Shown here piece after piece: positions 1 to 64,000 of a stretch of DNA of 64,000 nt. Numbering within the stretch: position 1 is the first letter of the stretch; the number at the start of each line of letters is the position of its first letter. Where the stretch lies: positions 62,001-126,000 of the forward strand of contig DXAO01000044.1 in NCBI GenBank assembly GCA_019117005.1, written 5' to 3'. Source of the DNA: Candidatus Collinsella stercoripullorum (lineage in GTDB: Bacteria > Actinomycetota > Coriobacteriia > Coriobacteriales > Coriobacteriaceae). Under the pieces are notes generated by a model. That model saw only the letters and a list, made by a program, of their open reading frames with translations. It did not search any database and was not told the DNA's origin. Made by a program: the position numbers and the translations under genes.

Positions 1-1
1 G

Positions 2-133
2 ACGCGCACGCCGGGGCTGTTCTGTGCAGGGGATATGCGTTCCAAGCGCCTCCGCCAGGTGGTCACCGCGGCATCCGACGGCGCCATCGCCGGATCCTCC
101 GCATACGCGTATGTCGAGGGGCTCGCCCGGTAG
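2..133 (+). CDS. trxB: thioredoxin reductase, C-terminal fragment
   Basis: Partial gene running in from the left edge, ending at a TAG stop. The 43 visible residues contain GLFCAGDMR, then LRQVVTAASDGAIAGS and a final Y-rich helix. This is the FAD-binding end of the NADPH-dependent thioredoxin/alkyl-hydroperoxide-reductase family, in which GD contacts the flavin and the RQVVTAA stretch follows. The enzyme keeps thioredoxin reduced in the cytoplasm. The catalytic CxxC lies outside the window, so a thioredoxin-reductase-like ferredoxin/flavodoxin reductase cannot be fully excluded. Confidence 0.85.
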   Translation, partial: TRTPGLFCAGDMRSKRLRQVVTAASDGAIAGSSAYAYVEGLAR

Positions 134-179
134 CATCAGGGAGACCATCACACTTAGGTACCTAAATAAGACTGCGTAG

Positions 180-214
180 GGGAGGGAGGCGTCGATGCTG
201 CGGTGCTCCCTCCC
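180..214 (+). terminator. probable trxB terminator hairpin
   Basis: Nine-base stem GGGAGGGAG (180-188) pairs with CTCCCTCCC (206-214), followed by TTGT rather than a long T run. It lies about 46 bases after the trxB stop on the same strand. The stem is clear; the weak T tract lowers confidence. Confidence 0.5.
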
Positions 215-872
215 TTGTCGATACGGATGTATCCGACCGCGGTCCCACGTGTGCCGTACGGAGATCGGATGTCGTCGTGGATTCGCACGCACCTCGACCA
301 CGGTTTCCGATGGGTATCGGGGCGCCGGGTATGCCGTCGGCTGACATCCGGCATGCAGGACGTTCGCGTCGACGCCTACGGCTCGGGATCCGGCGCGGCG
401 GCGCTAGGTCCCTAAGCGAGGGCACGGACGGTACCGATCTGCCGCGGACGTGCCCATGGCCGCTTCGCAAGCGCTGCCGAGGTCTCTGCCTGTGTCCCAC
501 GCGTGCGTCCGTTGCACGCGTTGATGGGCGCACGAGTGGCTCGCACATGCTCCAGCCGCGTATCCGGGGCGCGGCCAAAGTTCATGGCGCCGAACGCTTC
601 AGGTGAACGCTGCCCGGGTATGGTCCGGTCCGTCAGGCGCAACCACCGCTGACAGATCGCAGGGTTTTCCAGCGAACGCCGACTGCATCATCTACGCAGC
701 GTCCGCATTCCTTTTAAATCACGATAATATATGTTATGTAAAGTAAAGGGATGCTTTATCGGCATGCTTGCGTCCAGCCGCATAACCGCACTCCTGCCCG
801 ATGATCGCCCGCCCGGTGAACATGATGGGGTCTACCCGCGCAGGTACACGCGATATCTTTCCGGCCATGAAA
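215..872. other. gene-free stretch with an AT-rich island
   Basis: No open frame here looks like protein coding: the available frames give Arg/Ser/Pro-rich, domain-less translations typical of GC-rich shadows. I see no match to tmRNA, RNase P, SRP or 6S RNA. Just left of this stretch, a perfect 12-base palindrome TTAGGTACCTAA lies at 154-165, with a related site CTAGGTCCCTAA at 404-415. An AT-rich island at about 713-760 (for example GATAATATATG) stands out against the GC-rich surroundings and could be a promoter or the scar of a lost gene. Confidence 0.5.
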
Positions 873-897
873 ACGGGGCGGCTCGAAGCCGCCCCGT
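873..897 (-). terminator. second (backup) terminator downstream of degV
   Basis: Perfect 10-base stem ACGGGGCGGC / GCCGCCCCGT with a 5-base loop. On the minus strand it is followed by a TTTT run, so it terminates leftward transcripts. Its core is nearly the same as the hairpin at 957-977. Confidence 0.7.
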
Positions 898-956
898 GAG
901 CGTTCGAACGATCGACTGCGTTCGCGTTCAACCGGATATCGCCTCGCTTGCGGAAA

Positions 957-977
957 CGGGCGGCTCGAAGCCGCCCG
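957..977 (-). terminator. degV terminator
   Basis: Perfect 8-base stem CGGGCGGC / GCCGCCCG with the same TCGAA loop, followed on the minus strand by TTT. It lies 30 bases past the degV stop codon. It forms a tandem pair with the 873-897 hairpin. Confidence 0.75.
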
Positions 978-1006
978 CCGTGCGCATCGGATTCATCTCG
1001 GAGCCG

Positions 1007-1879
1007 CTAGGCCCACTCGTAGCCGACGATGAGGCCGGACTCCTCCGCATAGTAGGAGCACAGTCCGCCGCAGGGCACGATGCGGACGGTCGCCGACGGC
1101 CACTGCTCGACGATGGCGTCGCGCAGCGCGCAGGCGCCCTGCTCGTTGTCGACATGGTCGATGTAGACCAGCCCGCCGTGGAAGCCGCTCGAGGCCATGT
1201 GCTCCACGGTCTTGCGGATCGTCTTCTTCTCCCCGCGGGTCGGGCCGACGATCTTGATGGTCCCCTCGTTGCTCGCGGTCCCGAGCATGCGGATGTTGAA
1301 CTTGCTGGCGAACGAGCCCGCCAGGCGCGGCATGCGGCCGTTCTTGACGAGGTTCTCGAAGCTGCTGAGCGAGAACAGGACCGAGGAGCTCTCCTCGATG
1401 TGCTCGATATAGGAGACGGCGTCGTCGAACGTGCGCGCGCCCTGCGCCAGATAGCGGTCGAGGAGCTCGACCATGAGCTCGAGCTTGCCGCCCGCCGCGC
1501 GCGAGTTCACCACGTGGACGTTCTTCCCCTTGATGACGCCGGCGTGTTCGCGCGTGTACTCGTCGAGCACGATGTTGCGGGCGGTGATGGCGGATTCGTA
1601 GGTCCCGGAGAGGTTCGCCGAGATCGTGATGACGATGATGTCGTCCGCATCGCGCAGCGCGTCGGCCCACGTCCCCGCGCTCGGGCACGAGCTGGAGGAC
1701 GCCTCCTTCTCGGCGGCGACCTTGCGGTTGAGCTCGGCGACGTCGAGCTGCGCATCGTCGACGAACTCCTCTCCCCCCACATGGATGGTGAGCGGGACGG
1801 TTATGAAGGACGTATCGGGCGCGATGGGCGTCCACGAGCGGAGGTTGCAGCTTGAATCGGCTATGATGGCCCACGACAT
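1007..1879 (-). CDS. DegV family fatty-acid-binding protein
   Basis: A 290-residue protein with the DegV family layout: N-terminal IIADSSCNL, a TISANLSGTY stretch in the first lobe and a C-terminal lobe. Members bind a fatty acid in a deep cleft and some are FakB subunits that present the lipid to the kinase FakA. No fakA is visible in this window, so the physiological partner is unknown. The ATG start follows GAAAGGAACG at good spacing. The gene stands alone, with its own -10-like element upstream and two terminators downstream, and is divergent from the DUF1836 gene. Confidence 0.92.
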   Translation of the reverse strand: MSWAIIADSSCNLRSWTPIAPDTSFITVPLTIHVGGEEFVDDAQLDVAELNRKVAAEKEASSSSCPSAGTWADALRDADDIIVITISANLSGTYESAITARNIVLDEYTREHAGVIKGKNVHVVNSRAAGGKLELMVELLDRYLAQGARTFDDAVSYIEHIEESSSVLFSLSSFENLVKNGRMPRLAGSFASKFNIRMLGTASNEGTIKIVGPTRGEKKTIRKTVEHMASSGFHGGLVYIDHVDNEQGACALRDAIVEQWPSATVRIVPCGGLCSYYAEESGLIVGYEWA

Positions 1880-1913
1880 GAGCGTTCCTTTCGGTTGCGT
1901 GCCTGCCGCCTCA

Positions 1914-1919
1914 AGTATA
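1914..1919 (-). promoter_or_regulatory. -10 element of degV promoter
   Basis: TATACT on the minus strand, about 35 bases upstream of the degV ATG. No good -35 is found at 16-18 bases spacing, so only the -10 box is called. Confidence 0.45.
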
Positions 1920-2034
1920 GCCCACTCCCCCGCTCGTGGTATTCAAAACGAGCTTATGCGATGTTTAAGACCGCCGACCGGTCGAACTGGGATATGCTGG
2001 TATGCGAGCACCATGGTTTCAGGAGGCGCCATCC

Positions 2035-2661
2035 ATGAAGCAGCACGCATCGATCATCCCCATGGCCGATTCTTCCAAACGCATCACGGTGCAGGACGTC
2101 ACGCCCACCGTCCTGCCCGATGCCTTCCTGCGCTCGGAGGAGGCGTCGGCTGCGGCGCGGTTCCATATGCCCCGGTATCATGACCTCCCCGCGGTCGATC
2201 TTTATCGCGACCAGGTCATATCCCAGGTCGAGGCGATCTTGGAACCGCTGTCGGCATGCTCGGAGGGCCCGTGGCTCACGCCCTCGATGGTCAACAACTA
2301 CGTCAAGATGCGCCTCGTCGACCCGCCCGCGCGCAAGCTCTACGGTCGGGAGCAGGTGGCCCGCCTTCTCATCATCTGCATATTCAAGCAGTTCCTCCCC
2401 ATGGAGGCCATCTCCCGCCTCTTCAAGATCCAGCGGATGACCTATCCCGTCGAGACCGCGTTCGACTATGTCGCCGTCGAGCTGAACCATGCGGTCGAGG
2501 ACGCCTTCGCGCTCGGCCGCTCCCCGCACGAGGACTCGGCGAGCGCCGTGACGCGCGAGACGCTGCTCGTGCGCAGCGCGACGGGCGCCTTCGCGGCGAA
2601 GGCGTTCCTGATGAGCTACCTGCGCTTCACCGGGTTCGGGGACGAGTCGGGCGCTCGATGA
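2035..2661 (+). CDS. DUF1836 family protein, HTH-type putative regulator
   Basis: A 208-residue protein. Residues about 85-135 have the DUF1836 pattern, LTPSMVNNYVKMRLV, then KLYGREQVARLLII and FKQFLPMEAI. This resembles a MerR-like helix-turn-helix followed by a helical region, so a DNA-binding role is likely but untested. The start chosen is the ATG with AGGAGG at 2021-2026; an in-frame ATG 33 bases upstream lacks such a site. It is monocistronic, divergent from degV and convergent with the merR gene. Targets are unknown. Confidence 0.8.
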   Translation: MKQHASIIPMADSSKRITVQDVTPTVLPDAFLRSEEASAAARFHMPRYHDLPAVDLYRDQVISQVEAILEPLSACSEGPWLTPSMVNNYVKMRLVDPPARKLYGREQVARLLIICIFKQFLPMEAISRLFKIQRMTYPVETAFDYVAVELNHAVEDAFALGRSPHEDSASAVTRETLLVRSATGAFAAKAFLMSYLRFTGFGDESGAR

Positions 2662-2667
2662 CGAAAA

Positions 2668-2686
2668 CGGGCGCCAGAGGCGCCCG
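2668..2686 (-). terminator. terminator shared by DUF1836 and merR genes
   Basis: Stem CGGGCGCC / GGCGCCCG with a 3-base loop sits between the two convergent stop codons. On the minus strand it is followed by TTTT, the stronger direction. In the plus direction it is followed only by AAAG, so it may act weakly there. Confidence 0.7.
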
Positions 2687-2723
2687 AAAGCTCTGCCGAA
2701 TCAATTTGTGAGGTTGAGACCGG

Positions 2724-3569
2724 TCAGGCGCGCGGACGGCGCTTCGCGGAGCTGCGAGAAGCACGGGGCTTCGGTACGGGAGCGGCGCCCTCCTGCTGCT
2801 TGGCGGCCTCGGCGCGGGAGATCTGCTCGTCCACGCTGTCGAGGTCGGCATCCTCCACGATCGCGTTCAGGGACTCGAAGACCCGGTTCTTCAGCAGCGC
2901 CGTGTGCACGCCCTCCGTGAGGTCGTGCAGCTTGTCGAAGGCGCGCTCGAGCTTCTTGTCGCGCTCGTCGTCGGAATCGTCCATGCCGAGCATGCCGATG
3001 AGGACCTGCTCGAACATGGCGGACTCGCGGTTGGCGGCGGAGACGTACTGGCGGAGGTTGCGCGGCTCGATGTGGAAGCGGTTGAGCTCGGAGCACAGCC
3101 GGATGATCTCGAAATCGCGCCCGTCGATGAGCTCGCGGTTCTGCGGGCTGCGGATGATGCGGATGAGGTCGTTGTCGGCGAGGGCGCGCAGAAACGAGAT
3201 CTCCACGCCGAGCTGGCCGGGGACGTCCTCGATGGGATGGAGCTTCTGCTGCGTCTCGATGGGCTCGGACTTGACGGGGAGATCGGACAGGAGCCCGACC
3301 TCGAAGGCGAGCGTGGAGAGGTCCGTGGCGTTGTCGAGCTTCTGCTTGATGACGTTCAGGGGCATGTAGCGCGTCTTCTGGAGATGCAGGATGACCTCGA
3401 GGCGGTCCACGTCCTCCTTCGAGTACTGGCGGTAGCCCTTGGGCGTGCGGTGCGGCGTGATGAGCCCCTCGTCCTCGAGGAAGCGGATCTTCGAGTTCGA
3501 GAGGTCGGGATAGGCGCCGCGCAGGAAGTTGACGACCTGGCCGATGCTGAGGTAGCTACGTTCGGCCAC
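2724..3569 (-). CDS. MerR family transcriptional regulator (Rv1828-like)
   Basis: A 281-residue regulator. Residues 6-70 carry the MerR winged helix: LSIGQVV, then SKIRFLEDEGLI and GYRQYSKEDVDRL. The long C-terminal part has no Cys-based metal-sensing motif and ends in a basic Ala/Arg/Ser tail. Length and context match mycobacterial Rv1828, which lies next to garA. GTG start with weak ribosome-binding sequence, two bases after the FHA gene stop, so it is likely translationally coupled to it. Target genes are unknown. Confidence 0.85.
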   Translation of the reverse strand: MAERSYLSIGQVVNFLRGAYPDLSNSKIRFLEDEGLITPHRTPKGYRQYSKEDVDRLEVILHLQKTRYMPLNVIKQKLDNATDLSTLAFEVGLLSDLPVKSEPIETQQKLHPIEDVPGQLGVEISFLRALADNDLIRIIRSPQNRELIDGRDFEIIRLCSELNRFHIEPRNLRQYVSAANRESAMFEQVLIGMLGMDDSDDERDKKLERAFDKLHDLTEGVHTALLKNRVFESLNAIVEDADLDSVDEQISRAEAAKQQEGAAPVPKPRASRSSAKRRPRA

Positions 3570-3571
3570 CG

Positions 3572-4003
3572 CTACTCACCGGTTTCGATGCGCTCCGAGC
3601 GGCTCTCATGGTAGATCAGCGTGAAGGTGCCGATCTGCACGGAGGATCCGTCGTGCAGCGGGGCCGAGTTGACGATGGCGCCGTCGACCCAGGTGCCGTT
3701 GAGGGACCCCAGGTCCTCGATCGCCGCACCCGCACCGGTGCGGGTGATCTTGGCGTGGGCGCGCGAGACGGTCATGTCGTTCAGGAAGATACCGTTGGAG
3801 GGATCGCGGCCGATGGTGGTCTCGGCGCCGTCGAGCTCGAAGGTGTTGCCCGTCTGCGGCCCCTTGATGATGGTTAGCACCGGCGTCGCGCGCTCGACGC
3901 TCTTCATGAGGTCGGGCATGGTGGCGTCGTCGACGGGCATCCGGAAGACGCAGGTGGAATCGCCGGCGAGGGCGTCGGAGGGCGTGTTCATCATATCGGT
4001 CAT
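3572..4003 (-). CDS. FHA-domain protein, GarA-like
   Basis: A 143-residue cytoplasmic phosphothreonine-binding protein. The FHA fold covers about residues 44-138, with IGRDPSN, the SRAHAKI loop and DLGSLNGTWVDG, which are the canonical Gly-Arg, Ser-x-x-His and Asn-Gly ligand residues. The N-terminal tail carries STCVFR (Thr17), equivalent to the ETTSVFR motif of mycobacterial GarA, whose Thr is phosphorylated by PknB/PknG and then bound by the own FHA domain. GarA controls 2-oxoglutarate and glutamate enzymes; the same role here is inferred. The ATG at 4003 follows GGGGAGAG; an upstream in-frame ATG lacks a site. Confidence 0.88.
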   Translation of the reverse strand: MTDMMNTPSDALAGDSTCVFRMPVDDATMPDLMKSVERATPVLTIIKGPQTGNTFELDGAETTIGRDPSNGIFLNDMTVSRAHAKITRTGAGAAIEDLGSLNGTWVDGAIVNSAPLHDGSSVQIGTFTLIYHESRSERIETGE

Positions 4004-4051
4004 GGTCTCTCCCCACGCGGTACGTAACGGTCGTGTAAGCGGCATATAGGG

Positions 4052-4801
4052 TTATTCTACCCCAGCGGCGGCGTCGCGCGCCGGGGTATCGTCGTCGGAG
4101 TCCTCGATTTCGGGGTTCATGAAATCGACGTCCTCCTCCTCGGGGTGCTGCCGGGCGCGGCGGATGGCAGCGGCGCCCTTCGCCGTGTAGACGACCGCGG
4201 TGATCATGGAGAACGCGACGCCGCCGTAGACGAAGAAGATGCCTAGGGGCACCGGGGCGCCGTTGAGGCCCGGGAAGGCGGACGCGCCCGCCCCCAGGAG
4301 GTCGATGCCGTCGACCACGGGGAGCCCGAGCAGCATGAGGGAGAACCCGCTCATGAGCAGGGCTGTGGCGATCTTGCCCGTGTAGACGACGTCGATGGGG
4401 CGGCGGTGGTAGCGGCGCACGACCATGTTGCCCGCGGCGAGGTAGACGTCGCGGCCGATGATCAGGGCGCACACCCAGACCGGCAGCTCCCCGCGGCCCA
4501 CGAGTCCGAGCACGCCGGTGAACAGCAGGGCACGGTCGACGACGGGGTCCATCAGCTTCCCGAGCCAGCTCACGGTCTTGGTCATGCGCGCGATCTGGCC
4601 GTCGAGCCAGTCGGTCGAGGCGGCCACGGCGTAGATGACGAGGGCGATGTAGCGGTTCTCGTTGGTGATGAACAGGTAGAGGAAGACGAAGGTGAGGACG
4701 AGGCGGATGAAGGTGATGAAGTTCGAGATGGTGAAGACCTTGTTCGAGGGGTAGTCAGACGTGCCGATCAGCTCTTTTTTGATCTTCTTCTTGAGGTTCA
4801 C
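4052..4801 (-). CDS. pgsA: CDP-diacylglycerol-glycerol-3-phosphate 3-phosphatidyltransferase
   Basis: A 249-residue membrane enzyme that transfers phosphatidyl from CDP-diacylglycerol to glycerol-3-phosphate, the committed step to phosphatidylglycerol. The CDP-alcohol phosphotransferase motif is complete: DGQIAR, then G and DPVVDR with both trailing aspartates. Several hydrophobic segments follow. An acidic, probably disordered tail (EEEDVDF...DSDDD) extends beyond the usual end. GTG start with GGGGAG upstream. The gene directly precedes the FHA and merR genes on the transcript. Related specificities such as phosphatidylinositol-phosphate synthase are less likely for this subfamily. Confidence 0.88.
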   Translation of the reverse strand: MNLKKKIKKELIGTSDYPSNKVFTISNFITFIRLVLTFVFLYLFITNENRYIALVIYAVAASTDWLDGQIARMTKTVSWLGKLMDPVVDRALLFTGVLGLVGRGELPVWVCALIIGRDVYLAAGNMVVRRYHRRPIDVVYTGKIATALLMSGFSLMLLGLPVVDGIDLLGAGASAFPGLNGAPVPLGIFFVYGGVAFSMITAVVYTAKGAAAIRRARQHPEEEDVDFMNPEIEDSDDDTPARDAAAGVE

Positions 4802-4884
4802 GTTGCTCCCCTGCAGGTTCCCGATGCGATGACTAGAGGAATGATACCCGATGGGGCATCCGGTATCCTCTCTTCATAAAGAAA

Positions 4885-4908
4885 AAGGCCAACCCGAGGG
4901 CTGGCCTT
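4885..4908 (-). terminator. tRNA-Pro terminator
   Basis: Stem AAGGCCAGCCC / GGGTTGGCCTT on the minus strand with one G-U pair, followed by TTTCTTT. It lies directly after the tRNA-Pro 3' end and before pgsA. Confidence 0.8.
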
Positions 4909-4916
4909 GAAGCTTC

Positions 4917-4993
<77 letters not shown>

Positions 4994-5026
4994 AAGCAAT
5001 GCGCTGTCTCGCTGACAGCAAGGGAT

Positions 5027-5055
5027 ACTTTACCCAACCGCGCGATGGGATGCAA
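5027..5055 (-). promoter_or_regulatory. tRNA-Pro promoter
   Basis: On the minus strand: TTGCAT (-35), 17 bases, TAAAGT (-10), just upstream of the tRNA 5' end and just past the coaBC stop. The -35 resembles those of the tRNA-Ala genes. Confidence 0.7.
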
Positions 5056-5058
5056 GCA

Positions 5059-6279
5059 TTATTTTGCGCATCTCCGCAATTCCTGCGCACGGTCGAGGAT
5101 CTCGCCGGCGAGCTCGTCCTTCGTCATGCAGGGAAGCTCGGCCGCGCCCGCGGCGTCGACCCACCATGCCTTGTCGGTGTCGGACCCGAAGCCCGAGTCG
5201 GGGCGGCTCACGTCGTTCGCGACGACGGCGTCGCATCCCTTGCGGGCGAGCTTCGCTGCGGCGTAGGCCACGACGTCGGAGGTCTCGGCGGCGAACCCGA
5301 TGACCGTGCGGCCCTGCTTCCGCGCGGACAGGGCGGCGAGGATGTCCGCGGTCTCCCGGAGCTCGATGCGGTCCAGGTGCTCGCGGGACTTCTTCAGCTT
5401 GTGGTCTGCGGGGTGCGCCGGCGCGTAGTCGGCCACGGCGGCGGCGCAGATCGCCACGGTGGCATCCGCGAACGCGTCGAGCGAGGCGTCGAGCATCTCC
5501 GCGGCGGTCTCCACGCGCACGGTGCGCGCCCCCGCGGGGGGCTCGGCGGTGGCGGGTCCGAGGACGAGGGTCACGCGCGCGCCGCGGCGCAGGGCGGCCC
5601 TGGCGAGCGCCGCGCCCATCTTGCCGCTCGAGCGGTTGCCGATGAAGCGGACCGGGTCGATCGGCTCGTGCGTGCCGCCCGCCGTGATGAGGACGTGCTC
5701 GCCTGCAAGCGGGCCTCCCTGCCCGAGCACCGCGAGCGCGAGGTCGGCGATGAGGGAGGGTTCCGGCAGACGGCCCCCGCCGACGTCGCCGCAGGCGAGG
5801 TAGCCCGAGTCGGGCTGGATCACGCGCACGCCGCGCCCCTCGAGCACGCGGACGTTGTCCTGCGTGGCGGGCGCCTCCCACATCTGCACGTTCATGGCCG
5901 GGGCGACGAGGACGGGTGCGCGGGTGGCGAGCAGCGTGGTGGACATGAGGTCGTCCGCGATCCCGTGCGCCATCTTGGCGATGATGTTGGCGGTGGCGGG
6001 GGCCACGAGGACGAGGTCCGCCTCCTGGGCGAGCGAGATGTGGTGGATGGGGTCCTCGGGGTCGTCGAACAGCCCCACGGCGACCTTCTCATGGGTGAGG
6101 GCGCGGAAGGTGGTCGGGCCGACGAACCGCGTGGCGTGCTCGGTCATGAGCACCTTCACCCTCGCCCCGCGCTTCTGGAGCTGGCGGACGATCTCGGCGG
6201 ACTTGTAGGCGGCGATGCAGCCGGTGACGCACAGAAGGACGCAGGGCCGCTCCCCCGCCGCGGCGGATGCGGCGCCCAT
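5059..6279 (-). CDS. coaBC: bifunctional phosphopantothenoylcysteine decarboxylase/phosphopantothenate-cysteine ligase
   Basis: A 406-residue fused enzyme for two successive steps of coenzyme A synthesis. The N-terminal flavin-dependent CoaC half (about 10-180) has catalytic His80 in HHISLAQEAD, the PAMNVQMW motif (Asn130) and ACGD (Cys163). The C-terminal CoaB half (from about 190) has the nucleotide-binding GGTHEPIDPVR, GNRSSGKMG and KLKK motifs. Start is the ATG that overlaps the stop of the zinc-ribbon gene by one base, consistent with coupling. Confidence 0.96.
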   Translation of the reverse strand: MGAASAAAGERPCVLLCVTGCIAAYKSAEIVRQLQKRGARVKVLMTEHATRFVGPTTFRALTHEKVAVGLFDDPEDPIHHISLAQEADLVLVAPATANIIAKMAHGIADDLMSTTLLATRAPVLVAPAMNVQMWEAPATQDNVRVLEGRGVRVIQPDSGYLACGDVGGGRLPEPSLIADLALAVLGQGGPLAGEHVLITAGGTHEPIDPVRFIGNRSSGKMGAALARAALRRGARVTLVLGPATAEPPAGARTVRVETAAEMLDASLDAFADATVAICAAAVADYAPAHPADHKLKKSREHLDRIELRETADILAALSARKQGRTVIGFAAETSDVVAYAAAKLARKGCDAVVANDVSRPDSGFGSDTDKAWWVDAAGAAELPCMTKDELAGEILDRAQELRRCAK

Positions 6280-6995
6280 CAGATCTCGTCCTCGGCGTCG
6301 GTCACGAGGATGCGGTGGCAGTAGGGGCACTCCGTGACGCCCTCTGCGCGACGGAGCTCGTCCATGGAGGACTCCTGCAGCGCCATGCGGCACACCGAGG
6401 GGACGTTGCCCTCGAGCCGCTCCACCGCCAGGCCGCGGAAGCGCGTGCGGGCGGCGGTGTAGCGCTCGGAGGCATCGGCGGGCAGCGCGGCCAGCATGGC
6501 CTCGCGCTTGCGCTCGGCGGCCTCGATGCGCTCCTTGATGGCCGACGCCTTATCGCGCGCCGCGCGCGTGTCGGCGACGACGGATTTCTCGAACTTCGCG
6601 ATGTAGGCCGTGAGGTACTCCTGCTTGCGCACGATCTCATCGAGCTTCTCGGTCTGCTCCCGGCGCTCGAAGGCGATCTTGTCGAGCTGCTTGGCGAGGA
6701 TGCCGAGGTCGACCTCGAGCTGCTGGACCTCGCGGTAGTTGGAGGAATCGGTGCGGCGCTGCGCGATGCCGATGTCGTCGTTGCAGTCCTGCTCGCGGCC
6801 GTCCAGCTCGGCGAGGATGGTCTCGACGTCCTTGCGCTGGGCGAACAGGCGCGTCTCGTCGGCCTTGAGCTTCTGGTACGCGCGGCGCTTGCGGGCGAGC
6901 TCGGCGATCTCGGGCATCTCGGCGAGGGCGGCGCGGTCGCGCTCGAGGGCGAGGTCGAGCTCCTGGAGCTTGAGTAGGTTGGTTCCGAGGCTCAT
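6279..6995 (-). CDS. coiled-coil zinc-ribbon protein (DUF164/CT398-like)
   Basis: A 238-residue protein: a long charged helical coiled coil (about 1-170) followed by a C-terminal ribbon. Family members usually have two CxxC knuckles. Here the second is intact (CPYCHRIL), while the first reads VCRMAL, with one Cys only. Metal binding could use Cys plus CPYC and the following His, or may be lost. Function is unknown; related proteins bind secretion or flagellar factors. The start is the ATG overlapping the Nif3 stop as ATGA, so the two are coupled. Confidence 0.85.
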   Translation of the reverse strand: MSLGTNLLKLQELDLALERDRAALAEMPEIAELARKRRAYQKLKADETRLFAQRKDVETILAELDGREQDCNDDIGIAQRRTDSSNYREVQQLEVDLGILAKQLDKIAFERREQTEKLDEIVRKQEYLTAYIAKFEKSVVADTRAARDKASAIKERIEAAERKREAMLAALPADASERYTAARTRFRGLAVERLEGNVPSVCRMALQESSMDELRRAEGVTECPYCHRILVTDAEDEI

Positions 6996-7828
6996 CGGCG
7001 GTCCAGTCCTTCCGGTTCGGTGTCTCCCTGTGCCGTCCACCACAGACGGGGGCGGTCTATTCTACGCACGGCGTCGGGGTCGACCCCCGCACGTCGCGCG
7101 GCATCCATCAAGATTTCGGTGAAGGGCTCCTCGGAGCGGTCGTGCCCGAGCAGGATGACGGCGCATCCGCGGGCGCAGAGGTCCTGGCACACATGGTAGC
7201 CGGCCTCGCCGCACACGATGGCGCCCGCCCCGGCGGCGAGCGCGGCCTCCCCCAGGTCCCCGAGCGATCCCCCGAGGAAGGCGACGTCGCCTACGGGCCG
7301 GTCCGCGTCGCCCCAGACGCGCGGCTCGGTCCCGAAGGCGCGGGCGCTGCGCCCGGCGAGCGCCCCGACCGTGAGGCCGTCTGCGGGGCACAGGGCCCCG
7401 AGGCCGGGAAGGCCGGGTTCCCCCGGGTGCTCGATCGAGGTCGCGGCGGCGAGGCCGACGAGGCCCGGGAGGGCCCGCCGCGCCTCCAGCGAGCGGTCGA
7501 GGTTCGTGTGGAACGACAGGATGCTCACCTGGCGCCGGGCGGCCTCGAACACGGCGGCCGAGGCGCTCGGGCGCTCCGGGGCGGCGGGTGCGAAGGCGTC
7601 AGGGGCCTTGATGTAGACCGGATGGTGCGTGAGCAGCACATCGGCGCCCGCTTCTGCCGCGAAGCGAACGGAGGCGGGGTCCGCGTCGAGGGCGACCGCG
7701 ACGGAGCGCACCGGGGCGCCGGGGTCGCCGACAGAGAGGCCCACGTGGTCCCACGGCTCGGCGTCGGCGCGCGGGAACATCTCGAACAGCGCGCGCTCGA
7801 GCCGCGCGACGGTCAGGGTGGCGTCCAT
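6992..7828 (-). CDS. Nif3-like dinuclear metal centre protein
   Basis: A 278-residue member of the Nif3/YbgI/GTP cyclohydrolase I type 2 family. It shows the metal-ligand motif LLTHHPVYI early and GEAGYHVCQDLCARG with LLGHDRSEEPF near the end, the usual His/Asp/Glu ligands of the dimetal site. The biochemical role of the family is not settled. It lies five bases downstream of the cysteine desulfurase and overlaps the zinc-ribbon gene, an arrangement commonly seen in Gram-positive bacteria. Confidence 0.9.
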   Translation of the reverse strand: MDATLTVARLERALFEMFPRADAEPWDHVGLSVGDPGAPVRSVAVALDADPASVRFAAEAGADVLLTHHPVYIKAPDAFAPAAPERPSASAAVFEAARRQVSILSFHTNLDRSLEARRALPGLVGLAAATSIEHPGEPGLPGLGALCPADGLTVGALAGRSARAFGTEPRVWGDADRPVGDVAFLGGSLGDLGEAALAAGAGAIVCGEAGYHVCQDLCARGCAVILLGHDRSEEPFTEILMDAARRAGVDPDAVRRIDRPRLWWTAQGDTEPEGLDRR

Positions 7829-7833
7829 GCCGC

Positions 7834-9006
7834 TCACCCCGCGAGCCCGGTCAGGGCGTCGGCGAAGCGGTCGAGGTCCGCGGGGTCGACGCGGTCGTCG
7901 AACGAGATCCGCAGCGAGCCGAGGGCGCGGTCGCGCGGGATGCCCATGGCGAGCAGGACGTGGCTCGCGTCGAGGCTCCCGCTCGAGCACGCGGAGCCGC
8001 CGGAGACCTCGAACCCCGCGGCGTCGAGCTGCAGGACGAGCTCCTCGGTCTCGTGCCCGCCGACGGTGACCGAGACGATCCCGGGGAGGCGGTCGACGGC
8101 GGCCCAGTCCCCCACCGTCGCCTCGATGGCGGGATGGGAGCACAGCCGCCCGTAGAGGCGGTCGGACAGCGCGGCGAGGCGCTCGCGATCCTCCTCGACG
8201 CCCGGGGCGAGGGCGTCGGCGACGGCGGCGAGGGCGACGGCGGCGCGGACGTCCTGCGTGCCGGCGCGGCGGCCGGCCTCCTGCCCGCCCCCGAGGACCT
8301 GCGGGCGCAGGGGCGTGCGGGAGCGCAGGTACAGGGCCCCGCAGGCGACGGGCCCGCCCACCTTGTGCCCCGCGAGCGAGAGCGCGTCCACCCCGAGGTC
8401 GTCGACGTCGAAGGGAATGTGCAGGTAGCCCTGGATCGCATCGGTATGGAACAGGGCGCCGCGGGCGTGCGCGCGGGCGGCGAGCTCGCGGACGGGCTGG
8501 ACGGCGCCGGTCTCGTTGTTGGCGAGCATGATGGAGACGAGCGCGACGTCGTCTGCGAGCAGCGCCTCGAGCTCGGCGGGGTCGACGGAGCCGCAGCGCC
8601 GGGGGCGCACCGTGTCCACGGTGAAGCCGCGGGCGCGCAGCGACGGGAGGTTGTCGAGGATCGAGTCGTGCTCGATGGCGCTCACGATGACGCGGGTGCG
8701 CCCCCGGTCGCGGCTGCGGGCGCCCTCGGCGAGACCCATCAGCGCGAGATGGTTGGCCTCGGTCCCGCCGCCGGTGAAGACGACCTCGCCGGGGCGCACG
8801 CGGGCACCCAGGCTTCGGGCGACCGAGCGCCGGGCCCCCTCGAGTGCGGTCGCCGCCCGGCGCCCGAGGGTGTGCAGGGAGTTCGGGTTCGCGCCGGCGA
8901 TGGGCGACGCGTCGTAGGCGGCCTGGGCGGCGACCGCCTCGGGCCGCAGCGGCGTGGAGGCGGCGTAGTCGAGGTTCACGGGGATGTCGCGCGGATCGGT
9001 CGCCAT
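7834..9006 (-). CDS. cysteine desulfurase (NifS/IscS family)
   Basis: A 390-residue PLP enzyme that removes sulfur from cysteine as a persulfide for Fe-S clusters or thiolation. Visible are YAASTPLRPE at the N-terminus, the GGGTEANHL cofactor loop, IEHDSIL, HTDAIQGY, the PLP lysine Lys215 in SLAGHKVGG, and the active Cys340 in GGSACSSGSL. The extended loop after that Cys suggests a group I (IscS/NifS) enzyme. No iscU or mnmA neighbour is seen, so the acceptor is unknown. It begins two bases after the rpe stop. Confidence 0.93.
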   Translation of the reverse strand: MATDPRDIPVNLDYAASTPLRPEAVAAQAAYDASPIAGANPNSLHTLGRRAATALEGARRSVARSLGARVRPGEVVFTGGGTEANHLALMGLAEGARSRDRGRTRVIVSAIEHDSILDNLPSLRARGFTVDTVRPRRCGSVDPAELEALLADDVALVSIMLANNETGAVQPVRELAARAHARGALFHTDAIQGYLHIPFDVDDLGVDALSLAGHKVGGPVACGALYLRSRTPLRPQVLGGGQEAGRRAGTQDVRAAVALAAVADALAPGVEEDRERLAALSDRLYGRLCSHPAIEATVGDWAAVDRLPGIVSVTVGGHETEELVLQLDAAGFEVSGGSACSSGSLDASHVLLAMGIPRDRALGSLRISFDDRVDPADLDRFADALTGLAG

Positions 9007-9008
9007 CC

Positions 9009-9695
9009 TCACTCCCCCCGCGCGGCCAGGCCGACGGCGGCGCGGGCGCGCAGCTCGGCGATCATGGCAGCGGGGTCCTCCGCGCGGAAGATCGCGGAGC
9101 CGGCGACGAGCATGTCGGCGCCGGCGCGCGCGAGCGCCTCCGCGTTGGCGGGACCCACGCCGCCGTCGACCTCGATGATCGCGGGGGAGCCGGCCTCGTC
9201 GATGAGGCGGCGCAGCTCGCGGACCTTCCCGTAGGTGGACTCGATGAAGCCCTGCCCGCCGAATCCGGGGTTCACGCTCATGACGAGGACGACGTCGACG
9301 CCGTCGATCGCGTCGGCGACCGCCTGGACGGGCGTGGCGGGGTTCAGCACGACGCCGACGCCCACGCCGCGGCCCCTGAGATCGGAAGCGAGCGCCGGAA
9401 GGTCGCGGACGGCCTCGATGTGCACGGTGATGAGGTCGGCCCCGGCCTCGGCGTACCACAGCGCCGTCTCGTCGGGGTTGGTCACCATCATGTGGACGTC
9501 CAGGGGGACGTCGGTGGCGCGGCTCGCGGCCTCCACGATGGTGGTCCCGTAGGTGAGGTTCGGGACGAAGTGGCCGTCCATGACGTCGATGTGGACGAAG
9601 TCGGCGTCATGTATCGCCTCGAGGTCGCGCCCGAGGTGAAGGAAGTCCGCCGCCAGGATGGAGGGCGAGATCCGGATGTGCTGGGTGTCGGTCAT
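9009..9695 (-). CDS. rpe: ribulose-phosphate 3-epimerase
   Basis: A 228-residue TIM-barrel enzyme that interconverts ribulose-5-phosphate and xylulose-5-phosphate. Motifs: SPSILAADF, HIDVMDGHFVPN with metal-binding His/Asp, HMMVTNP, VMSVNPGFGGQGF and EVDGGVGPAN. Normal length. Co-directional with gpsA upstream and the cysteine desulfurase downstream. Confidence 0.96.
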   Translation of the reverse strand: MTDTQHIRISPSILAADFLHLGRDLEAIHDADFVHIDVMDGHFVPNLTYGTTIVEAASRATDVPLDVHMMVTNPDETALWYAEAGADLITVHIEAVRDLPALASDLRGRGVGVGVVLNPATPVQAVADAIDGVDVVLVMSVNPGFGGQGFIESTYGKVRELRRLIDEAGSPAIIEVDGGVGPANAEALARAGADMLVAGSAIFRAEDPAAMIAELRARAAVGLAARGE

Positions 9696-9707
9696 GCGCG
9701 GGCTCCC

Positions 9708-10715
9708 TTAATCGTCCATGCCGTAGAACTCTTCGGTCGGGAAGCGCTCGATGAGCTCGTTGAAGACGGCGTCCTTGGAGACGCCGCGCCACAGGACGGC
9801 CTCGAGCGCGAAGGTGATGGGCGCGTCGACCCCGAGGGTGCGGGCGAGCTCGGCGACGCTCTTGGCCGCCTGCGCGCCCTCGACGACCATGTGCGTGCGC
9901 GCCTGGTACTCCTCGAGGGTGCCCCCGTTCGCGAGGGCCTCGCCGAAGGTGCGGTTGCGCGAGTGGTGCGAGGTGCAGGTGACGACGAGGTCCCCCATGC
10001 CCGCGAGCCCCATGCAGGTGAGCGCCTGCCCGCCGCGCGCGTGCACGAGGCGGCTGATCTCGGCGATGCCGCGCGTCATGACGAGGGCGAGGGTGTTGTC
10101 GCCGTACCCCATGCCGGCCAGGTAGCCGCAGACGATGGCGATGACGTTCTTCACCGCGCTGCACATCTCGACGCCCACGAGGTCGCTTCCCACGTAGATG
10201 CGGAAGTGGTCGGACAGCAGGACCGACTTGAAGAACTCGGCCACGCGCGCGTCCTGCGCGGCGATGACGGCGGCGGAGAGGCTGCCTCGGCAGACCTCCT
10301 CGGCGTGGTTGGGCCCGGCGAGGACGGCGATGCGGTCGGCGTTGCCGATGCAGTCCTCGACGAGCTCGCTCATGAGGTAGCCGGTGCCCTGCTCGATGCC
10401 CTTGGTGAGGGTGAGCACCGGGACATCCGGCGCGATATGGGGCGCGGCCCCCTCGAGGACCGAGCGCAGGAAGGCGGACGGGACGCCGAGGATGACGCCG
10501 TCGGTGCCCTCGAGGGCCTCGGCGAAGGAATCGGTGGCCCAGACGTTTTCGGGCAGGACGTAGTCGGTCAGGTAGATGGGGTTGCGGTGGCGGGTGTTGA
10601 TGCCCTCGACGGCCTCGCCGCCGAACGACCAGACGCGAACCTCGTCCGCGTGCGCCGCCGCCTGCCCGGCGATGGCGGTGCCCCAGGAGCCTGAACCCAC
10701 GACGGTGACGATCAT
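9708..10715 (-). CDS. gpsA: glycerol-3-phosphate dehydrogenase [NAD(P)+]
   Basis: A 335-residue cytoplasmic enzyme making sn-glycerol-3-phosphate for phospholipids. The Rossmann motif GSGSWGTAIA is at the N-terminus. The catalytic lysine lies in SAVKNVIAI, followed by GYGDNTLALVMTRG and GMAGMGDL-like LAGMGDLVVTCTS. It overlaps plsY, the next enzyme of the same pathway, by four bases (ATGA), which supports coupled expression. Confidence 0.96.
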   Translation of the reverse strand: MIVTVVGSGSWGTAIAGQAAAHADEVRVWSFGGEAVEGINTRHRNPIYLTDYVLPENVWATDSFAEALEGTDGVILGVPSAFLRSVLEGAAPHIAPDVPVLTLTKGIEQGTGYLMSELVEDCIGNADRIAVLAGPNHAEEVCRGSLSAAVIAAQDARVAEFFKSVLLSDHFRIYVGSDLVGVEMCSAVKNVIAIVCGYLAGMGYGDNTLALVMTRGIAEISRLVHARGGQALTCMGLAGMGDLVVTCTSHHSRNRTFGEALANGGTLEEYQARTHMVVEGAQAAKSVAELARTLGVDAPITFALEAVLWRGVSKDAVFNELIERFPTEEFYGMDD

Positions 10716-11422
10716 GCGCGGCCCTCCTTCCCCTCGGCCTTCCCCTTGGAGAAGGACAGCTTGTTCTCGTTGCCCGCACGGAGCTTGGCGATGTTGCCGC
10801 GGTGCGCCCACACGACCGTCCAGCCCAGAAGCGCCCAGATGGCCAGCGAGACGGGCGACATCTGGGGGAAGGCGAGAAAGACGGTGAGGGGCACGACGGC
10901 GGCGGTCGCGATGGACCCCACCGAGACGTACTTGGTGATGGCGACGAGCACGATGAAGATCGCGAGATGGACGACCGCGAGCGGCCAGAAGTAGCCGAAC
11001 AGGATCCCCACGCCGGTGGCGATGCCCTTGCCGCCGTGGAACCTGAGGTAGGGGCTGAAGATATGGCCGTAGAGGCACGCGAGCGCCACGAGCGAGATGA
11101 CCCAGTCCTCGCCGGTGCCGGCGGCGAAGCTGTGCGCCCCGCCCCAGCCGACCGCGGCGATCACCGCGCGCGAGACGTTGATGCACACGACGCCCTTGAG
11201 CACGTCGAACAGCAACGTCACCGCGGCGACCTTGGGGCCCGCGACGCGCAGCGCGTTCGTGGTGCCGATGTTGCCCGAGCCGGACTTGCGGATATCCACA
11301 TGGCCCATGAAGCGGCCCAGGATGAGGCCGAAGGGGATGCCGCAGACCAGATAGGAGCCGATCGCGCAGCAGACGAGCGCGATGACGGCGGGCTGCGGGA
11401 CGGCGACGACTCCGAGGCCCAT
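10712..11422 (-). CDS. plsY: acyl-phosphate:glycerol-3-phosphate acyltransferase
   Basis: A 236-residue membrane protein that puts the first acyl chain on glycerol-3-phosphate. The three PlsY motifs are visible: SGSGNIGTTNALR, then FSPYLRFHGGKGIATG, and the later hydrophobic segments. A charged C-terminal tail extends past the last membrane segment. Start overlaps the der stop as ATGA; stop overlaps the gpsA start. Confidence 0.94.
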   Translation of the reverse strand: MGLGVVAVPQPAVIALVCCAIGSYLVCGIPFGLILGRFMGHVDIRKSGSGNIGTTNALRVAGPKVAAVTLLFDVLKGVVCINVSRAVIAAVGWGGAHSFAAGTGEDWVISLVALACLYGHIFSPYLRFHGGKGIATGVGILFGYFWPLAVVHLAIFIVLVAITKYVSVGSIATAAVVPLTVFLAFPQMSPVSLAIWALLGWTVVWAHRGNIAKLRAGNENKLSFSKGKAEGKEGRA

Positions 11423-12765
11423 CACTTCTCCCCCTTCGCGTCGCGCTGCTCCTTCTTGCGGAAGCGCAGGCGGATGGGCGTGCCGGAGAAGCCGAAGGCC
11501 TCGCGCATGCGGTTCTCGATGTAGCGGCGGTAGGAGTCGCTCACGAGGTCGGTGTGGTTCACGAAGAAGGTGAAGGTGGGGGGCTCGGTCCCGGTCTGGG
11601 TGACGTAGTGCATGCGCAGGCGGCGCTTGCCGTCGACGACCGTGTGGCCGAACTCGCGCATCTCGGTGAGCAGGCGGTTCAGGCTCGAGGTGGACACGCG
11701 CGCGGAGCGGGCGGCGGCCGCGGCGTCGGCGAGCGCCCAGATCTTCTCGACCGAGCGGCCGGTGAGCGCCGAGATGCGCAGGACGCTCGCCCAGGGAGCC
11801 AGGGTGAGGCGGCGCGCGACGGACTCCATCACGTGCTCGCGCGCGTTGTCGTCGGGCAGCAGGTCCCATTTGTTGAGCAGCACCACGAGGGCGCATCCGC
11901 GCTCGATGGCGAGGTTGGCGACCTTCTGGTCCTGCTCGGTCATGCCGACGCTCGCGTCGACGACGAGCAGCGCGACGTCGGCGCGGTCGATGGCGCGCAG
12001 GCCGCGCACCATCGAGTAGTACTCGATGTTCTCGTAGACCGTGCTCTTCTTGCGGATGCCGGCCGTGTCGACCATGCGGTAGAGGCGCCCGGCATGCTCC
12101 ACGAGCGTGTCGATGGCGTCGCGCGTGGTGCCCGCGACGTCCGAGACGATGGAGCGCTCGGAGCCGATCATCTTGTTGAACAGCGAGGACTTGCCGGCGT
12201 TCGGGCGTCCGATGATGGCGATGGACAGGGCGCCGTCATCGGGGCCCTCCTCCTCGGCGTCCTCGTCGGGGAACAGCGCCACGACCTCGTCGAGCAGGTC
12301 GCCGGTGCCGTGGCCGTGCAGCGCGGAGACGGGCAGCGGGTCGCCCACGCCCAGGGAGTAGAACTCCCAGAGGCGCTCCTCCTCGCGGTCGGGGTTGTCG
12401 AGCTTGTTCACGAGCAGGAAGACCGGCTTGCGCACGCGCTTGAGCATGCGCGCGACGCTCTCGTCCTCCTCGGTGATGCCGGTGGTGCCGTCCACGACGA
12501 ACAGCACGGCGCAGGCCTCCTCGGCCGCGGCGAGCGCCTGGTCGCGGATGGGGGCGGAGAACACGTCCTCGCTCTTGAGCGGCTCGATGCCGCCGGTGTC
12601 GACGAGGGTGAACTCCCGCCCGTTCCATTCGGCGTCGTGGTACGAGCGGTCGCGCGTGACGCCGCGGCTCTCGTGGACGATGGCGTCCGAGGTCTGTGCT
12701 ATGCGGTTGACGAGCGTCGACTTCCCGACGTTGGGGCGTCCGACGACGGCGACGATAGGTTTCAT
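11422..12765 (-). CDS. der: ribosome biogenesis GTPase Der
   Basis: A 447-residue protein with two tandem GTPase domains and a C-terminal KH-like domain, as in EngA/Der, which is needed for 50S subunit maturation. P-loops are GRPNVGKST (9-17) and GRPNAGKSS (186-194); DTGGI and DTAGI switch motifs and two NKxD motifs (NKLD, NKWD) are present. The family's usual context next to plsY-gpsA is conserved. Confidence 0.97.
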   Translation of the reverse strand: MKPIVAVVGRPNVGKSTLVNRIAQTSDAIVHESRGVTRDRSYHDAEWNGREFTLVDTGGIEPLKSEDVFSAPIRDQALAAAEEACAVLFVVDGTTGITEEDESVARMLKRVRKPVFLLVNKLDNPDREEERLWEFYSLGVGDPLPVSALHGHGTGDLLDEVVALFPDEDAEEEGPDDGALSIAIIGRPNAGKSSLFNKMIGSERSIVSDVAGTTRDAIDTLVEHAGRLYRMVDTAGIRKKSTVYENIEYYSMVRGLRAIDRADVALLVVDASVGMTEQDQKVANLAIERGCALVVLLNKWDLLPDDNAREHVMESVARRLTLAPWASVLRISALTGRSVEKIWALADAAAAARSARVSTSSLNRLLTEMREFGHTVVDGKRRLRMHYVTQTGTEPPTFTFFVNHTDLVSDSYRRYIENRMREAFGFSGTPIRLRFRKKEQRDAKGEK

Positions 12766-12801
12766 GTGCGCTGCTCCTTGACGCGTGTACGGTTCGCGGG
12801 C

Positions 12802-14223
12802 TCAGCCGAGGGCGAGCTCGCGCTCGAGGGTTCGGGCGAGCTCGTAGGGCATGGTCGAGGCGACGAGGGTCCTCGCGCCGCGGCCGTCGAGCTCGCGCGT
12901 GATGTCATCTTGATGATACCCGTCGAGCGTGCGCCCGTCGGCATTGAAGATGACGTTGGGGACAATCAGCATAACGCCGGTAAGGTCGGCTGCGAGCTGC
13001 CCGAGGAGGTCGACGCCGCAGATGAGCCCGGTGACGTTGACGTTGCCCCCGAAGAACCGGTTCGCGACGGCGATCACCTCCCCGTCCAGACCGTCCGGCC
13101 CGACGAGCCGGCGCACGGTGTCCGCGGCGCCCTCCCCCGAGACGACGGCGAGGCGCAGCCCGGCGCGCGCGAGCGCGGCGGAGATGTCCGCGAGGCGTCC
13201 CCCCTCGGCGCGCAGCGCCGCGGTGTCGTCGAGGTAGCTCCTGATCATGCCGATCCCGTCGTAGTACTGGGGGTACCCGTCGTACTCCTCGGCGGGCGGC
13301 ACCGGCAGCCGCGCGTCGAGGTAGAACTCGTCGGAGAGCTGGAAGACCGCGCGCCCGCACCGCTCGCGGGCCCGCTCGCGGTAGGGGCGGACCTGCTCGA
13401 TGACGGCGCGCGCTGCGGCGGGGTCGTCCGAGTAGGACCGCTCGAAGCGGCGCTGGTGGGCGGTGAACCCGAGCGGGACGATCCCCATGCTCGTGATGGC
13501 GGGGTTGGCCTCGGCGAAGGCGAGGGTGCGGTCGAGCTCCTCCCCGTCGTTGACGCCCGGGCACAGGACGATCTGGGCGTGGATCTCGATGCCCGCCTCC
13601 ATGAGGCGGCCGAGGACCTCCATGCCCCGCGCGGCGTTGGCCCCCATGAGGCGGCGGCGGACCTCCGGGGTGACCGCGTGCAGCGACACGTTCATGGGAG
13701 ACAGGTGCCGGCGCACGGCGTCGGCGACGTCCTCGTCGTCCATATTGGTGAGCGTGACGAAGTTGCCCTGCAAAAACGAGAGGCGGTAGTCGTCGTCGCG
13801 CAGGTACAGGGAGCGGCGCATCCCCTTCGGCAGCATGGTCATGAAGCAGAACGCGCAGGCGTTCACGCAGGTCCGCATGCCGTCGAACACGGCGCCGTCG
13901 AACTCGACGCCCCAGTCCTCCCCCGGCATCCGCTCGAGCTCGGCTGCGGCGACGGTCCCGTCGCGCGGGTCGAGGACCTCGAGCTCGGCGTACTCGTCGG
14001 CGGACTCCCACAGCCAGACGACCATGTCGGTGAGCGCCTCGCCGTTGACCGCGAGGACGCGCATCCCGGGCTCCAGGCCCGCATCGTAGGCGGGAGAGTC
14101 GGGGCGCACGGCGGTGACGAGGGCGCCCGAGGCGTCCGGATGGGTGCTCGGGGCGTAGTCCGCGGCGGCGCGCGCGTAGGCGGGGACGGACGCCTGGGGG
14201 GCGGCGGTGCTATCGGGTGCCAT
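12802..14223 (-). CDS. DUF512 family radical SAM protein with PDZ domain
   Basis: A 473-residue protein. Residues about 33-75 form a PDZ-like module (GLEPGMRVLAVNGE). A radical-SAM Fe-S motif follows as CVNACAFCF (Cx3Cx2C), then a TIM-like core with QGNFVTLTN, and the C-terminal DUF512 region. This architecture belongs to TIGR03279, a widespread family of unknown function in Gram-positive bacteria and cyanobacteria, often next to der. Expected to bind a 4Fe-4S cluster and cleave S-adenosylmethionine. Its substrate is not known. It overlaps ispH by 14 bases. Confidence 0.9.
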   Translation of the reverse strand: MAPDSTAAPQASVPAYARAAADYAPSTHPDASGALVTAVRPDSPAYDAGLEPGMRVLAVNGEALTDMVVWLWESADEYAELEVLDPRDGTVAAAELERMPGEDWGVEFDGAVFDGMRTCVNACAFCFMTMLPKGMRRSLYLRDDDYRLSFLQGNFVTLTNMDDEDVADAVRRHLSPMNVSLHAVTPEVRRRLMGANAARGMEVLGRLMEAGIEIHAQIVLCPGVNDGEELDRTLAFAEANPAITSMGIVPLGFTAHQRRFERSYSDDPAAARAVIEQVRPYRERARERCGRAVFQLSDEFYLDARLPVPPAEEYDGYPQYYDGIGMIRSYLDDTAALRAEGGRLADISAALARAGLRLAVVSGEGAADTVRRLVGPDGLDGEVIAVANRFFGGNVNVTGLICGVDLLGQLAADLTGVMLIVPNVIFNADGRTLDGYHQDDITRELDGRGARTLVASTMPYELARTLERELALG

Positions 14224-15073
14224 CTGACGCCCCCGAGAGCCGCTCGATGGCCGCGACGGCCCGCTCGATATGCGCGGCCGGCGTCGAGGCGCCCGCCGTC
14301 ACGCCGATCAGCGCCGCGTCCGTGAACCACGCGGCGCGAAGCTCGTCCGCGGACTCGATGTGATGGGTCGCGGTTCCGCTCTCGGCGCAGATCTGGGCGA
14401 GCCGGCGGGTGTTGCCCGAGTTCCTGCCCCCCACGACGACCATGACGTCGGCGCGCGCGGCGAGCTCGCGGGCGGCCGCCTGGCGCTCCTGGGTGGCGCT
14501 GCAGATGGTGTTGACGACGTGGACCTCGTCCGCGCGGCGGAGGAGCTCGGCGACGACGCCGTCGAGGGCGTCGAGGGTCTGGGTGGTCTGGACCACCACG
14601 CCGACCCGGCGCTCGAGCTCGATGCCGTCGAGGTCCTCGGGGCGCGACACGACGCGCGCACGCCCGTCGGCGTGGCCCATGATGCCCTCGACCTCGGGGT
14701 GGCCCCCCTCGCCCACGACGATGAGCTGGAAGCCCTGGGCGACGAGGCGCTCGGCGGCGGCGTGCACGCGCTTGACGTAGGGGCAGGTGGCGTCGATCAC
14801 GGACAGGCCGCGCGCCCGGGCGTCCTCGATGACCTCGGGTACCACGCCGTGGGCCCGTATCACGACGGAGCCCGCGTCGGCGCCGTCCAGGCTCTCGGCG
14901 AGCGTCACGCCGCGCTCGGCGAGCTCCGCGACGACGAGCGGGTTGTGGATGAGCGGCCCGAGCGTCCGCACCGGCGCCGGCGCGGTGCCGGCGGCCTTCT
15001 CGGCGAGGCCGAGCGCGCGCTCGACCCCGTAGCAGACGCCCGCATGCGCCGCGACCTCGATCCGGGGCGCCAT
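14210..15073 (-). CDS. ispH: 4-hydroxy-3-methylbut-2-enyl diphosphate reductase
   Basis: A 287-residue 4Fe-4S enzyme giving IPP and DMAPP in the last step of the MEP pathway. The three cluster cysteines are Cys14 (AGVCYGVERA), Cys97 (DATCPYV) and Cys191 (NTICSATQ). The catalytic Glu127 lies in GHPEVEG, and RAHGV and SGNT motifs are present. Length is typical for a stand-alone IspH. Starts one base into the plsC stop. With dxr and ispG in this window, it shows that isoprenoids are made by the MEP route. Confidence 0.96.
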   Translation of the reverse strand: MAPRIEVAAHAGVCYGVERALGLAEKAAGTAPAPVRTLGPLIHNPLVVAELAERGVTLAESLDGADAGSVVIRAHGVVPEVIEDARARGLSVIDATCPYVKRVHAAAERLVAQGFQLIVVGEGGHPEVEGIMGHADGRARVVSRPEDLDGIELERRVGVVVQTTQTLDALDGVVAELLRRADEVHVVNTICSATQERQAAARELAARADVMVVVGGRNSGNTRRLAQICAESGTATHHIESADELRAAWFTDAALIGVTAGASTPAAHIERAVAAIERLSGASDGTR

Positions 15074-15801
15074 CAGCGCCTCCCGGGGTGCTCGGCGCGC
15101 AGCTCGTCGCGCAGCGCGTACATGCGGCGGACGGCCTCGCGCTCGACCCATTCGGTGCGCTCGCGGCGCTTGAGGTCGGCGGGCGCGTCGGCGAGCGAGA
15201 GCTCGGCGGAGGCGCGCATCCAGCAGCGCACGGGGCGCATCAGGTGCTTGCCGTTCGGGGTGATGTCGCGGAAGCCGCAGACGGCCATGGGGACGACGGG
15301 TGCCTTCGCCATCTGGGCGATGATGGCGAAGCCGCCGTGGACCTCCACCGGCTGGTCGTCGGTGCGGATGCGGGTCCCCTCCGGGAAGATGAGGATGTCC
15401 TCGCCGCGCTGCAGGGCGCGGCTCGCGCGGCGCAGCGACTTCATGTCGGCGGTCCCGCGGTCCACCGGGATGCCGCCCACGCGCGCGAAGAACCAGCGCA
15501 CGATACCCGAGTCGTTGAACTCGGATTTGAAGATGGGACGCATACGGCGCCCGTGGCGCCAGAACCACGTCACGATGGCGACGACCTCGGCCATGGAGGT
15601 GTGGTTGCAGATGTAGACGGCGCCGCGGTCCTTTCGGCCGATCTTCAGGTCGTCGGCCCCCTGCATGGGGCAGCGCCACATGACCTGGGAGAACGCGTAG
15701 AGGATCGCGAGGATGACGGCGTAGCCGCCGCGCATGGGCAGCGGGTAGTCGCGCATGGCGTTGTCGTAGTAGTCCTCGAGCTTGTACGAGAAGAGCTTCA
15801 C
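15073..15801 (-). CDS. plsC: 1-acyl-sn-glycerol-3-phosphate acyltransferase (PlsC-like)
   Basis: A 242-residue membrane-associated acyltransferase expected to make phosphatidic acid from lysophosphatidic acid. Motif II-like GGIPVDR and motif III FPEGTR (139-144) are intact. The catalytic HX4D motif instead reads NHTSMAE, with Glu72 at the invariant Asp position after His67. Glutamate may still serve, or specificity may differ. GTG start with a strong AGGAGG. It sits between cmk and ispH, as in other Coriobacteriia and Clostridia. Other PLSC-family acyltransferase roles are possible. Confidence 0.85.
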   Translation of the reverse strand: MKLFSYKLEDYYDNAMRDYPLPMRGGYAVILAILYAFSQVMWRCPMQGADDLKIGRKDRGAVYICNHTSMAEVVAIVTWFWRHGRRMRPIFKSEFNDSGIVRWFFARVGGIPVDRGTADMKSLRRASRALQRGEDILIFPEGTRIRTDDQPVEVHGGFAIIAQMAKAPVVPMAVCGFRDITPNGKHLMRPVRCWMRASAELSLADAPADLKRRERTEWVEREAVRRMYALRDELRAEHPGRR

Positions 15802-15806
15802 GGGCC

Positions 15807-16484
15807 CTACCTCCTGTCCTCGGCGAGGCTTGCGATCATGTCGACGATCTCGTCGACGGTGTGGGACGTCGAGTCGATGCGCACGGCGTCGTCGGCGGCC
15901 CGCAGCGGCGCCTCGGCGCGGCTCGCGTCCAGGCGGTCGCGCCGCACGAGGTCGGCGAGGGTGGACTCGATCTCGGCGGAGAGCGCGGGGTCGTCCGCGG
16001 CGGCGCCGGGATGGCGCTGCAGCACGCGCCTGCGGGCGCGCACGGCGGGGTCGGCGGTCAGGAAGACCTTGAGCCCGGCGTCGGGGAAGACCACGGTGCC
16101 GATGTCGCGCCCCTCGGCGACGACGTCGCGGCCGACGGCGAAGGCGCGCTGGCAGGCGAGCAGCGCCCGGCGGACGCCCGGGTAGGCGGACACCTTGGAG
16201 ACGATGCGGTCGGTGGCCGGGGTGCGGATCTCCCGGGTCACGTCGGCGCCGTCCGCGAGCACACGGGGTGCGCCCCCGGCGTCGTCGAAGGCGATGTCGA
16301 GCGCGCGGGCGACATCGACGACGGACTCCTCGTCGTCAAGGTCGACGCCGCGCGCACTCGACACGTAGGCGACCGTGCGGTACATGGCGCCGGTGTCGAG
16401 CTTCGAGTAGCCGAACCGCTCGGCGAGCAGGTCGGCGATGGTGGATTTGCCCGAGCCCGCGGGCCCGTCGATGGCGATGATCAT
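15807..16484 (-). CDS. cmk: cytidylate kinase
   Basis: A 225-residue nucleoside monophosphate kinase that phosphorylates CMP and dCMP. P-loop GPAGSGKST (7-15) is followed by KLDTGAMYR, AEGRDIGTVVFP and a lid with RARRR. The insert typical of the bacterial CMP kinase is present. It overlaps rluB by four bases upstream and lies five bases before plsC. Confidence 0.96.
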   Translation of the reverse strand: MIIAIDGPAGSGKSTIADLLAERFGYSKLDTGAMYRTVAYVSSARGVDLDDEESVVDVARALDIAFDDAGGAPRVLADGADVTREIRTPATDRIVSKVSAYPGVRRALLACQRAFAVGRDVVAEGRDIGTVVFPDAGLKVFLTADPAVRARRRVLQRHPGAAADDPALSAEIESTLADLVRRDRLDASRAEAPLRAADDAVRIDSTSHTVDEIVDMIASLAEDRR

Positions 16485-17320
16485 GGGCGGTCCTTTCCTG
16501 GGACGGTCCGTTCGGTGCGTCCGGAGCCGGAGGCGAGCGCCCGCCGCTCCTCATCGGTGAGCAGGCGCCACGCCCCCTGTTCGACCCCGGTGAGCCGAAG
16601 CGGGCCGAAACGGGAGCGGTGCAGGGCCACGACGGGGTGGCCGATCCTGCCGAGCATGCGCTTCACCTGGTTCTTGCGGCCCTCGTGGATCACGACCTCG
16701 ACGGCGGAGGCGCCGTGCGGGATCCCCCGGGCGGCGACGGGCGCGGCCTCGCGCGCGCCGAGCAGGCGGCAGCGCGCAGGCTGGCAGGGGCCGTCGTCGA
16801 GCTCGATGCCGCGGCGCAGGGGCTCGAGCTCCGCGTCGGCGACGCGTCCGTCCACGAGCGCGAGATAGGTCTTGTAGACGTGGCGCGAGGGGTGCAGCAG
16901 GTCCTGGGCGAGGTCGCCGTCGGTGGTGAACAGCAGCAGGCCGGTCGTGTCGCGGTCGAGCCTCCCGACGGGGAACAGGCCCGGGAAGCGGTCGGTGGGC
17001 ACGAGGTCCGCCACGCACGGCCTGCCCTGGGGGTCGCGCATGGTCGTGACGTACCCGGCGGGCTTGTTCAGGACGAGGTGCACGGCGGTCCCGCCCGGGC
17101 GGACGGGGGCGCCGTCGACGGTCACGGTGTCGCGCGCGGGATCGACCTTGGTGCCGAGCTGGGTGACGACGACGCCGTTGACGGCGACGCGCCCGGCGGT
17201 CATGAGGTCCTCCGACCCGCGGCGCGAGGCGACGCCGGCACGGGCGAGGAAGCGCTGCAGGCGCATGGGGACGATGAGTTCCCCGGTTGCGGGGTCGCGC
17301 GGGGGCATGGGGTCACTCAT
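16481..17320 (-). CDS. 23S rRNA pseudouridine synthase, RluB/RsuA family
   Basis: A 279-residue RNA-modifying enzyme. An N-terminal S4 RNA-binding domain (MRLQRFLARAGVASRRG at about 19-35) precedes the catalytic domain with GRLDRDTTGLLLFTTDG, whose Asp attacks uridine. The chosen ATG (17320) gives 18 extra N-terminal residues; a start at the MRLQ methionine is possible. Overlaps scpB by eight bases, the standard scpA-scpB-rluB order. Confidence 0.92.
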   Translation of the reverse strand: MSDPMPPRDPATGELIVPMRLQRFLARAGVASRRGSEDLMTAGRVAVNGVVVTQLGTKVDPARDTVTVDGAPVRPGGTAVHLVLNKPAGYVTTMRDPQGRPCVADLVPTDRFPGLFPVGRLDRDTTGLLLFTTDGDLAQDLLHPSRHVYKTYLALVDGRVADAELEPLRRGIELDDGPCQPARCRLLGAREAAPVAARGIPHGASAVEVVIHEGRKNQVKRMLGRIGHPVVALHRSRFGPLRLTGVEQGAWRLLTDEERRALASGSGRTERTVPGKDRP

Positions 17321-18026
17321 CGAAGTCCTCGTCCGTCGCGTTGCCGATGAGCACGAGGTCGGCGTCGGGGTCCTCGTCGTCGAGGTCGATGAGCTCGCGC
17401 TCCTCGGCGAGCTCGTCGTCGGTCTCCTCCAGGGTCGATTGGATCGTGCGGCCGGACAGCCGCTCGCGGATGAACCGGCGCGTCTGCTCGTCGGGGGCGA
17501 ACTGCTCGAGGTCGGGGAGGTCCTTGGTGCTGCGCAGCCCGAACTTCTCGAGGAACGCCGTCGTGGTCCCGTAGATGATGGCCTGCCCGCGTTGCGGGTC
17601 GCGGCCCATCTCGCGCACGAGGCCCTTGTCGACGAGGGACGAGATGACGCCGTCGGAGTTGACCCCGCGGATGCCCTTGACCGTCTCGCGGGTCACCGGC
17701 TGGTGGTAGGCGATCACGGCGAGGGTCTCGAGCGCCGCCTGGCTGAGCTTCTGCGTGTCCCAGGAGAGGACGAGGGCCTCGACCTGGTCATGGTAGGCCG
17801 GGTGGGTGAACAGCCTCCAGCCGCCGGCGACCTCGCGCAGCTGGAACCCGCGCTCGGCCTCCTCGTACTCCACCTTGAGCTCAGCGAGCAGCGACGCCGC
17901 CTCGCCGGGGGCGATGCCGAGAACCGAGGCGAGGGAGCTTGCGCTCACCGGGTCGCTCGACACGAGGAGCATCGCCTCGAGCGCGCCCTTCAGCGAGCCC
18001 GATTCGAGCGTTTCCAGATCCTGCAT
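17313..18026 (-). CDS. scpB: segregation and condensation protein B
   Basis: A 237-residue protein with two winged-helix domains in the ScpB pattern (ALEAMLLVSSDPVS near the start, LAVIAYHQPVTR and IRGVNSDGVISSLVDKGL in the second). It partners ScpA in the SMC complex that compacts and separates chromosomes. The C-terminus has an acidic extension rich in Asp/Glu. Four bases after scpA. Confidence 0.95.
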   Translation of the reverse strand: MQDLETLESGSLKGALEAMLLVSSDPVSASSLASVLGIAPGEAASLLAELKVEYEEAERGFQLREVAGGWRLFTHPAYHDQVEALVLSWDTQKLSQAALETLAVIAYHQPVTRETVKGIRGVNSDGVISSLVDKGLVREMGRDPQRGQAIIYGTTTAFLEKFGLRSTKDLPDLEQFAPDEQTRRFIRERLSGRTIQSTLEETDDELAEERELIDLDDEDPDADLVLIGNATDEDFDE

Positions 18027-18029
18027 GCG

Positions 18030-18830
18030 CTAGTCCTCCTCGATGGCGAGGGCGTCGCCGGGCCGGTAGGCCGGCGCCCCCTCGACGCGGTTGATGGTGA
18101 TGGCGCCGAAGTTCTCCTCCTGCGCGAGCGTGACGGACCCCCGCTTGGCGAGCTCCAGGATGGCGAGGAAGGTCGCGACGACCTGCTCGGTGGTCGCCTC
18201 CCCGTCGAGGAGCTCCCGGAAGGTGGTGCGCCGGCGCGCCATGGTCACCCGGTCGACGGAGGCGACGGTGAGCTCGAGCGGCACGCGATGGGGCGCTACG
18301 TGCTCCGCCTCGAGCAGGAAGGTCTCGCGCCTGCCGTCGAGGTCGGCGCAAATGACGGCGAGCCCGCGCAGGGTGATGCCGGCGAGGTAGTCGGGCATGA
18401 GGCCCATGAACTCGGGGTCGGGGCCCGCCACGCGCGGGTGCATGCGGCTCTCCGCCTCCATGCGCGCGCCGAGCGCGGCTGCGGCGCCCTTGAACTGCTT
18501 GTAGGCGATGAGGCGGGCGATGAGCACCTCGCGCAGCTGCTCGCCGTCGAGGTCCGCGTACTCGTCGAGCTCCTCGTCTGCGGGCGCGCGGCGGGTGTCC
18601 TCCGCCGGGATGAGGGAGGCGGCCTTGATGTCGAGCAGGGTCGCCGCGACGAGCAGGAAGTCGCTCGCGACGTCGAGGTCGAGTGCCTCGAGCCGGTCGA
18701 CCTCGGCGAGGTACTGCTCGGCGACCTCGGAGATCGAGATGGAGCCGATATCCACCTTCTGGCGCGAGACGAGCTGCAGCAGCAGGTCGAAGGGGCCCGA
18801 ATAGGCCTGTGTGGTCACGCGGTACGACAC
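18030..18830 (-). CDS. scpA: segregation and condensation protein A (kleisin)
   Basis: A 266-residue kleisin bridging the SMC heads. The N-terminal FDLLLQLVSRQKVDIGSI and ISEVAEQYL are the standard ScpA signature, and the C-terminal winged helix includes LAILELAKRGSVTLAQEE. GTG start behind GGGAGGG. Expected to act in the nucleoid with ScpB and SMC; smc is not in the window. Confidence 0.95.
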   Translation of the reverse strand: MSYRVTTQAYSGPFDLLLQLVSRQKVDIGSISISEVAEQYLAEVDRLEALDLDVASDFLLVAATLLDIKAASLIPAEDTRRAPADEELDEYADLDGEQLREVLIARLIAYKQFKGAAAALGARMEAESRMHPRVAGPDPEFMGLMPDYLAGITLRGLAVICADLDGRRETFLLEAEHVAPHRVPLELTVASVDRVTMARRRTTFRELLDGEATTEQVVATFLAILELAKRGSVTLAQEENFGAITINRVEGAPAYRPGDALAIEED

Positions 18831-18885
18831 GGCGCCCTCCCCTCCCCGTCTGCGTCCATGCTGCCGTCCCGTCGATTGTAGCGCA

Positions 18886-19575
18886 CTACCATCCGAGGGC
18901 GAAGCGGACGAGCAGCCGGTAGACGGGCTGCAGGGTCACGTCGAAGTACATCCCCAGAAGGTCGATGCCAAAGACCGTGGGGAGCACGTAGAGCACGACG
19001 ATCAGTATGGGCATGGCGTAGCGCTGGACCTCGTAGTAGCGGTCGAGGGCGCGCCCCTTGAGGAACAGGACGAGGATCGACGAGCCGTCGAGCGGGGGCA
19101 GCGGGATCAGGTTGAAGAAGGCCAGGGAGAGGTTGACGGCGATGAACTGCAGGCAGAAGCTCGCGACGGCCCCGGTGGTGGCCGCGCCGAGCACGGAGGC
19201 GACCGCGAAGGCGTTGTCCGCGGCGACGCGCAGCACCACGGCGCCGAGCACGGCGAGGACGACGTTGGACGCGGGGCCCGCCAGCGACACGAGGACCTCG
19301 TCGCGCTTGGGGTGCTTGAGGTTGCCCAGGTAGACCGGGACCGGCTTGGCGAAGGCGAACACCGGCCCGCCCGCGGCGATCATGAGCAGCGGCAGCAAGA
19401 CGGTGCCGAAGGGGTCGATATGGCGCATCGGGTTCAGGGAGATGCGCCCGCGCGAGCGCGCGGTGCGGTCGCCCAGCAGGTAGGCCGCCAGCGCGTGGGC
19501 GCTCTCATGGACCACGATGCCCACGATAACCGCCGCGGCCGAGGCGAGGATGTACAGAACGTAGCTCCAGTCCAT
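18886..19575 (-). CDS. site-2 protease family (M50) membrane metalloprotease
   Basis: A 229-residue polytopic protein. The zinc motif HESAHA lies in the first membrane segment, followed by GRISLNPMRHIDPFGT and, in a later segment, LIPLPPLDGS, the third metal ligand. No PDZ domain, so this is the short YwhC/SREBP-protease-like subfamily, distinct from the RseP protein in this window. Substrate unknown. Its neighbour relation to scpAB is common in Gram-positive genomes. Confidence 0.9.
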   Translation of the reverse strand: MDWSYVLYILASAAAVIVGIVVHESAHALAAYLLGDRTARSRGRISLNPMRHIDPFGTVLLPLLMIAAGGPVFAFAKPVPVYLGNLKHPKRDEVLVSLAGPASNVVLAVLGAVVLRVAADNAFAVASVLGAATTGAVASFCLQFIAVNLSLAFFNLIPLPPLDGSSILVLFLKGRALDRYYEVQRYAMPILIVVLYVLPTVFGIDLLGMYFDVTLQPVYRLLVRFALGW

Positions 19576-19583
19576 GGGGGCTC

Positions 19584-19866
19584 CTATCGCAGGGCGCGGG
19601 CGGCCCGCTGCGCCGCGTAGTCGACCACGAGCAGGAAGACCATCGCGAGGGCGAAGTCGAAGCGGAAGACGCCGCCGAAGGGCGAGGTGATGAGGCCGTA
19701 CCCGGCGATGACGTCGGGCAGGGCCTGCGTGAGGTCCATCACGAGCCCCATGATGTTCAGACGCACCGCGACGCCCGGGAAGCACAGCAGGACGGTGAGC
19801 AGGCCGAGCAGGATGGCGCAGACGCGGGCGATGTAGGAGAACACGGTCAGGGCGACGGCGCCGGCT

Positions 19867-19880
<14 letters not shown>
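19584..19880 (-). CDS. hypothetical small membrane protein
   Basis: A 98-residue protein I do not recognise. It has hydrophobic segments at about residues 8-33 and 75-90, with a middle part of moderate hydrophobicity, and basic ends (MDLRRAG, AQRAARALR). Its start overlaps the ABC-F stop by 14 bases, and it is followed eight bases on by the M50 protease, so it is probably co-transcribed. The GC-rich codon bias matches its neighbours. Confidence 0.65.
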
Positions 19881-21909
<2,029 letters not shown>

Positions 21910-21946
21910 GGTCCCTGTCCCTGCTTCCAGCCTGCCGCTCAAGAAA

Positions 21947-21972
21947 AAAGGCCCCAATCGCCTGGAGCCTTT
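21947..21972 (-). terminator. tRNA-Val terminator
   Basis: On the minus strand AAAGGCTCCA pairs with TTGGGGCCTTT and runs into TTTTTT. It lies between tRNA-Val and the ABC-F start. Confidence 0.75.
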
Positions 21973-21981
21973 CGTGTGTGA

Positions 21982-22056
21982 TGGTGGGCGATACAAGATT
22001 CGAACTTGTGACCCCATCCGTGTGAAGGATATGCTCTACCCCTGAGCCAATCGCCC
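21982..22056 (-). tRNA. tRNA-Val(CAC)
   Basis: A 75-base cloverleaf: acceptor GGGCGAT / ATCGCCC, anticodon stem TATCC / GGATG around TTCACAC (anticodon CAC), and T-arm ACAAG-TTCGAAT-CTTGT. The 3' CCA is encoded. Confidence 0.93.
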
Positions 22057-22077
22057 GTGTGCCTTTCGGCGAAGAAG

Positions 22078-22105
22078 ATACTAACACACAAACCGTTCCG
22101 GGCAA
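22078..22105 (-). promoter_or_regulatory. tRNA-Val promoter
   Basis: Minus strand TTGCCC, 16 bases, TAGTAT, about 22 bases upstream of the tRNA 5' end. Confidence 0.6.
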
Positions 22106-22271
22106 GCGGGAATTTTCCGGACTCCATAATTCGCCTGACGCCGGCGCGGGCCCCTCGCGGTAGTCGTCTCCCGCGGCGCACAGGACGGTGCACGGGGCGC
22201 GCCTCCCCTACCGAGGGTGCCGGCGGGCATCCGGTATCCGAATGCCGGAGACGGAGGGCGCAGACGAAAAG

Positions 22272-22294
22272 ACGGCCCCGTGATACGGGGCCGT
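22272..22294 (-). terminator. terminator of tRNA(CAU)
   Basis: A 10-base perfect stem ACGGCCCCGT / ACGGGGCCGT with a 3-base loop, followed by TTTT on the minus strand, just past the tRNA 3' end. Confidence 0.8.
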
Positions 22295-22308
22295 CGTCGC
22301 GGTTCGGG

Positions 22309-22381
22309 TGGGCCCTGCCGGATTCGAACCAGCAACCCAGGGATTATGAGTCCCCTGCGCTAACCGTTGCGCCAAGAGCCC
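22309..22381 (-). tRNA. tRNA with CAU anticodon (Ile2 or elongator Met)
   Basis: A 73-base cloverleaf: acceptor GGGCTCT / AGGGCCC with a G-U pair, anticodon loop CTCATAA (CAU), T-loop TTCGAAT. CCA is not encoded (CCC follows the discriminator A). The anticodon-arm neighbourhood AGGGGACTCATAATCCC and the C4:G69 pair resemble lysidine-modified tRNA-Ile2 more than elongator Met, but sequence alone does not settle this. It lies 14 bases after the tRNA-Ala terminator and has no clear promoter of its own. Confidence 0.88.
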
Positions 22382-22395
22382 GTATGATATGAAAA

Positions 22396-22418
22396 CAGCC
22401 TCCGGAATCCGGAGGCTG
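22396..22418 (-). terminator. terminator of tRNA-Ala copy 1
   Basis: Nearly perfect long stem CAGCCTCCGG / CCGGAGGCTG, followed by TTTT on the minus strand. It lies between tRNA-Ala and tRNA(CAU), so the CAU tRNA may depend on readthrough. Confidence 0.75.
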
Positions 22419-22432
22419 CGGTTTCACTTGGG

Positions 22433-22505
22433 TGGAGACGAGGGGGATCGAACCCCTGACCTCTTGACTGCCAGTCAAGCGCTCTCCCAGCTGAGCTACG
22501 CCCCC
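22433..22505 (-). tRNA. tRNA-Ala(GGC), copy 1
   Basis: A 73-base cloverleaf: acceptor GGGGGCG / CGTCTCC containing the G3:U70 alanine identity pair, anticodon stem CTTGA / TCAAG around CTGGCAG (anticodon GGC), and T-arm AGGGG-TTCGATC-CCCCT. CCA is not encoded. Identical in sequence to copy 2 at 22951-23023. Confidence 0.95.
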
Positions 22506-22521
22506 AAGCGGTGCGGGAAAT

Positions 22522-22550
22522 AATATACGGGAACGTTCGGATGTATGCAA
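22522..22550 (-). promoter_or_regulatory. tRNA-Ala copy 1 promoter
   Basis: Minus strand TTGCAT, 17 bases, TATATT, about 17 bases upstream of the tRNA 5' end. Confidence 0.75.
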
Positions 22551-22631
22551 GCACCTTTTTGAACTTTTTTCGCCCGCGGCATCGGGGCGCCGCCGCCTTG
22601 GGAACCGGGACCCGTGATCCGCGCCGCGGCC

Positions 22632-22777
22632 CCGCCTCGCGCGCTCCGCGCCGGCTGCTCGCGCACCCGGTCGCTCCGCGCCCCGAACGGGGTTCGATCC
22701 CCCGCGCGGTCGACGGTAATGAAAAAGGCACCCTCGCGGATGCCTCTTAAAGTACTGTGGTGGAGACGAGGGGGATC
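22632..22777. repeat. direct repeat, copy A
   Basis: Aligns to 22822-22967 at a constant offset of 190 bases. Positions 22632-22745 match with a single difference (22720 T against 22910 C), then about 15 bases differ, then 17 bases match again. The unit contains a tRNA-type T-arm CGGGG-TTCGATC-CCCCG in plus orientation (22688-22704), a minus-strand terminator hairpin AGGCA...TGCCT with a T run, and the 3' end of a tRNA-Ala gene. Confidence 0.9.
22761..22777 (-). pseudogene. truncated tRNA-Ala remnant
   Basis: Seventeen bases identical to the 3' end of the tRNA-Ala gene: discriminator, 3' acceptor strand, and the 3' half of the T-arm. The remaining 56 bases are missing. The match breaks exactly one base before a 22-base perfect palindrome. 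Confidence 0.75.
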
Positions 22778-22778
22778 C

Positions 22779-22800
22779 GCGCATGCCCCGGGGCATGCGC
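22779..22800. repeat. 22-base perfect palindrome
   Basis: Two 11-base arms, GCGCATGCCCC then GGGGCATGCGC, without a spacer. It sits immediately at the truncation point of the tRNA-Ala remnant and just before repeat copy B. A second hairpin, GGCGGCC-TCC-GGCCGCC, follows at 22810-22826. Confidence 0.9.
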
Positions 22801-22821
22801 TCCCGCTTCGGCGGCCTCCGG

Positions 22822-22967
22822 CCGCCTCGCGCGCTCCGCGCCGGCTGCTCGCGCACCCGGTCGCTCCGCGCCCCGAACGGGGTTCGATCCCCCGCGCGGT
22901 CGACGGTAACGAAAAAGGCACCCTCGCGGATGCCTTATCAGAATCTCGGGTGGAGACGAGGGGGATC
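22822..22967. repeat. direct repeat, copy B
   Basis: Second copy of the unit at 22632-22777. Here the tRNA-Ala end is continuous with an intact gene (22951-23023). The terminator within it (AGGCATCCG...GGTGCCT followed by TTTTT on the minus strand, about 22911-22935) serves tRNA-Ala copy 2. Confidence 0.9.
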
Positions 22968-23023
22968 GAACCCCTGACCTCTTGACTGCCAGTCAAGCGC
23001 TCTCCCAGCTGAGCTACGCCCCC
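22951..23023 (-). tRNA. tRNA-Ala(GGC), copy 2
   Basis: Identical over the full 73 bases to copy 1, with the G3:U70 pair and anticodon GGC, and no encoded CCA. It has its own promoter, and a terminator lies in the adjacent repeat. Confidence 0.95.
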
Positions 23024-23038
23024 AAGCAACGAATAGGT

Positions 23039-23067
23039 ACTATGCACCATTCCGACTGCGATTGCAA
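23039..23067 (-). promoter_or_regulatory. tRNA-Ala copy 2 promoter
   Basis: Minus strand TTGCAA, 17 bases, CATAGT, about 16 bases upstream of the tRNA 5' end. Confidence 0.6.
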
Positions 23068-23139
23068 GGAGAGTTTTCGAACAAACGGGATCGGTCACAA
23101 GTTCGCCATCACTTCGACGGAGACGGGACGTCCCGCCCG

Positions 23140-23721
23140 TCACTCGATGCGCGTGCGCGGGTCGAAGGGACGCACGTCGTTCCCGCGGACAAGGAACCCT
23201 TTGCGCGCATAGCGCAGCATCGGCAGGTCCACGAGGTTGTCGGTGTAGAACTCGTCGGGCACCGCACCCTCGCCGTAGGTCTCCTTGAACGCCTTGACCT
23301 TGTTGTCGCCGAAGTTGAGGTGGATGAGCTCGAGCGTGTCGTAATCGACGGTCGAGCAGATGCAGCGGGTGACGCCCAGGCGGCGCATGACCTCCTCCAT
23401 CGTGTAGTTGAAGGACGCGGTCATGATGACGTCGTCGGGTCTCGGCTCGTACCAGGGGCGGATCTTGTGCATGTGCGTGTCCCAGAACGCCGAGACCATG
23501 GCGGGGATATCGTCGAAGGAGGTCAGGTAGGCATGGATGTAGCGGCGGATGGCGCGCTCGATGTCGGCGCGGGACGAGCGGGAGCGGCGATAGCGCACGA
23601 GATGGAAGATCACCGGCGCGATGAAGCGCAGCACGCGGGGGTTGTACCTGATGGAGAACAGGTAGAAGTCGAGCGGGCTCTCCCCGTCGTAGATGGTGTT
23701 GTCGAAGTCGAGCGCGCGCAT
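23140..23721 (-). CDS. HAD-superfamily phosphatase, SerB/HAD-IB-like
   Basis: A 193-residue protein. Motif I is DFDNT with catalytic Asp5 and Asp7. Motif II is the MTAS at about 100-103, the Lys of motif III lies in NKVKAFKE, and motif IV is DNLVDLPM (Asp161, Asp165). A helical cap between motifs I and II contains the hydrophobic stretch LRFIAPVIFHLV, suggesting membrane or lipid contact. Substrate is unknown; phosphoserine- or phospholipid-head-group-type phosphatases of this class look similar. Monocistronic, between the tRNA island and proS. Confidence 0.78.
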   Translation of the reverse strand: MRALDFDNTIYDGESPLDFYLFSIRYNPRVLRFIAPVIFHLVRYRRSRSSRADIERAIRRYIHAYLTSFDDIPAMVSAFWDTHMHKIRPWYEPRPDDVIMTASFNYTMEEVMRRLGVTRCICSTVDYDTLELIHLNFGDNKVKAFKETYGEGAVPDEFYTDNLVDLPMLRYARKGFLVRGNDVRPFDPRTRIE

Positions 23722-23820
23722 GCGGGTCCTTTCATCGCGGGTCCCCCCATCCTGTCATGATAGGACGCACAGAGGGTGTCGATGGATCCTCGACGGAAAG
23801 CTGACGCGCTCTTAACAAAA

Positions 23821-23858
23821 CGGGCGACCCCCCGTACCGCGGCACAGGGGGTCGCCCG
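23821..23858 (-). terminator. proS terminator
   Basis: Stem CGGGCGACCCCC / GGGGGTCGCCCG, followed on the minus strand by TTTTGTT. About 50 bases past the proS stop. Confidence 0.8.
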
Positions 23859-23905
23859 AGAGGCGATGCGGTCAGGCGCCGGGCCCGTCCACAGGGGGGG
23901 CTCCG

Positions 23906-25630
23906 TCAGCGGCGCTGCGCGCGCACGAGCCCCGCGACATGCTCGACGGCGGAATCGAGCGCAAGGTCGCTGCGCTCGCCGGTGGCGCGGACCTTGAGCT
24001 CGACGGTGCCGTTCGCCAGGCCGCGCTTGCCGACGATGAGCTGGAAGGGGAAGCCCATCAGGTCATTGTCGGCGAACTTCACGCCCGGGCGCTCGGCGCG
24101 GTCGTCGAAGACGACATCGACGCCCGCGGCGGCGAGCTCGTCGGCGAGGTGCGCCGCGGCGTCGAACGCCTCGCCCTTCTTGTCGAGCGCGATCACGGAG
24201 ACCTCGTAGGGCGCGACGGAGACGGGCCAGACGATGCCCTGCTCGTCGTTGTGCTGCTCGACGACGGCGGCGAGGGTGCGGGAGACGCCCACGCCGTAGC
24301 ACCCCATGAGGAAGGGGCGCTCAACGCCGTTCTCGTCGGCGAAGGTCGCTCCCATGGCCTCGGAGTACTTGGTGCCGAGCTGGAAGACCTGGGACACCTC
24401 GATGCCGCGCGCGCCCGCCAGGGGACGGCCGCAGTGCGGGCAGGGGTCTCCGGCCTTCACCGTCACGAGGTCGGCCCATTCATCGACCTCGAAGTCGCGG
24501 CCGGGGCAGGCTCCGGTGTAATGGTAGTCGACCTCGTTGGCGCCGCAGGCCCAGCGGGTGGAGCCGCGCAGCGTCTCGTCGACCACGAGGCGGATGCCGG
24601 CGGGGAGGTTCACCGGGCCGATGAAGCCCTTGTGCAGGCCGAAGCCCTCGAGCTCCTCGTCGGTCATGAGGTGGTAGGCGCCGAAGAGGTGCTCGGCCTT
24701 GCAGTCGTTGAGCTCGTGGTCGCCCGGGACGATGCAGACGACCGGCGTCCCATCCTCCGCCACGAGGGCGAGGGACTTGCGGGTGCCGTTCTCGGGGAAG
24801 CCGAAGAACGCCGCCACGGCCTCGATGGTGCCGAGCCCGGGGGTGTGCACCTTCTCGAGCGCGCCGTCGCCGGGGCCCTCGGTGACGGGGACCTGCGTGG
24901 TCGCCGCCTCCTCGTCCGCGGCGAACCCGCATGCATCGCAGTAGACGAGCGCAGCCTCGCCGGCGTCGGCGAGCGCCATGAACTCGACGGAGGTGTCGCC
25001 GCCGATCTGGCCGGAGTCCGCGACCACGGGCAGGGCGCGCAGGCCGCAGCGCTCGCAGATGTTGGCGTACGCCTCCTTCATGGCGTCGTAGGTCTCCTGC
25101 AGGCTCTCCTGCGTGGCGTTGAAGGAGTACCCGTCCTTCATGATGAACTCGCGGCCGCGCATGAGCCCGAAGCGGGGGCGCATCTCGTCGCGGAACTTGT
25201 CCTGGATCTGGTACAGGTTGACGGGCAGCTGCTTGTAGCTGCGCAGCTCGTTGGTGATGAGGTCGGTGACGGTCTCCTCGTGCGTGGGGCCGAGCGCGAA
25301 CTCGCGGTCGTGGCGGTCCGTCACGCGCATGAGCTCGGGCCCGTAGGCGCTCCATCGGCCGCTCTCGCGCCACAGCTCGGCGTCGGTGAGGATGGGCATG
25401 AGCATCTCCTGGGCACCGGCGGCGGCCATCTCGTCGCGCACGATGGCCTCGATCTTCCTCAGGGAGCGCCATGCGAGCGGGAGGTAGCTGTACAGGCCCG
25501 CGGCCTGCTTGCGGATCATGCCCGCACGCAGCAGCAGGCGATGGCTCGCGAGCTCCGCCTCGGCGGGGTCCTCCTTGAGGGTGGGCGCGTAGAGGCGCGA
25601 CATCTTCATCGCGCGGTCGAAGGTAGGCAA
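23906..25630 (-). CDS. proS: prolyl-tRNA synthetase
   Basis: A 574-residue class II aminoacyl-tRNA synthetase of the bacterial type, with the editing (INS) domain between motifs 2 and 3. Motif 1 lies near LPLAWRSLRKIEAIVRDEM, motif 2 around FRDEMRPRFGLMRGREFIMKD, and motif 3 at GCYGVGVSRTLAAV; the C-terminal domain is the anticodon-binding fold. I chose a TTG start at 25630 because AAGGAG lies eight bases upstream; the usual family start would be the ATG at 25609, which has no ribosome-binding site. No T-box motif is visible upstream. Confidence 0.94.
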   Translation of the reverse strand: MPTFDRAMKMSRLYAPTLKEDPAEAELASHRLLLRAGMIRKQAAGLYSYLPLAWRSLRKIEAIVRDEMAAAGAQEMLMPILTDAELWRESGRWSAYGPELMRVTDRHDREFALGPTHEETVTDLITNELRSYKQLPVNLYQIQDKFRDEMRPRFGLMRGREFIMKDGYSFNATQESLQETYDAMKEAYANICERCGLRALPVVADSGQIGGDTSVEFMALADAGEAALVYCDACGFAADEEAATTQVPVTEGPGDGALEKVHTPGLGTIEAVAAFFGFPENGTRKSLALVAEDGTPVVCIVPGDHELNDCKAEHLFGAYHLMTDEELEGFGLHKGFIGPVNLPAGIRLVVDETLRGSTRWACGANEVDYHYTGACPGRDFEVDEWADLVTVKAGDPCPHCGRPLAGARGIEVSQVFQLGTKYSEAMGATFADENGVERPFLMGCYGVGVSRTLAAVVEQHNDEQGIVWPVSVAPYEVSVIALDKKGEAFDAAAHLADELAAAGVDVVFDDRAERPGVKFADNDLMGFPFQLIVGKRGLANGTVELKVRATGERSDLALDSAVEHVAGLVRAQRR

Positions 25631-25797
25631 ATCGTTCACTCCTTGTCGTTCACTCTGCAGGGTATGCGCGGTACCGCAGCATGATAGCGCACTTGGGGCC
25701 CGCAGGGCCGCCCGGTGCCGCATATGCACAAGGGCGCGGCGGGTCCCGGCGGCCCCGTCTCGCGGGCGCTCCCCTGCCCGCTGCGCCGCATGGCGCC

Positions 25798-26865
25798 TCA
25801 GAGGGCGTCGATCTCCGCCATGAGGGCGTCGACGATCTCCGACTCGGCGACCTTGCGCACGACCTCGCCCTTCTTGAAGAGCAGCGCGCTGCCCTTGCCG
25901 CAGGCCACGCCCACGTCGGCGTCGGCCGCCTCGCCCGGCCCGTTCACGACGCATCCCATGACGGCGACGGAGATGGGCTTGTCGACGCCGGCCAGCCGCC
26001 GCTCGACCTCCTCGGCGATCGGGATGAGGTCGACCTGGGTCCTTCCGCAGGTAGGGCACGAGACGATCTCGGGCCCGCGGCGCCGGAGCCCCAGGCACTC
26101 GAGGATCCCCCAGGCGACGGGCGGCTCCTCGACCGGGTCGGCGGTCAGCGAGACGCGGAGGGTGTCGCCGATGCCCTCCGCGAGCAGCGTGCCGAGCCCC
26201 ACCGCGCTCTTGATCGTGCCCTGCCGCACGGTGCCGGCCTCGGTCACGCCCAGATGGAGGGGCACCTGGGGGAGCTCGCGCGAGAGGGCCCGGTAGGTCT
26301 CGATGGTGACGGGGACGCTGTGCGCCTTGGCTGACAGCACGATGTCGGTGAATCCGCGCGCCTCGAAGTGGTCGACGAACCGGAGCGCGGATGCGACGAG
26401 CTTCTCGGGGAGGGTGAGGCCGTCGCGCTCCGCGATATCGCGCTCGAGGGAGCCGGCGTTCACGCCGATGCGGATGGCCGCCCCCTTTTCGCCGGCGGCG
26501 TCGATGACGGCGTCGACGCGGTCCCAGGACCCGATGTTGCCGGGGTTGATGCGCAGCTTGGCCGCGCCCGCACGGACGGCCCCGATGGCGAGGCGGTAGT
26601 CGAAGTGGATGTCGGCGACGATGGGGACCGGAGACTCGGCGCAGATGCGCCCGAAGGCCTCCAGGGCCCCCTCGGTGGGGACCGTCACGCGGACCAGGTC
26701 GCATCCGGCGTCGGCGAGCGCGCGCACCTGGGCGAGCGTCGCGTCGGCGTCGGCGGTGGGGGTGCAGGTCATGGATTGCACCACGACGGGAGCCCCGCCT
26801 CCGATGGTCACCCCGCCGACGTCGACGGGTCTGGTGAGGCTGCGCGGCAGCGGTGCGGTGTGCAT
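25798..26865 (-). CDS. ispG: (E)-4-hydroxy-3-methylbut-2-enyl-diphosphate synthase
   Basis: A 355-residue Fe-S enzyme of the MEP pathway that makes HMBPP. The N-terminal TIM-barrel has VQSMTCTPTAD and KLRINPGNIG. The cluster ligands are Cys270 and Cys273 in SCPTCGRTQ, Cys305 in MGCVVNGPGE, and Glu312. ATG start behind GGAGG. It follows rseP and dxr in the standard dxr-rseP-ispG order. Confidence 0.96.
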   Translation of the reverse strand: MHTAPLPRSLTRPVDVGGVTIGGGAPVVVQSMTCTPTADADATLAQVRALADAGCDLVRVTVPTEGALEAFGRICAESPVPIVADIHFDYRLAIGAVRAGAAKLRINPGNIGSWDRVDAVIDAAGEKGAAIRIGVNAGSLERDIAERDGLTLPEKLVASALRFVDHFEARGFTDIVLSAKAHSVPVTIETYRALSRELPQVPLHLGVTEAGTVRQGTIKSAVGLGTLLAEGIGDTLRVSLTADPVEEPPVAWGILECLGLRRRGPEIVSCPTCGRTQVDLIPIAEEVERRLAGVDKPISVAVMGCVVNGPGEAADADVGVACGKGSALLFKKGEVVRKVAESEIVDALMAEIDAL

Positions 26866-26934
26866 GGGTACCTCCAATCGGATGCGCCCGGTCCGGCCGC
26901 CGACGGGCCCGGGGCCGCGCCGGGCGGCCGGATG

Positions 26935-28287
26935 CTACAGCAGGCGCAGGATGTCGGCGCGCAGCATGTAGATGAACAGCAGGCCGAAGAGCGCCACCCC
27001 GACATAGGAGATGGCGGTCTGCACGCGCATGGGCACGCGGCGGCGCGACACGGCCTGGATGGCCTCGATGAGCAGCTTGCCGCCGTCGAGCGGCGGGATG
27101 GGGAGCAGGTTCATGAAGCCGAGGGACAGCGAGATCAGGCCGGCGAAGGCGAGGTAGGTCGAGGGCCCCGCGGATGCGGCCTCGGCGGCCATGGCGGAGA
27201 TGCCCACGACGGAGGTGGAGTTGTCGAGGACCTCCATGGTGCGCGAGGGCACGAGCAGCTGCGCCACCCCGGATGCCGTCTGGGCGACGTAGGCGACCGA
27301 GACGCGCGCCGAGTCGACGGGGTTCAGCCGGACCGTCTCGCGGCTCACCTCGATGCCGATGGTGCCGTCCTCGGCGGGGGTGATCGAGGACGCGCGCTCC
27401 TCGCCGTCGTGGACGAAGGTGACGGGGATGTCCTCGGTGCGCTCGGTCGCGTCGAGGGCGGCGAGGATGTCGGTCCAGGACCCGCACGCCTCCCCGTCGA
27501 CCGAGGTGATGGCGTCGCCCGCGGCGATGCCCGCCTCCTGTGCGGGGGAGCCCTCGGCGACGGCGCCGATGACGTTGGTGTCCACGGCGACGGTGACGCC
27601 GATGACGGAGTAGACGCTCATGATCAGCAGCATGCCGCAGACGACGTTCACGAGGATGCCGGCGACCAGGATCAGGGCGCGGGACCAGAAGCCCTTGCCC
27701 GCGTAGGTCGCGGCGCGCTCCTGCTCGAGGAAGGCCTGCTCCCCCATCGTCGGCTCCCACGGCTCGCCCTCGGCGGTCGCGTGCTCTCGATCGAACCGGC
27801 GGCCGTCGAACAGGGTGCGGCCGGCGGCGTCGCGCGGGACCGAGGCGAAGGACGCGGGGTAATAGCGGCGGTCCTCATCGGGCTCGTACGCGCATGCGAG
27901 CGACCCCCATCCCACGAGCATCGCGCACGCCTCCTGCACGTCCTCCTCGCTCTCCCCCAGCTCCGCGGCGAGCTGAGCCGTGGAGACGGTCCCATGGCGG
28001 TGCACGGCGGAAAGGACGGCGGCGGCGCAGGGCGTCTGCGCGTCCTCCATGCCCGACACGGCGGCGTAGCCGCCCAGAAGGATCGGGGTGACGCCGAACT
28101 TGGTCCCGATGCGCTTCGAGACGCGGTGGATGTTCTTGGAGCACGGCAGGCCGAGGAAGAACTCGGTCACGCGCACGCCGCAGGCGCGGGCCGCCAGGAA
28201 GTGCCCGCCCTCATGGATGAAGACGAGGACGGACAGGGTGAGCAGGCCCCAGAAGAGGGCGGAGAGAAAACCGACGGCTGCGTCCAT
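26935..28287 (-). CDS. rseP: RseP-type site-2 protease with inserted winged-helix-like domain
   Basis: A 450-residue intramembrane zinc protease. HEGGH (25-29) is in the first membrane segment and LPIPPLDGG (394-402) supplies the third ligand; a PDZ domain spans about 237-315. Between the conserved GGY loop (72-74) and the second membrane segment (from about 203) lies an extra region (about 83-185). Its start, VLSAVHRHGTVSTAQLAAEL with the following EEDVQEACAMLVGWGSLACAY, reads like a winged helix. Family members usually have only a few tens of residues here. That segment should face the cytoplasm, so it could sense or recruit a regulator. Substrate is unknown. Confidence 0.92.
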   Translation of the reverse strand: MDAAVGFLSALFWGLLTLSVLVFIHEGGHFLAARACGVRVTEFFLGLPCSKNIHRVSKRIGTKFGVTPILLGGYAAVSGMEDAQTPCAAAVLSAVHRHGTVSTAQLAAELGESEEDVQEACAMLVGWGSLACAYEPDEDRRYYPASFASVPRDAAGRTLFDGRRFDREHATAEGEPWEPTMGEQAFLEQERAATYAGKGFWSRALILVAGILVNVVCGMLLIMSVYSVIGVTVAVDTNVIGAVAEGSPAQEAGIAAGDAITSVDGEACGSWTDILAALDATERTEDIPVTFVHDGEERASSITPAEDGTIGIEVSRETVRLNPVDSARVSVAYVAQTASGVAQLLVPSRTMEVLDNSTSVVGISAMAAEAASAGPSTYLAFAGLISLSLGFMNLLPIPPLDGGKLLIEAIQAVSRRRVPMRVQTAISYVGVALFGLLFIYMLRADILRLL

Positions 28288-28308
28288 CAGGCTCCTTACG
28301 ATCGAAGG

Positions 28309-29493
28309 TCATCGACGCGCGCGGATCGCGCGGCGGGCCGCATCGCGCGCGGAGGCATCGACGTCCGCGAGCTGCTCCAGGGTCTGCACGGGCTCGACCG
28401 CATGGGCGTCCATGCAGGCCTCCACGACGCGGTCGATGTCGGTGAACCCGATCGCGCCGTCGAGGAAGGCGGCGACCGCCACTTCGTTTGCCGCGTTCAT
28501 GACGCACGGGAGGGTGCCGCCCGTGCGCCCCGCGCGCTCGGCGAGGGCGAGGCAGCGGAAGGCGTCCGCATCCGGTGCGGCGAAATCGAGCGAGCCGAGC
28601 TCGCGGAAGTCCACGCGCGGCGCGGGCGTCTCCCAGCGATCGGGATAGGAGAACGCGTACTGGATGGGGATGCGCATATCGGATGCGCCCAGGTGCGCGA
28701 TGACCGACCCGTCCTCGTATTCCACCATCGAGTGGATCTTAGACTGGCGCTGGATCACCACGCGGATGAAATCCATATCGACGCCGAACAGGTGCATGGC
28801 CTCGATGCGCTCCAGGCCCTTGTTCATGAGGGTGGCGGAATCGACGGTGATCTTGGCGCCCATGTTCCAGGTAGGGTGCGCGAGCGCCTGCGCGGCGGTC
28901 ACGTGCTCGAGCTCGGCGCGGGTGCGGCCGAAGAAGGGGCCGCCGGAGCAGGTGAGCCAGATGGCGTGCGCGCGCTCCGCGCGCTCGCCGAGGTAGCACT
29001 GGAAGATCGCGGAGTGCTCGGAGTCGACGGGGATGAGCTGCCCCTCGCGTGCGAGCGGCATGAGGAGCTCGCCGCCCACGACGAGGGACTCCTTGTTGGC
29101 CAGGGCGAGCTGCTTGCCGCTCGCGAGCACGGCGGCGCTCGCCGCGAGGCCGGCAGCCCCCACGATGGCGACGAGCACGCAGTCGACGTCGTCGTGGAGG
29201 CAGACGTCGACGGCCGCCTCGGCGCCGAACTGGCAGGAGGTTCCGGCGGGAAGGTCGGCGAGCGCGGGGTCCGAGCGGCGGGCGGCATCGGTCACCGCGA
29301 CGCGGGCGACGCCGAACTCGCGCGCGGCGTCGACGAGCTCGCGCGTGCGGCTGTGGGCGGTCAGGGCGACGACCTCGAGGCGGTCGGCGTGCCTGCGGCA
29401 GACGTCGAGCGCCTGGGTGCCGATCGAGCCCGTGCAGCCGAGGATGGCGATGCGCTTGCGCCCCGTGTTCGCGGCCGGGTTCCTGTCCGTCAT
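28309..29493 (-). CDS. dxr: 1-deoxy-D-xylulose-5-phosphate reductoisomerase
   Basis: A 394-residue NADPH-dependent enzyme making 2-C-methylerythritol 4-phosphate. The NADPH loop GCTGSIGTQALD is at the N-terminus, with LANKESLVVGG, the metal site in PVDSEHSAIFQ, and SGGPFFG and MNKGLE motifs for substrate. Its start overlaps the cdsA stop as ATGA. It is the drug target of fosmidomycin. Confidence 0.96.
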   Translation of the reverse strand: MTDRNPAANTGRKRIAILGCTGSIGTQALDVCRRHADRLEVVALTAHSRTRELVDAAREFGVARVAVTDAARRSDPALADLPAGTSCQFGAEAAVDVCLHDDVDCVLVAIVGAAGLAASAAVLASGKQLALANKESLVVGGELLMPLAREGQLIPVDSEHSAIFQCYLGERAERAHAIWLTCSGGPFFGRTRAELEHVTAAQALAHPTWNMGAKITVDSATLMNKGLERIEAMHLFGVDMDFIRVVIQRQSKIHSMVEYEDGSVIAHLGASDMRIPIQYAFSYPDRWETPAPRVDFRELGSLDFAAPDADAFRCLALAERAGRTGGTLPCVMNAANEVAVAAFLDGAIGFTDIDRVVEACMDAHAVEPVQTLEQLADVDASARDAARRAIRARR

Positions 29494-30380
29494 ACGATGC
29501 CTCCGATCCTCAGGATGAGGTACGCGGTGATGCAGCCGAAGATGAGCGAGTCGGAGCGGTCGAGCATCCCCCCGTGCCCGGGGATGAGGTTGCCCGAGTC
29601 CTTCACCCCGACGCCGCGCTTGATGCGGCTCTCGATGAGGTCGCCGAAGACGCCGAGGACGCCCACCGCGACGCCGCAGAGCACGGCGAAGGGTACGTCG
29701 AGGGCGTACCAGCCGGTGGCCTCGAGGATCAGCCAGACGGCGACCGACCCGACGATGCCTCCCGCGAAGCCCTCCCAGCTCTTGTTCGGGGAGATCTTGG
29801 GGACCATCTTGTGGCGCCCGAGCCTGCTGCCCACGAGGTAGGCGAAGGAGTCGGAGACCCACAGCGACGCGCAGACGCCGATGGAGAGCAGGGCGCCCGC
29901 GGCCCCGGGGACCGCGTCGCGCAGAAGGACGATCGAGGAGAGCATGTACCCGGTGTACAGGGGGCCGAAGCCCGTCACGGCGACGTCCGCGATCCGCGCC
30001 CGCGGCGAGAAGACGTACCACAGCCCGAGCGAGAGCACGAGGACGAACATGAGGCCGGTGAGCCATACGGCGTCGACGAGCGCCGACAGGGGGAACAGCA
30101 CGGAGGCCGCGAGGCCGAGCAGCTCGTTGGGGACCTTCCCGTCGAGCCGCATCATCCTGAAGAACTCGAAGCAGCACAGCCAGCTCATGGCGGCGCAGAA
30201 CAGCGCGGTGGGCAGGGTGCCGAGCAGCAGGCAGGCGATGAAGAGGCCGACGTAGATGAGGCCGAAGCCCGCGCGGACGATGAGGCCGTGCAGGGCGCCG
30301 GAGCGCTCGGGAGCGGGCTTCGCCCCGTCAGCCGGGCGGCGTGCGCCCTCGTCGTCGGAAGAGGTGGTGGTCTGTTTCAC
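29490..30380 (-). CDS. cdsA: phosphatidate cytidylyltransferase
   Basis: A 296-residue polytopic membrane enzyme making CDP-diacylglycerol for pgsA. Multiple hydrophobic segments follow a charged 30-residue N-terminus. The CTP-transferase signature is present as SPNKSWEGFAGG and, near the C-terminus, GVKDSGNLIPGHGGMLDRSDS. GTG start with AAAGGAG at ideal spacing. Confidence 0.95.
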   Translation of the reverse strand: MKQTTTSSDDEGARRPADGAKPAPERSGALHGLIVRAGFGLIYVGLFIACLLLGTLPTALFCAAMSWLCCFEFFRMMRLDGKVPNELLGLAASVLFPLSALVDAVWLTGLMFVLVLSLGLWYVFSPRARIADVAVTGFGPLYTGYMLSSIVLLRDAVPGAAGALLSIGVCASLWVSDSFAYLVGSRLGRHKMVPKISPNKSWEGFAGGIVGSVAVWLILEATGWYALDVPFAVLCGVAVGVLGVFGDLIESRIKRGVGVKDSGNLIPGHGGMLDRSDSLIFGCITAYLILRIGGIV

Positions 30381-30426
30381 GGATGCTCCTTTAGGGCGGG
30401 GGCCGGGATGCGCCCCCGCCCGAGGA

Positions 30427-31212
30427 TCACTTCGAGGTAAGCCCGCCGAAGCGGCGCTCGCGGCCCTGGAACGACAGGATGGCGTCGAGCAGGCCCCAGC
30501 GATCGAAGTCGGGCCAGTAGGTATCGGTGATGTAGAACTCCGCGTATGCGATCTGCCAGAGCAGGTAGTTGGATACGCGCAGCTCGCCCGAGGTCCTGAT
30601 GACGAGCTCGGGGTCGGGCAGCCCCGCGGTGTAGAGGTTCGCGGCGACGAGGTCCTCGTCGACCCGGTCGGGCTCGAGCTCCCCTGCGCGGACGAGCTCG
30701 GCGATGCGGCGGGCGGCGCGGGCGATCTCGGCGCGGCCCCCGTAGTTGACGGCCAGGGCGAGGACCATGCCGGTGTGCGCCTCGCACTCGGCCATGCCGT
30801 ACTCGAACACCTTGCGCGTGCGCTCGGGGAGCGCACCGATGTCGCCGAGGAACACGACCCGGACGTTCTCCCGCTTGAGCAGGGGAAGCTCGTCTATGAA
30901 GGTTTTGGCGAACAGGTGCATGAGCAGGTCGACCTCGCGCCGGGGGCGGTTCCAGTTCTCGGTCGAGAACGCGTAGGCGCTCAGGACGTCCACGCCCAGG
31001 CGCACGCAGGCGGTGATGATCTCCCGCAGGGCGACGATGCCGGCCTTGTGGCCCTCGGCGCGCTGCATGCCGCGGGATGTGGCCCAGCGGCCGTTACCGT
31101 CCATGATGCAGGAGATATGGCGTGGGATACGCGCCATGTCCAGATACTCGAGCCCGAGGCCCTCGGGGGCGTCGGCGAAGTAGGCGGCGAGCTTGGTTTC
31201 GTCGTACCGCAA
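30427..31212 (-). CDS. uppS: undecaprenyl diphosphate synthase (isoprenyl transferase)
   Basis: A 261-residue cis-prenyltransferase that makes the C55 lipid carrier for peptidoglycan. MDGNGRWA carries the catalytic Asp38; AFSTENWNRP and RTSGELRVSNYLLWQ follow. TTG start, with GGAG inside the frr end; an internal ATG at MARIPRHIS would give a shorter protein nearer the family norm. Order frr-uppS-cdsA-dxr-rseP is conserved. Confidence 0.94.
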   Translation of the reverse strand: MRYDETKLAAYFADAPEGLGLEYLDMARIPRHISCIMDGNGRWATSRGMQRAEGHKAGIVALREIITACVRLGVDVLSAYAFSTENWNRPRREVDLLMHLFAKTFIDELPLLKRENVRVVFLGDIGALPERTRKVFEYGMAECEAHTGMVLALAVNYGGRAEIARAARRIAELVRAGELEPDRVDEDLVAANLYTAGLPDPELVIRTSGELRVSNYLLWQIAYAEFYITDTYWPDFDRWGLLDAILSFQGRERRFGGLTSK

Positions 31213-31214
31213 GG

Positions 31215-31748
31215 CTAGATCTCCATGACCTCGGCCTCTTTGGCCTTCAGCATCTCGTCGATCTTGGCGACGTAGGTGTCGGTGTGCTTCTGGACCTTGG
31301 CCTGCTCGCGGCGGACCTCGTCCTCGGTCAGCTCCTCATCGCGGTCGAGCTTGTTGTTGGCGTCGCGGCGGATGTTGCGGATGGCGACCTTCGCCTGCTC
31401 GGCGAGCTCGCGGCACTCCTTGACCAGCTCGCGGCGGCGCTCCTCGGTGGGCGCGGGGAACGGGAGACGGACCACGGTGCCGTCGGAGGAGGGGGTGATG
31501 CCGAGGTCGGAAGCGGAGATGGCCTTGACGATGGCGTTCAGCAGGGCCTTGTCCCAGGGCTCGACCATGAGCATGTGCGCCTCGGGCGTCTTCACGGCGG
31601 CGACCTGCGTGATGGGGGTCGCGACGCCGTAGTAGTCGACCTTGATGTCGGCGAGGATGTTGGCGTTGGCGCGCCCGGTGCGGACCTTGCCGAAGTTGTG
31701 CTTCAGGCTCTCGAGGGTCTTGTCCATCTGTACGGTGATGTCGGCCAT
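31215..31748 (-). CDS. frr: ribosome recycling factor
   Basis: A 177-residue factor that, with EF-G, splits post-termination ribosomes. Near the N-terminus it has LKHNFGKVRTGRANANIL, and toward the C-terminus the helical EERRRELVKECRELAEQAKVA region. The ATG follows GAGGATTAAC. It abuts pyrH by one base. Confidence 0.96.
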   Translation of the reverse strand: MADITVQMDKTLESLKHNFGKVRTGRANANILADIKVDYYGVATPITQVAAVKTPEAHMLMVEPWDKALLNAIVKAISASDLGITPSSDGTVVRLPFPAPTEERRRELVKECRELAEQAKVAIRNIRRDANNKLDRDEELTEDEVRREQAKVQKHTDTYVAKIDEMLKAKEAEVMEI

Positions 31749-31749
31749 G

Positions 31750-32472
31750 TTAATCCTCCTGAACGACGACGGTTCCGACGGGCTCACCCATGAGGGCCCG
31801 CTTGATATTGTCCTCGCCCTCGATGTTGAGGACGATGATGGGCATGCGGTTGTCCTGGCACAGGGCGGCGGCGGTGGAGTCCATCACCTGCAGGCCGCGC
31901 ACGAGCACCTCGTGGTGGGAGATCCGCTCGAAGCGCACCGCATCGGGGCAGGAGACGGGGTCCTTATCGTAGATGCCGTCGACCTTGGTCGCCTTGAGCA
32001 GGCACTCGGCGCCGATCTCGCAGGCGCGCAGGGCGGCGGCGGTGTCGGTGGTGAAATAGGGGTTGCCCGAGCCGGCGGCGAAGATGACGACCTCGCCCTT
32101 CTCCAGGCAGCGCATGGCGCGACGGCGGATGTAGGGTTCGCAGACCTCGTTCATCTGGATGGCGCTCATGACGCGGCACGGCACGCCCGTGCGCTCGAAG
32201 GCGTCCTGCAGGGCGAGCGCGTTCATGACGGTGGCGAGCATGCCCATGTAGTCGGCCTGCGCGCGGTCCATGCCCTTGGCGGACCCGGCGAGACCGCGGA
32301 AGATGTTGCCGCCGCCCACCACGATGCCGACCTCGACACCGTCGGCGTGCAGCCCCTTGACCTGCAGCGCGAGGCGCTCGGTCACCTCGGGGTCGATGCC
32401 ATAGCGGCCCTCCCCCATCAGCGCCTCGCCGGAGAGCTTGAGCAGCACGCGCTTGTATCGGTATTCAGACAA
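31750..32472 (-). CDS. pyrH: uridylate kinase
   Basis: A 240-residue amino-acid-kinase-fold enzyme that phosphorylates UMP. Motifs: [36 protein letters not shown] and [14 protein letters not shown]. Start is TTG behind AGGGG. It opens the pyrH-frr-uppS-cdsA-dxr-rseP-ispG-proS run after the tsf terminator. Confidence 0.96.
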
Positions 32473-32501
32473 GGTATCCCCCTATCGTTGGATTTGGACC
32501 C

Positions 32502-32507
32502 ATTCTA
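32502..32507 (-). promoter_or_regulatory. -10 element of pyrH promoter
   Basis: TAGAAT on the minus strand, 30 bases upstream of the pyrH start and downstream of the tsf terminator. No convincing -35. Confidence 0.4.
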
Positions 32508-32530
32508 ACCTATATGCCGACCCGGCCCAT

Positions 32531-32568
32531 AAAAAAGCAGGCCGGGGGCCGTAAACCCCGCAGCCTGC
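32531..32568 (-). terminator. tsf terminator
   Basis: On the minus strand GCAGGCTGCGGGG pairs imperfectly with CCCCCGGCCTGC and runs into TTTTTT. It closes the rpsB-tsf unit. Confidence 0.85.
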
Positions 32569-32592
32569 CCGTGAGCTCATCGCTCGTTGCGC

Positions 32593-33471
32593 TTACGCGG
32601 CGGACTCGCCGCACACCAGGCGGTCGAACGCGACGATGGTGACGGTGTCGCCGACCTCCTTGGAGACCTTCTCCGCGTACTGGCGGATGGTCATGTTGGA
32701 GTCCTTGATGAACTCCTGCTCGGTCAGGACGAAGCCCTTGAAGAACTTCTCCAGGCGGCCGTGGGCCATCTTCTCCTGGATGGCCTCGGGCTTGCCAGAC
32801 TCCGCGGCCTGGGCCTTGTAGATCTCGATCTCATGGTCGATGGTGGCCTGCGGCACGTCCTCGCGCACGGCGCTGATCGGGGCGGTCGCGGCGACCTGCA
32901 TGGCGACGTCGTGGGCGAAGGTCTTGAAGGCCTCGGACTCGGCGGTCTCGGGTTTCTCGAAGGCGAACTCGACGAGGACGCCGATCTTGCCGCCCATGTG
33001 GATGTAGCTGGAGACGGCGCCGGCGGCGGGCTTGCGCACCGCGAAGCGGGAGACCTTCATGTTCTCGCCGATGACGTGGATCATCTCGGTGAGGGCCTCC
33101 TGGACGGTCTCGCCGTCCATGTCGGCGGCGAGCAGCGCCTCGACGTCGGCCGGCTCGGTGTTGAGCGCGACCTCGGCGACCTTGGCGGCGAAGCCGGTGA
33201 ACTTGGGGTTGGAGCCGACGAAGTCGGTCTCGCAGGCGACCTCGGCGAGCGCGCCGGAGCGGCCGTCGGCGGCGACGAAGGCGGCGACGGCGCCCTCGTT
33301 GGTGTCGCGGCCGGCCTTCTTGGCGGCGGCGGCGAGGCCGTTCTTGCGCAGGATGTCGACGGCGGCGTCCATGTCGCCCTCGGCCTCGACGAGGGCCTTC
33401 TTGCACTCCATCATCGGGGAGTCGGTCATCTCGCGGAGCTGCTTGACCATGGCGGCGGTGATCTGGGCCAT
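32593..33471 (-). CDS. tsf: elongation factor Ts
   Basis: A 292-residue nucleotide exchange factor for EF-Tu. The UBA-like N-terminus (VKQLREMTDSPMMECKKAL) is followed by the TDFV element in CETDFVGSN that disrupts the EF-Tu nucleotide site. Length is typical. Downstream of rpsB on the same transcript. Confidence 0.97.
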   Translation of the reverse strand: MAQITAAMVKQLREMTDSPMMECKKALVEAEGDMDAAVDILRKNGLAAAAKKAGRDTNEGAVAAFVAADGRSGALAEVACETDFVGSNPKFTGFAAKVAEVALNTEPADVEALLAADMDGETVQEALTEMIHVIGENMKVSRFAVRKPAAGAVSSYIHMGGKIGVLVEFAFEKPETAESEAFKTFAHDVAMQVAATAPISAVREDVPQATIDHEIEIYKAQAAESGKPEAIQEKMAHGRLEKFFKGFVLTEQEFIKDSNMTIRQYAEKVSKEVGDTVTIVAFDRLVCGESAA

Positions 33472-33517
33472 TTGCGTTCCTTTCGCGATATCGGTGGATG
33501 GTGTCTGGGACCCGTCG

Positions 33518-34294
33518 CTACTCGGCGACGGCGGGAGCGGCGGCCTCGGCCGGCTGCTCCTCGGCGGCGGGCTCGGCGGTGCCGGCCATCTCGGCCTCGG
33601 AGATCTGCTCCTTGCCGGTGCCCGCGAGGCAGGCGTCGGCGAACAGCTCGCACATGAGGGAGACCGCGGAGATTGCGTCGTCGTTGCAGGGGATGCCGTA
33701 CTCGACCTCGTCGGGGTCGGAGTTGGTGTCGATCAGGGCGACCACGGGGATGTGCAGGCGACGGGCCTCCTTGATGGCGTTCTCCTCGCGCTTGGTGTCG
33801 ATGACGAAGAGGGCCGCGGGCAGGCTCTTCATGTCGCGGGCGCCGCCGAGGTTGGTCTGGAGCTTGGAGAGCTCCTTGCCGAGGACGGCCTGCTCCTTCT
33901 TGACGCGCAGCGCCATGGAGCCGTCGGCGACCATGCCCTCGAGCTCCTCCATGCGGTTGATGCGGGAGCGGATGGTCACGAAGTTGGTGAGCATGCCGCC
34001 GAGCCAGCGCTGGTTGATGTAGGGCATGCCGGCGCGCTCGGCAGCGGCCTTCACGGCCTCCTGGGCCTGCTTCTTGGTGCCGACGAACAGGACCTTGCCG
34101 CCGTGGGCGCAGGTGTTCTTGAGGAACGTGTAGGCGCGGTCGGCCTCGACGATGGTCTGCTTGAGGTCGAGGATGTAGATGCCGTTGCGCTCACCGAAGA
34201 TGAACGGCTTCATCTTGGGGTTCCAGCGACGGGTCTGGTGGCCGAAATGGCAGCCGGCCTCGAGCAGGGTGCGGATGTTGATCTTGGTAGCCAT
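33518..34294 (-). CDS. rpsB: 30S ribosomal protein S2
   Basis: A 258-residue ribosomal protein with LLEAGCHFGHQTRRWNPKM, then the YINQRWLGGMLTNF element and VALIDTNSDP. An Ala/Glu-rich tail after about residue 225 is a lineage-type extension. ATG behind AGGAGG. Transcribed from a good promoter with a roughly 135-base leader that has a hairpin. Confidence 0.97.
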   Translation of the reverse strand: MATKINIRTLLEAGCHFGHQTRRWNPKMKPFIFGERNGIYILDLKQTIVEADRAYTFLKNTCAHGGKVLFVGTKKQAQEAVKAAAERAGMPYINQRWLGGMLTNFVTIRSRINRMEELEGMVADGSMALRVKKEQAVLGKELSKLQTNLGGARDMKSLPAALFVIDTKREENAIKEARRLHIPVVALIDTNSDPDEVEYGIPCNDDAISAVSLMCELFADACLAGTGKEQISEAEMAGTAEPAAEEQPAEAAAPAVAE

Positions 34295-34344
34295 CGATAC
34301 CTCCTGTGGTTCGCCTCCGCGCAGGCGTCCGACCTCCCGCGTCA

Positions 34345-34371
34345 CCCGGGCGCTTGCTACCGAAGCCCGGG
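34345..34371 (-). promoter_or_regulatory. hairpin in rpsB 5' leader
   Basis: Seven-base stem GCCCGGG / CCCGGGC around a 13-base loop, midway between the promoter and the start codon. It may be an autoregulatory S2-binding structure, as rpsB leaders of other bacteria are; this is inference only. Confidence 0.35.
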
Positions 34372-34436
34372 CACCACGGCGCGAGAGTAGCCGCGCGTGT
34401 GTGATGGTTCGCTGCGCACCTCGCGCAGCCTGAAGC

Positions 34437-34465
34437 ATGATAGCAGGCTTTCCGTCCCGGGCCAA
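34437..34465 (-). promoter_or_regulatory. rpsB-tsf promoter
   Basis: Minus strand TTGGCC, 17 bases, TATCAT, with expected start of transcription near 34430, about 135 bases before the rpsB ATG. Confidence 0.65.
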
Positions 34466-34509
34466 CCCGTGCCCCGTGAAATGTGCAGCTTGTGCGCACG
34501 GCGGCGCGG

Positions 34510-35436
34510 CTAGCCGCGGGGATGGGAGCGGGCGACGGCGCCCTGGAGCCGCTCGGGGGTCAGGTGGGTGTACAGCTGCGTCGTGCCGAGGTCGGCGTGC
34601 CCCAGGAGCTCCTGCACGCTCCGCAGGTCCGCGCCGCCGGCGAGCAGGTCCGTGGCGAAGGTGTGGCGCATGGCGTGCGGGGTCGTGCCGGCGGGGAGCC
34701 CCGCGGCGGCGGCGAGCCGGCGGAACCGGTCGCGCAGGGCGTCAGCGCCCATGGCGCGCCCCCTGCTCGACACGAACAGGGCGTCCCCCAGCTGGCCGGC
34801 GGTCCTCGACCGGGCGGCGAGCTTCGGGCGCGCGGTCGCGAGGTAGGCCCCGGCCGTGTCGAGCGCGCGGCGGTAGAGGGGCACGATGCGCTCCTTCGAC
34901 CCCTTTCCGAACAGGCGGACGCAGCGGCCCCCCGCGTCCACCGACGCGGTCGTGAGCCCGGCGAGCTCGGAGATCCGCGCGCCCGAGGCGTAGAGCAGCT
35001 CGAGCATGGCGGCGTCGCGCAGGCCCTCGGGCTCGCCCCGGTCGGGCGCGGCCATCAGGGCGTCGACCTGCTCGGCGGTGAGGGCGCGCGGGAGCTGGCG
35101 CGGCAGCTTCGGGGAGGACAGGGCGCTCGCGGGGTCGGCTTCGACGAGCCCCTCGAGCGACATCCACCGGTACAGGGCGCGCACGGCGGAAAGATGCGCG
35201 GCGACCGTGCGCGGGGCGTAGCGCGCCCGGCGCAGCTCCGCCAGGTAGCGCCTGAGGTCGCGGACGCCCGCCCCCATGCCGTCGACGCCCGCGCGCCGGG
35301 TCCATCCCAGGTAGGCGTCGAGATGGGACGCGTAGGCGCGCGACGTCTCGGGGGACAGCCCCTCGATGCGCGCGATATAGGCGAGAAAGCCCGCTATCGC
35401 GTCCTCGAGCCTCCCTGGCCCGGAGGGGGCGCTCAT
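34510..35436 (-). CDS. tyrosine recombinase XerC/XerD-like
   Basis: A 308-residue recombinase with an N-terminal SAM-like core-binding domain (to about 105) and a catalytic domain carrying all six residues: Arg154 (GARISEL), Lys178 (GKGSKER), His254 and Arg257 (HAMRHTFA), His280 (LLGHADL) and Tyr289. Context next to trmFO and rpsB is that of XerC, which resolves chromosome dimers at dif with XerD. No mobile-element features surround it. XerC and XerD cannot be told apart from sequence alone. Overlaps trmFO by four bases. Confidence 0.92.
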   Translation of the reverse strand: MSAPSGPGRLEDAIAGFLAYIARIEGLSPETSRAYASHLDAYLGWTRRAGVDGMGAGVRDLRRYLAELRRARYAPRTVAAHLSAVRALYRWMSLEGLVEADPASALSSPKLPRQLPRALTAEQVDALMAAPDRGEPEGLRDAAMLELLYASGARISELAGLTTASVDAGGRCVRLFGKGSKERIVPLYRRALDTAGAYLATARPKLAARSRTAGQLGDALFVSSRGRAMGADALRDRFRRLAAAAGLPAGTTPHAMRHTFATDLLAGGADLRSVQELLGHADLGTTQLYTHLTPERLQGAVARSHPRG

Positions 35437-36773
35437 GCCCGCGCCGCCCCGCCGAACAGGTCGGGGCGCGTTGCGAGGTAGGCGTCGAGGTCGGCGAGCG
35501 CGCGCTCGGCGTAGGCGGCGTAGCGGTCGCGCTTGGAACGGCGGCGCCCGTCGGAAAGCGGCGGCACGAGCCCGAAGTTCGCGTGCATGGGCTGGTAGCC
35601 CTCGGTCGCGGGGTCGGTCGCGTACGCGACGAGCGATCCGAGCGCCCCGGTGCGCGGAAGCGCGACGGGGTCCGCGCCGGCGAGGTCGGCGACGGTGTTC
35701 AGCGCGGCGAGCAGCCCCGAGGCGATCGCCTCGGTGTAGCCCTCCGTGCCCGTGATCTGGCCGGCGAGGCGCACCCGGGTCCCGGGGACGCGGAAGGTGG
35801 CGTCGAGGACGCGAGGGCTGTCCACGAAGGTGTTGCGGTGCATCACGCCGTAGCGGAAGAACTCGGCGTTCTCGAGCCCGGGGATCATGCGGAACACGCG
35901 CCGCTGCTCGGCGAAGGTGAGGTTGGTCTGGAAGCCCACGAGGTTGTAGGCGCTGCGCTCCGCGTTCTCGGCGCGCAGCTGGACGGCCGCCCAGGGCCTG
36001 CGCCCCGTGCGCGGGTCGGTGAGCCCCACGGGCTTCATCGCCCCGAAGCGGATGGCGTCGCGCCCCGTGCGCGCCACCTCCTCGGCGGGCTGGCAGGCCT
36101 GGAACAGGTCTCGCCGCTCGAAGTCGCGCAGCACGACGCGCTCGGCGCCGACGAGCGCGTCGATGAACGCCTCGTATTCGTCGCGGTCGAGGGGCGCGTT
36201 GAGGTAGTCGCCGCCGCCCGCCTCCCCGTAGCGCGACTGCGTGAACAGAACGTCCATGTCGAGGGTCGACGCGTCCACGATGGGCGCTGCGGCGTCGAAG
36301 AACGACAGGGCGTCGCCCCCCACGAGGGCGAGCAGGCGCTCGGAGAGGGCCGGCGAGCACAGGGGGCCCGCGGCGATCACGCAGGGGCCCTCGGGAACGT
36401 CGCGCACCTCCCCGCGGACGACCTCGATCGACGGGCGCGCGGCGACCTGCTCCTCCACGAGCCGGGAGAAGCGCGCGCGGTCGACCGCCAGCGCCCCGCC
36501 CGCCGGGACGGCGGCGGTGCGGGCGCAGGACACGAGCACCGACCCCATGCGGGAGAGCTCCTCCTTGAGAAGGCCGGCTGCGGAGTCGGGGCGGGTCGAT
36601 TTGAAGGAGTTCGAGCACACGAGCTCGGCGAGCGATGCGGTGTGGTGCGCGGGGGACGCGGTCTGCGGCCGCATCTCGTGCAGGGTGACCGGGATCCCCC
36701 GGTCGGCGAGCTGGCAGGCGCATTCGCATCCGGCGAGCCCTCCGCCCACCACCGTCACGCGCATGTCTTCCAT
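35433..36773 (-). CDS. trmFO: methylenetetrahydrofolate-tRNA-(uracil-5)-methyltransferase TrmFO
   Basis: A 446-residue FAD and folate enzyme that makes ribothymidine-54 in the T-loop of tRNAs. The N-terminal FAD motif VVGGGLAGCECA is followed by LVCSNSFKS with the active-site cysteine, and QITGTEGYTEAIASGLLAA near the C-terminus. Typical length. In many genomes topA sits between dprA and trmFO; here it is absent and the genes are neighbours. Confidence 0.95.
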   Translation of the reverse strand: MEDMRVTVVGGGLAGCECACQLADRGIPVTLHEMRPQTASPAHHTASLAELVCSNSFKSTRPDSAAGLLKEELSRMGSVLVSCARTAAVPAGGALAVDRARFSRLVEEQVAARPSIEVVRGEVRDVPEGPCVIAAGPLCSPALSERLLALVGGDALSFFDAAAPIVDASTLDMDVLFTQSRYGEAGGGDYLNAPLDRDEYEAFIDALVGAERVVLRDFERRDLFQACQPAEEVARTGRDAIRFGAMKPVGLTDPRTGRRPWAAVQLRAENAERSAYNLVGFQTNLTFAEQRRVFRMIPGLENAEFFRYGVMHRNTFVDSPRVLDATFRVPGTRVRLAGQITGTEGYTEAIASGLLAALNTVADLAGADPVALPRTGALGSLVAYATDPATEGYQPMHANFGLVPPLSDGRRRSKRDRYAAYAERALADLDAYLATRPDLFGGAARA

Positions 36774-36794
36774 AGGGCCCCTTTCCGTTCGGTC

Positions 36795-37721
36795 TCATCC
36801 TCCCCTATTGTGCACGATGGCGCTCCGCGCGCGGAGCGCGTTCGCACTCGGCGCGAACCTTCCATCCGCGAGCCGCTCGACGAGCCCGTCGGCGGCAAGG
36901 CCGCTCAGGTACGCCAGGCATTCCGTCGCCCGCATGCCGAGAGACGCAGCCAGGTCGTCGGGGCGCATGGGGTCGGCGACGAGCGCGCCCATGACGCGCG
37001 CCTCGAGTCCGTCCGGCTCGGGGGCGGCCGGGGGCACGCGGCAGTAGCGCAGGACGCCGAATATCCGCGAGACCGCGACCTCGATGGACTCCTCGTCGAC
37101 CAGCGGGCACGCCCCCACCGTGATGAGGTAGTTCGTGCCCCGGGACTGCGGTGACAGGATGGAGCCGGGGACCGCGAGCACCTCCCTGCCGATTTCCATG
37201 GCGGCCTCCGCGGTGGAGAAGGTCCCCGACGGCATGCCGGCCTCCGTCACGAACAGCGCCCGCGCGAGCGCCGCGATGACGCGGTTGCGCCGCGGGAAGG
37301 CGTAGCGGCGGGGCTGGGCGCCCCAGGGCGACAGGGAGACGACCGCGCCGCCCGAGGTCAGGGTGCGCTCGATGAGGCGCGCCGAGGACCGGGGGTAGAC
37401 GACGTCCGCCCCGCATCCCATGACCGCTATATGGACGCCCCCCTCGTCGAGCGCGGCCTCCCCTCCCGCTCGGTCGCATCCGCGCGCCCCGCCCGACACG
37501 ACCGCGATCCCCGACTGGGCGGCGACGGTCGCCACGGTCCGCGCGACGGCGAGCCCGTAGGGGGTCGCCCGCCGCGACCCCACGACCGCGACGGAGGGCG
37601 CGCTGAGGACCCGAGGGTCGCCGAGGACGTACAGGGTCCTCGGAGGACCGGGGAGGTCGCGGAGCTGGGGCGGGTAGAGCTCGTCGGCGATCCCGATCTC
37701 CCAGCGCCGCTCACCGCTCAT
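36795..37721 (-). CDS. dprA: DNA-processing protein DprA
   Basis: A 308-residue protein that loads RecA on incoming single-stranded DNA in transformation. The Rossmann-like core has VAVVGSRRATPYG, SGGARGCDRAG, FPRRNRVIAALA and SPQSRGTNYLI. The C-terminal winged helix follows (about 240-295). Overlaps yifB by 11 bases. Suggests at least ancestral competence. Confidence 0.95.
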   Translation of the reverse strand: MSGERRWEIGIADELYPPQLRDLPGPPRTLYVLGDPRVLSAPSVAVVGSRRATPYGLAVARTVATVAAQSGIAVVSGGARGCDRAGGEAALDEGGVHIAVMGCGADVVYPRSSARLIERTLTSGGAVVSLSPWGAQPRRYAFPRRNRVIAALARALFVTEAGMPSGTFSTAEAAMEIGREVLAVPGSILSPQSRGTNYLITVGACPLVDEESIEVAVSRIFGVLRYCRVPPAAPEPDGLEARVMGALVADPMRPDDLAASLGMRATECLAYLSGLAADGLVERLADGRFAPSANALRARSAIVHNRGG

Positions 37722-39231
37722 CTGCGGTCCTCCCCCTGAACATCGAGGCCTCGAGCACGTGCTCCCTGCGCACGCGCTCCGATTCGGCCATATCCGCGAC
37801 GGTGCGCGCGATGCGGCAGACGCGCACGATGCCGCGCGCGGTCAGCTTGCCGGTCCTCGCGATGCGCACGAGGGTCTGCCCCGCCCCCTCGTCGAGCCCG
37901 AACGCGGCGACGGCGCCCTCGATGCCCTCCGCGGACCCCTCGGCCGCGGGGCGGCTCCGGTGCGTGCGCCATGCGGTGAACGCCCGTCCCCGCTCCACCT
38001 GCGCCCGAAGGTCGGCCGAGCGGGCGCCCTGCGCCCCGCGCACGATCAGCTCCGGGTCCGGGCGCGCGACGTCGATGCACAGGTCTATGCGGTCGGCGAG
38101 GGGCCCGGAGAGCTTCGCGCGGTAGCGCTCGACGGCCGCCGGCGGGCAGGTGCACGCGACCTCGCGGTCGCCGAGGTGGCCGCAGGGACAGGGGTTGCTT
38201 GCCGCGAGCAGCTGGAAGCGCGCCGGGAAGGTGTAGGCGCCCTCAGCGCGCACGATCCTGATCCGGCCCGACTCCATGGGCTGGCGCAGCGTCTGAAGGA
38301 CGCTCGAGGGGAACTCGGCGAGCTCGTCCAGGTACAGGACGCCCCCGTGCGCGAGGCTGATCTCCCCCGGGGCGACGGGTCGCCCGCCGCCCGCGAGGCC
38401 CGCCGCCGAGATGCTGTGATGCGGGCTGCGGAAGGGCCGGCGGCCCGCGAGCAGTCCCTCGAGCGGCTCACCGCGGACGGAGTGGATGCAGAGCGCCTCC
38501 TGCCGCTCGCGCTCGTCGATGGTCGGCAGGATCGAGGTCATGCGCTCGGCGAGCATGCTCTTGCCCGCCCCCGGGGACCCGACCATGAGCAGGCCGAGAC
38601 CGCCCGCCGCGGCGATCGCCAGGCCGCGCTTGGCCACCTCCTGGCCGATGACGTCGGCGTAATCCGGCTCGGCGCCGCGCGCGGCGCATGCGGTGGCCGC
38701 CCGCGGCGCCCCGAGCGCGCGGGGCACCCCGAGCCTGAGCGCGCCGATATGGGCGATCGTGCCGCAGGCCACGCCGTCGAGGGGCACGTGGGCATCGGAG
38801 GGGGCGGTGGCGAGCGTGAGTGCGCGGTCGCGCGCGAGCAGCTGGTAGGCGACCTCGCCGCGGACCGGGCAGACCGACCCGTCGAGTCCGAGCTCGCCCA
38901 CGATGAGGCAGCCGTCGAGCCCGTCAGCGGGTATCTGGTGCGACGCGGCGAGGATGGCGACGGCGATGGGGAGGTCGAACCCCGACCCGGATTTGCGCAT
39001 GTCCCCGGGGGCGAGGTTGACGGTGATGCTCGCGCGCGGGATCTCGTAGCCCGCGGAGCGCAGCGCGCACCTGATGCGCCCCCGCGCCTCGAGCACGCCG
39101 GAGTCGGCCATGCCGACCAGGGCGATCCCGGGGATGCCGCCGGACATGGAGACTTCCACGGTGACCGGGGCCGCCTCCACCCCGCGGATGAAGGCGGTGC
39201 GCACGGCGAAGACCCGCCCGTCCGCGCTCAC
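37711..39231 (-). CDS. YifB/ComM-like Mg-chelatase-related AAA+ ATPase
   Basis: A 506-residue ATPase. The N-terminal Lon-like domain includes GIALVGMADSGVLEARGRIR, then Walker A GSPGAGKS and Walker B LYLDELAEF, a Cys-rich zinc region (NPCPCG...CTCPP) and the C-terminal ComM domain. ComM is a helicase that extends strand invasion in natural transformation. GTG start overlapping the yraN stop as GTGA. Confidence 0.93.
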   Translation of the reverse strand: MSADGRVFAVRTAFIRGVEAAPVTVEVSMSGGIPGIALVGMADSGVLEARGRIRCALRSAGYEIPRASITVNLAPGDMRKSGSGFDLPIAVAILAASHQIPADGLDGCLIVGELGLDGSVCPVRGEVAYQLLARDRALTLATAPSDAHVPLDGVACGTIAHIGALRLGVPRALGAPRAATACAARGAEPDYADVIGQEVAKRGLAIAAAGGLGLLMVGSPGAGKSMLAERMTSILPTIDERERQEALCIHSVRGEPLEGLLAGRRPFRSPHHSISAAGLAGGGRPVAPGEISLAHGGVLYLDELAEFPSSVLQTLRQPMESGRIRIVRAEGAYTFPARFQLLAASNPCPCGHLGDREVACTCPPAAVERYRAKLSGPLADRIDLCIDVARPDPELIVRGAQGARSADLRAQVERGRAFTAWRTHRSRPAAEGSAEGIEGAVAAFGLDEGAGQTLVRIARTGKLTARGIVRVCRIARTVADMAESERVRREHVLEASMFRGRTADER

Positions 39232-39695
39232 CGGGGACCGTCCCAGGTGAAGGCGCCCACCAGATGCTCGATGCGGGCGGCGCACCCGCAGACCACCTGA
39301 ACCGCGACCACATCGAAGCGCACGGAGCGCGCGGGGTAGCGCTCCATGATGTAGCGGGCGGCGATGCGCGCGTAGCGGCGCTGCTTGCGCTCGTCGACGG
39401 CCGTCTCGGGGTAGACGGGGGCGTCGCCGCCCCGCTGCCGTCTGGTCTTGACCTCGACCAGGACCACTTCGTCGGTGCCGGGGTCGAGCACCACGAGGTC
39501 CGCCTCCCCCTCCGGGCTTCGGTACCCGCGCTCCCGCAGCTCGTACCCGCTCTGCTCGAGGTACCCCCAGGCGATCAGCTCGCCGACGCGCCCGAGCTCG
39601 GACGGCGAGAGCCCCCACAGCTCCTCCGGGTCGTCCGCGCACGTCTCGAGCAGCCTCAGGTCGTCTTCCAACCGCTTGCGCTTCCTCTTGCCCAT
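39228..39695 (-). CDS. YraN/UPF0102 family nuclease-like protein
   Basis: A 155-residue protein with the restriction-endonuclease-like fold signature: LGRVGELIAWGYLEQ, then GEADLVVLD and VLVEVKTRR, the likely Asp-Glu-Lys metal site. About 30 extra N-terminal residues (basic, then acidic) precede the family start. Function in the family is not established; position with rnhB, yifB and dprA is conserved. Confidence 0.9.
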   Translation of the reverse strand: MGKRKRKRLEDDLRLLETCADDPEELWGLSPSELGRVGELIAWGYLEQSGYELRERGYRSPEGEADLVVLDPGTDEVVLVEVKTRRQRGGDAPVYPETAVDERKQRRYARIAARYIMERYPARSVRFDVVAVQVVCGCAARIEHLVGAFTWDGPR

Positions 39696-39874
39696 GGCAC
39701 TCCCCTCATCCGGTCCGTTGGATGGGATGAGTGTCCGGCGGGCGCTCGGACGCGGATCCGGCGATTCCGAACCGCGGGCGGCGCCGCATACGCGCGGCGC
39801 CCGAACGGAATCCGAACGGGCGGGTACCGCGGGCCGATGCGGCGGCGCGGTATGCGCCGGGGCCTCCCGCCTAT

Positions 39875-40663
39875 TCAGAACAGACGGGCGGTCTCCAGGA
39901 AGTTTCCGCAGAAGCTCACGCGATGGACGGGGGTGAGGCCGCGCTCGCGGATGGCCTGGATGTGCTCGGGCGACGCGTATCCCTTCGAGCGCGCGAGATG
40001 GTACCCGGGGTACTCGGCGTCGAGCTCGACCATGAGCTCGTCACGGGTCACCTTCGCCACGATGGAGGCGGCGGCGATGCAGGCGACCGTCGCGTCGCCG
40101 TGCACGACGTCGCGCTCGTTGGGAACGGCGCCCAAGGGGTTGCCGTCCATGAGGACGCAGTCGGGGGCGAGGCCCGTGTCGGCGACGGCCCCCGCCACGG
40201 CCTCGCGCAGGGAGCGCGCCATGCCGATCGCGTCGATGCGCTCGGGCGGGATGTGGCAGATGCCGATGGCGCGCGCGGTCTCGGCTATGCGGACCGCGAG
40301 CATCTCGCGGCGCGCCGGGGACAGCTGCTTGGAGTCGTTCACGCCCCAGATGCGCGGTTCGTTGGGAAGGCAGACGGCGCATACGGTGAGCGGCCCCGCG
40401 ACCGAGCCGCGACCCACCTCGTCGACGCCCACGACGACGCCCGCTCCCCCGAGCTCGCGCATGCGGGCGTACATGCCCTCGACGCGCTCGCGCTCGGCGC
40501 GCTCGCGGTCCAGGCGCCGCCGTGCGCGCTCGCAGGCCTTGCGCACTTGCACGCGCGGGTCGTCCCGGTAGCGCTCGAGCAGCCCCTCGATCTGGTCGGG
40601 CGGGGCGCTCGCCAGCTCGGCGGCGACCTGCGAGGCGGGGTGCGAGCTCGTCATGTTTGCCAT
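39875..40663 (-). CDS. rnhB: ribonuclease HII
   Basis: A 262-residue enzyme removing ribonucleotides from DNA. The active site begins with GVDEVGRGSVAGP (Asp-Glu), then an Asp in VNDSKQL, and later CIAAASIVAKVTRDE and HRVSFCG. An N-terminal helical region of about 75 residues precedes the catalytic core, as in Bacillus RNase HII. I chose the ATG at 40663 (GGGGG five bases upstream); 40675 and 40654 are alternatives. Confidence 0.94.
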   Translation of the reverse strand: MANMTSSHPASQVAAELASAPPDQIEGLLERYRDDPRVQVRKACERARRRLDRERAERERVEGMYARMRELGGAGVVVGVDEVGRGSVAGPLTVCAVCLPNEPRIWGVNDSKQLSPARREMLAVRIAETARAIGICHIPPERIDAIGMARSLREAVAGAVADTGLAPDCVLMDGNPLGAVPNERDVVHGDATVACIAAASIVAKVTRDELMVELDAEYPGYHLARSKGYASPEHIQAIRERGLTPVHRVSFCGNFLETARLF

Positions 40664-40691
40664 TCGGTCCCCCATCGACTCGATATGAAAA

Positions 40692-40716
40692 CGGGCCGCC
40701 CGCGAGGGACGGCCCG
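40692..40716 (-). terminator. rplS terminator
   Basis: Stem CGGGCCG / CGGCCCG with TTTT after it on the minus strand, between rplS and rnhB. Confidence 0.8.
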
Positions 40717-40747
40717 GTATCCGGACGGATGTGCGCGGGAAAGCGGG

Positions 40748-41089
40748 TTAGCGCTTCTCCGGGATGCGGGCGGCCTTGCCGACCTTGTCGCGCAGGTAGT
40801 AGAGCTTCGCGCGGCGGACGCGGCCGTGGCGCACGACCTCGAGCTTGGCGATCTTGGGGCTGTGCAGCGGGAAGGTGCGCTCCACGCCGATGCCGAAGGA
40901 GATCTTGCGGACGGTGAAGGTCTCACGGGAGGAGCCGCCGCTCATGCGGATGACATCGCCCTGGAAGACCTGGATGCGCTCGCGGTCACCCTCCTTGATG
41001 CGGTAGTGGACCTTGACGTTGTCGCCGATGCGGACCTGCGGGATGTCCTCGCGGATGTCCTGGCGCTCGATTGCGCGGATGTAATCCAT
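40748..41089 (-). CDS. rplS: 50S ribosomal protein L19
   Basis: A 113-residue ribosomal protein with [39 protein letters not shown] and [13 protein letters not shown], all typical of L19. ATG behind GAGG. It has its own promoter, leader and terminator, instead of being co-transcribed with trmD as in many bacteria. Confidence 0.97.
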
Positions 41090-41114
41090 CTTCAAATCCT
41101 CACTCTTGCCAGAG

Positions 41115-41135
41115 GTGCCGCACGGAGGCCGGCAC
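41115..41135 (-). promoter_or_regulatory. rplS leader hairpin
   Basis: Stem GTGCCG / CGGCAC around 9 bases, in the short leader between the rplS promoter and start. Possible L19 autoregulatory element; unproven. Confidence 0.35.
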
Positions 41136-41157
41136 ATGGGTTGAACAAACGTGCATT

Positions 41158-41185
41158 ATTATACGCATGGCGCAGGTCCGCGCAA
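41158..41185 (-). promoter_or_regulatory. rplS promoter
   Basis: Minus strand TTGCGC, 16 bases, a perfect TATAAT. Expected transcription start about 41150, a leader of about 60 bases. Confidence 0.8.
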
Positions 41186-41213
41186 GGTCGAAAATCGCGC
41201 ATTTCCTGTGATT

Positions 41214-41242
41214 GCGGCCCCGGGTCCGAGCTCCGGGGCCGC
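41214..41242 (-). terminator. possible ppdK terminator hairpin
   Basis: Stem GCGGCCCCGG / CCGGGGCCGC about 70 bases past the ppdK stop, without a T run after it. Its role as a terminator is uncertain. Confidence 0.4.
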
Positions 41243-41311
41243 CATGCCCTATCCGTCGACCCCGCGCGCGGGCGCCGCCGTGACCGGCGGGACGAGCGAG
41301 GGCGCCGTCGT

Positions 41312-44056
41312 TCAGCCCCGCGTGCGCGCGAGCACCGCGTGGGCGGCCGCGAGCCGTGCCTGGGGTACGCGGTAGGGCGAGCAGGACACGTAGTCGACGC
41401 CCGCCTCGTTCAGGAACCTGACGATGGAGGCGGGGTCGCCGCCGTGCTCCCCGCACACGCCGAAATGCATGCCCGGGTTCACGGCGCGCGCCTTGTCCAC
41501 CGCCGTCCGCACGAGCTCGAGGACCGCGTCGTCGACGGTCTCGAAGGGGTTCGCGGCGAGGATCTTGCGGTGGAGGTAGGCGGGGATGAACTTCGCCTCG
41601 GCGTCGTCGCGCGAGAAGCCGAAGGTCGTCTGGGTGAGGTCGTTCGTCCCGAAGCAGAAGAAGTCCGCATGGGCGGCGATGCTGCCGGCCACCAGGCAGG
41701 CGCGCGGCAGCTCGACCATGGTGCCCACGGGGATGTCGAGCGCGACGCCGCGCTCGGCGCCGACCTCGCGCAGGACGCGCTCGATGAGCTCGCGCATCTG
41801 CACGTGCTCCTCCGTGATCGCGACGAGCGGGACCATGATCTCGGGCCGCGGGTCGAGCCCCTCGGCGATGAGGCGGGCGGCGGCCTCGGCGATGGCGCGC
41901 ACCTGCATGAGCGGCAGGTCGCCGAAGATCACGGAGAGGCGCACGCCGCGCAGGCCGAGCATGGGGTTCGCCTCGCTCATCGCGTCGATGCGGCGCAGCC
42001 GGTCGCGCAGGGCGCGGACGCGCTCCGGGTCGCCCCCTGCCGCCTCCAGGCGGGCGATGGCGACGTCGAGCTCGCGTGGGCTGTCCAGGAACTCGTGGAG
42101 CGGCGGGTCGATGAGGCGGATGACCATCGGGCGGCCGTCCATGGTGCGCATCATGGACGCGAAGTCCTCCGTCTGCACGCGCAGGAGCTCGTCGAGGGCG
42201 CCGGCGCGCTCGGTGTCGTCGTCGCTCAAGATGAAGGTCTGGATGATGGACTTCCGCTCGCCCAGGAACATGTGCTCGGTCCTGCACAGGCCGATGGCCT
42301 CGGCGCCGAACTCGAGCGCCAGGCGCGCGTCCTCGGGGTTGTCGGCGTTGACGCGGACGTGCGCGGGACGGCCCGCGTCCGGGGCGAGGCGGATGTCGTC
42401 GGCCCACCCGAGGATGGTCCCGAGGTCGCCCGTCAGCTCCGCGGAGACGAGCGGCACCGCGCCCGCCGCCACGACGCCCGTCGCCCCGTCGATGGAGATG
42501 ACGTCCCCCTCGTGCAGCACGAGGTCGCTGCCGGCGATGCGGACCTCCTTGGCGGCTGCGTCGATGCGGAAGGCCTCGACGCCGCAGACGCACGGCGTCC
42601 CCATGCCGCGGGCGATGACGGCCGCATGGCTCGTCTTGCCGCCGTGGCTCGTGAGGATGCCCTCGGCGGCCACCATGCCCTTCAGGTCGTCGGGGTTGGT
42701 CTCCCATCTGACGAGGATGACCGGCTCGCCCCGCTGGGCGCGCTCGACCGCGTCGTCGGAGCTGAAGACGATCGCCCCCACGGCGGCGCCGGGGCTCGCG
42801 TTCAGGCCGCGGGCGATGACGTCGGGGCGCGCCGCGGTATCGAACTGGGGATGGAGCAGCTGGTCGAGCTGGGCGGGGTCGATGCGGGACACGGCCTCCT
42901 CGCGCGTGATGAGACCCTCCCCCACCATGTCGATGGCGATCCTCAGGGCCGCGCCCGCGGTGCGCTTGCCCACGCGGGTCTGGAGCATCCACAGGCTCCC
43001 CTGCTCGATCGTGAACTCGATGTCGCACATGTCGCGGTAATGGTTCTCGAGCACCGAGAAGTAGCGCTCGAGCTCGGCGCCGGCGCTCTCGAGCCCGGGC
43101 TTGGAGGCGAGGTCGGAGATGGGCTCGGTGTTGCGGATGCCCGCGACGACGTCCTCGCCCTGCGCGTTCACCAGGAAGTCGCCGTAGAACTCGCGCGTGC
43201 CGTCGGCCGGGTTGCGCGTGAACGCGACGCCCGTCGCGGAGGTGTCGCCTTTGTTGCCGAACACCATGACCTGGACGTTGACGGCGGTGCCCAGGTCGTC
43301 GGGGATGCCGTTGCGCTGGCGGTACAGGATGGCGCGCTCGTTCATCCAGCTGCCGAAGACGGCCTGGATGGCGAGGCGGAGCTGCAGGGCGGGGTCTGCC
43401 GGGAACGCCACGGCTCCGTCGACGACTAGCTCGGGATGGTCCTTTGCGCTCACGTGGTCGGAGAAGATCGCCTTGAACTCGCCGACGAGAGCCTCGAGGT
43501 CCTCGGCGGAGAGCTCGGCGTCGGTGCGGACGCCGGCGAGCAGCCTGCGCGCGGTGAGGGCGTTCTCGAACAGGTCGGCGTCGACGCCGAGCACGACGTC
43601 GGAGAACATCTGGATGAATCGGCGGTAGGAGTCCCACGCGAAGCGCGGGTTATCCGTCTGCGCGATGAGCCCGCGCACCGACTCGTCGTTCAGACCGAGG
43701 TTCAGGACCGTGTCCATCATGCCGGGCATGGAGAACGGCGCACCCGAGCGCACGGAGACGAGGAGCGGGTCCGCCGCGTCCCCCAGGCGCTTGCCGTAGC
43801 GCTGCTCGAGGTCCCGCTCGGCGGCGGCGACCTCCTCGAGGGCGCCCTCGGGCCACACGTCGCCGGCCTGGGCGTACTCGACGCAGGTCTGGCAGGTGAT
43901 GGTGAAGCCCGGGGGCACGGGGAGGCCGATGCGCGCCATCTCGGCGAGGTTCGCCCCCTTGCCGCCGAGGATGTACCTCATCTCGGCCGAGCCCTCGGTC
44001 GCGTCCCCGCCCCGGCCGTCCGTGCCGAACCGGTAGACGCGTTTGTCCCTGCTCAC
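41312..44056 (-). CDS. ppdK: pyruvate, phosphate dikinase
   Basis: A 914-residue enzyme interconverting pyruvate, ATP and phosphate with PEP, AMP and pyrophosphate. The N-terminal ATP-grasp domain starts GGKGANLAEMARIGLPVPPGF; the phospho-His lies in GGKTSHAAVIARGMG, preceded by the LTSHG element; the C-terminal TIM barrel ends with GEHGGDPASI. The Thr beside the catalytic His is the expected target of PpsR. GTG start behind GGGGG. It has its own promoter and an upstream palindrome. Confidence 0.97.
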   Translation of the reverse strand: MSRDKRVYRFGTDGRGGDATEGSAEMRYILGGKGANLAEMARIGLPVPPGFTITCQTCVEYAQAGDVWPEGALEEVAAAERDLEQRYGKRLGDAADPLLVSVRSGAPFSMPGMMDTVLNLGLNDESVRGLIAQTDNPRFAWDSYRRFIQMFSDVVLGVDADLFENALTARRLLAGVRTDAELSAEDLEALVGEFKAIFSDHVSAKDHPELVVDGAVAFPADPALQLRLAIQAVFGSWMNERAILYRQRNGIPDDLGTAVNVQVMVFGNKGDTSATGVAFTRNPADGTREFYGDFLVNAQGEDVVAGIRNTEPISDLASKPGLESAGAELERYFSVLENHYRDMCDIEFTIEQGSLWMLQTRVGKRTAGAALRIAIDMVGEGLITREEAVSRIDPAQLDQLLHPQFDTAARPDVIARGLNASPGAAVGAIVFSSDDAVERAQRGEPVILVRWETNPDDLKGMVAAEGILTSHGGKTSHAAVIARGMGTPCVCGVEAFRIDAAAKEVRIAGSDLVLHEGDVISIDGATGVVAAGAVPLVSAELTGDLGTILGWADDIRLAPDAGRPAHVRVNADNPEDARLALEFGAEAIGLCRTEHMFLGERKSIIQTFILSDDDTERAGALDELLRVQTEDFASMMRTMDGRPMVIRLIDPPLHEFLDSPRELDVAIARLEAAGGDPERVRALRDRLRRIDAMSEANPMLGLRGVRLSVIFGDLPLMQVRAIAEAAARLIAEGLDPRPEIMVPLVAITEEHVQMRELIERVLREVGAERGVALDIPVGTMVELPRACLVAGSIAAHADFFCFGTNDLTQTTFGFSRDDAEAKFIPAYLHRKILAANPFETVDDAVLELVRTAVDKARAVNPGMHFGVCGEHGGDPASIVRFLNEAGVDYVSCSPYRVPQARLAAAHAVLARTRG

Positions 44057-44128
44057 GATGATCCCCCTTTCCGCACCGCATCCGGTGCGCGATCGCGTTC
44101 GCGCCGGCGCGTACCGCGCGCCGACTGG

Positions 44129-44157
44129 TGTATACCTTAGCGCCGGCGCCCGCGCAA
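44129..44157 (-). promoter_or_regulatory. ppdK promoter
   Basis: Minus strand TTGCGC, 17 bases, TATACA. Expected transcription start about 44122, about 66 bases upstream of the GTG. Confidence 0.65.
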
Positions 44158-44182
44158 AGGCGCGCGCCTGGAGGGAGCACGC

Positions 44183-44198
44183 TATGGTATCGATACCA
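44183..44198. promoter_or_regulatory. 16-base palindromic operator upstream of ppdK
   Basis: ATGGTATCGATACCAT is a perfect 16-base inverted repeat with a central CG, the style of LacI/GalR-family operators. It is centred about 68 bases upstream of the predicted ppdK transcription start, so an activator, or a repressor acting on an unseen promoter, would fit better than simple promoter occlusion. Confidence 0.6.
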
Positions 44199-44274
44199 TG
44201 TCAGCAGGTTGGAAGGGGTAAAAGGTTTAAGCATGGAGGCCCTGTCGCGGACCCGTGGAGATTGCGTCGGCCGA

Positions 44275-45120
44275 TTATTGCCGCCCTGTTTCACGTGCGC
44301 GGCGCGCGGCGGCGACCGCGTCGAGGCGGGCCGTGATCTCGGCGGCGGACTCCTCGATCGCCTTGCGGTCGGTGCGGACCACGAAGCACCCGAGCCTGCG
44401 CATGAGGGCGTGCGCCTCCTCGAGCTCGCGCGCCACCTCCTCCGGGTCCGCATAGGAGGCGGCGCGCACGCGGGACTCCCCGTCGCCGAGCCGGCGCTCG
44501 CGGATGCCGGAGACGATGTCGGCGGTCGACAGCAGCCCGAACAGGCGCATGGGGTCGACCTCGAAGATGGACGGGGGCGGCTCCACGCCCCGCGCGAGCG
44601 GCACGTTTGCCACACGGTAGCCCTGGAAGGCGAGGTACATGGACAGGGGCGTCTTGGATGTCCGCGAGACGCCGATGAGCACGATGTCGGCGTCCGAGAG
44701 GTCGTCGGCGCCGCGCCCGTCGTCGTGGGCGACGAAGTACTCCATCGCCTCGATGCGGCGGAAGTAGCGCTCGTCGGTCCTGTGGATGACGCCGGGGGTG
44801 CCGGCGGGGCGGTCCCCCAGCAGGGCGGAGAGCGTGTCGAGGGCGGGGCCCATGAGGTCCACGGAGGGGACGTCGAGGTGGCGGAGGGTGAAGGCGAGCT
44901 GGGAGCGCAGCTCGGGGTCGACGATCGTGTGGAACACCGCGATCGGCTCGCCGGAGGCGATGTGGGGCGCGAGGTAGCGCTCGACCTCGTCGATGCCCGT
45001 CACCCGGGGGAGCCGCGCGACGCGCACCGAGCCCTCGCGGAACTGGCCGGCGGCCGCGAGGACGACCTCGCAGGCGGTATCGCCGAGCGCATCGGATATC
45101 ACATGGACCGTCGCCGTCAT
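44275..45120 (-). CDS. pyruvate, phosphate dikinase regulatory protein (DUF299)
   Basis: A 281-residue bifunctional kinase/phosphotransferase expected to inactivate PPDK by ADP-dependent phosphorylation of its active-site Thr and to reverse this with phosphate. N-terminal HVISDALGDTA, the ATP-like loop GVSRTSKTPLSMYLA, and RFRRIEAMEY-like YFRRIEAMEY identify the DUF299 family. Lies directly before ppdK, its partner. Start is the ATG giving MTATVHV. The PEP synthase regulator subfamily is the alternative, but the ppdK neighbour argues against it. Confidence 0.93.
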   Translation of the reverse strand: MTATVHVISDALGDTACEVVLAAAGQFREGSVRVARLPRVTGIDEVERYLAPHIASGEPIAVFHTIVDPELRSQLAFTLRHLDVPSVDLMGPALDTLSALLGDRPAGTPGVIHRTDERYFRRIEAMEYFVAHDDGRGADDLSDADIVLIGVSRTSKTPLSMYLAFQGYRVANVPLARGVEPPPSIFEVDPMRLFGLLSTADIVSGIRERRLGDGESRVRAASYADPEEVARELEEAHALMRRLGCFVVRTDRKAIEESAAEITARLDAVAAARRARETGRQ

Positions 45121-45186
45121 CTCGACTCCCTCCGTCCGGCTTCGCCCCCAGTGTAGCCGATGCGCGCGGGGTTGGCGTAACGAGGA

Positions 45187-45224
45187 GGGGCCGGGTGCCG
45201 CGTCATCTCGCGGCACCCGGCCCC
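45187..45224 (-). terminator. hairpin between glyS and ppsR
   Basis: A perfect 16-base stem (45187-45202 with 45209-45224, arms GGGGCCGGGTGCCGCG and complement) with a 6-base loop, 24 bases past the glyS stop. No T run follows, so it may be a weak terminator, a processing site or an mRNA 3' stabiliser. Confidence 0.5.
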
Positions 45225-45248
45225 CGTCGCGGGCTATGCGGCCTCGCG

Positions 45249-47339
45249 TCAGCCCTTCAGCAGGCCGATGTTCGCGATGTCGGCGAAGACCGCCTCGAAG
45301 CGGTTGAGCAGGCGCAGGCGGTTCGCGCGCAGCGCCTCGTCCTCGTCCATGACGAGGACGTCGTCGAAGAACCGGTCGATCGGCTCGCGGAGCGCGGCGA
45401 GGCCGGCGATGAGGGCGTCGAAATCCCTGCGCCCGCGCGCGTCGGCGACGAGCTCGCGCGCTGCCTCGGTCGCGGAGAGCAGGTCGCGCTCGGCGTCGCC
45501 CAGAAGCGCCTCGTCGACCTCGGTGCCGAGCGAGGCGTCGGCGAGATGGCTCGCCCGGGCGTAGGCCGTGGCGAGGTTGCCGAAGGTCTCGGGGTCGTCG
45601 GCGCGGGCCTGATCGAGGGCGCGCGCGAGGGCGAAGAAATCGGCCGGGGCGCAGACGGTCCCGGCGGAGACGGCGGCGACGGTGTCGGGGGCGATGCCCT
45701 CGTCGCGCGCCATCTGCTCCATGCGCCCCTTGATGAACGCGCAGACGGCTGCGGTTACCTCCCCGGCGTCGAACTCGATCCCCTGCTCGGCGTAGGCCGA
45801 GAGCGCGGCGGGCACGAGCTCCTCGTAGCCGCATCCCAGGCGCGCGCGGAGGATGTTCAGGATGCCGATCGCCGAGCGCCGCAGGGCGAAGGGGTCCTTG
45901 GAGCCGGTCGGGGGCTCGCCGATGGCGAACATGCCCGCGACGGTGTCGAGCTTGTCGGCGACCGCCACGATGCAGCCGGCGACGCCCTCGGGGAGCTCGT
46001 CCCCGGCGAAGCGCGGGCGGTAGTGGTCGCGGATGGCGGCGGCGACCTCGGCGTTCTCCCCCGACGCGAGCGCATAGTAGCCGCCCATGACGCCCTGCTG
46101 GCTCGTGAACTCGACGACCGCCTGGCTCACGAGGTCCGCCTTGGCGAAGTGCGCGGCGCGCTGCGCGTCGGAGGCGGCGTGGGCGCCGATGCGCGCCGCG
46201 TGCGCGATGGCGAGTGAGAGGTCCTCGATGCGCTCGGACTTCTGCAGCACGCTGCCGAGCTTCTCCTGGAACGCGACGTTGGCCAGGCGGGAGCGGAAGT
46301 CCTCGAGATCGACCTTGAGGTCCTCGTCGTAGAAGAACTTGGCGTCGTAGAGGCGCGCGCGGACCACGCACTCGTTGCCTTTGATGATGGCGGGGGCGCA
46401 CTCCGGGCGGCCGTTGGAGACCACGACGAACTCGCGGGTGAGGTTGCCGGCGGCGTCGTAGATGGGGAAATAGCGCTGGTTGGTGAGCATGGACTCGCAG
46501 ATGATCTCATGCGGGACCTGCAGGAACTCCTCATCGAAGGAGCCGACCAGGACGGTGGGCCACTCGCAGAGGTTCACGACCTCGTCGAGGACCTTCGCCG
46601 GCGTGTCGACGCGGGCCCCGCCGCGCTCGGCCTCGACCCGGGCGATGCCCTCCGCGATCACGGCGCGGCGACGGTCCTCGGTCAGGACGCCGGCGGACTC
46701 GAGCACGGACTCGTAGGCGGACGGCTCGGGGACGACGTGCTCGCCGGGCCCCAGGACGCGGTGGCCGCGGGTCGTGTTGCCGGACTCGACGCCCGCGAAG
46801 CTCACCGGCACGACCTCGTCGCCCAGAAGGACGCACAGCCAGCGGACGGGACGGACGAACGTCTCGTGCGTGGAGCCCCAGCGCTGGCTGCGGTAGTTGG
46901 GCCATTCGATGGACGAGATGACCTTCGTGCAGAGTGCTGAGAGGATGGGCGCCGCGGGCGCGGAGGGGATGCTCCGCTCGGCGAAGACGTACTCGCGGCC
47001 GTCCGCGTCCTCGCGGCGGACGAGGTCTGCGGCGTCGACGCCGCACTTGCGGGCGAAGCCCTGGGCCGCCTTGGTGGGGGCGCCCTCGGCGTCGAAGGCG
47101 ATGGACGCTGCCGGGCCGCGCTTCACCTCGTGCACCTCCTCGGTCGCGGTGGCGACGTCGGAGACGAGGGCGGCGAGACGGCGCGGCGTGGAGACGACGC
47201 GGACGTCGCCGTGCGCCAGGCCGGCCTCGGTCAGGCCCCGCTCGACCAGGGTGCCGAGCTGCCTGACGGCGTTGACGAGCGGTGCGGAGGGCATCTCCTC
47301 GCAGCCGATCTCGAACAGGAAGTCACGGGACTGAGCCAT
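45249..47339 (-). CDS. glyS: glycyl-tRNA synthetase beta subunit
   Basis: A 696-residue subunit of the tetrameric bacterial glycyl-tRNA synthetase. N-terminal FLFEIGCEEMPSAPL, then MRWG-type SQRWGSTHETFVRPVRWL, an HD-type region and the C-terminal anticodon-binding part. Starts three bases after the glyQ stop. Confidence 0.96.
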   Translation of the reverse strand: MAQSRDFLFEIGCEEMPSAPLVNAVRQLGTLVERGLTEAGLAHGDVRVVSTPRRLAALVSDVATATEEVHEVKRGPAASIAFDAEGAPTKAAQGFARKCGVDAADLVRREDADGREYVFAERSIPSAPAAPILSALCTKVISSIEWPNYRSQRWGSTHETFVRPVRWLCVLLGDEVVPVSFAGVESGNTTRGHRVLGPGEHVVPEPSAYESVLESAGVLTEDRRRAVIAEGIARVEAERGGARVDTPAKVLDEVVNLCEWPTVLVGSFDEEFLQVPHEIICESMLTNQRYFPIYDAAGNLTREFVVVSNGRPECAPAIIKGNECVVRARLYDAKFFYDEDLKVDLEDFRSRLANVAFQEKLGSVLQKSERIEDLSLAIAHAARIGAHAASDAQRAAHFAKADLVSQAVVEFTSQQGVMGGYYALASGENAEVAAAIRDHYRPRFAGDELPEGVAGCIVAVADKLDTVAGMFAIGEPPTGSKDPFALRRSAIGILNILRARLGCGYEELVPAALSAYAEQGIEFDAGEVTAAVCAFIKGRMEQMARDEGIAPDTVAAVSAGTVCAPADFFALARALDQARADDPETFGNLATAYARASHLADASLGTEVDEALLGDAERDLLSATEAARELVADARGRRDFDALIAGLAALREPIDRFFDDVLVMDEDEALRANRLRLLNRFEAVFADIANIGLLKG

Positions 47340-47342
47340 CGG

Positions 47343-48248
<906 letters not shown>

Positions 48249-48296
48249 CCTTTGATCCCCTATCGTGACGGATTGCTCATACGGTTCGACATGATA

Positions 48297-48341
48297 GCCC
48301 ATCGGCGCCGGTCGTGCGGGTCGCACGCGGCGCCGATGGGC
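48297..48341 (-). terminator. long hairpin between lepB and glyQ
   Basis: A perfect 13-base stem GCCCATCGGCGCC / GGCGCCGATGGGC with an inner GTGCG...CGCAC hairpin in the loop. It may end the lepB transcript or act in the glyQ leader; no T run and no T-box motif is present. A TATCAT -10-like element directly abuts it (48291-48296). Confidence 0.5.
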
Positions 48342-48389
48342 CATCTCCCCAAGTTTTCACCGGTCGCCCGGCATCCGTGCGGGCGGTAG

Positions 48390-48950
48390 TCAGAGCAGGC
48401 CGAAGCGGTTCAGCGGCCAATAGCGCAGCACGGCGACGCCGATCAGGTCCTGCTGCTCGACGGCGCCGAAGTAGCGCGAGTCGGCGGAGTTCTCGCGGTT
48501 GTCGCCCATCACCCAGACGCACCCCTCCGGCACGGTGTAGGGGAAGCTCACGATGGTCCCGGGGGCCTGGCTGGCGAGCGGCCAGCTCTCCCCCTGCGCG
48601 TAGGGCTCGTCGAGCACCTGGCCGTCCACGACGACGCGGCCGTCGACGAGGTCGACCGTCTGGCCCGCCGTGGCGATCACGCGCTTGACGAGGACGTCGT
48701 GGTCAGAGGAGCCGTCGGGGTTGCGGAACACGACGATGTCGCCCGCCGCGGGGGACTGGCCGAGGTTGCAGGTCACCTTCTGGGCGAAGACCTGGTCGCC
48801 GATCTCGATGGTGGGCTCCATCGACCCGGTCGGGACGACATAGGGCTCGAGCACGAAGGCGCGGACCACCAGCATCGCGGCGATGGCGATGACGAAGATG
48901 AGGACCCATTCGACGAGGCTGCGGAAGAACGAGGTGGCATGGGGTGTCAT
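48390..48950 (-). CDS. lepB: signal peptidase I
   Basis: A 186-residue membrane-anchored Ser/Lys protease that removes secretory signal peptides. One membrane segment (about 14-32) is followed by catalytic Ser43 in PTGSMEPTI and Lys89 in LVKRVIA, then GDNRENSADSR. The extended charged hairpin typical of Gram-negative LepB is absent. Ten bases after trmD. Confidence 0.95.
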   Translation of the reverse strand: MTPHATSFFRSLVEWVLIFVIAIAAMLVVRAFVLEPYVVPTGSMEPTIEIGDQVFAQKVTCNLGQSPAAGDIVVFRNPDGSSDHDVLVKRVIATAGQTVDLVDGRVVVDGQVLDEPYAQGESWPLASQAPGTIVSFPYTVPEGCVWVMGDNRENSADSRYFGAVEQQDLIGVAVLRYWPLNRFGLL

Positions 48951-48960
48951 GCGGGGCTCC

Positions 48961-49731
48961 TTACTCGCGCGCGGGGCGCGCGTCCGGTCCATGATAGCGC
49001 GCGACGAGCTCGCGCGCGCGGTCGCGCTCCTCGGGTGTGAGGCCCGCGCCATCGATGAGGTCGGGGCGCCAGCGGCAGGTCCGCTCGATGGCGTCGGCAC
49101 GGCGCCATGCGTCGACCCGGGCGTGGTCGCCCGAGAGGAGCACCGGGGGGACCTCGCGGCCGCGGAAGCTCGCCGGCCTGGTGTACTGCGCGTACTCGAG
49201 CAGGCCCCCGGACGGGCGGGTGGAGAACGACTCGTCGACCGGCGACATCTCGTCACCGAGGGCGCCGGGGATGAGCCGGACGACGGCGTCAGCGACCACC
49301 ATCGCGGGGAGTTCGCCGCCGGTGAGGACGTAGTCGCCGATCGAGAGCCGCTCGTCGGCCAGGTCGTAGGCGCGCTCGTCCATGCCCTCGTAGCGGCCGC
49401 AGACGAGAAGGAGCCGCTCGCAGCCGGCGAGGCGCTCGGCGCAGGCCTGGTCGAACCGGTCCCCGCAGGGGGTGAAGAAGACGGTGCGGGGCCGCGAGCC
49501 CGAGGCCGAGATGGCCTCGACGGCCTCGAAGATGGGCTCCACCTTCATGAGCATGCCCTGCCCGCCCCCGTAGGGCTCGTCGTCGACGGTGCGGTGGCGG
49601 TCATGGGTCCAATCGCGCAGGTCGTGGGCGCGGAACTCGAACAGCCCCGCGCGCCTCGCCCGACCCAGGATGGAGGTCGACATCACCGTGTCGAACATCT
49701 CGGGGAAGACGGACAGCGTCTCTATGAGCAT
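48961..49731 (-). CDS. trmD: tRNA (guanine-37-N1) methyltransferase
   Basis: A 256-residue SPOUT-class enzyme preventing frameshifts at G37-containing tRNAs. Motifs: TLSVFPEMFD, DDEPYGGGQGM, VCGRYEGMDER, SIGDYVLTGGELPAM and SFRGREVPPVLLSGDH. Overlaps rimM by 10 bases. Confidence 0.97.
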   Translation of the reverse strand: MLIETLSVFPEMFDTVMSTSILGRARRAGLFEFRAHDLRDWTHDRHRTVDDEPYGGGQGMLMKVEPIFEAVEAISASGSRPRTVFFTPCGDRFDQACAERLAGCERLLLVCGRYEGMDERAYDLADERLSIGDYVLTGGELPAMVVADAVVRLIPGALGDEMSPVDESFSTRPSGGLLEYAQYTRPASFRGREVPPVLLSGDHARVDAWRRADAIERTCRWRPDLIDGAGLTPEERDRARELVARYHGPDARPARE

Positions 49732-50264
49732 GCGGGGGCCTCCGGGGCGTCTTCGGGTCCGACCTCGATCAGGCCGTCCATGAGATGGGTGCGGACGGGG
49801 CCCGACTCGGGCACGTCCTCGACGGCCGCCTCGACGACGGGGATGAGGACCTCGCCGTACGGACCCTGCACGACCCAGACGTCGTTGGCCGGGGTCTCCA
49901 TGACGTCCGCGATGCGGCCGACCGATCCGTAGCGCTCGTCGCGCACCTCGCGGCCGATCAGCTCGTCCGCCGCGGCATCGAGCGGCCCGACGTCCAGGTC
50001 GGACTCGCGCGCCAGGACGTAGCATCCGGCGATGCCCTCGGCGTCGTCGAGGGACGCGATGCCCGAGAACCGGGCGAGCATGCCGTCCTCGTTCACGTGC
50101 TCGACGCGGCAGAACCGGTCGCGGTCGAGCGCGGGCGGCGTGAGCGCCACGGTCATGCCCGGGCGCAAAAGGAAGGGAAGGCCCCGTAGACCGGCTACGG
50201 AGACCTCCCCCTTCGTGCCGTGTGGGGCGACCACACGGGCGATGTTCCTATATTCGCGCGCCAA
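49722..50264 (-). CDS. rimM: ribosome maturation factor RimM
   Basis: A 180-residue 30S assembly factor: N-terminal RimM barrel with APHGTKGEVSV, and the PRC-barrel C-terminal part (DELIGREV to GEVLIPVVEAAV). TTG start, two bases past the khpA stop. The acidic Pro/Ala tail is dispensable-looking. Confidence 0.94.
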   Translation of the reverse strand: MAREYRNIARVVAPHGTKGEVSVAGLRGLPFLLRPGMTVALTPPALDRDRFCRVEHVNEDGMLARFSGIASLDDAEGIAGCYVLARESDLDVGPLDAAADELIGREVRDERYGSVGRIADVMETPANDVWVVQGPYGEVLIPVVEAAVEDVPESGPVRTHLMDGLIEVGPEDAPEAPACS

Positions 50265-50266
50265 CG

Positions 50267-50569
50267 CTACCCCATGACCTCTACCTCGACGGAGGTGCCG
50301 AGGCGGGCGGCGAGCGCACGCGCGAGGGTGCGGATGGCCTTGATGGTGCGGCCGTGGCGGCCGATCACCTTGGCCACGTCGTCATCGGCGACGTTGACCT
50401 CGATGGTCGAGGACGCCTCGCCGTCGATGACCTCGAGGCTGACGGCATCGGCGTCGTCCACGATGTTGACGACGAGATACTCGACGAGATCGGCGATGCG
50501 GTCGGAGAGCATCTCCCCGCCATCCTGGTCGAGCGCGTCATCGGCGCGCTCGTTGAGATCTAGGGACAA
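50267..50569 (-). CDS. khpA: KH-domain RNA-binding protein KhpA
   Basis: A 100-residue single KH-domain protein with the GxxG loop VIGRHGRTIKAIR. KhpA with KhpB/EloR binds RNA and affects cell elongation in firmicutes. TTG start with GGAG at four bases. About 24 residues precede the family's usual MLSDRIADLVEYLV start, so the exact start may be downstream. Confidence 0.92.
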   Translation of the reverse strand: MSLDLNERADDALDQDGGEMLSDRIADLVEYLVVNIVDDADAVSLEVIDGEASSTIEVNVADDDVAKVIGRHGRTIKAIRTLARALAARLGTSVEVEVMG

Positions 50570-50571
50570 GG

Positions 50572-50925
50572 TTACTCCTCAGCGCCCTCAGCCTCGGCGG
50601 CAGCGGCCTCGGCGGCGCGCTTGGCCTCCTCGGCCTCCTTCGCGAGCTGCTTCTTGGACTTCTTCTCGACGGTCTCGGTCTTGGGGCCGGCCTCGGCGGC
50701 GCGCACGAGCGCGGCGACGGCGTCGGTCAGCTGGGCGCCCTTGGACTGCCAGTCGGCGATCTTCTCGAGGTCCAGGTTGATGGTCTTGGGGGTGGTCAGC
50801 GGATTGTAGCGGCCGACCTCCTCGATGAAGCGGCCGTCGCGGGGCGAACGGGAATCAGCGACGACAACGCGGTAGTACGGACGCTTGTGGGAACCGTGAC
50901 GAGCGAGGCGGATCTTGACTGCCAA
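50572..50925 (-). CDS. rpsP: 30S ribosomal protein S16
   Basis: A 117-residue ribosomal protein starting [20 protein letters not shown] after a TTG start behind GGAGGAG, with [12 protein letters not shown]. The S16 core ends near residue 80; an Ala/Glu/Lys-rich tail follows and is longer than in E. coli (82 residues). Head of the rpsP-khpA-rimM-trmD-lepB operon. Confidence 0.96.
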
Positions 50926-50944
50926 TGAAAACTCCTCCAACCAA

Positions 50945-50958
50945 GCAGCATATGCTGC
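50945..50958. promoter_or_regulatory. 14-base palindrome in rpsP leader
   Basis: GCAGCATATGCTGC is a perfect inverted repeat about 20 bases upstream of the rpsP start, in an otherwise asymmetric leader. It could be a leader hairpin or a protein site. Confidence 0.35.
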
Positions 50959-50980
50959 GACTACGAACAAACGGCTTGTA

Positions 50981-51009
50981 ACTATACGCCAACGACCGGA
51001 GCAGGTGAA
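50981..51009 (-). promoter_or_regulatory. possible rpsP promoter P2
   Basis: Minus strand TTCACC, 17 bases, TATAGT, giving a leader of about 50 bases. Confidence 0.45.
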
Positions 51010-51053
51010 GCCCGTGAGACAAACTTCTTCGGTATGGCCGCAGGCAAATCCAT

Positions 51054-51081
51054 ATTTTGACCAAGATGGGGCGAAATGCAA
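51054..51081 (-). promoter_or_regulatory. possible rpsP promoter P1
   Basis: Minus strand TTGCAT, 16 bases, CAAAAT. The -35 is the same hexamer as at the tRNA-Pro and tRNA-Ala promoters. It would lie back-to-back with, and overlap, the dinB -35 region. Confidence 0.4.
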
Positions 51082-51101
51082 GGTCTTCACAGTTTTCACG
51101 G

Positions 51102-51107
51102 TATACT
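51102..51107 (+). promoter_or_regulatory. -10 element of dinB, suggesting a leaderless transcript
   Basis: TATACT ends seven bases before the dinB ATG, so transcription would begin at or next to the start codon. No strong -35 and no LexA-type box is visible. Confidence 0.45.
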
Positions 51108-51113
51108 GGAGCC

Positions 51114-52412
51114 ATGAAGGGCGAACATACATACGATTCCCCCGGGCCCGCCGAAGCGCTGTTCGGCGCATGGAGCGGACCCGCCGTCGGCCTGCTCGAC
51201 CTCGACGCGTTCTTCGCCAGCGTCGAGCAGCTCGACCATCCCGCATGGCGCGGCAGGCCCGTCATCGTGGGCGGCGATGCCGATGCCCGCGGCGTCGTCT
51301 CGACGGCCTCCTACGAGGCGCGGGCGTTCGGTGTCCGCTCCGCCATGCCGAGCGCCCAGGCGCGGCGCCTGTGCCCGCAGGCCATCTGGACGCACGGGCA
51401 CTTCGACCGCTATCGCGAGCTCTCCGCGCAGGTCATGGCCTTCCTCGAGGACGAGACCCCCTATGTGGACCGCGTCTCCATCGACGAGGCGTTCTTCGAC
51501 GTCACCCCGGGGCGCTTCTCCCGGGAGGACCCCGTCGCGATCTGCCGCCGCATCTCCGCGCGCGTCGCCAGCCTGGGCATCACCTGCTCGATCGGGCTGG
51601 GCAGCAGCAAGACCGTGGCCAAGATCGCCAGTGAGCGGGACAAGCCGCGCGGCCTCACGGTCGTCTTCCCCGGCACCGAGGAGGGGTTCCTCTCCCCCTT
51701 GCCCGTGCGCGCCATGAGCGGGATCGGATCGGCCGCCGAGACGGCGCTCGCCCGCGCGGGCATCCACACGCTCGGCCAGCTCGCCGCGGCGGACCCGCAG
51801 GTGCTCTCCGGCGTCTTCGGCGTGAACGCGCAGACGATGCGCGAGCGCGCCCGGGGGGCCGAGCGCAGCGCGGTCTCGGCGGTCGATGCGCCCGAGGAGG
51901 TCAAGTCGGTGAGCAACGAGCGCACCTTCGCGCGCGACCTCACCGAGCGCGGGGACGTCGAGGCGGCGATCCACCTGCTCGGCGAGTCGGTGGGCAGGCG
52001 CCTGCGCCGCCGCGGGCTCGCGGGGCGCACGGTGACCCTGAAGCTGCGCTTCTCATACGGGCGCGGCAGGACCGTCCAGCGCAAGCTCGCCCATCCGACC
52101 GATGACGAGAACGTCTTCATCCCGGTCGCCCTGGAGCTGCTCGACGGGGTCTGGGCGCCCGGGACGCGCATCAGGCTCGCCGGCGTCGGCATGAGCGACT
52201 TCGATCTGGCCGGCGGCGTGCAGACCGACCTGTTCTGCGAGGTCGACGAGAGGGGCGCCCAGGCGAGCGACCGGCGCGGCCTGTCGGTCGCGATGGACGC
52301 CGTGCGCGAGCGCTTCGGGGACGCGGCGGTCGGGTTCGGGCGGGCGGCGCGCTTCGATGCGGAGGTCGTGCGCTCGGACCGGTACGGGTCGCGAAACTCC
52401 CCGCGCGGGTGA
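51114..52412 (+). CDS. dinB: DNA polymerase IV (Y-family)
   Basis: A 432-residue translesion polymerase. Metal-binding [11 protein letters not shown] (Asp29/Asp31 region) and SIDEAF (Asp124, Glu125) are intact, the finger motif [16 protein letters not shown] and the helix-hairpin-helix region follow, and the little finger ends with a beta-clamp motif QTDLF (about 370-374). It is one of the few plus-strand genes and is divergent from rpsP. Confidence 0.94.
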
Positions 52413-52429
52413 GCCGCCGCGGAAGATGA

Positions 52430-52456
52430 AAAAAGGCGGCCCGCACGGGGCCGCCT
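52430..52456 (-). terminator. terminator at the end of the rplU-rpmA-obgE-nadD-yqeK-rsfS run
   Basis: Minus strand AGGCGGCCCC / GGGCCGCCT hairpin with TTTTTT after it; lies between the convergent dinB and rsfS ends. Confidence 0.85.
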
Positions 52457-52481
52457 GCACGCTTCCCTCGAGAAGCCTAGG

Positions 52482-52940
52482 TTAGAAGCCGAGGTCGAGG
52501 ACGGGGGCGTCGCCCCAGAGGCGCTCGAGGCGGTAGTAGTCGCGCGCCTCGGGCGAGAACACGTGGACGATGACCGAGCCGTAGTCCATGAGGATCCAGC
52601 TGCCCTCGTCGCGCCCCTCGATGGAGAACGGGTGCTCGCCGCAGGCGTCGGCGACCTTCTCCTCGACCTCGTCGACGACGGCGTCGGCGAGGCGGCTGTT
52701 CTGGCCGGTCGCGATGACGAAGTAATCGCAGACATCGGAGAGGGAGGTCAGGTCGAGCACGGCGACGTCGTCCGCCTTCTTGGCGTCCGCGGCCGCGGCG
52801 GCGGTGCGGGCGACCTGCTCGGCGGCGACGCCGGTGCTCGACGCGCTCGCCGCGCTCCGGTCGGAGGAGACGGAGAAGCTGCCGTGATGCTCGGACCCGG
52901 TCGTCTCGAGCGGGGTGTCTGCGATGGCGGTATCGGTCAT
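52482..52940 (-). CDS. rsfS: ribosome silencing factor RsfS
   Basis: A 152-residue protein that binds L14 and blocks subunit joining. The core (from about residue 45) has KKADDVAVLDLTSLSDVCDYFVIATG and EGRDEGSWILMDYGSVIVHVF. An N-terminal extension of about 45 residues rich in Ser, Thr and Ala precedes it and is atypical. ATG four bases after the yqeK stop. Confidence 0.94.
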   Translation of the reverse strand: MTDTAIADTPLETTGSEHHGSFSVSSDRSAASASSTGVAAEQVARTAAAAADAKKADDVAVLDLTSLSDVCDYFVIATGQNSRLADAVVDEVEEKVADACGEHPFSIEGRDEGSWILMDYGSVIVHVFSPEARDYYRLERLWGDAPVLDLGF

Positions 52941-52944
52941 GGGA

Positions 52945-53577
52945 TCAGCCTTTCTCATGGTTCAGCGCGAGCGCGTAGGTGTTGTAGATGTCCAGGGCGG
53001 TCGGGTACAGGTAGCGCCCCGTCGAGATCACGTAGGTGAGGCCCTGGGAGAAGCAGTCGAAGAACAGCCGCGCGAGGGGCACCTCCCCCACCTCCGCGCG
53101 CAGGGCGTCGGCGTAGTCCCCGCGGCGCATGGGCTCGATGGCGTCGGCGACGAAGACCACCATGTCGAGGTCGGACATGTCCGGCGCGGCGGTGGTATGG
53201 CGGGCGACCGCCTGGAAGACGGAGTCGGGGAGCTCCCCGAACAGCTGGGGAAGCTCGAAGGCGGCCACCGGGCCGTGCAGGACGGCGCGGGCGTTGGCCG
53301 GGGAGCCGGCGACGCGGACGCCGTACTGCGCCGCGCGGGCGAGCAGCTCGGAGGGCTCGAGGACCTTGTCCCAGTCGTGGACGAGGCCCGCCGCCTCCGC
53401 GAGGAAGGGGTCGACCCCGTAGACCTCGGCGAGGCGGGCCGCCGTGCGGGCGACCCCGAGCGTGTGGTTGCGGCGATGGGTGTCGGCCGCCATGCGGACA
53501 TCGAGCATGTCGCGCATGCGGGCGAGGTAGGCGCCCTTGTCCTCGATGCGGTATCCGGGTTCGCTGTCGTGGGCCAC
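52945..53577 (-). CDS. yqeK: YqeK-like HD phosphohydrolase
   Basis: A 210-residue HD-domain protein. Ligands: His38 (RRNHTLG), His67-Asp68 (HDWDK), His101 (LHGPVA), His127 (RHTTA) and Asp145 (FVADAIEP). Members of the YqeK family hydrolyse diadenosine tetraphosphate symmetrically. GTG start behind GGAGG. Conserved between nadD and rsfS. Confidence 0.92.
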   Translation of the reverse strand: MAHDSEPGYRIEDKGAYLARMRDMLDVRMAADTHRRNHTLGVARTAARLAEVYGVDPFLAEAAGLVHDWDKVLEPSELLARAAQYGVRVAGSPANARAVLHGPVAAFELPQLFGELPDSVFQAVARHTTAAPDMSDLDMVVFVADAIEPMRRGDYADALRAEVGEVPLARLFFDCFSQGLTYVISTGRYLYPTALDIYNTYALALNHEKG

Positions 53578-53587
53578 GAGGTTCCTC

Positions 53588-55770
<2,183 letters not shown>

Positions 55771-56028
55771 TTACGCGTTGGCGAGCGGACGGACGTTGAC
55801 GCGGTGCTTGATGCCGCGGGTGTACTCGACCGTGCCGTCGATGAGCGCGAACAGGGTGTCGTCCTTGCCGCGACCGACGTTGGCGCCCGGGTGGATGTGG
55901 GTGCCGCGCTGGCGGACGAGGATGGTGCCGCTGGTCACGGTCTGGCCGGCGAAGCGCTTGCAGCCCAGACGCTGACCGCGGGAGTCACGGCCGTTGCGGG
56001 ACGAGCCGAGGCCTTTTTTGTGTGCCAT
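55771..56028 (-). CDS. rpmA: 50S ribosomal protein L27
   Basis: An 85-residue ribosomal protein with [15 protein letters not shown] at the very N-terminus and [21 protein letters not shown]. The N-terminus begins directly with the mature sequence, so no cleavable prepeptide of the Firmicutes kind. Confidence 0.97.
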
Positions 56029-56060
56029 GTCTAGTACCTTCTTTCAGACAGCTCGTGGGG

Positions 56061-56420
56061 TTACTCGGCCGCGGGGGCCTCGGTCTCGGCCGTGCTCTTC
56101 TTGGCACGCGAGGTGGCCTGGACCTTGGTGATCTTCAGACGGGTCAGCTGCTGGCGGTGGCCCTGCAGGCGGCGGTAGCGCTTGCGCTTGTGGAACTTGA
56201 AGACAAGCTGCTTCTTACCCTTGAACTGCTCGACGATCTCAGCAGTGACCTTAGCCTTGGCGAGCTTGGCAGGATCCGTGATGATCTTCTTGCCGTCGTT
56301 CAGGAAGATGACGGGGAGCTCGACCTTGGTGCCGACCTCGCCCTCGATCTTCTCGACGTTCAAGAAGTCATCGGTGGCGACCTTGTACTGCTTGCCGCCG
56401 GTTGTAACGATTGCGTACAT
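56061..56420 (-). CDS. rplU: 50S ribosomal protein L21
   Basis: A 119-residue ribosomal protein: MYAIVTTGGKQYKV, FKFHKRKRYRRLQGHRQQ-type region and LTRLKI. A tail rich in Ala, Ser and Glu follows. ATG chosen after GAAGGG. It has a strong upstream promoter. Confidence 0.96.
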   Translation of the reverse strand: MYAIVTTGGKQYKVATDDFLNVEKIEGEVGTKVELPVIFLNDGKKIITDPAKLAKAKVTAEIVEQFKGKKQLVFKFHKRKRYRRLQGHRQQLTRLKITKVQATSRAKKSTAETEAPAAE

Positions 56421-56460
56421 TGTTTTGCCCTTCATGCATCAGTTAGTGCAACAGCCGGAT

Positions 56461-56489
56461 ATCCTATCAGGATGAAAATTGCGCGTCAA
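56461..56489 (-). promoter_or_regulatory. rplU promoter
   Basis: Minus strand TTGACG, 17 bases, TAGGAT, leader about 35 bases. It lies just past the DUF2344 stop. Confidence 0.7.
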
Positions 56490-56518
56490 CAGGGAGAACG
56501 GACATTCCCCCTGCGTAT

Positions 56519-57334
56519 TCACAAGGACGGCACAGACGAGACGGATAAGGGAGCAGCGTGTGTCCCGTCAGCGCGCGAAGGACTCAAGAGGGATCCGTCA
56601 GCATCCTCCACGTACTGGGCAGTCCGACAAATAGAATAGCGCTTCACGGCCGCGAGGTCCTGGATGCCCGTGGAAACGATAGGACCTCCACGTTCCACCT
56701 CGGGCGCGAGCCTGCGGTCGAGGGCGGCGAGCAGGATCTCGGGCCTCAGCGACCCGGCGTCGCCGCAGCGCGTGTCGAGCGTGAGCCGGACCTCGCCCTC
56801 CCCCGCCTGGGATGCCCCGGCCGCCACGAGGGTCGCGGCGAGGTCGAGGGTCTTGGCCTTCCCGCTGCGGACGTACGGGATCGAGCCGGCGCGGACCACA
56901 TCGTCCAGGGCGCGCGAGACGGCCTGCGCCCTAAGGTCGAAGCCGCGGGCGGCCTGAAGCGCGACCTCGTAGCGCATGCGGGTGATCTGCGCGGTGAGCG
57001 CAGGGGTCTTGAGGTCGATGTAGCGGGCGCGGTACGGCGCGAGGTCGACCGGCGAGGCCGCCTGCAGGCGCTCGAGCAGCTCGTCGGCGGGGACGTAGGC
57101 GGTGAGGTGCAGGTCGAAGTACTCCTCGTCCGAGGCGGTGCCCACCGGCAGAGCCGACGTGAAGGCGATGCGCATGTGCGGCGAGAACCCCTGCGTCACC
57201 GCATAGGGGGCGCCCGCGCGGCGGACGACGCGCTCGATCGTGTGGATGACCTCGAGGTGCCCGAGGTAGGCGAGCCTGCCGTGCTTCACATAGGCGCAGC
57301 GGAGGCGGAAGGTGCCCTGAGGCGATGCGGTCAT
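56519..57334 (-). CDS. DUF2344 / TIGR03936 family protein
   Basis: A 271-residue protein. The N-terminal part reads FRLRCAYVKHGRLAYLGHLEVI, then GFSPHMRIAFTSALPVGTASDEEYFDL, the family signature. It usually accompanies, or is fused to, the B12-radical-SAM protein next door and is suspected to act in RNA modification. Starts with ATGA overlap. An RNase G/E gene often sits between this and rplU; here it does not. Confidence 0.9.
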   Translation of the reverse strand: MTASPQGTFRLRCAYVKHGRLAYLGHLEVIHTIERVVRRAGAPYAVTQGFSPHMRIAFTSALPVGTASDEEYFDLHLTAYVPADELLERLQAASPVDLAPYRARYIDLKTPALTAQITRMRYEVALQAARGFDLRAQAVSRALDDVVRAGSIPYVRSGKAKTLDLAATLVAAGASQAGEGEVRLTLDTRCGDAGSLRPEILLAALDRRLAPEVERGGPIVSTGIQDLAAVKRYSICRTAQYVEDADGSLLSPSRADGTHAAPLSVSSVPSL

Positions 57335-59208
57335 GATCTCTCACCTGCCAGTACGTTGCTCACGTGCAAGGTCGGGCACACGCCGCACCCGGTGCACGAG
57401 GACCTCGTGCAGTCCGGCGTGGTGACGCCCTCGAGGGCGCGCCGGTACTCCCGCTCGAGGCAGCCGCGGGACACCCCGCAGCTCACGTGCTCCCAGGGCA
57501 GCCGCTCGTCGAGCCCGTAGGGCGTCCGCGCGACCGCGCGCAGGTCGATGCCGACCTCGCCGGCGGCCTGCTCCCAGCGGTCGAGGGAGAACTGCTCGGT
57601 CCAGGCGTCGAACCGGGCGCCGCGCCGCCAGACGGCCTCGACGAGGTCGGCGATATCGCGCCCGCCGCGGGAGAGGACCGCCTCGATGAGGGAGGTCTCC
57701 GCGTCGTGGTAGTGGACGCGTACCGCGCGGTTGCGGACGCTGCGCAGCAGGAGCTGCTGGCGGCGGCGCACCTCGTCGTCGGGCGTCTGCGCGCACCACT
57801 GGAAGGGGGTGGCCGCCTTGGGGATGAACACCGAGCAGGACACGGACACCGACACGCCGCCGCGCTGCGCGGGGGGCACGACCTCGCGCGCGATCTCGTA
57901 GACGCGGTCGGCGAGGCGCCCGATGGCGACGATGTCGTCGTCGGTCTCGCCCGGCAGGCCCATCATGAAGTAGAGCTTCACGCGGCGCCACCCGGCCTCG
58001 AAGGCCGCGCGCGCGGCCCGCTCGAGGTCGTCCTCGGTGACGTTCTTGTTGATGACGTCGCGCAGGCGCTGGCTGCCCGCCTCGGGGGCGAAGGTGAGCC
58101 CGCCCTTCTTCTCCCCCGCCACCTGGAGCGCCATGTCGACCCCGAAGGCGTCCAGGCGCTGCGAGGGGATGGACACCGAGATGCCGGTGTCCTCCAGGCG
58201 TCGGTTCAGGCGCGCGAGCACCTGACGGCAGCAGGAGTGGTCGGTGGTCGAGAGCGACGTGAGCGAGACCTCGTCGTAGCCGGTGCGCGCGAGGCCGGAC
58301 ATGACCGCGGAGACGATCTGGTCGGCGCCGCGCTCGCGCACCGGGCGGTAGGTCATGCCCGCCTGGCAGAACCGGCAGCCGCGGGCGCAGCCGCGCAGCA
58401 CCTCGACGGAGAGGCGGTCGTGCACGAGCTTGGCGTAGGGCACGATGGACTGGGGGACGGGGTCGGTGGCCGCGAAATCGGCGACCACCCGCTTGCGGAC
58501 CTCGGCGGGCGCATCGGTGCCGGCGCGCGGGACCGCGTAGCCGTGGGCGGTGCAGGCGCCCTCGTGGGAGACCTCGTAGAGCGAGGGCACGTAGGTGCCG
58601 GGGATGCGCGACAGCGCGGCGAGGACCTCGGAGCGCGTGGCGCCCGCGTCGCGCAGGCGGCGGTGCTCGGCGCAGACCTCCACCAGGTGCTCCTCGCCCT
58701 CGCCGATGAGGACGGCGTCGACGAAGGGCGCGAAGGGCTCGGGGTTGTAGACCGACGGGCCGCCCGCGAGCACGAGCGGGTCGTCCTCGCCGCGGTCGAC
58801 GGAACGCAGGGGGATGCCCGCCAGATCGAGGGCCTCGAGCATGTTGGTGACGGCCATCTCGTGCGGGACGTGAAGCCCCACCGCGTCGAAGGAGGCGACC
58901 GGCGCCGCCCCCTCGAGCGACAGCAGCGGCACGCCCGCGGCGCGCATGGCGTCGGCCATGTCGACCCACGGCACGTAGCCGCGCTCGCACGAGAAGCCCT
59001 CCCGGGCGTTCAGGCAGGCGTAGAGGACGGCGATGCCCTGGTTGGGGAGGCCGACCTCGTAGACGTCGGGGTAGATGAGGCAGGCGCGGTAGGACGCGTC
59101 GGCCTTGGAGCGGGTCCCCCACTCGTGGTCGATGTAGCGGCTCGGCTTCTCGACGCGGCCGAGCAGCGGCTCGAGGTCGGCGAACCGGTTCTCGTAGACG
59201 GCCCTCAT
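57331..59208 (-). CDS. B12-binding-type radical SAM protein, TIGR03960-like
   Basis: A 625-residue protein. An N-terminal Rossmann-like part with LIYPDVYEVGLPNQGI and LAGGPSVYNPEPFAP precedes the radical-SAM core with CARGCRFC (Cx3Cx2C). At the C-terminus, the cysteines CTRSSCTGCGVC may bind another Fe-S cluster. Function is unknown; co-occurrence with the DUF2344 protein and ribosomal genes suggests RNA or ribosome modification. Overlaps both neighbours by ATGA. Confidence 0.9.
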   Translation of the reverse strand: MRAVYENRFADLEPLLGRVEKPSRYIDHEWGTRSKADASYRACLIYPDVYEVGLPNQGIAVLYACLNAREGFSCERGYVPWVDMADAMRAAGVPLLSLEGAAPVASFDAVGLHVPHEMAVTNMLEALDLAGIPLRSVDRGEDDPLVLAGGPSVYNPEPFAPFVDAVLIGEGEEHLVEVCAEHRRLRDAGATRSEVLAALSRIPGTYVPSLYEVSHEGACTAHGYAVPRAGTDAPAEVRKRVVADFAATDPVPQSIVPYAKLVHDRLSVEVLRGCARGCRFCQAGMTYRPVRERGADQIVSAVMSGLARTGYDEVSLTSLSTTDHSCCRQVLARLNRRLEDTGISVSIPSQRLDAFGVDMALQVAGEKKGGLTFAPEAGSQRLRDVINKNVTEDDLERAARAAFEAGWRRVKLYFMMGLPGETDDDIVAIGRLADRVYEIAREVVPPAQRGGVSVSVSCSVFIPKAATPFQWCAQTPDDEVRRRQQLLLRSVRNRAVRVHYHDAETSLIEAVLSRGGRDIADLVEAVWRRGARFDAWTEQFSLDRWEQAAGEVGIDLRAVARTPYGLDERLPWEHVSCGVSRGCLEREYRRALEGVTTPDCTRSSCTGCGVCPTLHVSNVLAGERS

Positions 59209-60110
59209 CGCGCCGCCTCCGCTGCACGCGCGCCGGCGAGCCCCGCGGCCGCGCGCCGGACGGCGGACGCCGCGGTCCCCACGGCGGCGTTGACGCGGCT
59301 GTAATCGACGTCGCGCTCGTAGACCTCCATGAGGACCCGTCCCATGGCGGCGGTGCCGCCGGCGGCGACGAGCGCCTTCACCGCGAAGCCGAGGCGGCCC
59401 GAACGGGGGGCGAGCGCCCGCGCCGCGCCGCGCAGGGCGAGGCCCGCCGCCGCGACGCCGGCGGCCTCGTAGGCGCGCTCGACGTGCAGGGGCTTGCCGT
59501 AGATGGACGCGAGCTCGAGCATCATGCCGAGCTGGGCCGCGGTCATGACCGGGTAGTCGGCGCCCGGGATGAAGACGAGCGCCCCGGTGGCCATGTTGGT
59601 GAGCGCGCAGGAGGCCACCGTGCGATTGGCCGCGGCGGTGCGCATGAAGCCGAAGTTGGCGGCGAACGCCGTCGCCTTATCGGTCCGGTCGAGGATCCAC
59701 CGGGCGAGGGACTCGAGCAGCCCCGTGCGGTCGGTGGATGCGATGAGCCCGAGCATCGGGGTGTCGTGCTCGATGAAGGGGACCTCGACGCTCGACTCGG
59801 CCAGCACGACGGTCGGGGCGCCCGCCACCACGATGCCGCGCACGGCGTCCTCGAGGAGGTCCGAGCCGCAGGACAGGACGAGGGCGACATCGGTATCGGG
59901 TTTGACCTCGGGGGCCGTCGAGTCGAGCGCGGCGACGCGGACGAGCGCCGAGGTGGTCTGGGGGACGAGGGCGTCGCGGACCGCGGCGACTATGTCCGGG
60001 GACGCGGTGCGGTCGACGAACACGGCGACGCGCACGGGCTCGTCCGAGTCGCGCAGGGTCGAGACGCCCATCTTGAGCGCGTCGGCCAACCTGCCGATGG
60101 GTATGCGCAT
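59205..60110 (-). CDS. DUF697-like membrane-associated protein, function unknown
   Basis: A 301-residue protein. The N-terminal half alternates strands and helices (VRVAVFVDRTASPDIV, VALVLSCG, PTVVLAE). The C-terminal half has TAAQLGMMLELASIYGKPL and a glycine/alanine-rich amphipathic or membrane-type stretch with a GRVLMEVYER end, resembling the DUF697/YcjF region. It abuts the radical SAM gene and follows rodA after 27 bases, so is probably co-transcribed. I do not recognise a function. Confidence 0.7.
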   Translation of the reverse strand: MRIPIGRLADALKMGVSTLRDSDEPVRVAVFVDRTASPDIVAAVRDALVPQTTSALVRVAALDSTAPEVKPDTDVALVLSCGSDLLEDAVRGIVVAGAPTVVLAESSVEVPFIEHDTPMLGLIASTDRTGLLESLARWILDRTDKATAFAANFGFMRTAAANRTVASCALTNMATGALVFIPGADYPVMTAAQLGMMLELASIYGKPLHVERAYEAAGVAAAGLALRGAARALAPRSGRLGFAVKALVAAGGTAAMGRVLMEVYERDVDYSRVNAAVGTAASAVRRAAAGLAGARAAEAAR

Positions 60111-60137
60111 GGGGTACCTCCTTGAGGACGGGAAGGA

Positions 60138-61340
60138 TCAGGCGGCCTTGGCGCGGTGGCGCCAGATCGATTGGACGATGCCGACGTTGGCCAGCTGCAT
60201 GAGCATGGAGCTCGATCCGAAGCTGATGAAGGGCAGCGGGATGCCGGTGATGGGCATGAGGCCGATGCACATGCCGACGTTCTCGAGCACCTGGAACAGC
60301 CAGATGCCGACGATGCCCGTGCCCACGAGCCTCAGGAACAGCGAGTCGCTGCGGTAGGCGACGCGGATGGTGGAGACGATGAGCACGGCGAACAGGCCGA
60401 GCAGGATCATCGCGCCGACGAAGCCGAACGTCTCGCACAGCAGCGCGAAGACGAAGTCGGTGTGCGCCTCGGGCAGGAATCCGGAGGCGGACTGGGACGC
60501 GCCGCCGATCCCCTTGCCGAAGAACCCGCCCGAGCCGACGGCTATGAGGGACTGCATCAGGTTGTAGCCCGAGCCGGAGGTGTCGGCCTGCGGGTCGATG
60601 AAGACGAGCAGGCGGTTCATCTGGTACTGCTTGAGCAGCACGTCGTGCCCGAGCAGGCTGTCGACGACCGAGTCCGCGGCGAGGACGATGGCGACGAGCC
60701 CGATCAGGATGGCGATGGTCGACAGCACCCACTCCTTCCGGGGGCCGCTCATCATGATCACGACGGCGCCGGAGAAGAACACCACCAGGCCGCTGCCCAG
60801 GTCGCCGGCCACGATGATGGCGCCGAAGGGCACGGCGAGCATGCCGCAGAGCTTCACGTACTCGCGGACCGAGTCGATCTTGCCGTTGTACTGGGCGCCG
60901 AGCCCCGCCATCATGAACACCGTGATGATCTTGGCGAGCTCGACGGGCTGGAAGGTGAGCCCGATGCCCGAGATCTGGATCCAGCCGGTCATGCCCATGG
61001 CGTTGTAGGACAGCCCGGGGATGTAGGGCGTGAAGATCACGATGACGTCGAGGACGAGCAGGGGCGTGGTGTAGTTGGCGAGCCCCCGGAAGTCCATGCG
61101 CCAGCAGAAGGCGCCGAGCACGCACCCGAGGCCGATGCCGAGCAGGTGGCGCGGGAAGGAGGCCTCCGACATGGTGAGGGATGCCGTCCAGATGACGAGG
61201 GCGCCGAAGGCGACCAGGCCAGCCACGGAGAGGAGCACGGGCAGGCTGACGCTGCGCCGGAGGGACCCGCGCGCCGCGGCCTGCCGCTTGTTGGTCCGCT
61301 TGAGCGCCGCGTCGGAGCGCGCCGCCGCCGATGATGCCAT
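60138..61340 (-). CDS. rodA: rod-shape glycosyltransferase RodA (SEDS family)
   Basis: A 400-residue polytopic SEDS protein that polymerises peptidoglycan glycan strands with PBP2. Signature elements: NAMGMTGWIQI, LTFQPVELAKI, GDLGSGLVV, PEAHTDFVFALLCETFGF and ITGIPLPFISFGSSSML. The first about 30 residues are basic and cytosolic. The neighbouring mrdA and mreD and the cell-wall context distinguish it from FtsW. Confidence 0.94.
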   Translation of the reverse strand: MASSAAARSDAALKRTNKRQAAARGSLRRSVSLPVLLSVAGLVAFGALVIWTASLTMSEASFPRHLLGIGLGCVLGAFCWRMDFRGLANYTTPLLVLDVIVIFTPYIPGLSYNAMGMTGWIQISGIGLTFQPVELAKIITVFMMAGLGAQYNGKIDSVREYVKLCGMLAVPFGAIIVAGDLGSGLVVFFSGAVVIMMSGPRKEWVLSTIAILIGLVAIVLAADSVVDSLLGHDVLLKQYQMNRLLVFIDPQADTSGSGYNLMQSLIAVGSGGFFGKGIGGASQSASGFLPEAHTDFVFALLCETFGFVGAMILLGLFAVLIVSTIRVAYRSDSLFLRLVGTGIVGIWLFQVLENVGMCIGLMPITGIPLPFISFGSSSMLMQLANVGIVQSIWRHRAKAA

Positions 61341-61353
61341 GGGTCCTCCCTTC

Positions 61354-63411
61354 CTAGCGCACGCCGTCGCCCGCGGTGACCGAGGCGCTGTCGGGTTCGT
61401 TGTAGATGGCGCCGAGCACGTCGCGCACGGCGTACATGGCCGAGGTCGAGCCGAAGCCGCCCTGCTCGACCACGGCGGCGACGACGTACTTGGGGTCGTC
61501 GTAGGGCGCATAGGCGACGAACCACGAGTAGTCGTCCTCACCGCTCTTCTCGCCGGTGCCGGTCTTGCCGGCGACCTCGACGGAGAGGTTGGTGAAGTGG
61601 GACGCCTGGGACTCGGACTCCTCGTAGATCACGCCCCACAGGCCGCGCCTCACGAGGGCGAGGTCGGAATCCTGACGGTAGGCGCCGGAGAGGCGCTCGC
61701 GGGGCTCGTAGGTCACCGCCGACCCGCTGCCGTCGCGGCTCACGGCGGAGTGGAACACGTGGGGGACGAACTCGCGCCCGCCGTTGGCGATGCCGGCGTA
61801 GGCGCAGGCCATCTGCAGCGGCGTGACGAGGATGTCGCCCTGGCCGATGACGATGTTGCACATGTCGCCGGGGTTCCAGGCCCGGTCGGCGTCGTCCCAG
61901 CTCGAGAAGTAGCTGTCCTTCCACTCGGCGTCGGGGACGCGCCCGGAGCTCTCGCCCGGCAGGTCGACGCCGGTCGCCTCGCCCAGGCCCCAGCTGCGGA
62001 ACATCTCCTGCAGGCCCTCGGGGTTCTCCTCGTCGTAGTAGAACCCCTTGCCGATGTCGTAGAAGACGGCGTCGCACGACATCGTGATGGCGCGCTGGAG
62101 GTTGATCACACCGTGGCCCGAATGGTCGTAGCACCAGCGCCCGTTGGCATCGCCCATGCCGGTCCACCAGCCCTGGCAGTCGGTGGTCTGCGTCTCGTCG
62201 TAGATGCCGTACTTGAGCGCGGCGAGGGACGAGAGGGGCTTGATCGTCGAGGCGGACATGTAGTCGCCGGCGATGGCGCGGTTGATCATGGGGTAGCCGC
62301 TGTCCTCGCTGGACAGCGCGTTCCAGTCGTCGTTCGACACGCCGCCGATGAAGACGGAGGGGTCGTACTTCGGGGCGCTCGCCATGCCGAGGATCTCGCC
62401 GTTCGTGCAGTCCAGGCACAGGCAGGCGCCGCGTGCGGCGTTCTCGTACCCGAACTGCCTCGCGACGGCGATCGCATGGTCGAGCCCGTCCTCGCAGGCC
62501 TGCTGGATGGCGAGGTCGAGGGTGAGCCGGATGTCGCTGCCGGGCTCGGGGGGGATCGCGCCGGTCGCGTCCACCACGCTGCCGGAGGCGTCGACCTGGA
62601 CGGTCTGCTCGCCGCGGATGCCCTGCAGCAGGGACTCGTAGCGGATCTCCACGCCCGCCTGCCCGACGATGTCGCCCGACTCGTAGCTGATGGCGCCGGC
62701 GTCGGACTCCCCCTGCGACGCCGCCTCGCTCTGGGCGGCGAGCTGCTCGGAGGTGATGGTGCCGGTGTAGCCCAGGACGTGGGCCGCGAGCTCTCCGTAG
62801 GGGTAGAGCCGCTCGGTGCGCTCGACGACCTCGACCCCGGCGAAGGCGCTCGGGTGCTCCTGGATGTAGGCGACGGTCGATCGGCGCACGTCGGAGGCGA
62901 TGGTATGGAGGCTCTGGGCGCCCTGGTTGTAATCTTGGATGTTCCGACGGACGGCGATGTAGGGCATGCCGAGGACGTTGGCGAGATGGCGGACGAGCAC
63001 CGTGTCGCTGGCGAGGTCGCGGTAGGCGGCGACCGTCAGGCTGGCGCGGTTGGTGACGAGCGGCACGCCGTTGCGGTCGAGGATGCGCCCGCGCGGCGCG
63101 GGCGTGGTCACGGTGCGCGTCTGGTTCTGGACGGAGAGCTCCTCGTAATAGTCGGAGGAGACCATCTGCATGCTCCACAGCTTGGCCGTGATGGCGGCGA
63201 AGACCGCGCCGACGGCGGCCGTGAGCATGGTGAAGCGGCCCTTGAACGCCACGCCGGGGGTGTTGCCCTCGCCCTCCGTGGCGCGGGGGCGCGTGCCGTT
63301 CTTGGTGTCGAAGGTGAACTTCCCGCCGCCGCGCCTCAGCACCACGATCGAGGCGACGATCGCGAGGACGAGGATGACACCGGCGATGACGACGACGATC
63401 TGCGCGTCCAA
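61354..63411 (-). CDS. mrdA: penicillin-binding protein 2 (class B transpeptidase)
   Basis: A 685-residue elongasome transpeptidase. The dimerisation region includes APRGRILDRNGVPL (about 105-118); the active-site motifs are Ser388-Thr-Ile-Lys391, Ser445-Cys-Asp447 and Lys616-Thr-Gly-Thr619. Two hydrophobic stretches (about 5-26 and 61-80) lie at the N-terminus instead of one. The start is TTG at 63411, eight bases after a run of nine G that overlaps the mreD stop; an internal Met before the second stretch could give a shorter, single-span protein. Confidence 0.93.
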   Translation of the reverse strand: MDAQIVVVIAGVILVLAIVASIVVLRRGGGKFTFDTKNGTRPRATEGEGNTPGVAFKGRFTMLTAAVGAVFAAITAKLWSMQMVSSDYYEELSVQNQTRTVTTPAPRGRILDRNGVPLVTNRASLTVAAYRDLASDTVLVRHLANVLGMPYIAVRRNIQDYNQGAQSLHTIASDVRRSTVAYIQEHPSAFAGVEVVERTERLYPYGELAAHVLGYTGTITSEQLAAQSEAASQGESDAGAISYESGDIVGQAGVEIRYESLLQGIRGEQTVQVDASGSVVDATGAIPPEPGSDIRLTLDLAIQQACEDGLDHAIAVARQFGYENAARGACLCLDCTNGEILGMASAPKYDPSVFIGGVSNDDWNALSSEDSGYPMINRAIAGDYMSASTIKPLSSLAALKYGIYDETQTTDCQGWWTGMGDANGRWCYDHSGHGVINLQRAITMSCDAVFYDIGKGFYYDEENPEGLQEMFRSWGLGEATGVDLPGESSGRVPDAEWKDSYFSSWDDADRAWNPGDMCNIVIGQGDILVTPLQMACAYAGIANGGREFVPHVFHSAVSRDGSGSAVTYEPRERLSGAYRQDSDLALVRRGLWGVIYEESESQASHFTNLSVEVAGKTGTGEKSGEDDYSWFVAYAPYDDPKYVVAAVVEQGGFGSTSAMYAVRDVLGAIYNEPDSASVTAGDGVR

Positions 63412-63427
63412 CGTGGCGTCCCCCCCC

Positions 63428-63973
63428 CTATTTCAGAACCTTGTAGCGCGTCCCGCGGCCGCGGGCGGAAAACCCGCGCTGCGACGAGGACGATGCGGTC
63501 GCGGCCAGGAAGATCGCGGCGGCGAGCAGGTCGAGCACGGTCGAGGAGATGCCGTGGCCGCCGAGGGCCCACAGCAGGTCCCCCTGGTCGCCCAGAAGGA
63601 ACAGGCACAGGCCGTAGGCCATGTTCGCGATGAGCGCCGCCACGCCGATGAAGCGCATGGTGTCCGCGTTCAGGCCGCCGAGCGAGCCGCGTGAGGCGAA
63701 GGACACCGTGAAGGCGGAAAGCGTCAGGATCAGGGCCATGAGGCCGACCGGGGCGGTCGAGGTGAGGTCGAAGAACAGGCCGCAGGCGAAACCCGCGACG
63801 GCCGCCGGGCCCGGGTCGCGGGAGAGGGCGAGCACGAGGGAGAGCACGAGCATGAAGTTGAAGGTTCCGCCGAGGATGCTCACCTGGGGCGAGAGCGCCA
63901 CCTGCAGCACGCAGGCGACCGCGATGAGCGCGGGGGCCGGGGCGCCGGGGCGCGCTGGATCATGTAGCTGCAC
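63428..63973 (-). CDS. mreD: rod-shape-determining protein MreD
   Basis: A 181-residue membrane protein with several hydrophobic helices and the MreD pattern GTFNFMLVLSLVLALSRDP, then GFACGLFFDLTS. It is part of the elongasome with MreB, MreC, RodA and PBP2. GTG start behind a strong GGAGG. Confidence 0.85.
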   Translation of the reverse strand: MQLHDPARPGAPAPALIAVACVLQVALSPQVSILGGTFNFMLVLSLVLALSRDPGPAAVAGFACGLFFDLTSTAPVGLMALILTLSAFTVSFASRGSLGGLNADTMRFIGVAALIANMAYGLCLFLLGDQGDLLWALGGHGISSTVLDLLAAAIFLAATASSSSQRGFSARGRGTRYKVLK

Positions 63974-63984
63974 GGCTGCCTCCT

Positions 63985-64000
63985 CTACTCGCTCTCGTCG
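63985..64000 (-). CDS. C-terminal end of an upstream gene, probably mreC
   Basis: Only the last few codons are visible: ...DESE then a TAG stop, 11 bases before the mreD start. An acidic tail and position before mreD fit MreC, but so short a piece proves nothing. Confidence 0.3.

Follow-up and report, generated by a model that had tools for sequence, protein, structure and literature searches.

A predicted winged-helix domain in the first cytoplasmic loop of the RseP/RasP-type protease of Coriobacteriia

The rseP locus and its product

The window, that is, the whole stretch of 64,000 nucleotides that was analysed, comes from Candidatus Collinsella stercoripullorum and carries ORFs in the order frr, uppS, cdsA, dxr, rseP, ispG and proS. 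The identical order, frr-uppS-cdsA-dxr-rseP-ispG-proS, is annotated in Collinsella aerofaciens. A neighbourhood of the cdsA-dxr-rseP-proS type is thus present around the gene, and the order dxr-rseP-proS is also found in Bacillus.

The protein scored 190.9 bits against TIGR00054, the RseP equivalog profile (cut-off 147.55), and matched Peptidase_M50 in Pfam with an E of 2.4e-43. Pfam also found a single PDZ domain, and the HExxH and LDG motifs are intact, as an earlier reading of this DNA from its letters alone (hereafter the sequence-only reading) had stated (Table 1). The profile score, the PDZ domain, the intact motifs and the gene order allow us to conclude that, by sequence, the protein is an RseP/RasP orthologue and not a divergent paralogue; its motifs mark it as a putative intramembrane protease. 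In Foldseek, the full-length AlphaFold2 model matched solved RseP structures (E of 1.5e-17 to 7w6x).

A second M50 protease, of the site-2 protease family, lies at 18886-19785 of the window on the minus strand. The ORFs directly downstream of it resemble scpA (18030-18830) and scpB (17313-18026), and an ORF like an rsuA/rluB-type pseudouridine synthase (16481-17320) is also found there.

Table 1. Features of rseP and its product, with their positions in the window
Feature	Residues	Positions	Strand	Evidence
Putative RseP/RasP-type site-2 intramembrane metalloprotease, 450 aa		26935..28287	-	ORF, translation, TIGR00054, Pfam, synteny
HExxH zinc-binding motif (HEGGH), TM1	25-29	28201..28215	-	Translation; invariant in alignment A4
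Membrane-reentrant beta-loop region, up to GGY	53-77	28057..28131	-	AlphaFold2 strands E53-56, E63-66, E73-77
Inserted winged-helix domain (predicted)	88-149	27841..28026	-	AlphaFold2, full-length and isolated insert; Foldseek, VIA
Recognition helix a3, acidic	114-126	27910..27948	-	DSSP of model; column composition, 144 homologues
W127, near-invariant tryptophan closing a3 (DWGSI/GWGSL motif)	127	27907..27909	-	97% W in 144 homologues
Variable charged tail, wing to TM2	150-190	27718..27840	-	Two models; 22-24% mean pairwise identity
PDZ domain between TM2 and TM3	228-302	27382..27606	-	Pfam PDZ_2 E 1.1e-9, PDZ_6 E 2.8e-10
LDG motif, third zinc ligand	400-402	27082..27090	-	Translation; invariant in alignment A4

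The insert, its fold and its distribution

The GGY of the window protein is at residues 72-74. The insert (residues 83-185, window positions 27733-28041) comes after GGYAAVSGM (GGYxxxxGM) and before YAGKGFWSRA, the start of TM2. From GGY to TM2 there are about 130 residues, with about 100 residues of extra sequence; both the length and the coordinates given for the insert in the sequence-only reading were right. In the RseP ORFs of Coriobacteriia (n=179), the median distance is about 128; three values of 22 among them are regex artefacts, and those proteins also have the insert. In the RseP of other Actinomycetota (n=28), GGY and the TM2 arginine are a median of 30 residues apart (range 25-75).

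An equal length in ordinary RseP/RasP proteins had been proposed as an argument against an inserted domain. Two RasP proteins of Bacilli (from B. velezensis and E. gallinarum) do have 106-107 residues at the same loop position, so the number is equalled, but the winged-helix content differs. A long loop alone is not unique to Coriobacteriia; the difference is the winged helix that it holds.

The full-length AlphaFold2 model, built from an alignment of 53 class members, had a mean pLDDT of 93 and a pTM of 0.87. In this model, the insert forms a1 (88-98), b1 (100-102), a2 (103-110), a3 (114-126), b2 (130-133), a wing and b3 (146-149), and a1-b1-a2-a3-b2-wing-b3 is the order of a winged helix-turn-helix. 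The pLDDT is about 95-97 over a1-b2, and the insert folded alone took the same fold (94-97 over residues 11-50 of that model). The idea that the first part of the insert alternates like a helix-turn-helix with a wing was borne out, as the segment quoted for it (99-134) is a2-turn-a3-b2 in the model. The AlphaFold check suggested for the insert returned a confident winged helix and not disorder, and structure comparison agrees.

Searched against the PDB with Foldseek, the isolated insert matched winged helices of MarR, ArsR/SmtB, Z-alpha and ESCRT-II, with an E of only 5e-3 at best because the domain is short. Re-alignment in VIA to 4lb5, a Z-alpha domain, gave a Z of 10.2 and an rmsd of 1.4 Å over 63 residues, and the top VIA rows listed are winged-helix proteins. 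Several class members matched MarR_2 (E 7.5e-6), TrmB (E 5.5e-5), FtsK_gamma (E 1.2e-4) and PafC (E 1.6e-4) in Pfam, where winged-helix matches span E 1e-3 to 7.5e-6 and the scores, where shown, are below the curated cut-offs. The models predict that the insert holds a complete winged-helix domain.

The second part of the insert had been described as charged and flexible. This holds for the wing tip (134-145), which is of low confidence in the model, but not for residues 150-180, where pLDDT is 88-93 in the full-length model versus about 50 when the insert is folded alone. That these residues are confident only in the full-length model suggests that the tail probably packs on the protease. In the RseP of an Adlercreutzia and a relative, both Eggerthellaceae (L190:3028-3513 and L191:3028-3498), the tail after the winged helix carries a low-complexity Ala/Pro-rich extension.

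Conservation across the RseP of Coriobacteriia, which the sequence-only reading had asked to be checked, proved class-wide. Of 296 Coriobacteriia genomes, 279 matched a profile of the 58-residue core at E <= 1e-5; most of the others are fragmentary or divergent. Several of the 17 genomes without a core match also lack an RseP match and some are incomplete, while two of family f6 (L042 and L045) have a divergent insert. In a sample of 396 genomes of the phylum, strong matches to the core profile were limited to Coriobacteriia; weak ones (about 32 bits or less), which were judged by length, were in ORFs of other lengths, many of them FtsK- or regulator-sized. Among the other Actinomycetota sampled, RseP has a loop of about 30 residues, and no winged-helix insert was found in it.

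A pattern scan with one genome per species confirmed 275 relatives. The 80 of these that were listed are all Coriobacteriia or MAGs titled Actinomycetota, Actinomycetes, uncultured bacterium etc., and the named relatives in the scan include Senegalimassilia, Adlercreutzia, Gordonibacter, Raoultibacter, Parvibacter, Berryella, Olsenella and Atopobiaceae. We infer that the domain was probably already in the last common ancestor of Coriobacteriia. An artefact or frameshift as the source of the insert was ruled out by the continuous ORF and by conservation of the insert in hundreds of genomes, and the latter also rules out a lone acquisition by this species.

Mean pairwise identity is 43% for the winged-helix core, 33% for PDZ, 44% for TM2 and 22-24% for the tail. 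The core is thus conserved above PDZ and close to TM2, which shows that it is under constraint.

Two irregularities were seen among MAGs of the class. In one (L169:2809-3168), the RseP reading frame ends within the insert, about 120 residues in, through either a frameshift or an assembly error. Two others, of one family (L136 and L139, inserts 3028-3423 and 3028-3444), have about 30-40 extra residues between a2 and a3.

Acidic surface, W127 and possible roles

Substrate is bound in E. coli RseP by two elements of the first cytoplasmic loop, a GFG motif and the adjoining membrane-reentrant beta-loop (PMC7728848). That the insert should face the cytoplasm, as had been expected, follows from this established topology, carried over to the present species. 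Since the insert starts directly after the beta-loop, orthology would place the winged helix in the cytosol, close to the site of substrate presentation.

We lean towards the view that the winged helix is a cytoplasmic module for protein docking or gating beside the substrate-binding beta-loop, a role suggested by analogy and by charge. The recruiting or sensing module proposed in the sequence-only reading thus still seems the likeliest of its suggestions. Placed in the first cytoplasmic loop, directly after the beta-loop and before TM2, it would hold a cytoplasmic partner, either an adaptor or the cytosolic portion of a substrate, by its acidic a2/a3 face and/or W127. Alternatively, it would regulate entry to the adjacent beta-loop and the active site. 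In both cases it would act from the cytosol, as PDZ filters substrates from outside.

The charge of the domain bears on the suggestion, made together with that of a recruiting or sensing module, that the insert may bind nucleic acid. Such a winged helix would bind DNA or RNA and keep the protease tethered to nucleic acid or to ribosomes. Most domains with this fold bind nucleic acid, and Z-alpha and MarR domains are among the top structural matches. However, the 144 distinct cores are acidic without exception, with net charges from -3 to -14 (mean -7.8); in the column composition of the 144 homologues, the exposed a2 and a3 positions are rich in D/E, and a3 as a whole has almost no K/R. By comparison, FtsK gamma domains of the same order, which share the fold, have a mean net charge of -0.65 and basic residues in the recognition region. 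Acidic cores with a recognition helix nearly devoid of basic residues make nucleic-acid binding unlikely, the suggestion is disfavoured, and tethering to DNA or RNA seems to us very improbable.

W127 is invariant in alignments A4, A5, A6 and A7, and it aligns with K in FtsK gamma (LEEKGIV versus LxDWGSI). Its position is usually exposed in such folds and we take it to be so here; homologous folds likewise suggest how the winged helix may pack against the membrane domain. If exposed, an invariant tryptophan would point to a site of protein contact, with a partner or with the protease itself.

G99, L124 and W127 are the only near-invariant residues of the core in the 144 homologues, and no conserved set of ligand residues, cysteine, histidine or other, was found in it. 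This argues against a domain that senses a cytosolic small molecule, metal or redox state, like the ArsR/MarR repressors, and so switches the protease. We regard such sensing as improbable, even though the closest folds include the ArsR/SmtB and MarR families and, in site-2 proteases of group III, CBS domains act as cytosolic regulators (PMC10202637).

The contact of W127 might also be internal. The winged helix would then be an intramolecular structural element without an external partner: packed against the first cytoplasmic loop, it would stabilise the beta-loop and TM2, and W127 and the tail would be buried against the protease. Consistent with this, the tail at 150-180 is confident only in the full-length model and so probably touches the protease, and the pTM of 0.87 points to a defined placement of the domain. 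In other Actinomycetota, a linker of 25-35 residues is enough, and the insert may be a lineage-specific elaboration. On the other hand, a full, independently folded domain exceeds what packing needs, the acidic a2/a3 face is kept class-wide, and the winged helix survives the loss of PDZ described below. A purely structural role is possible but, in our judgement, doubtful.

For the docking role, we also looked at partner types known from other bacteria. EcsB, found in the B. subtilis control, gave no match above the cut-off in 39 Coriobacteriales genomes; EcsAB, the regulator of RasP, was therefore dropped as a partner, and any partner here would differ from it. No zf-HC2 anti-sigma factors were found in this genome and they were dropped as substrates, and a screen of the neighbours of Sigma70_r4_2 matches for membrane proteins gave no clear anti-sigma candidate. 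With EcsB and zf-HC2 both not found, neither known partner type is assignable.

The PDZ domain, the usual sensing domain of such proteases, is not kept throughout the class. In Eggerthellaceae-type RseP (n=36, mostly about 350-380 aa), Pfam found M50 in 36/36 and PDZ in 0/36, versus PDZ in 32/32 of the other class members, including the window protein. All 36 PDZ-less proteins keep the winged helix and W127. It is tempting, if speculative, to regard the winged helix as a cytosolic receptor for substrates or adaptors that was acquired once in the ancestor of Coriobacteriia and took over enough of the filtering for Eggerthellaceae to discard PDZ. The PDZ-less proteins are a natural test of the need for PDZ in substrate choice. 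Their loci (L171, L141, L154, L167, L173 and 31 further Eggerthellaceae-type ones, within L141-L210) retain the group I beta-loop region and the LDG motif, with a short stretch from TM2 to the next conserved segment.

Comparison with known systems

E. coli RseP has two PDZ domains. With E. coli RseP (7w6x) and group I in general, the window protein shares the HExxH/LDG core, the membrane-reentrant beta-loop and an extracytoplasmic PDZ between TM2 and TM3; unlike it, they have no winged helix. Other Actinomycetota have a loop of 25-35 residues where Coriobacteriia have the insert.

In Bacillus and Enterococcus, the RasP/RseP orthologue lies beside proS, and in Bacillus also beside dxr. No sequence similarity was detected between the window insert and the corresponding segment of one Bacilli RasP (hhalign probability 0.2%), which leaves deep homology possible. 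RasP function in Bacilli needs the cytosolic ABC ATPase EcsA (PMC7478892), and in PDB entry 9a6w RasP is modelled with EcsA on the basis of crosslinks; the main texts of the B. subtilis crosslinking papers that are possible sources of this model do not name RasP. Through this need for EcsA and 9a6w, the parallel in Bacilli supports docking at this loop position. The long segment at the same loop of two Bacilli RasP (L242:715-1983 and L243:727-1995) is apparently strand-rich, a possible parallel insertion.

The winged helices of FtsK gamma, MarR, PafC and TrmB have the same fold as the RseP domain and weak sequence-profile similarity to it. They mostly bind DNA, whereas the RseP domain is acidic, carries W127 where they have K/A, and is part of a membrane protease.

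The groups of site-2 proteases are told apart by the extra domain: PDZ in group I, CBS in group III and none in groups II and IV (PMC10202637). By title and abstract, the literature on site-2 proteases and winged helices describes no such architecture, and we found no work on RseP in Coriobacteria. RseP proteases, which normally release stress signals, form a well-known family; a winged helix beside the beta-loop is an architecture that we found in no paper. SpoIVFB of group III is likewise a site-2 protease with a cytosolic regulatory domain. Its CBS domain is C-terminal and of a different fold, and group III has no PDZ. Coriobacteriia are gut and environmental bacteria, with common gut inhabitants among them, and the fixation of the winged helix in their RseP points to cytosolic control of intramembrane proteolysis.
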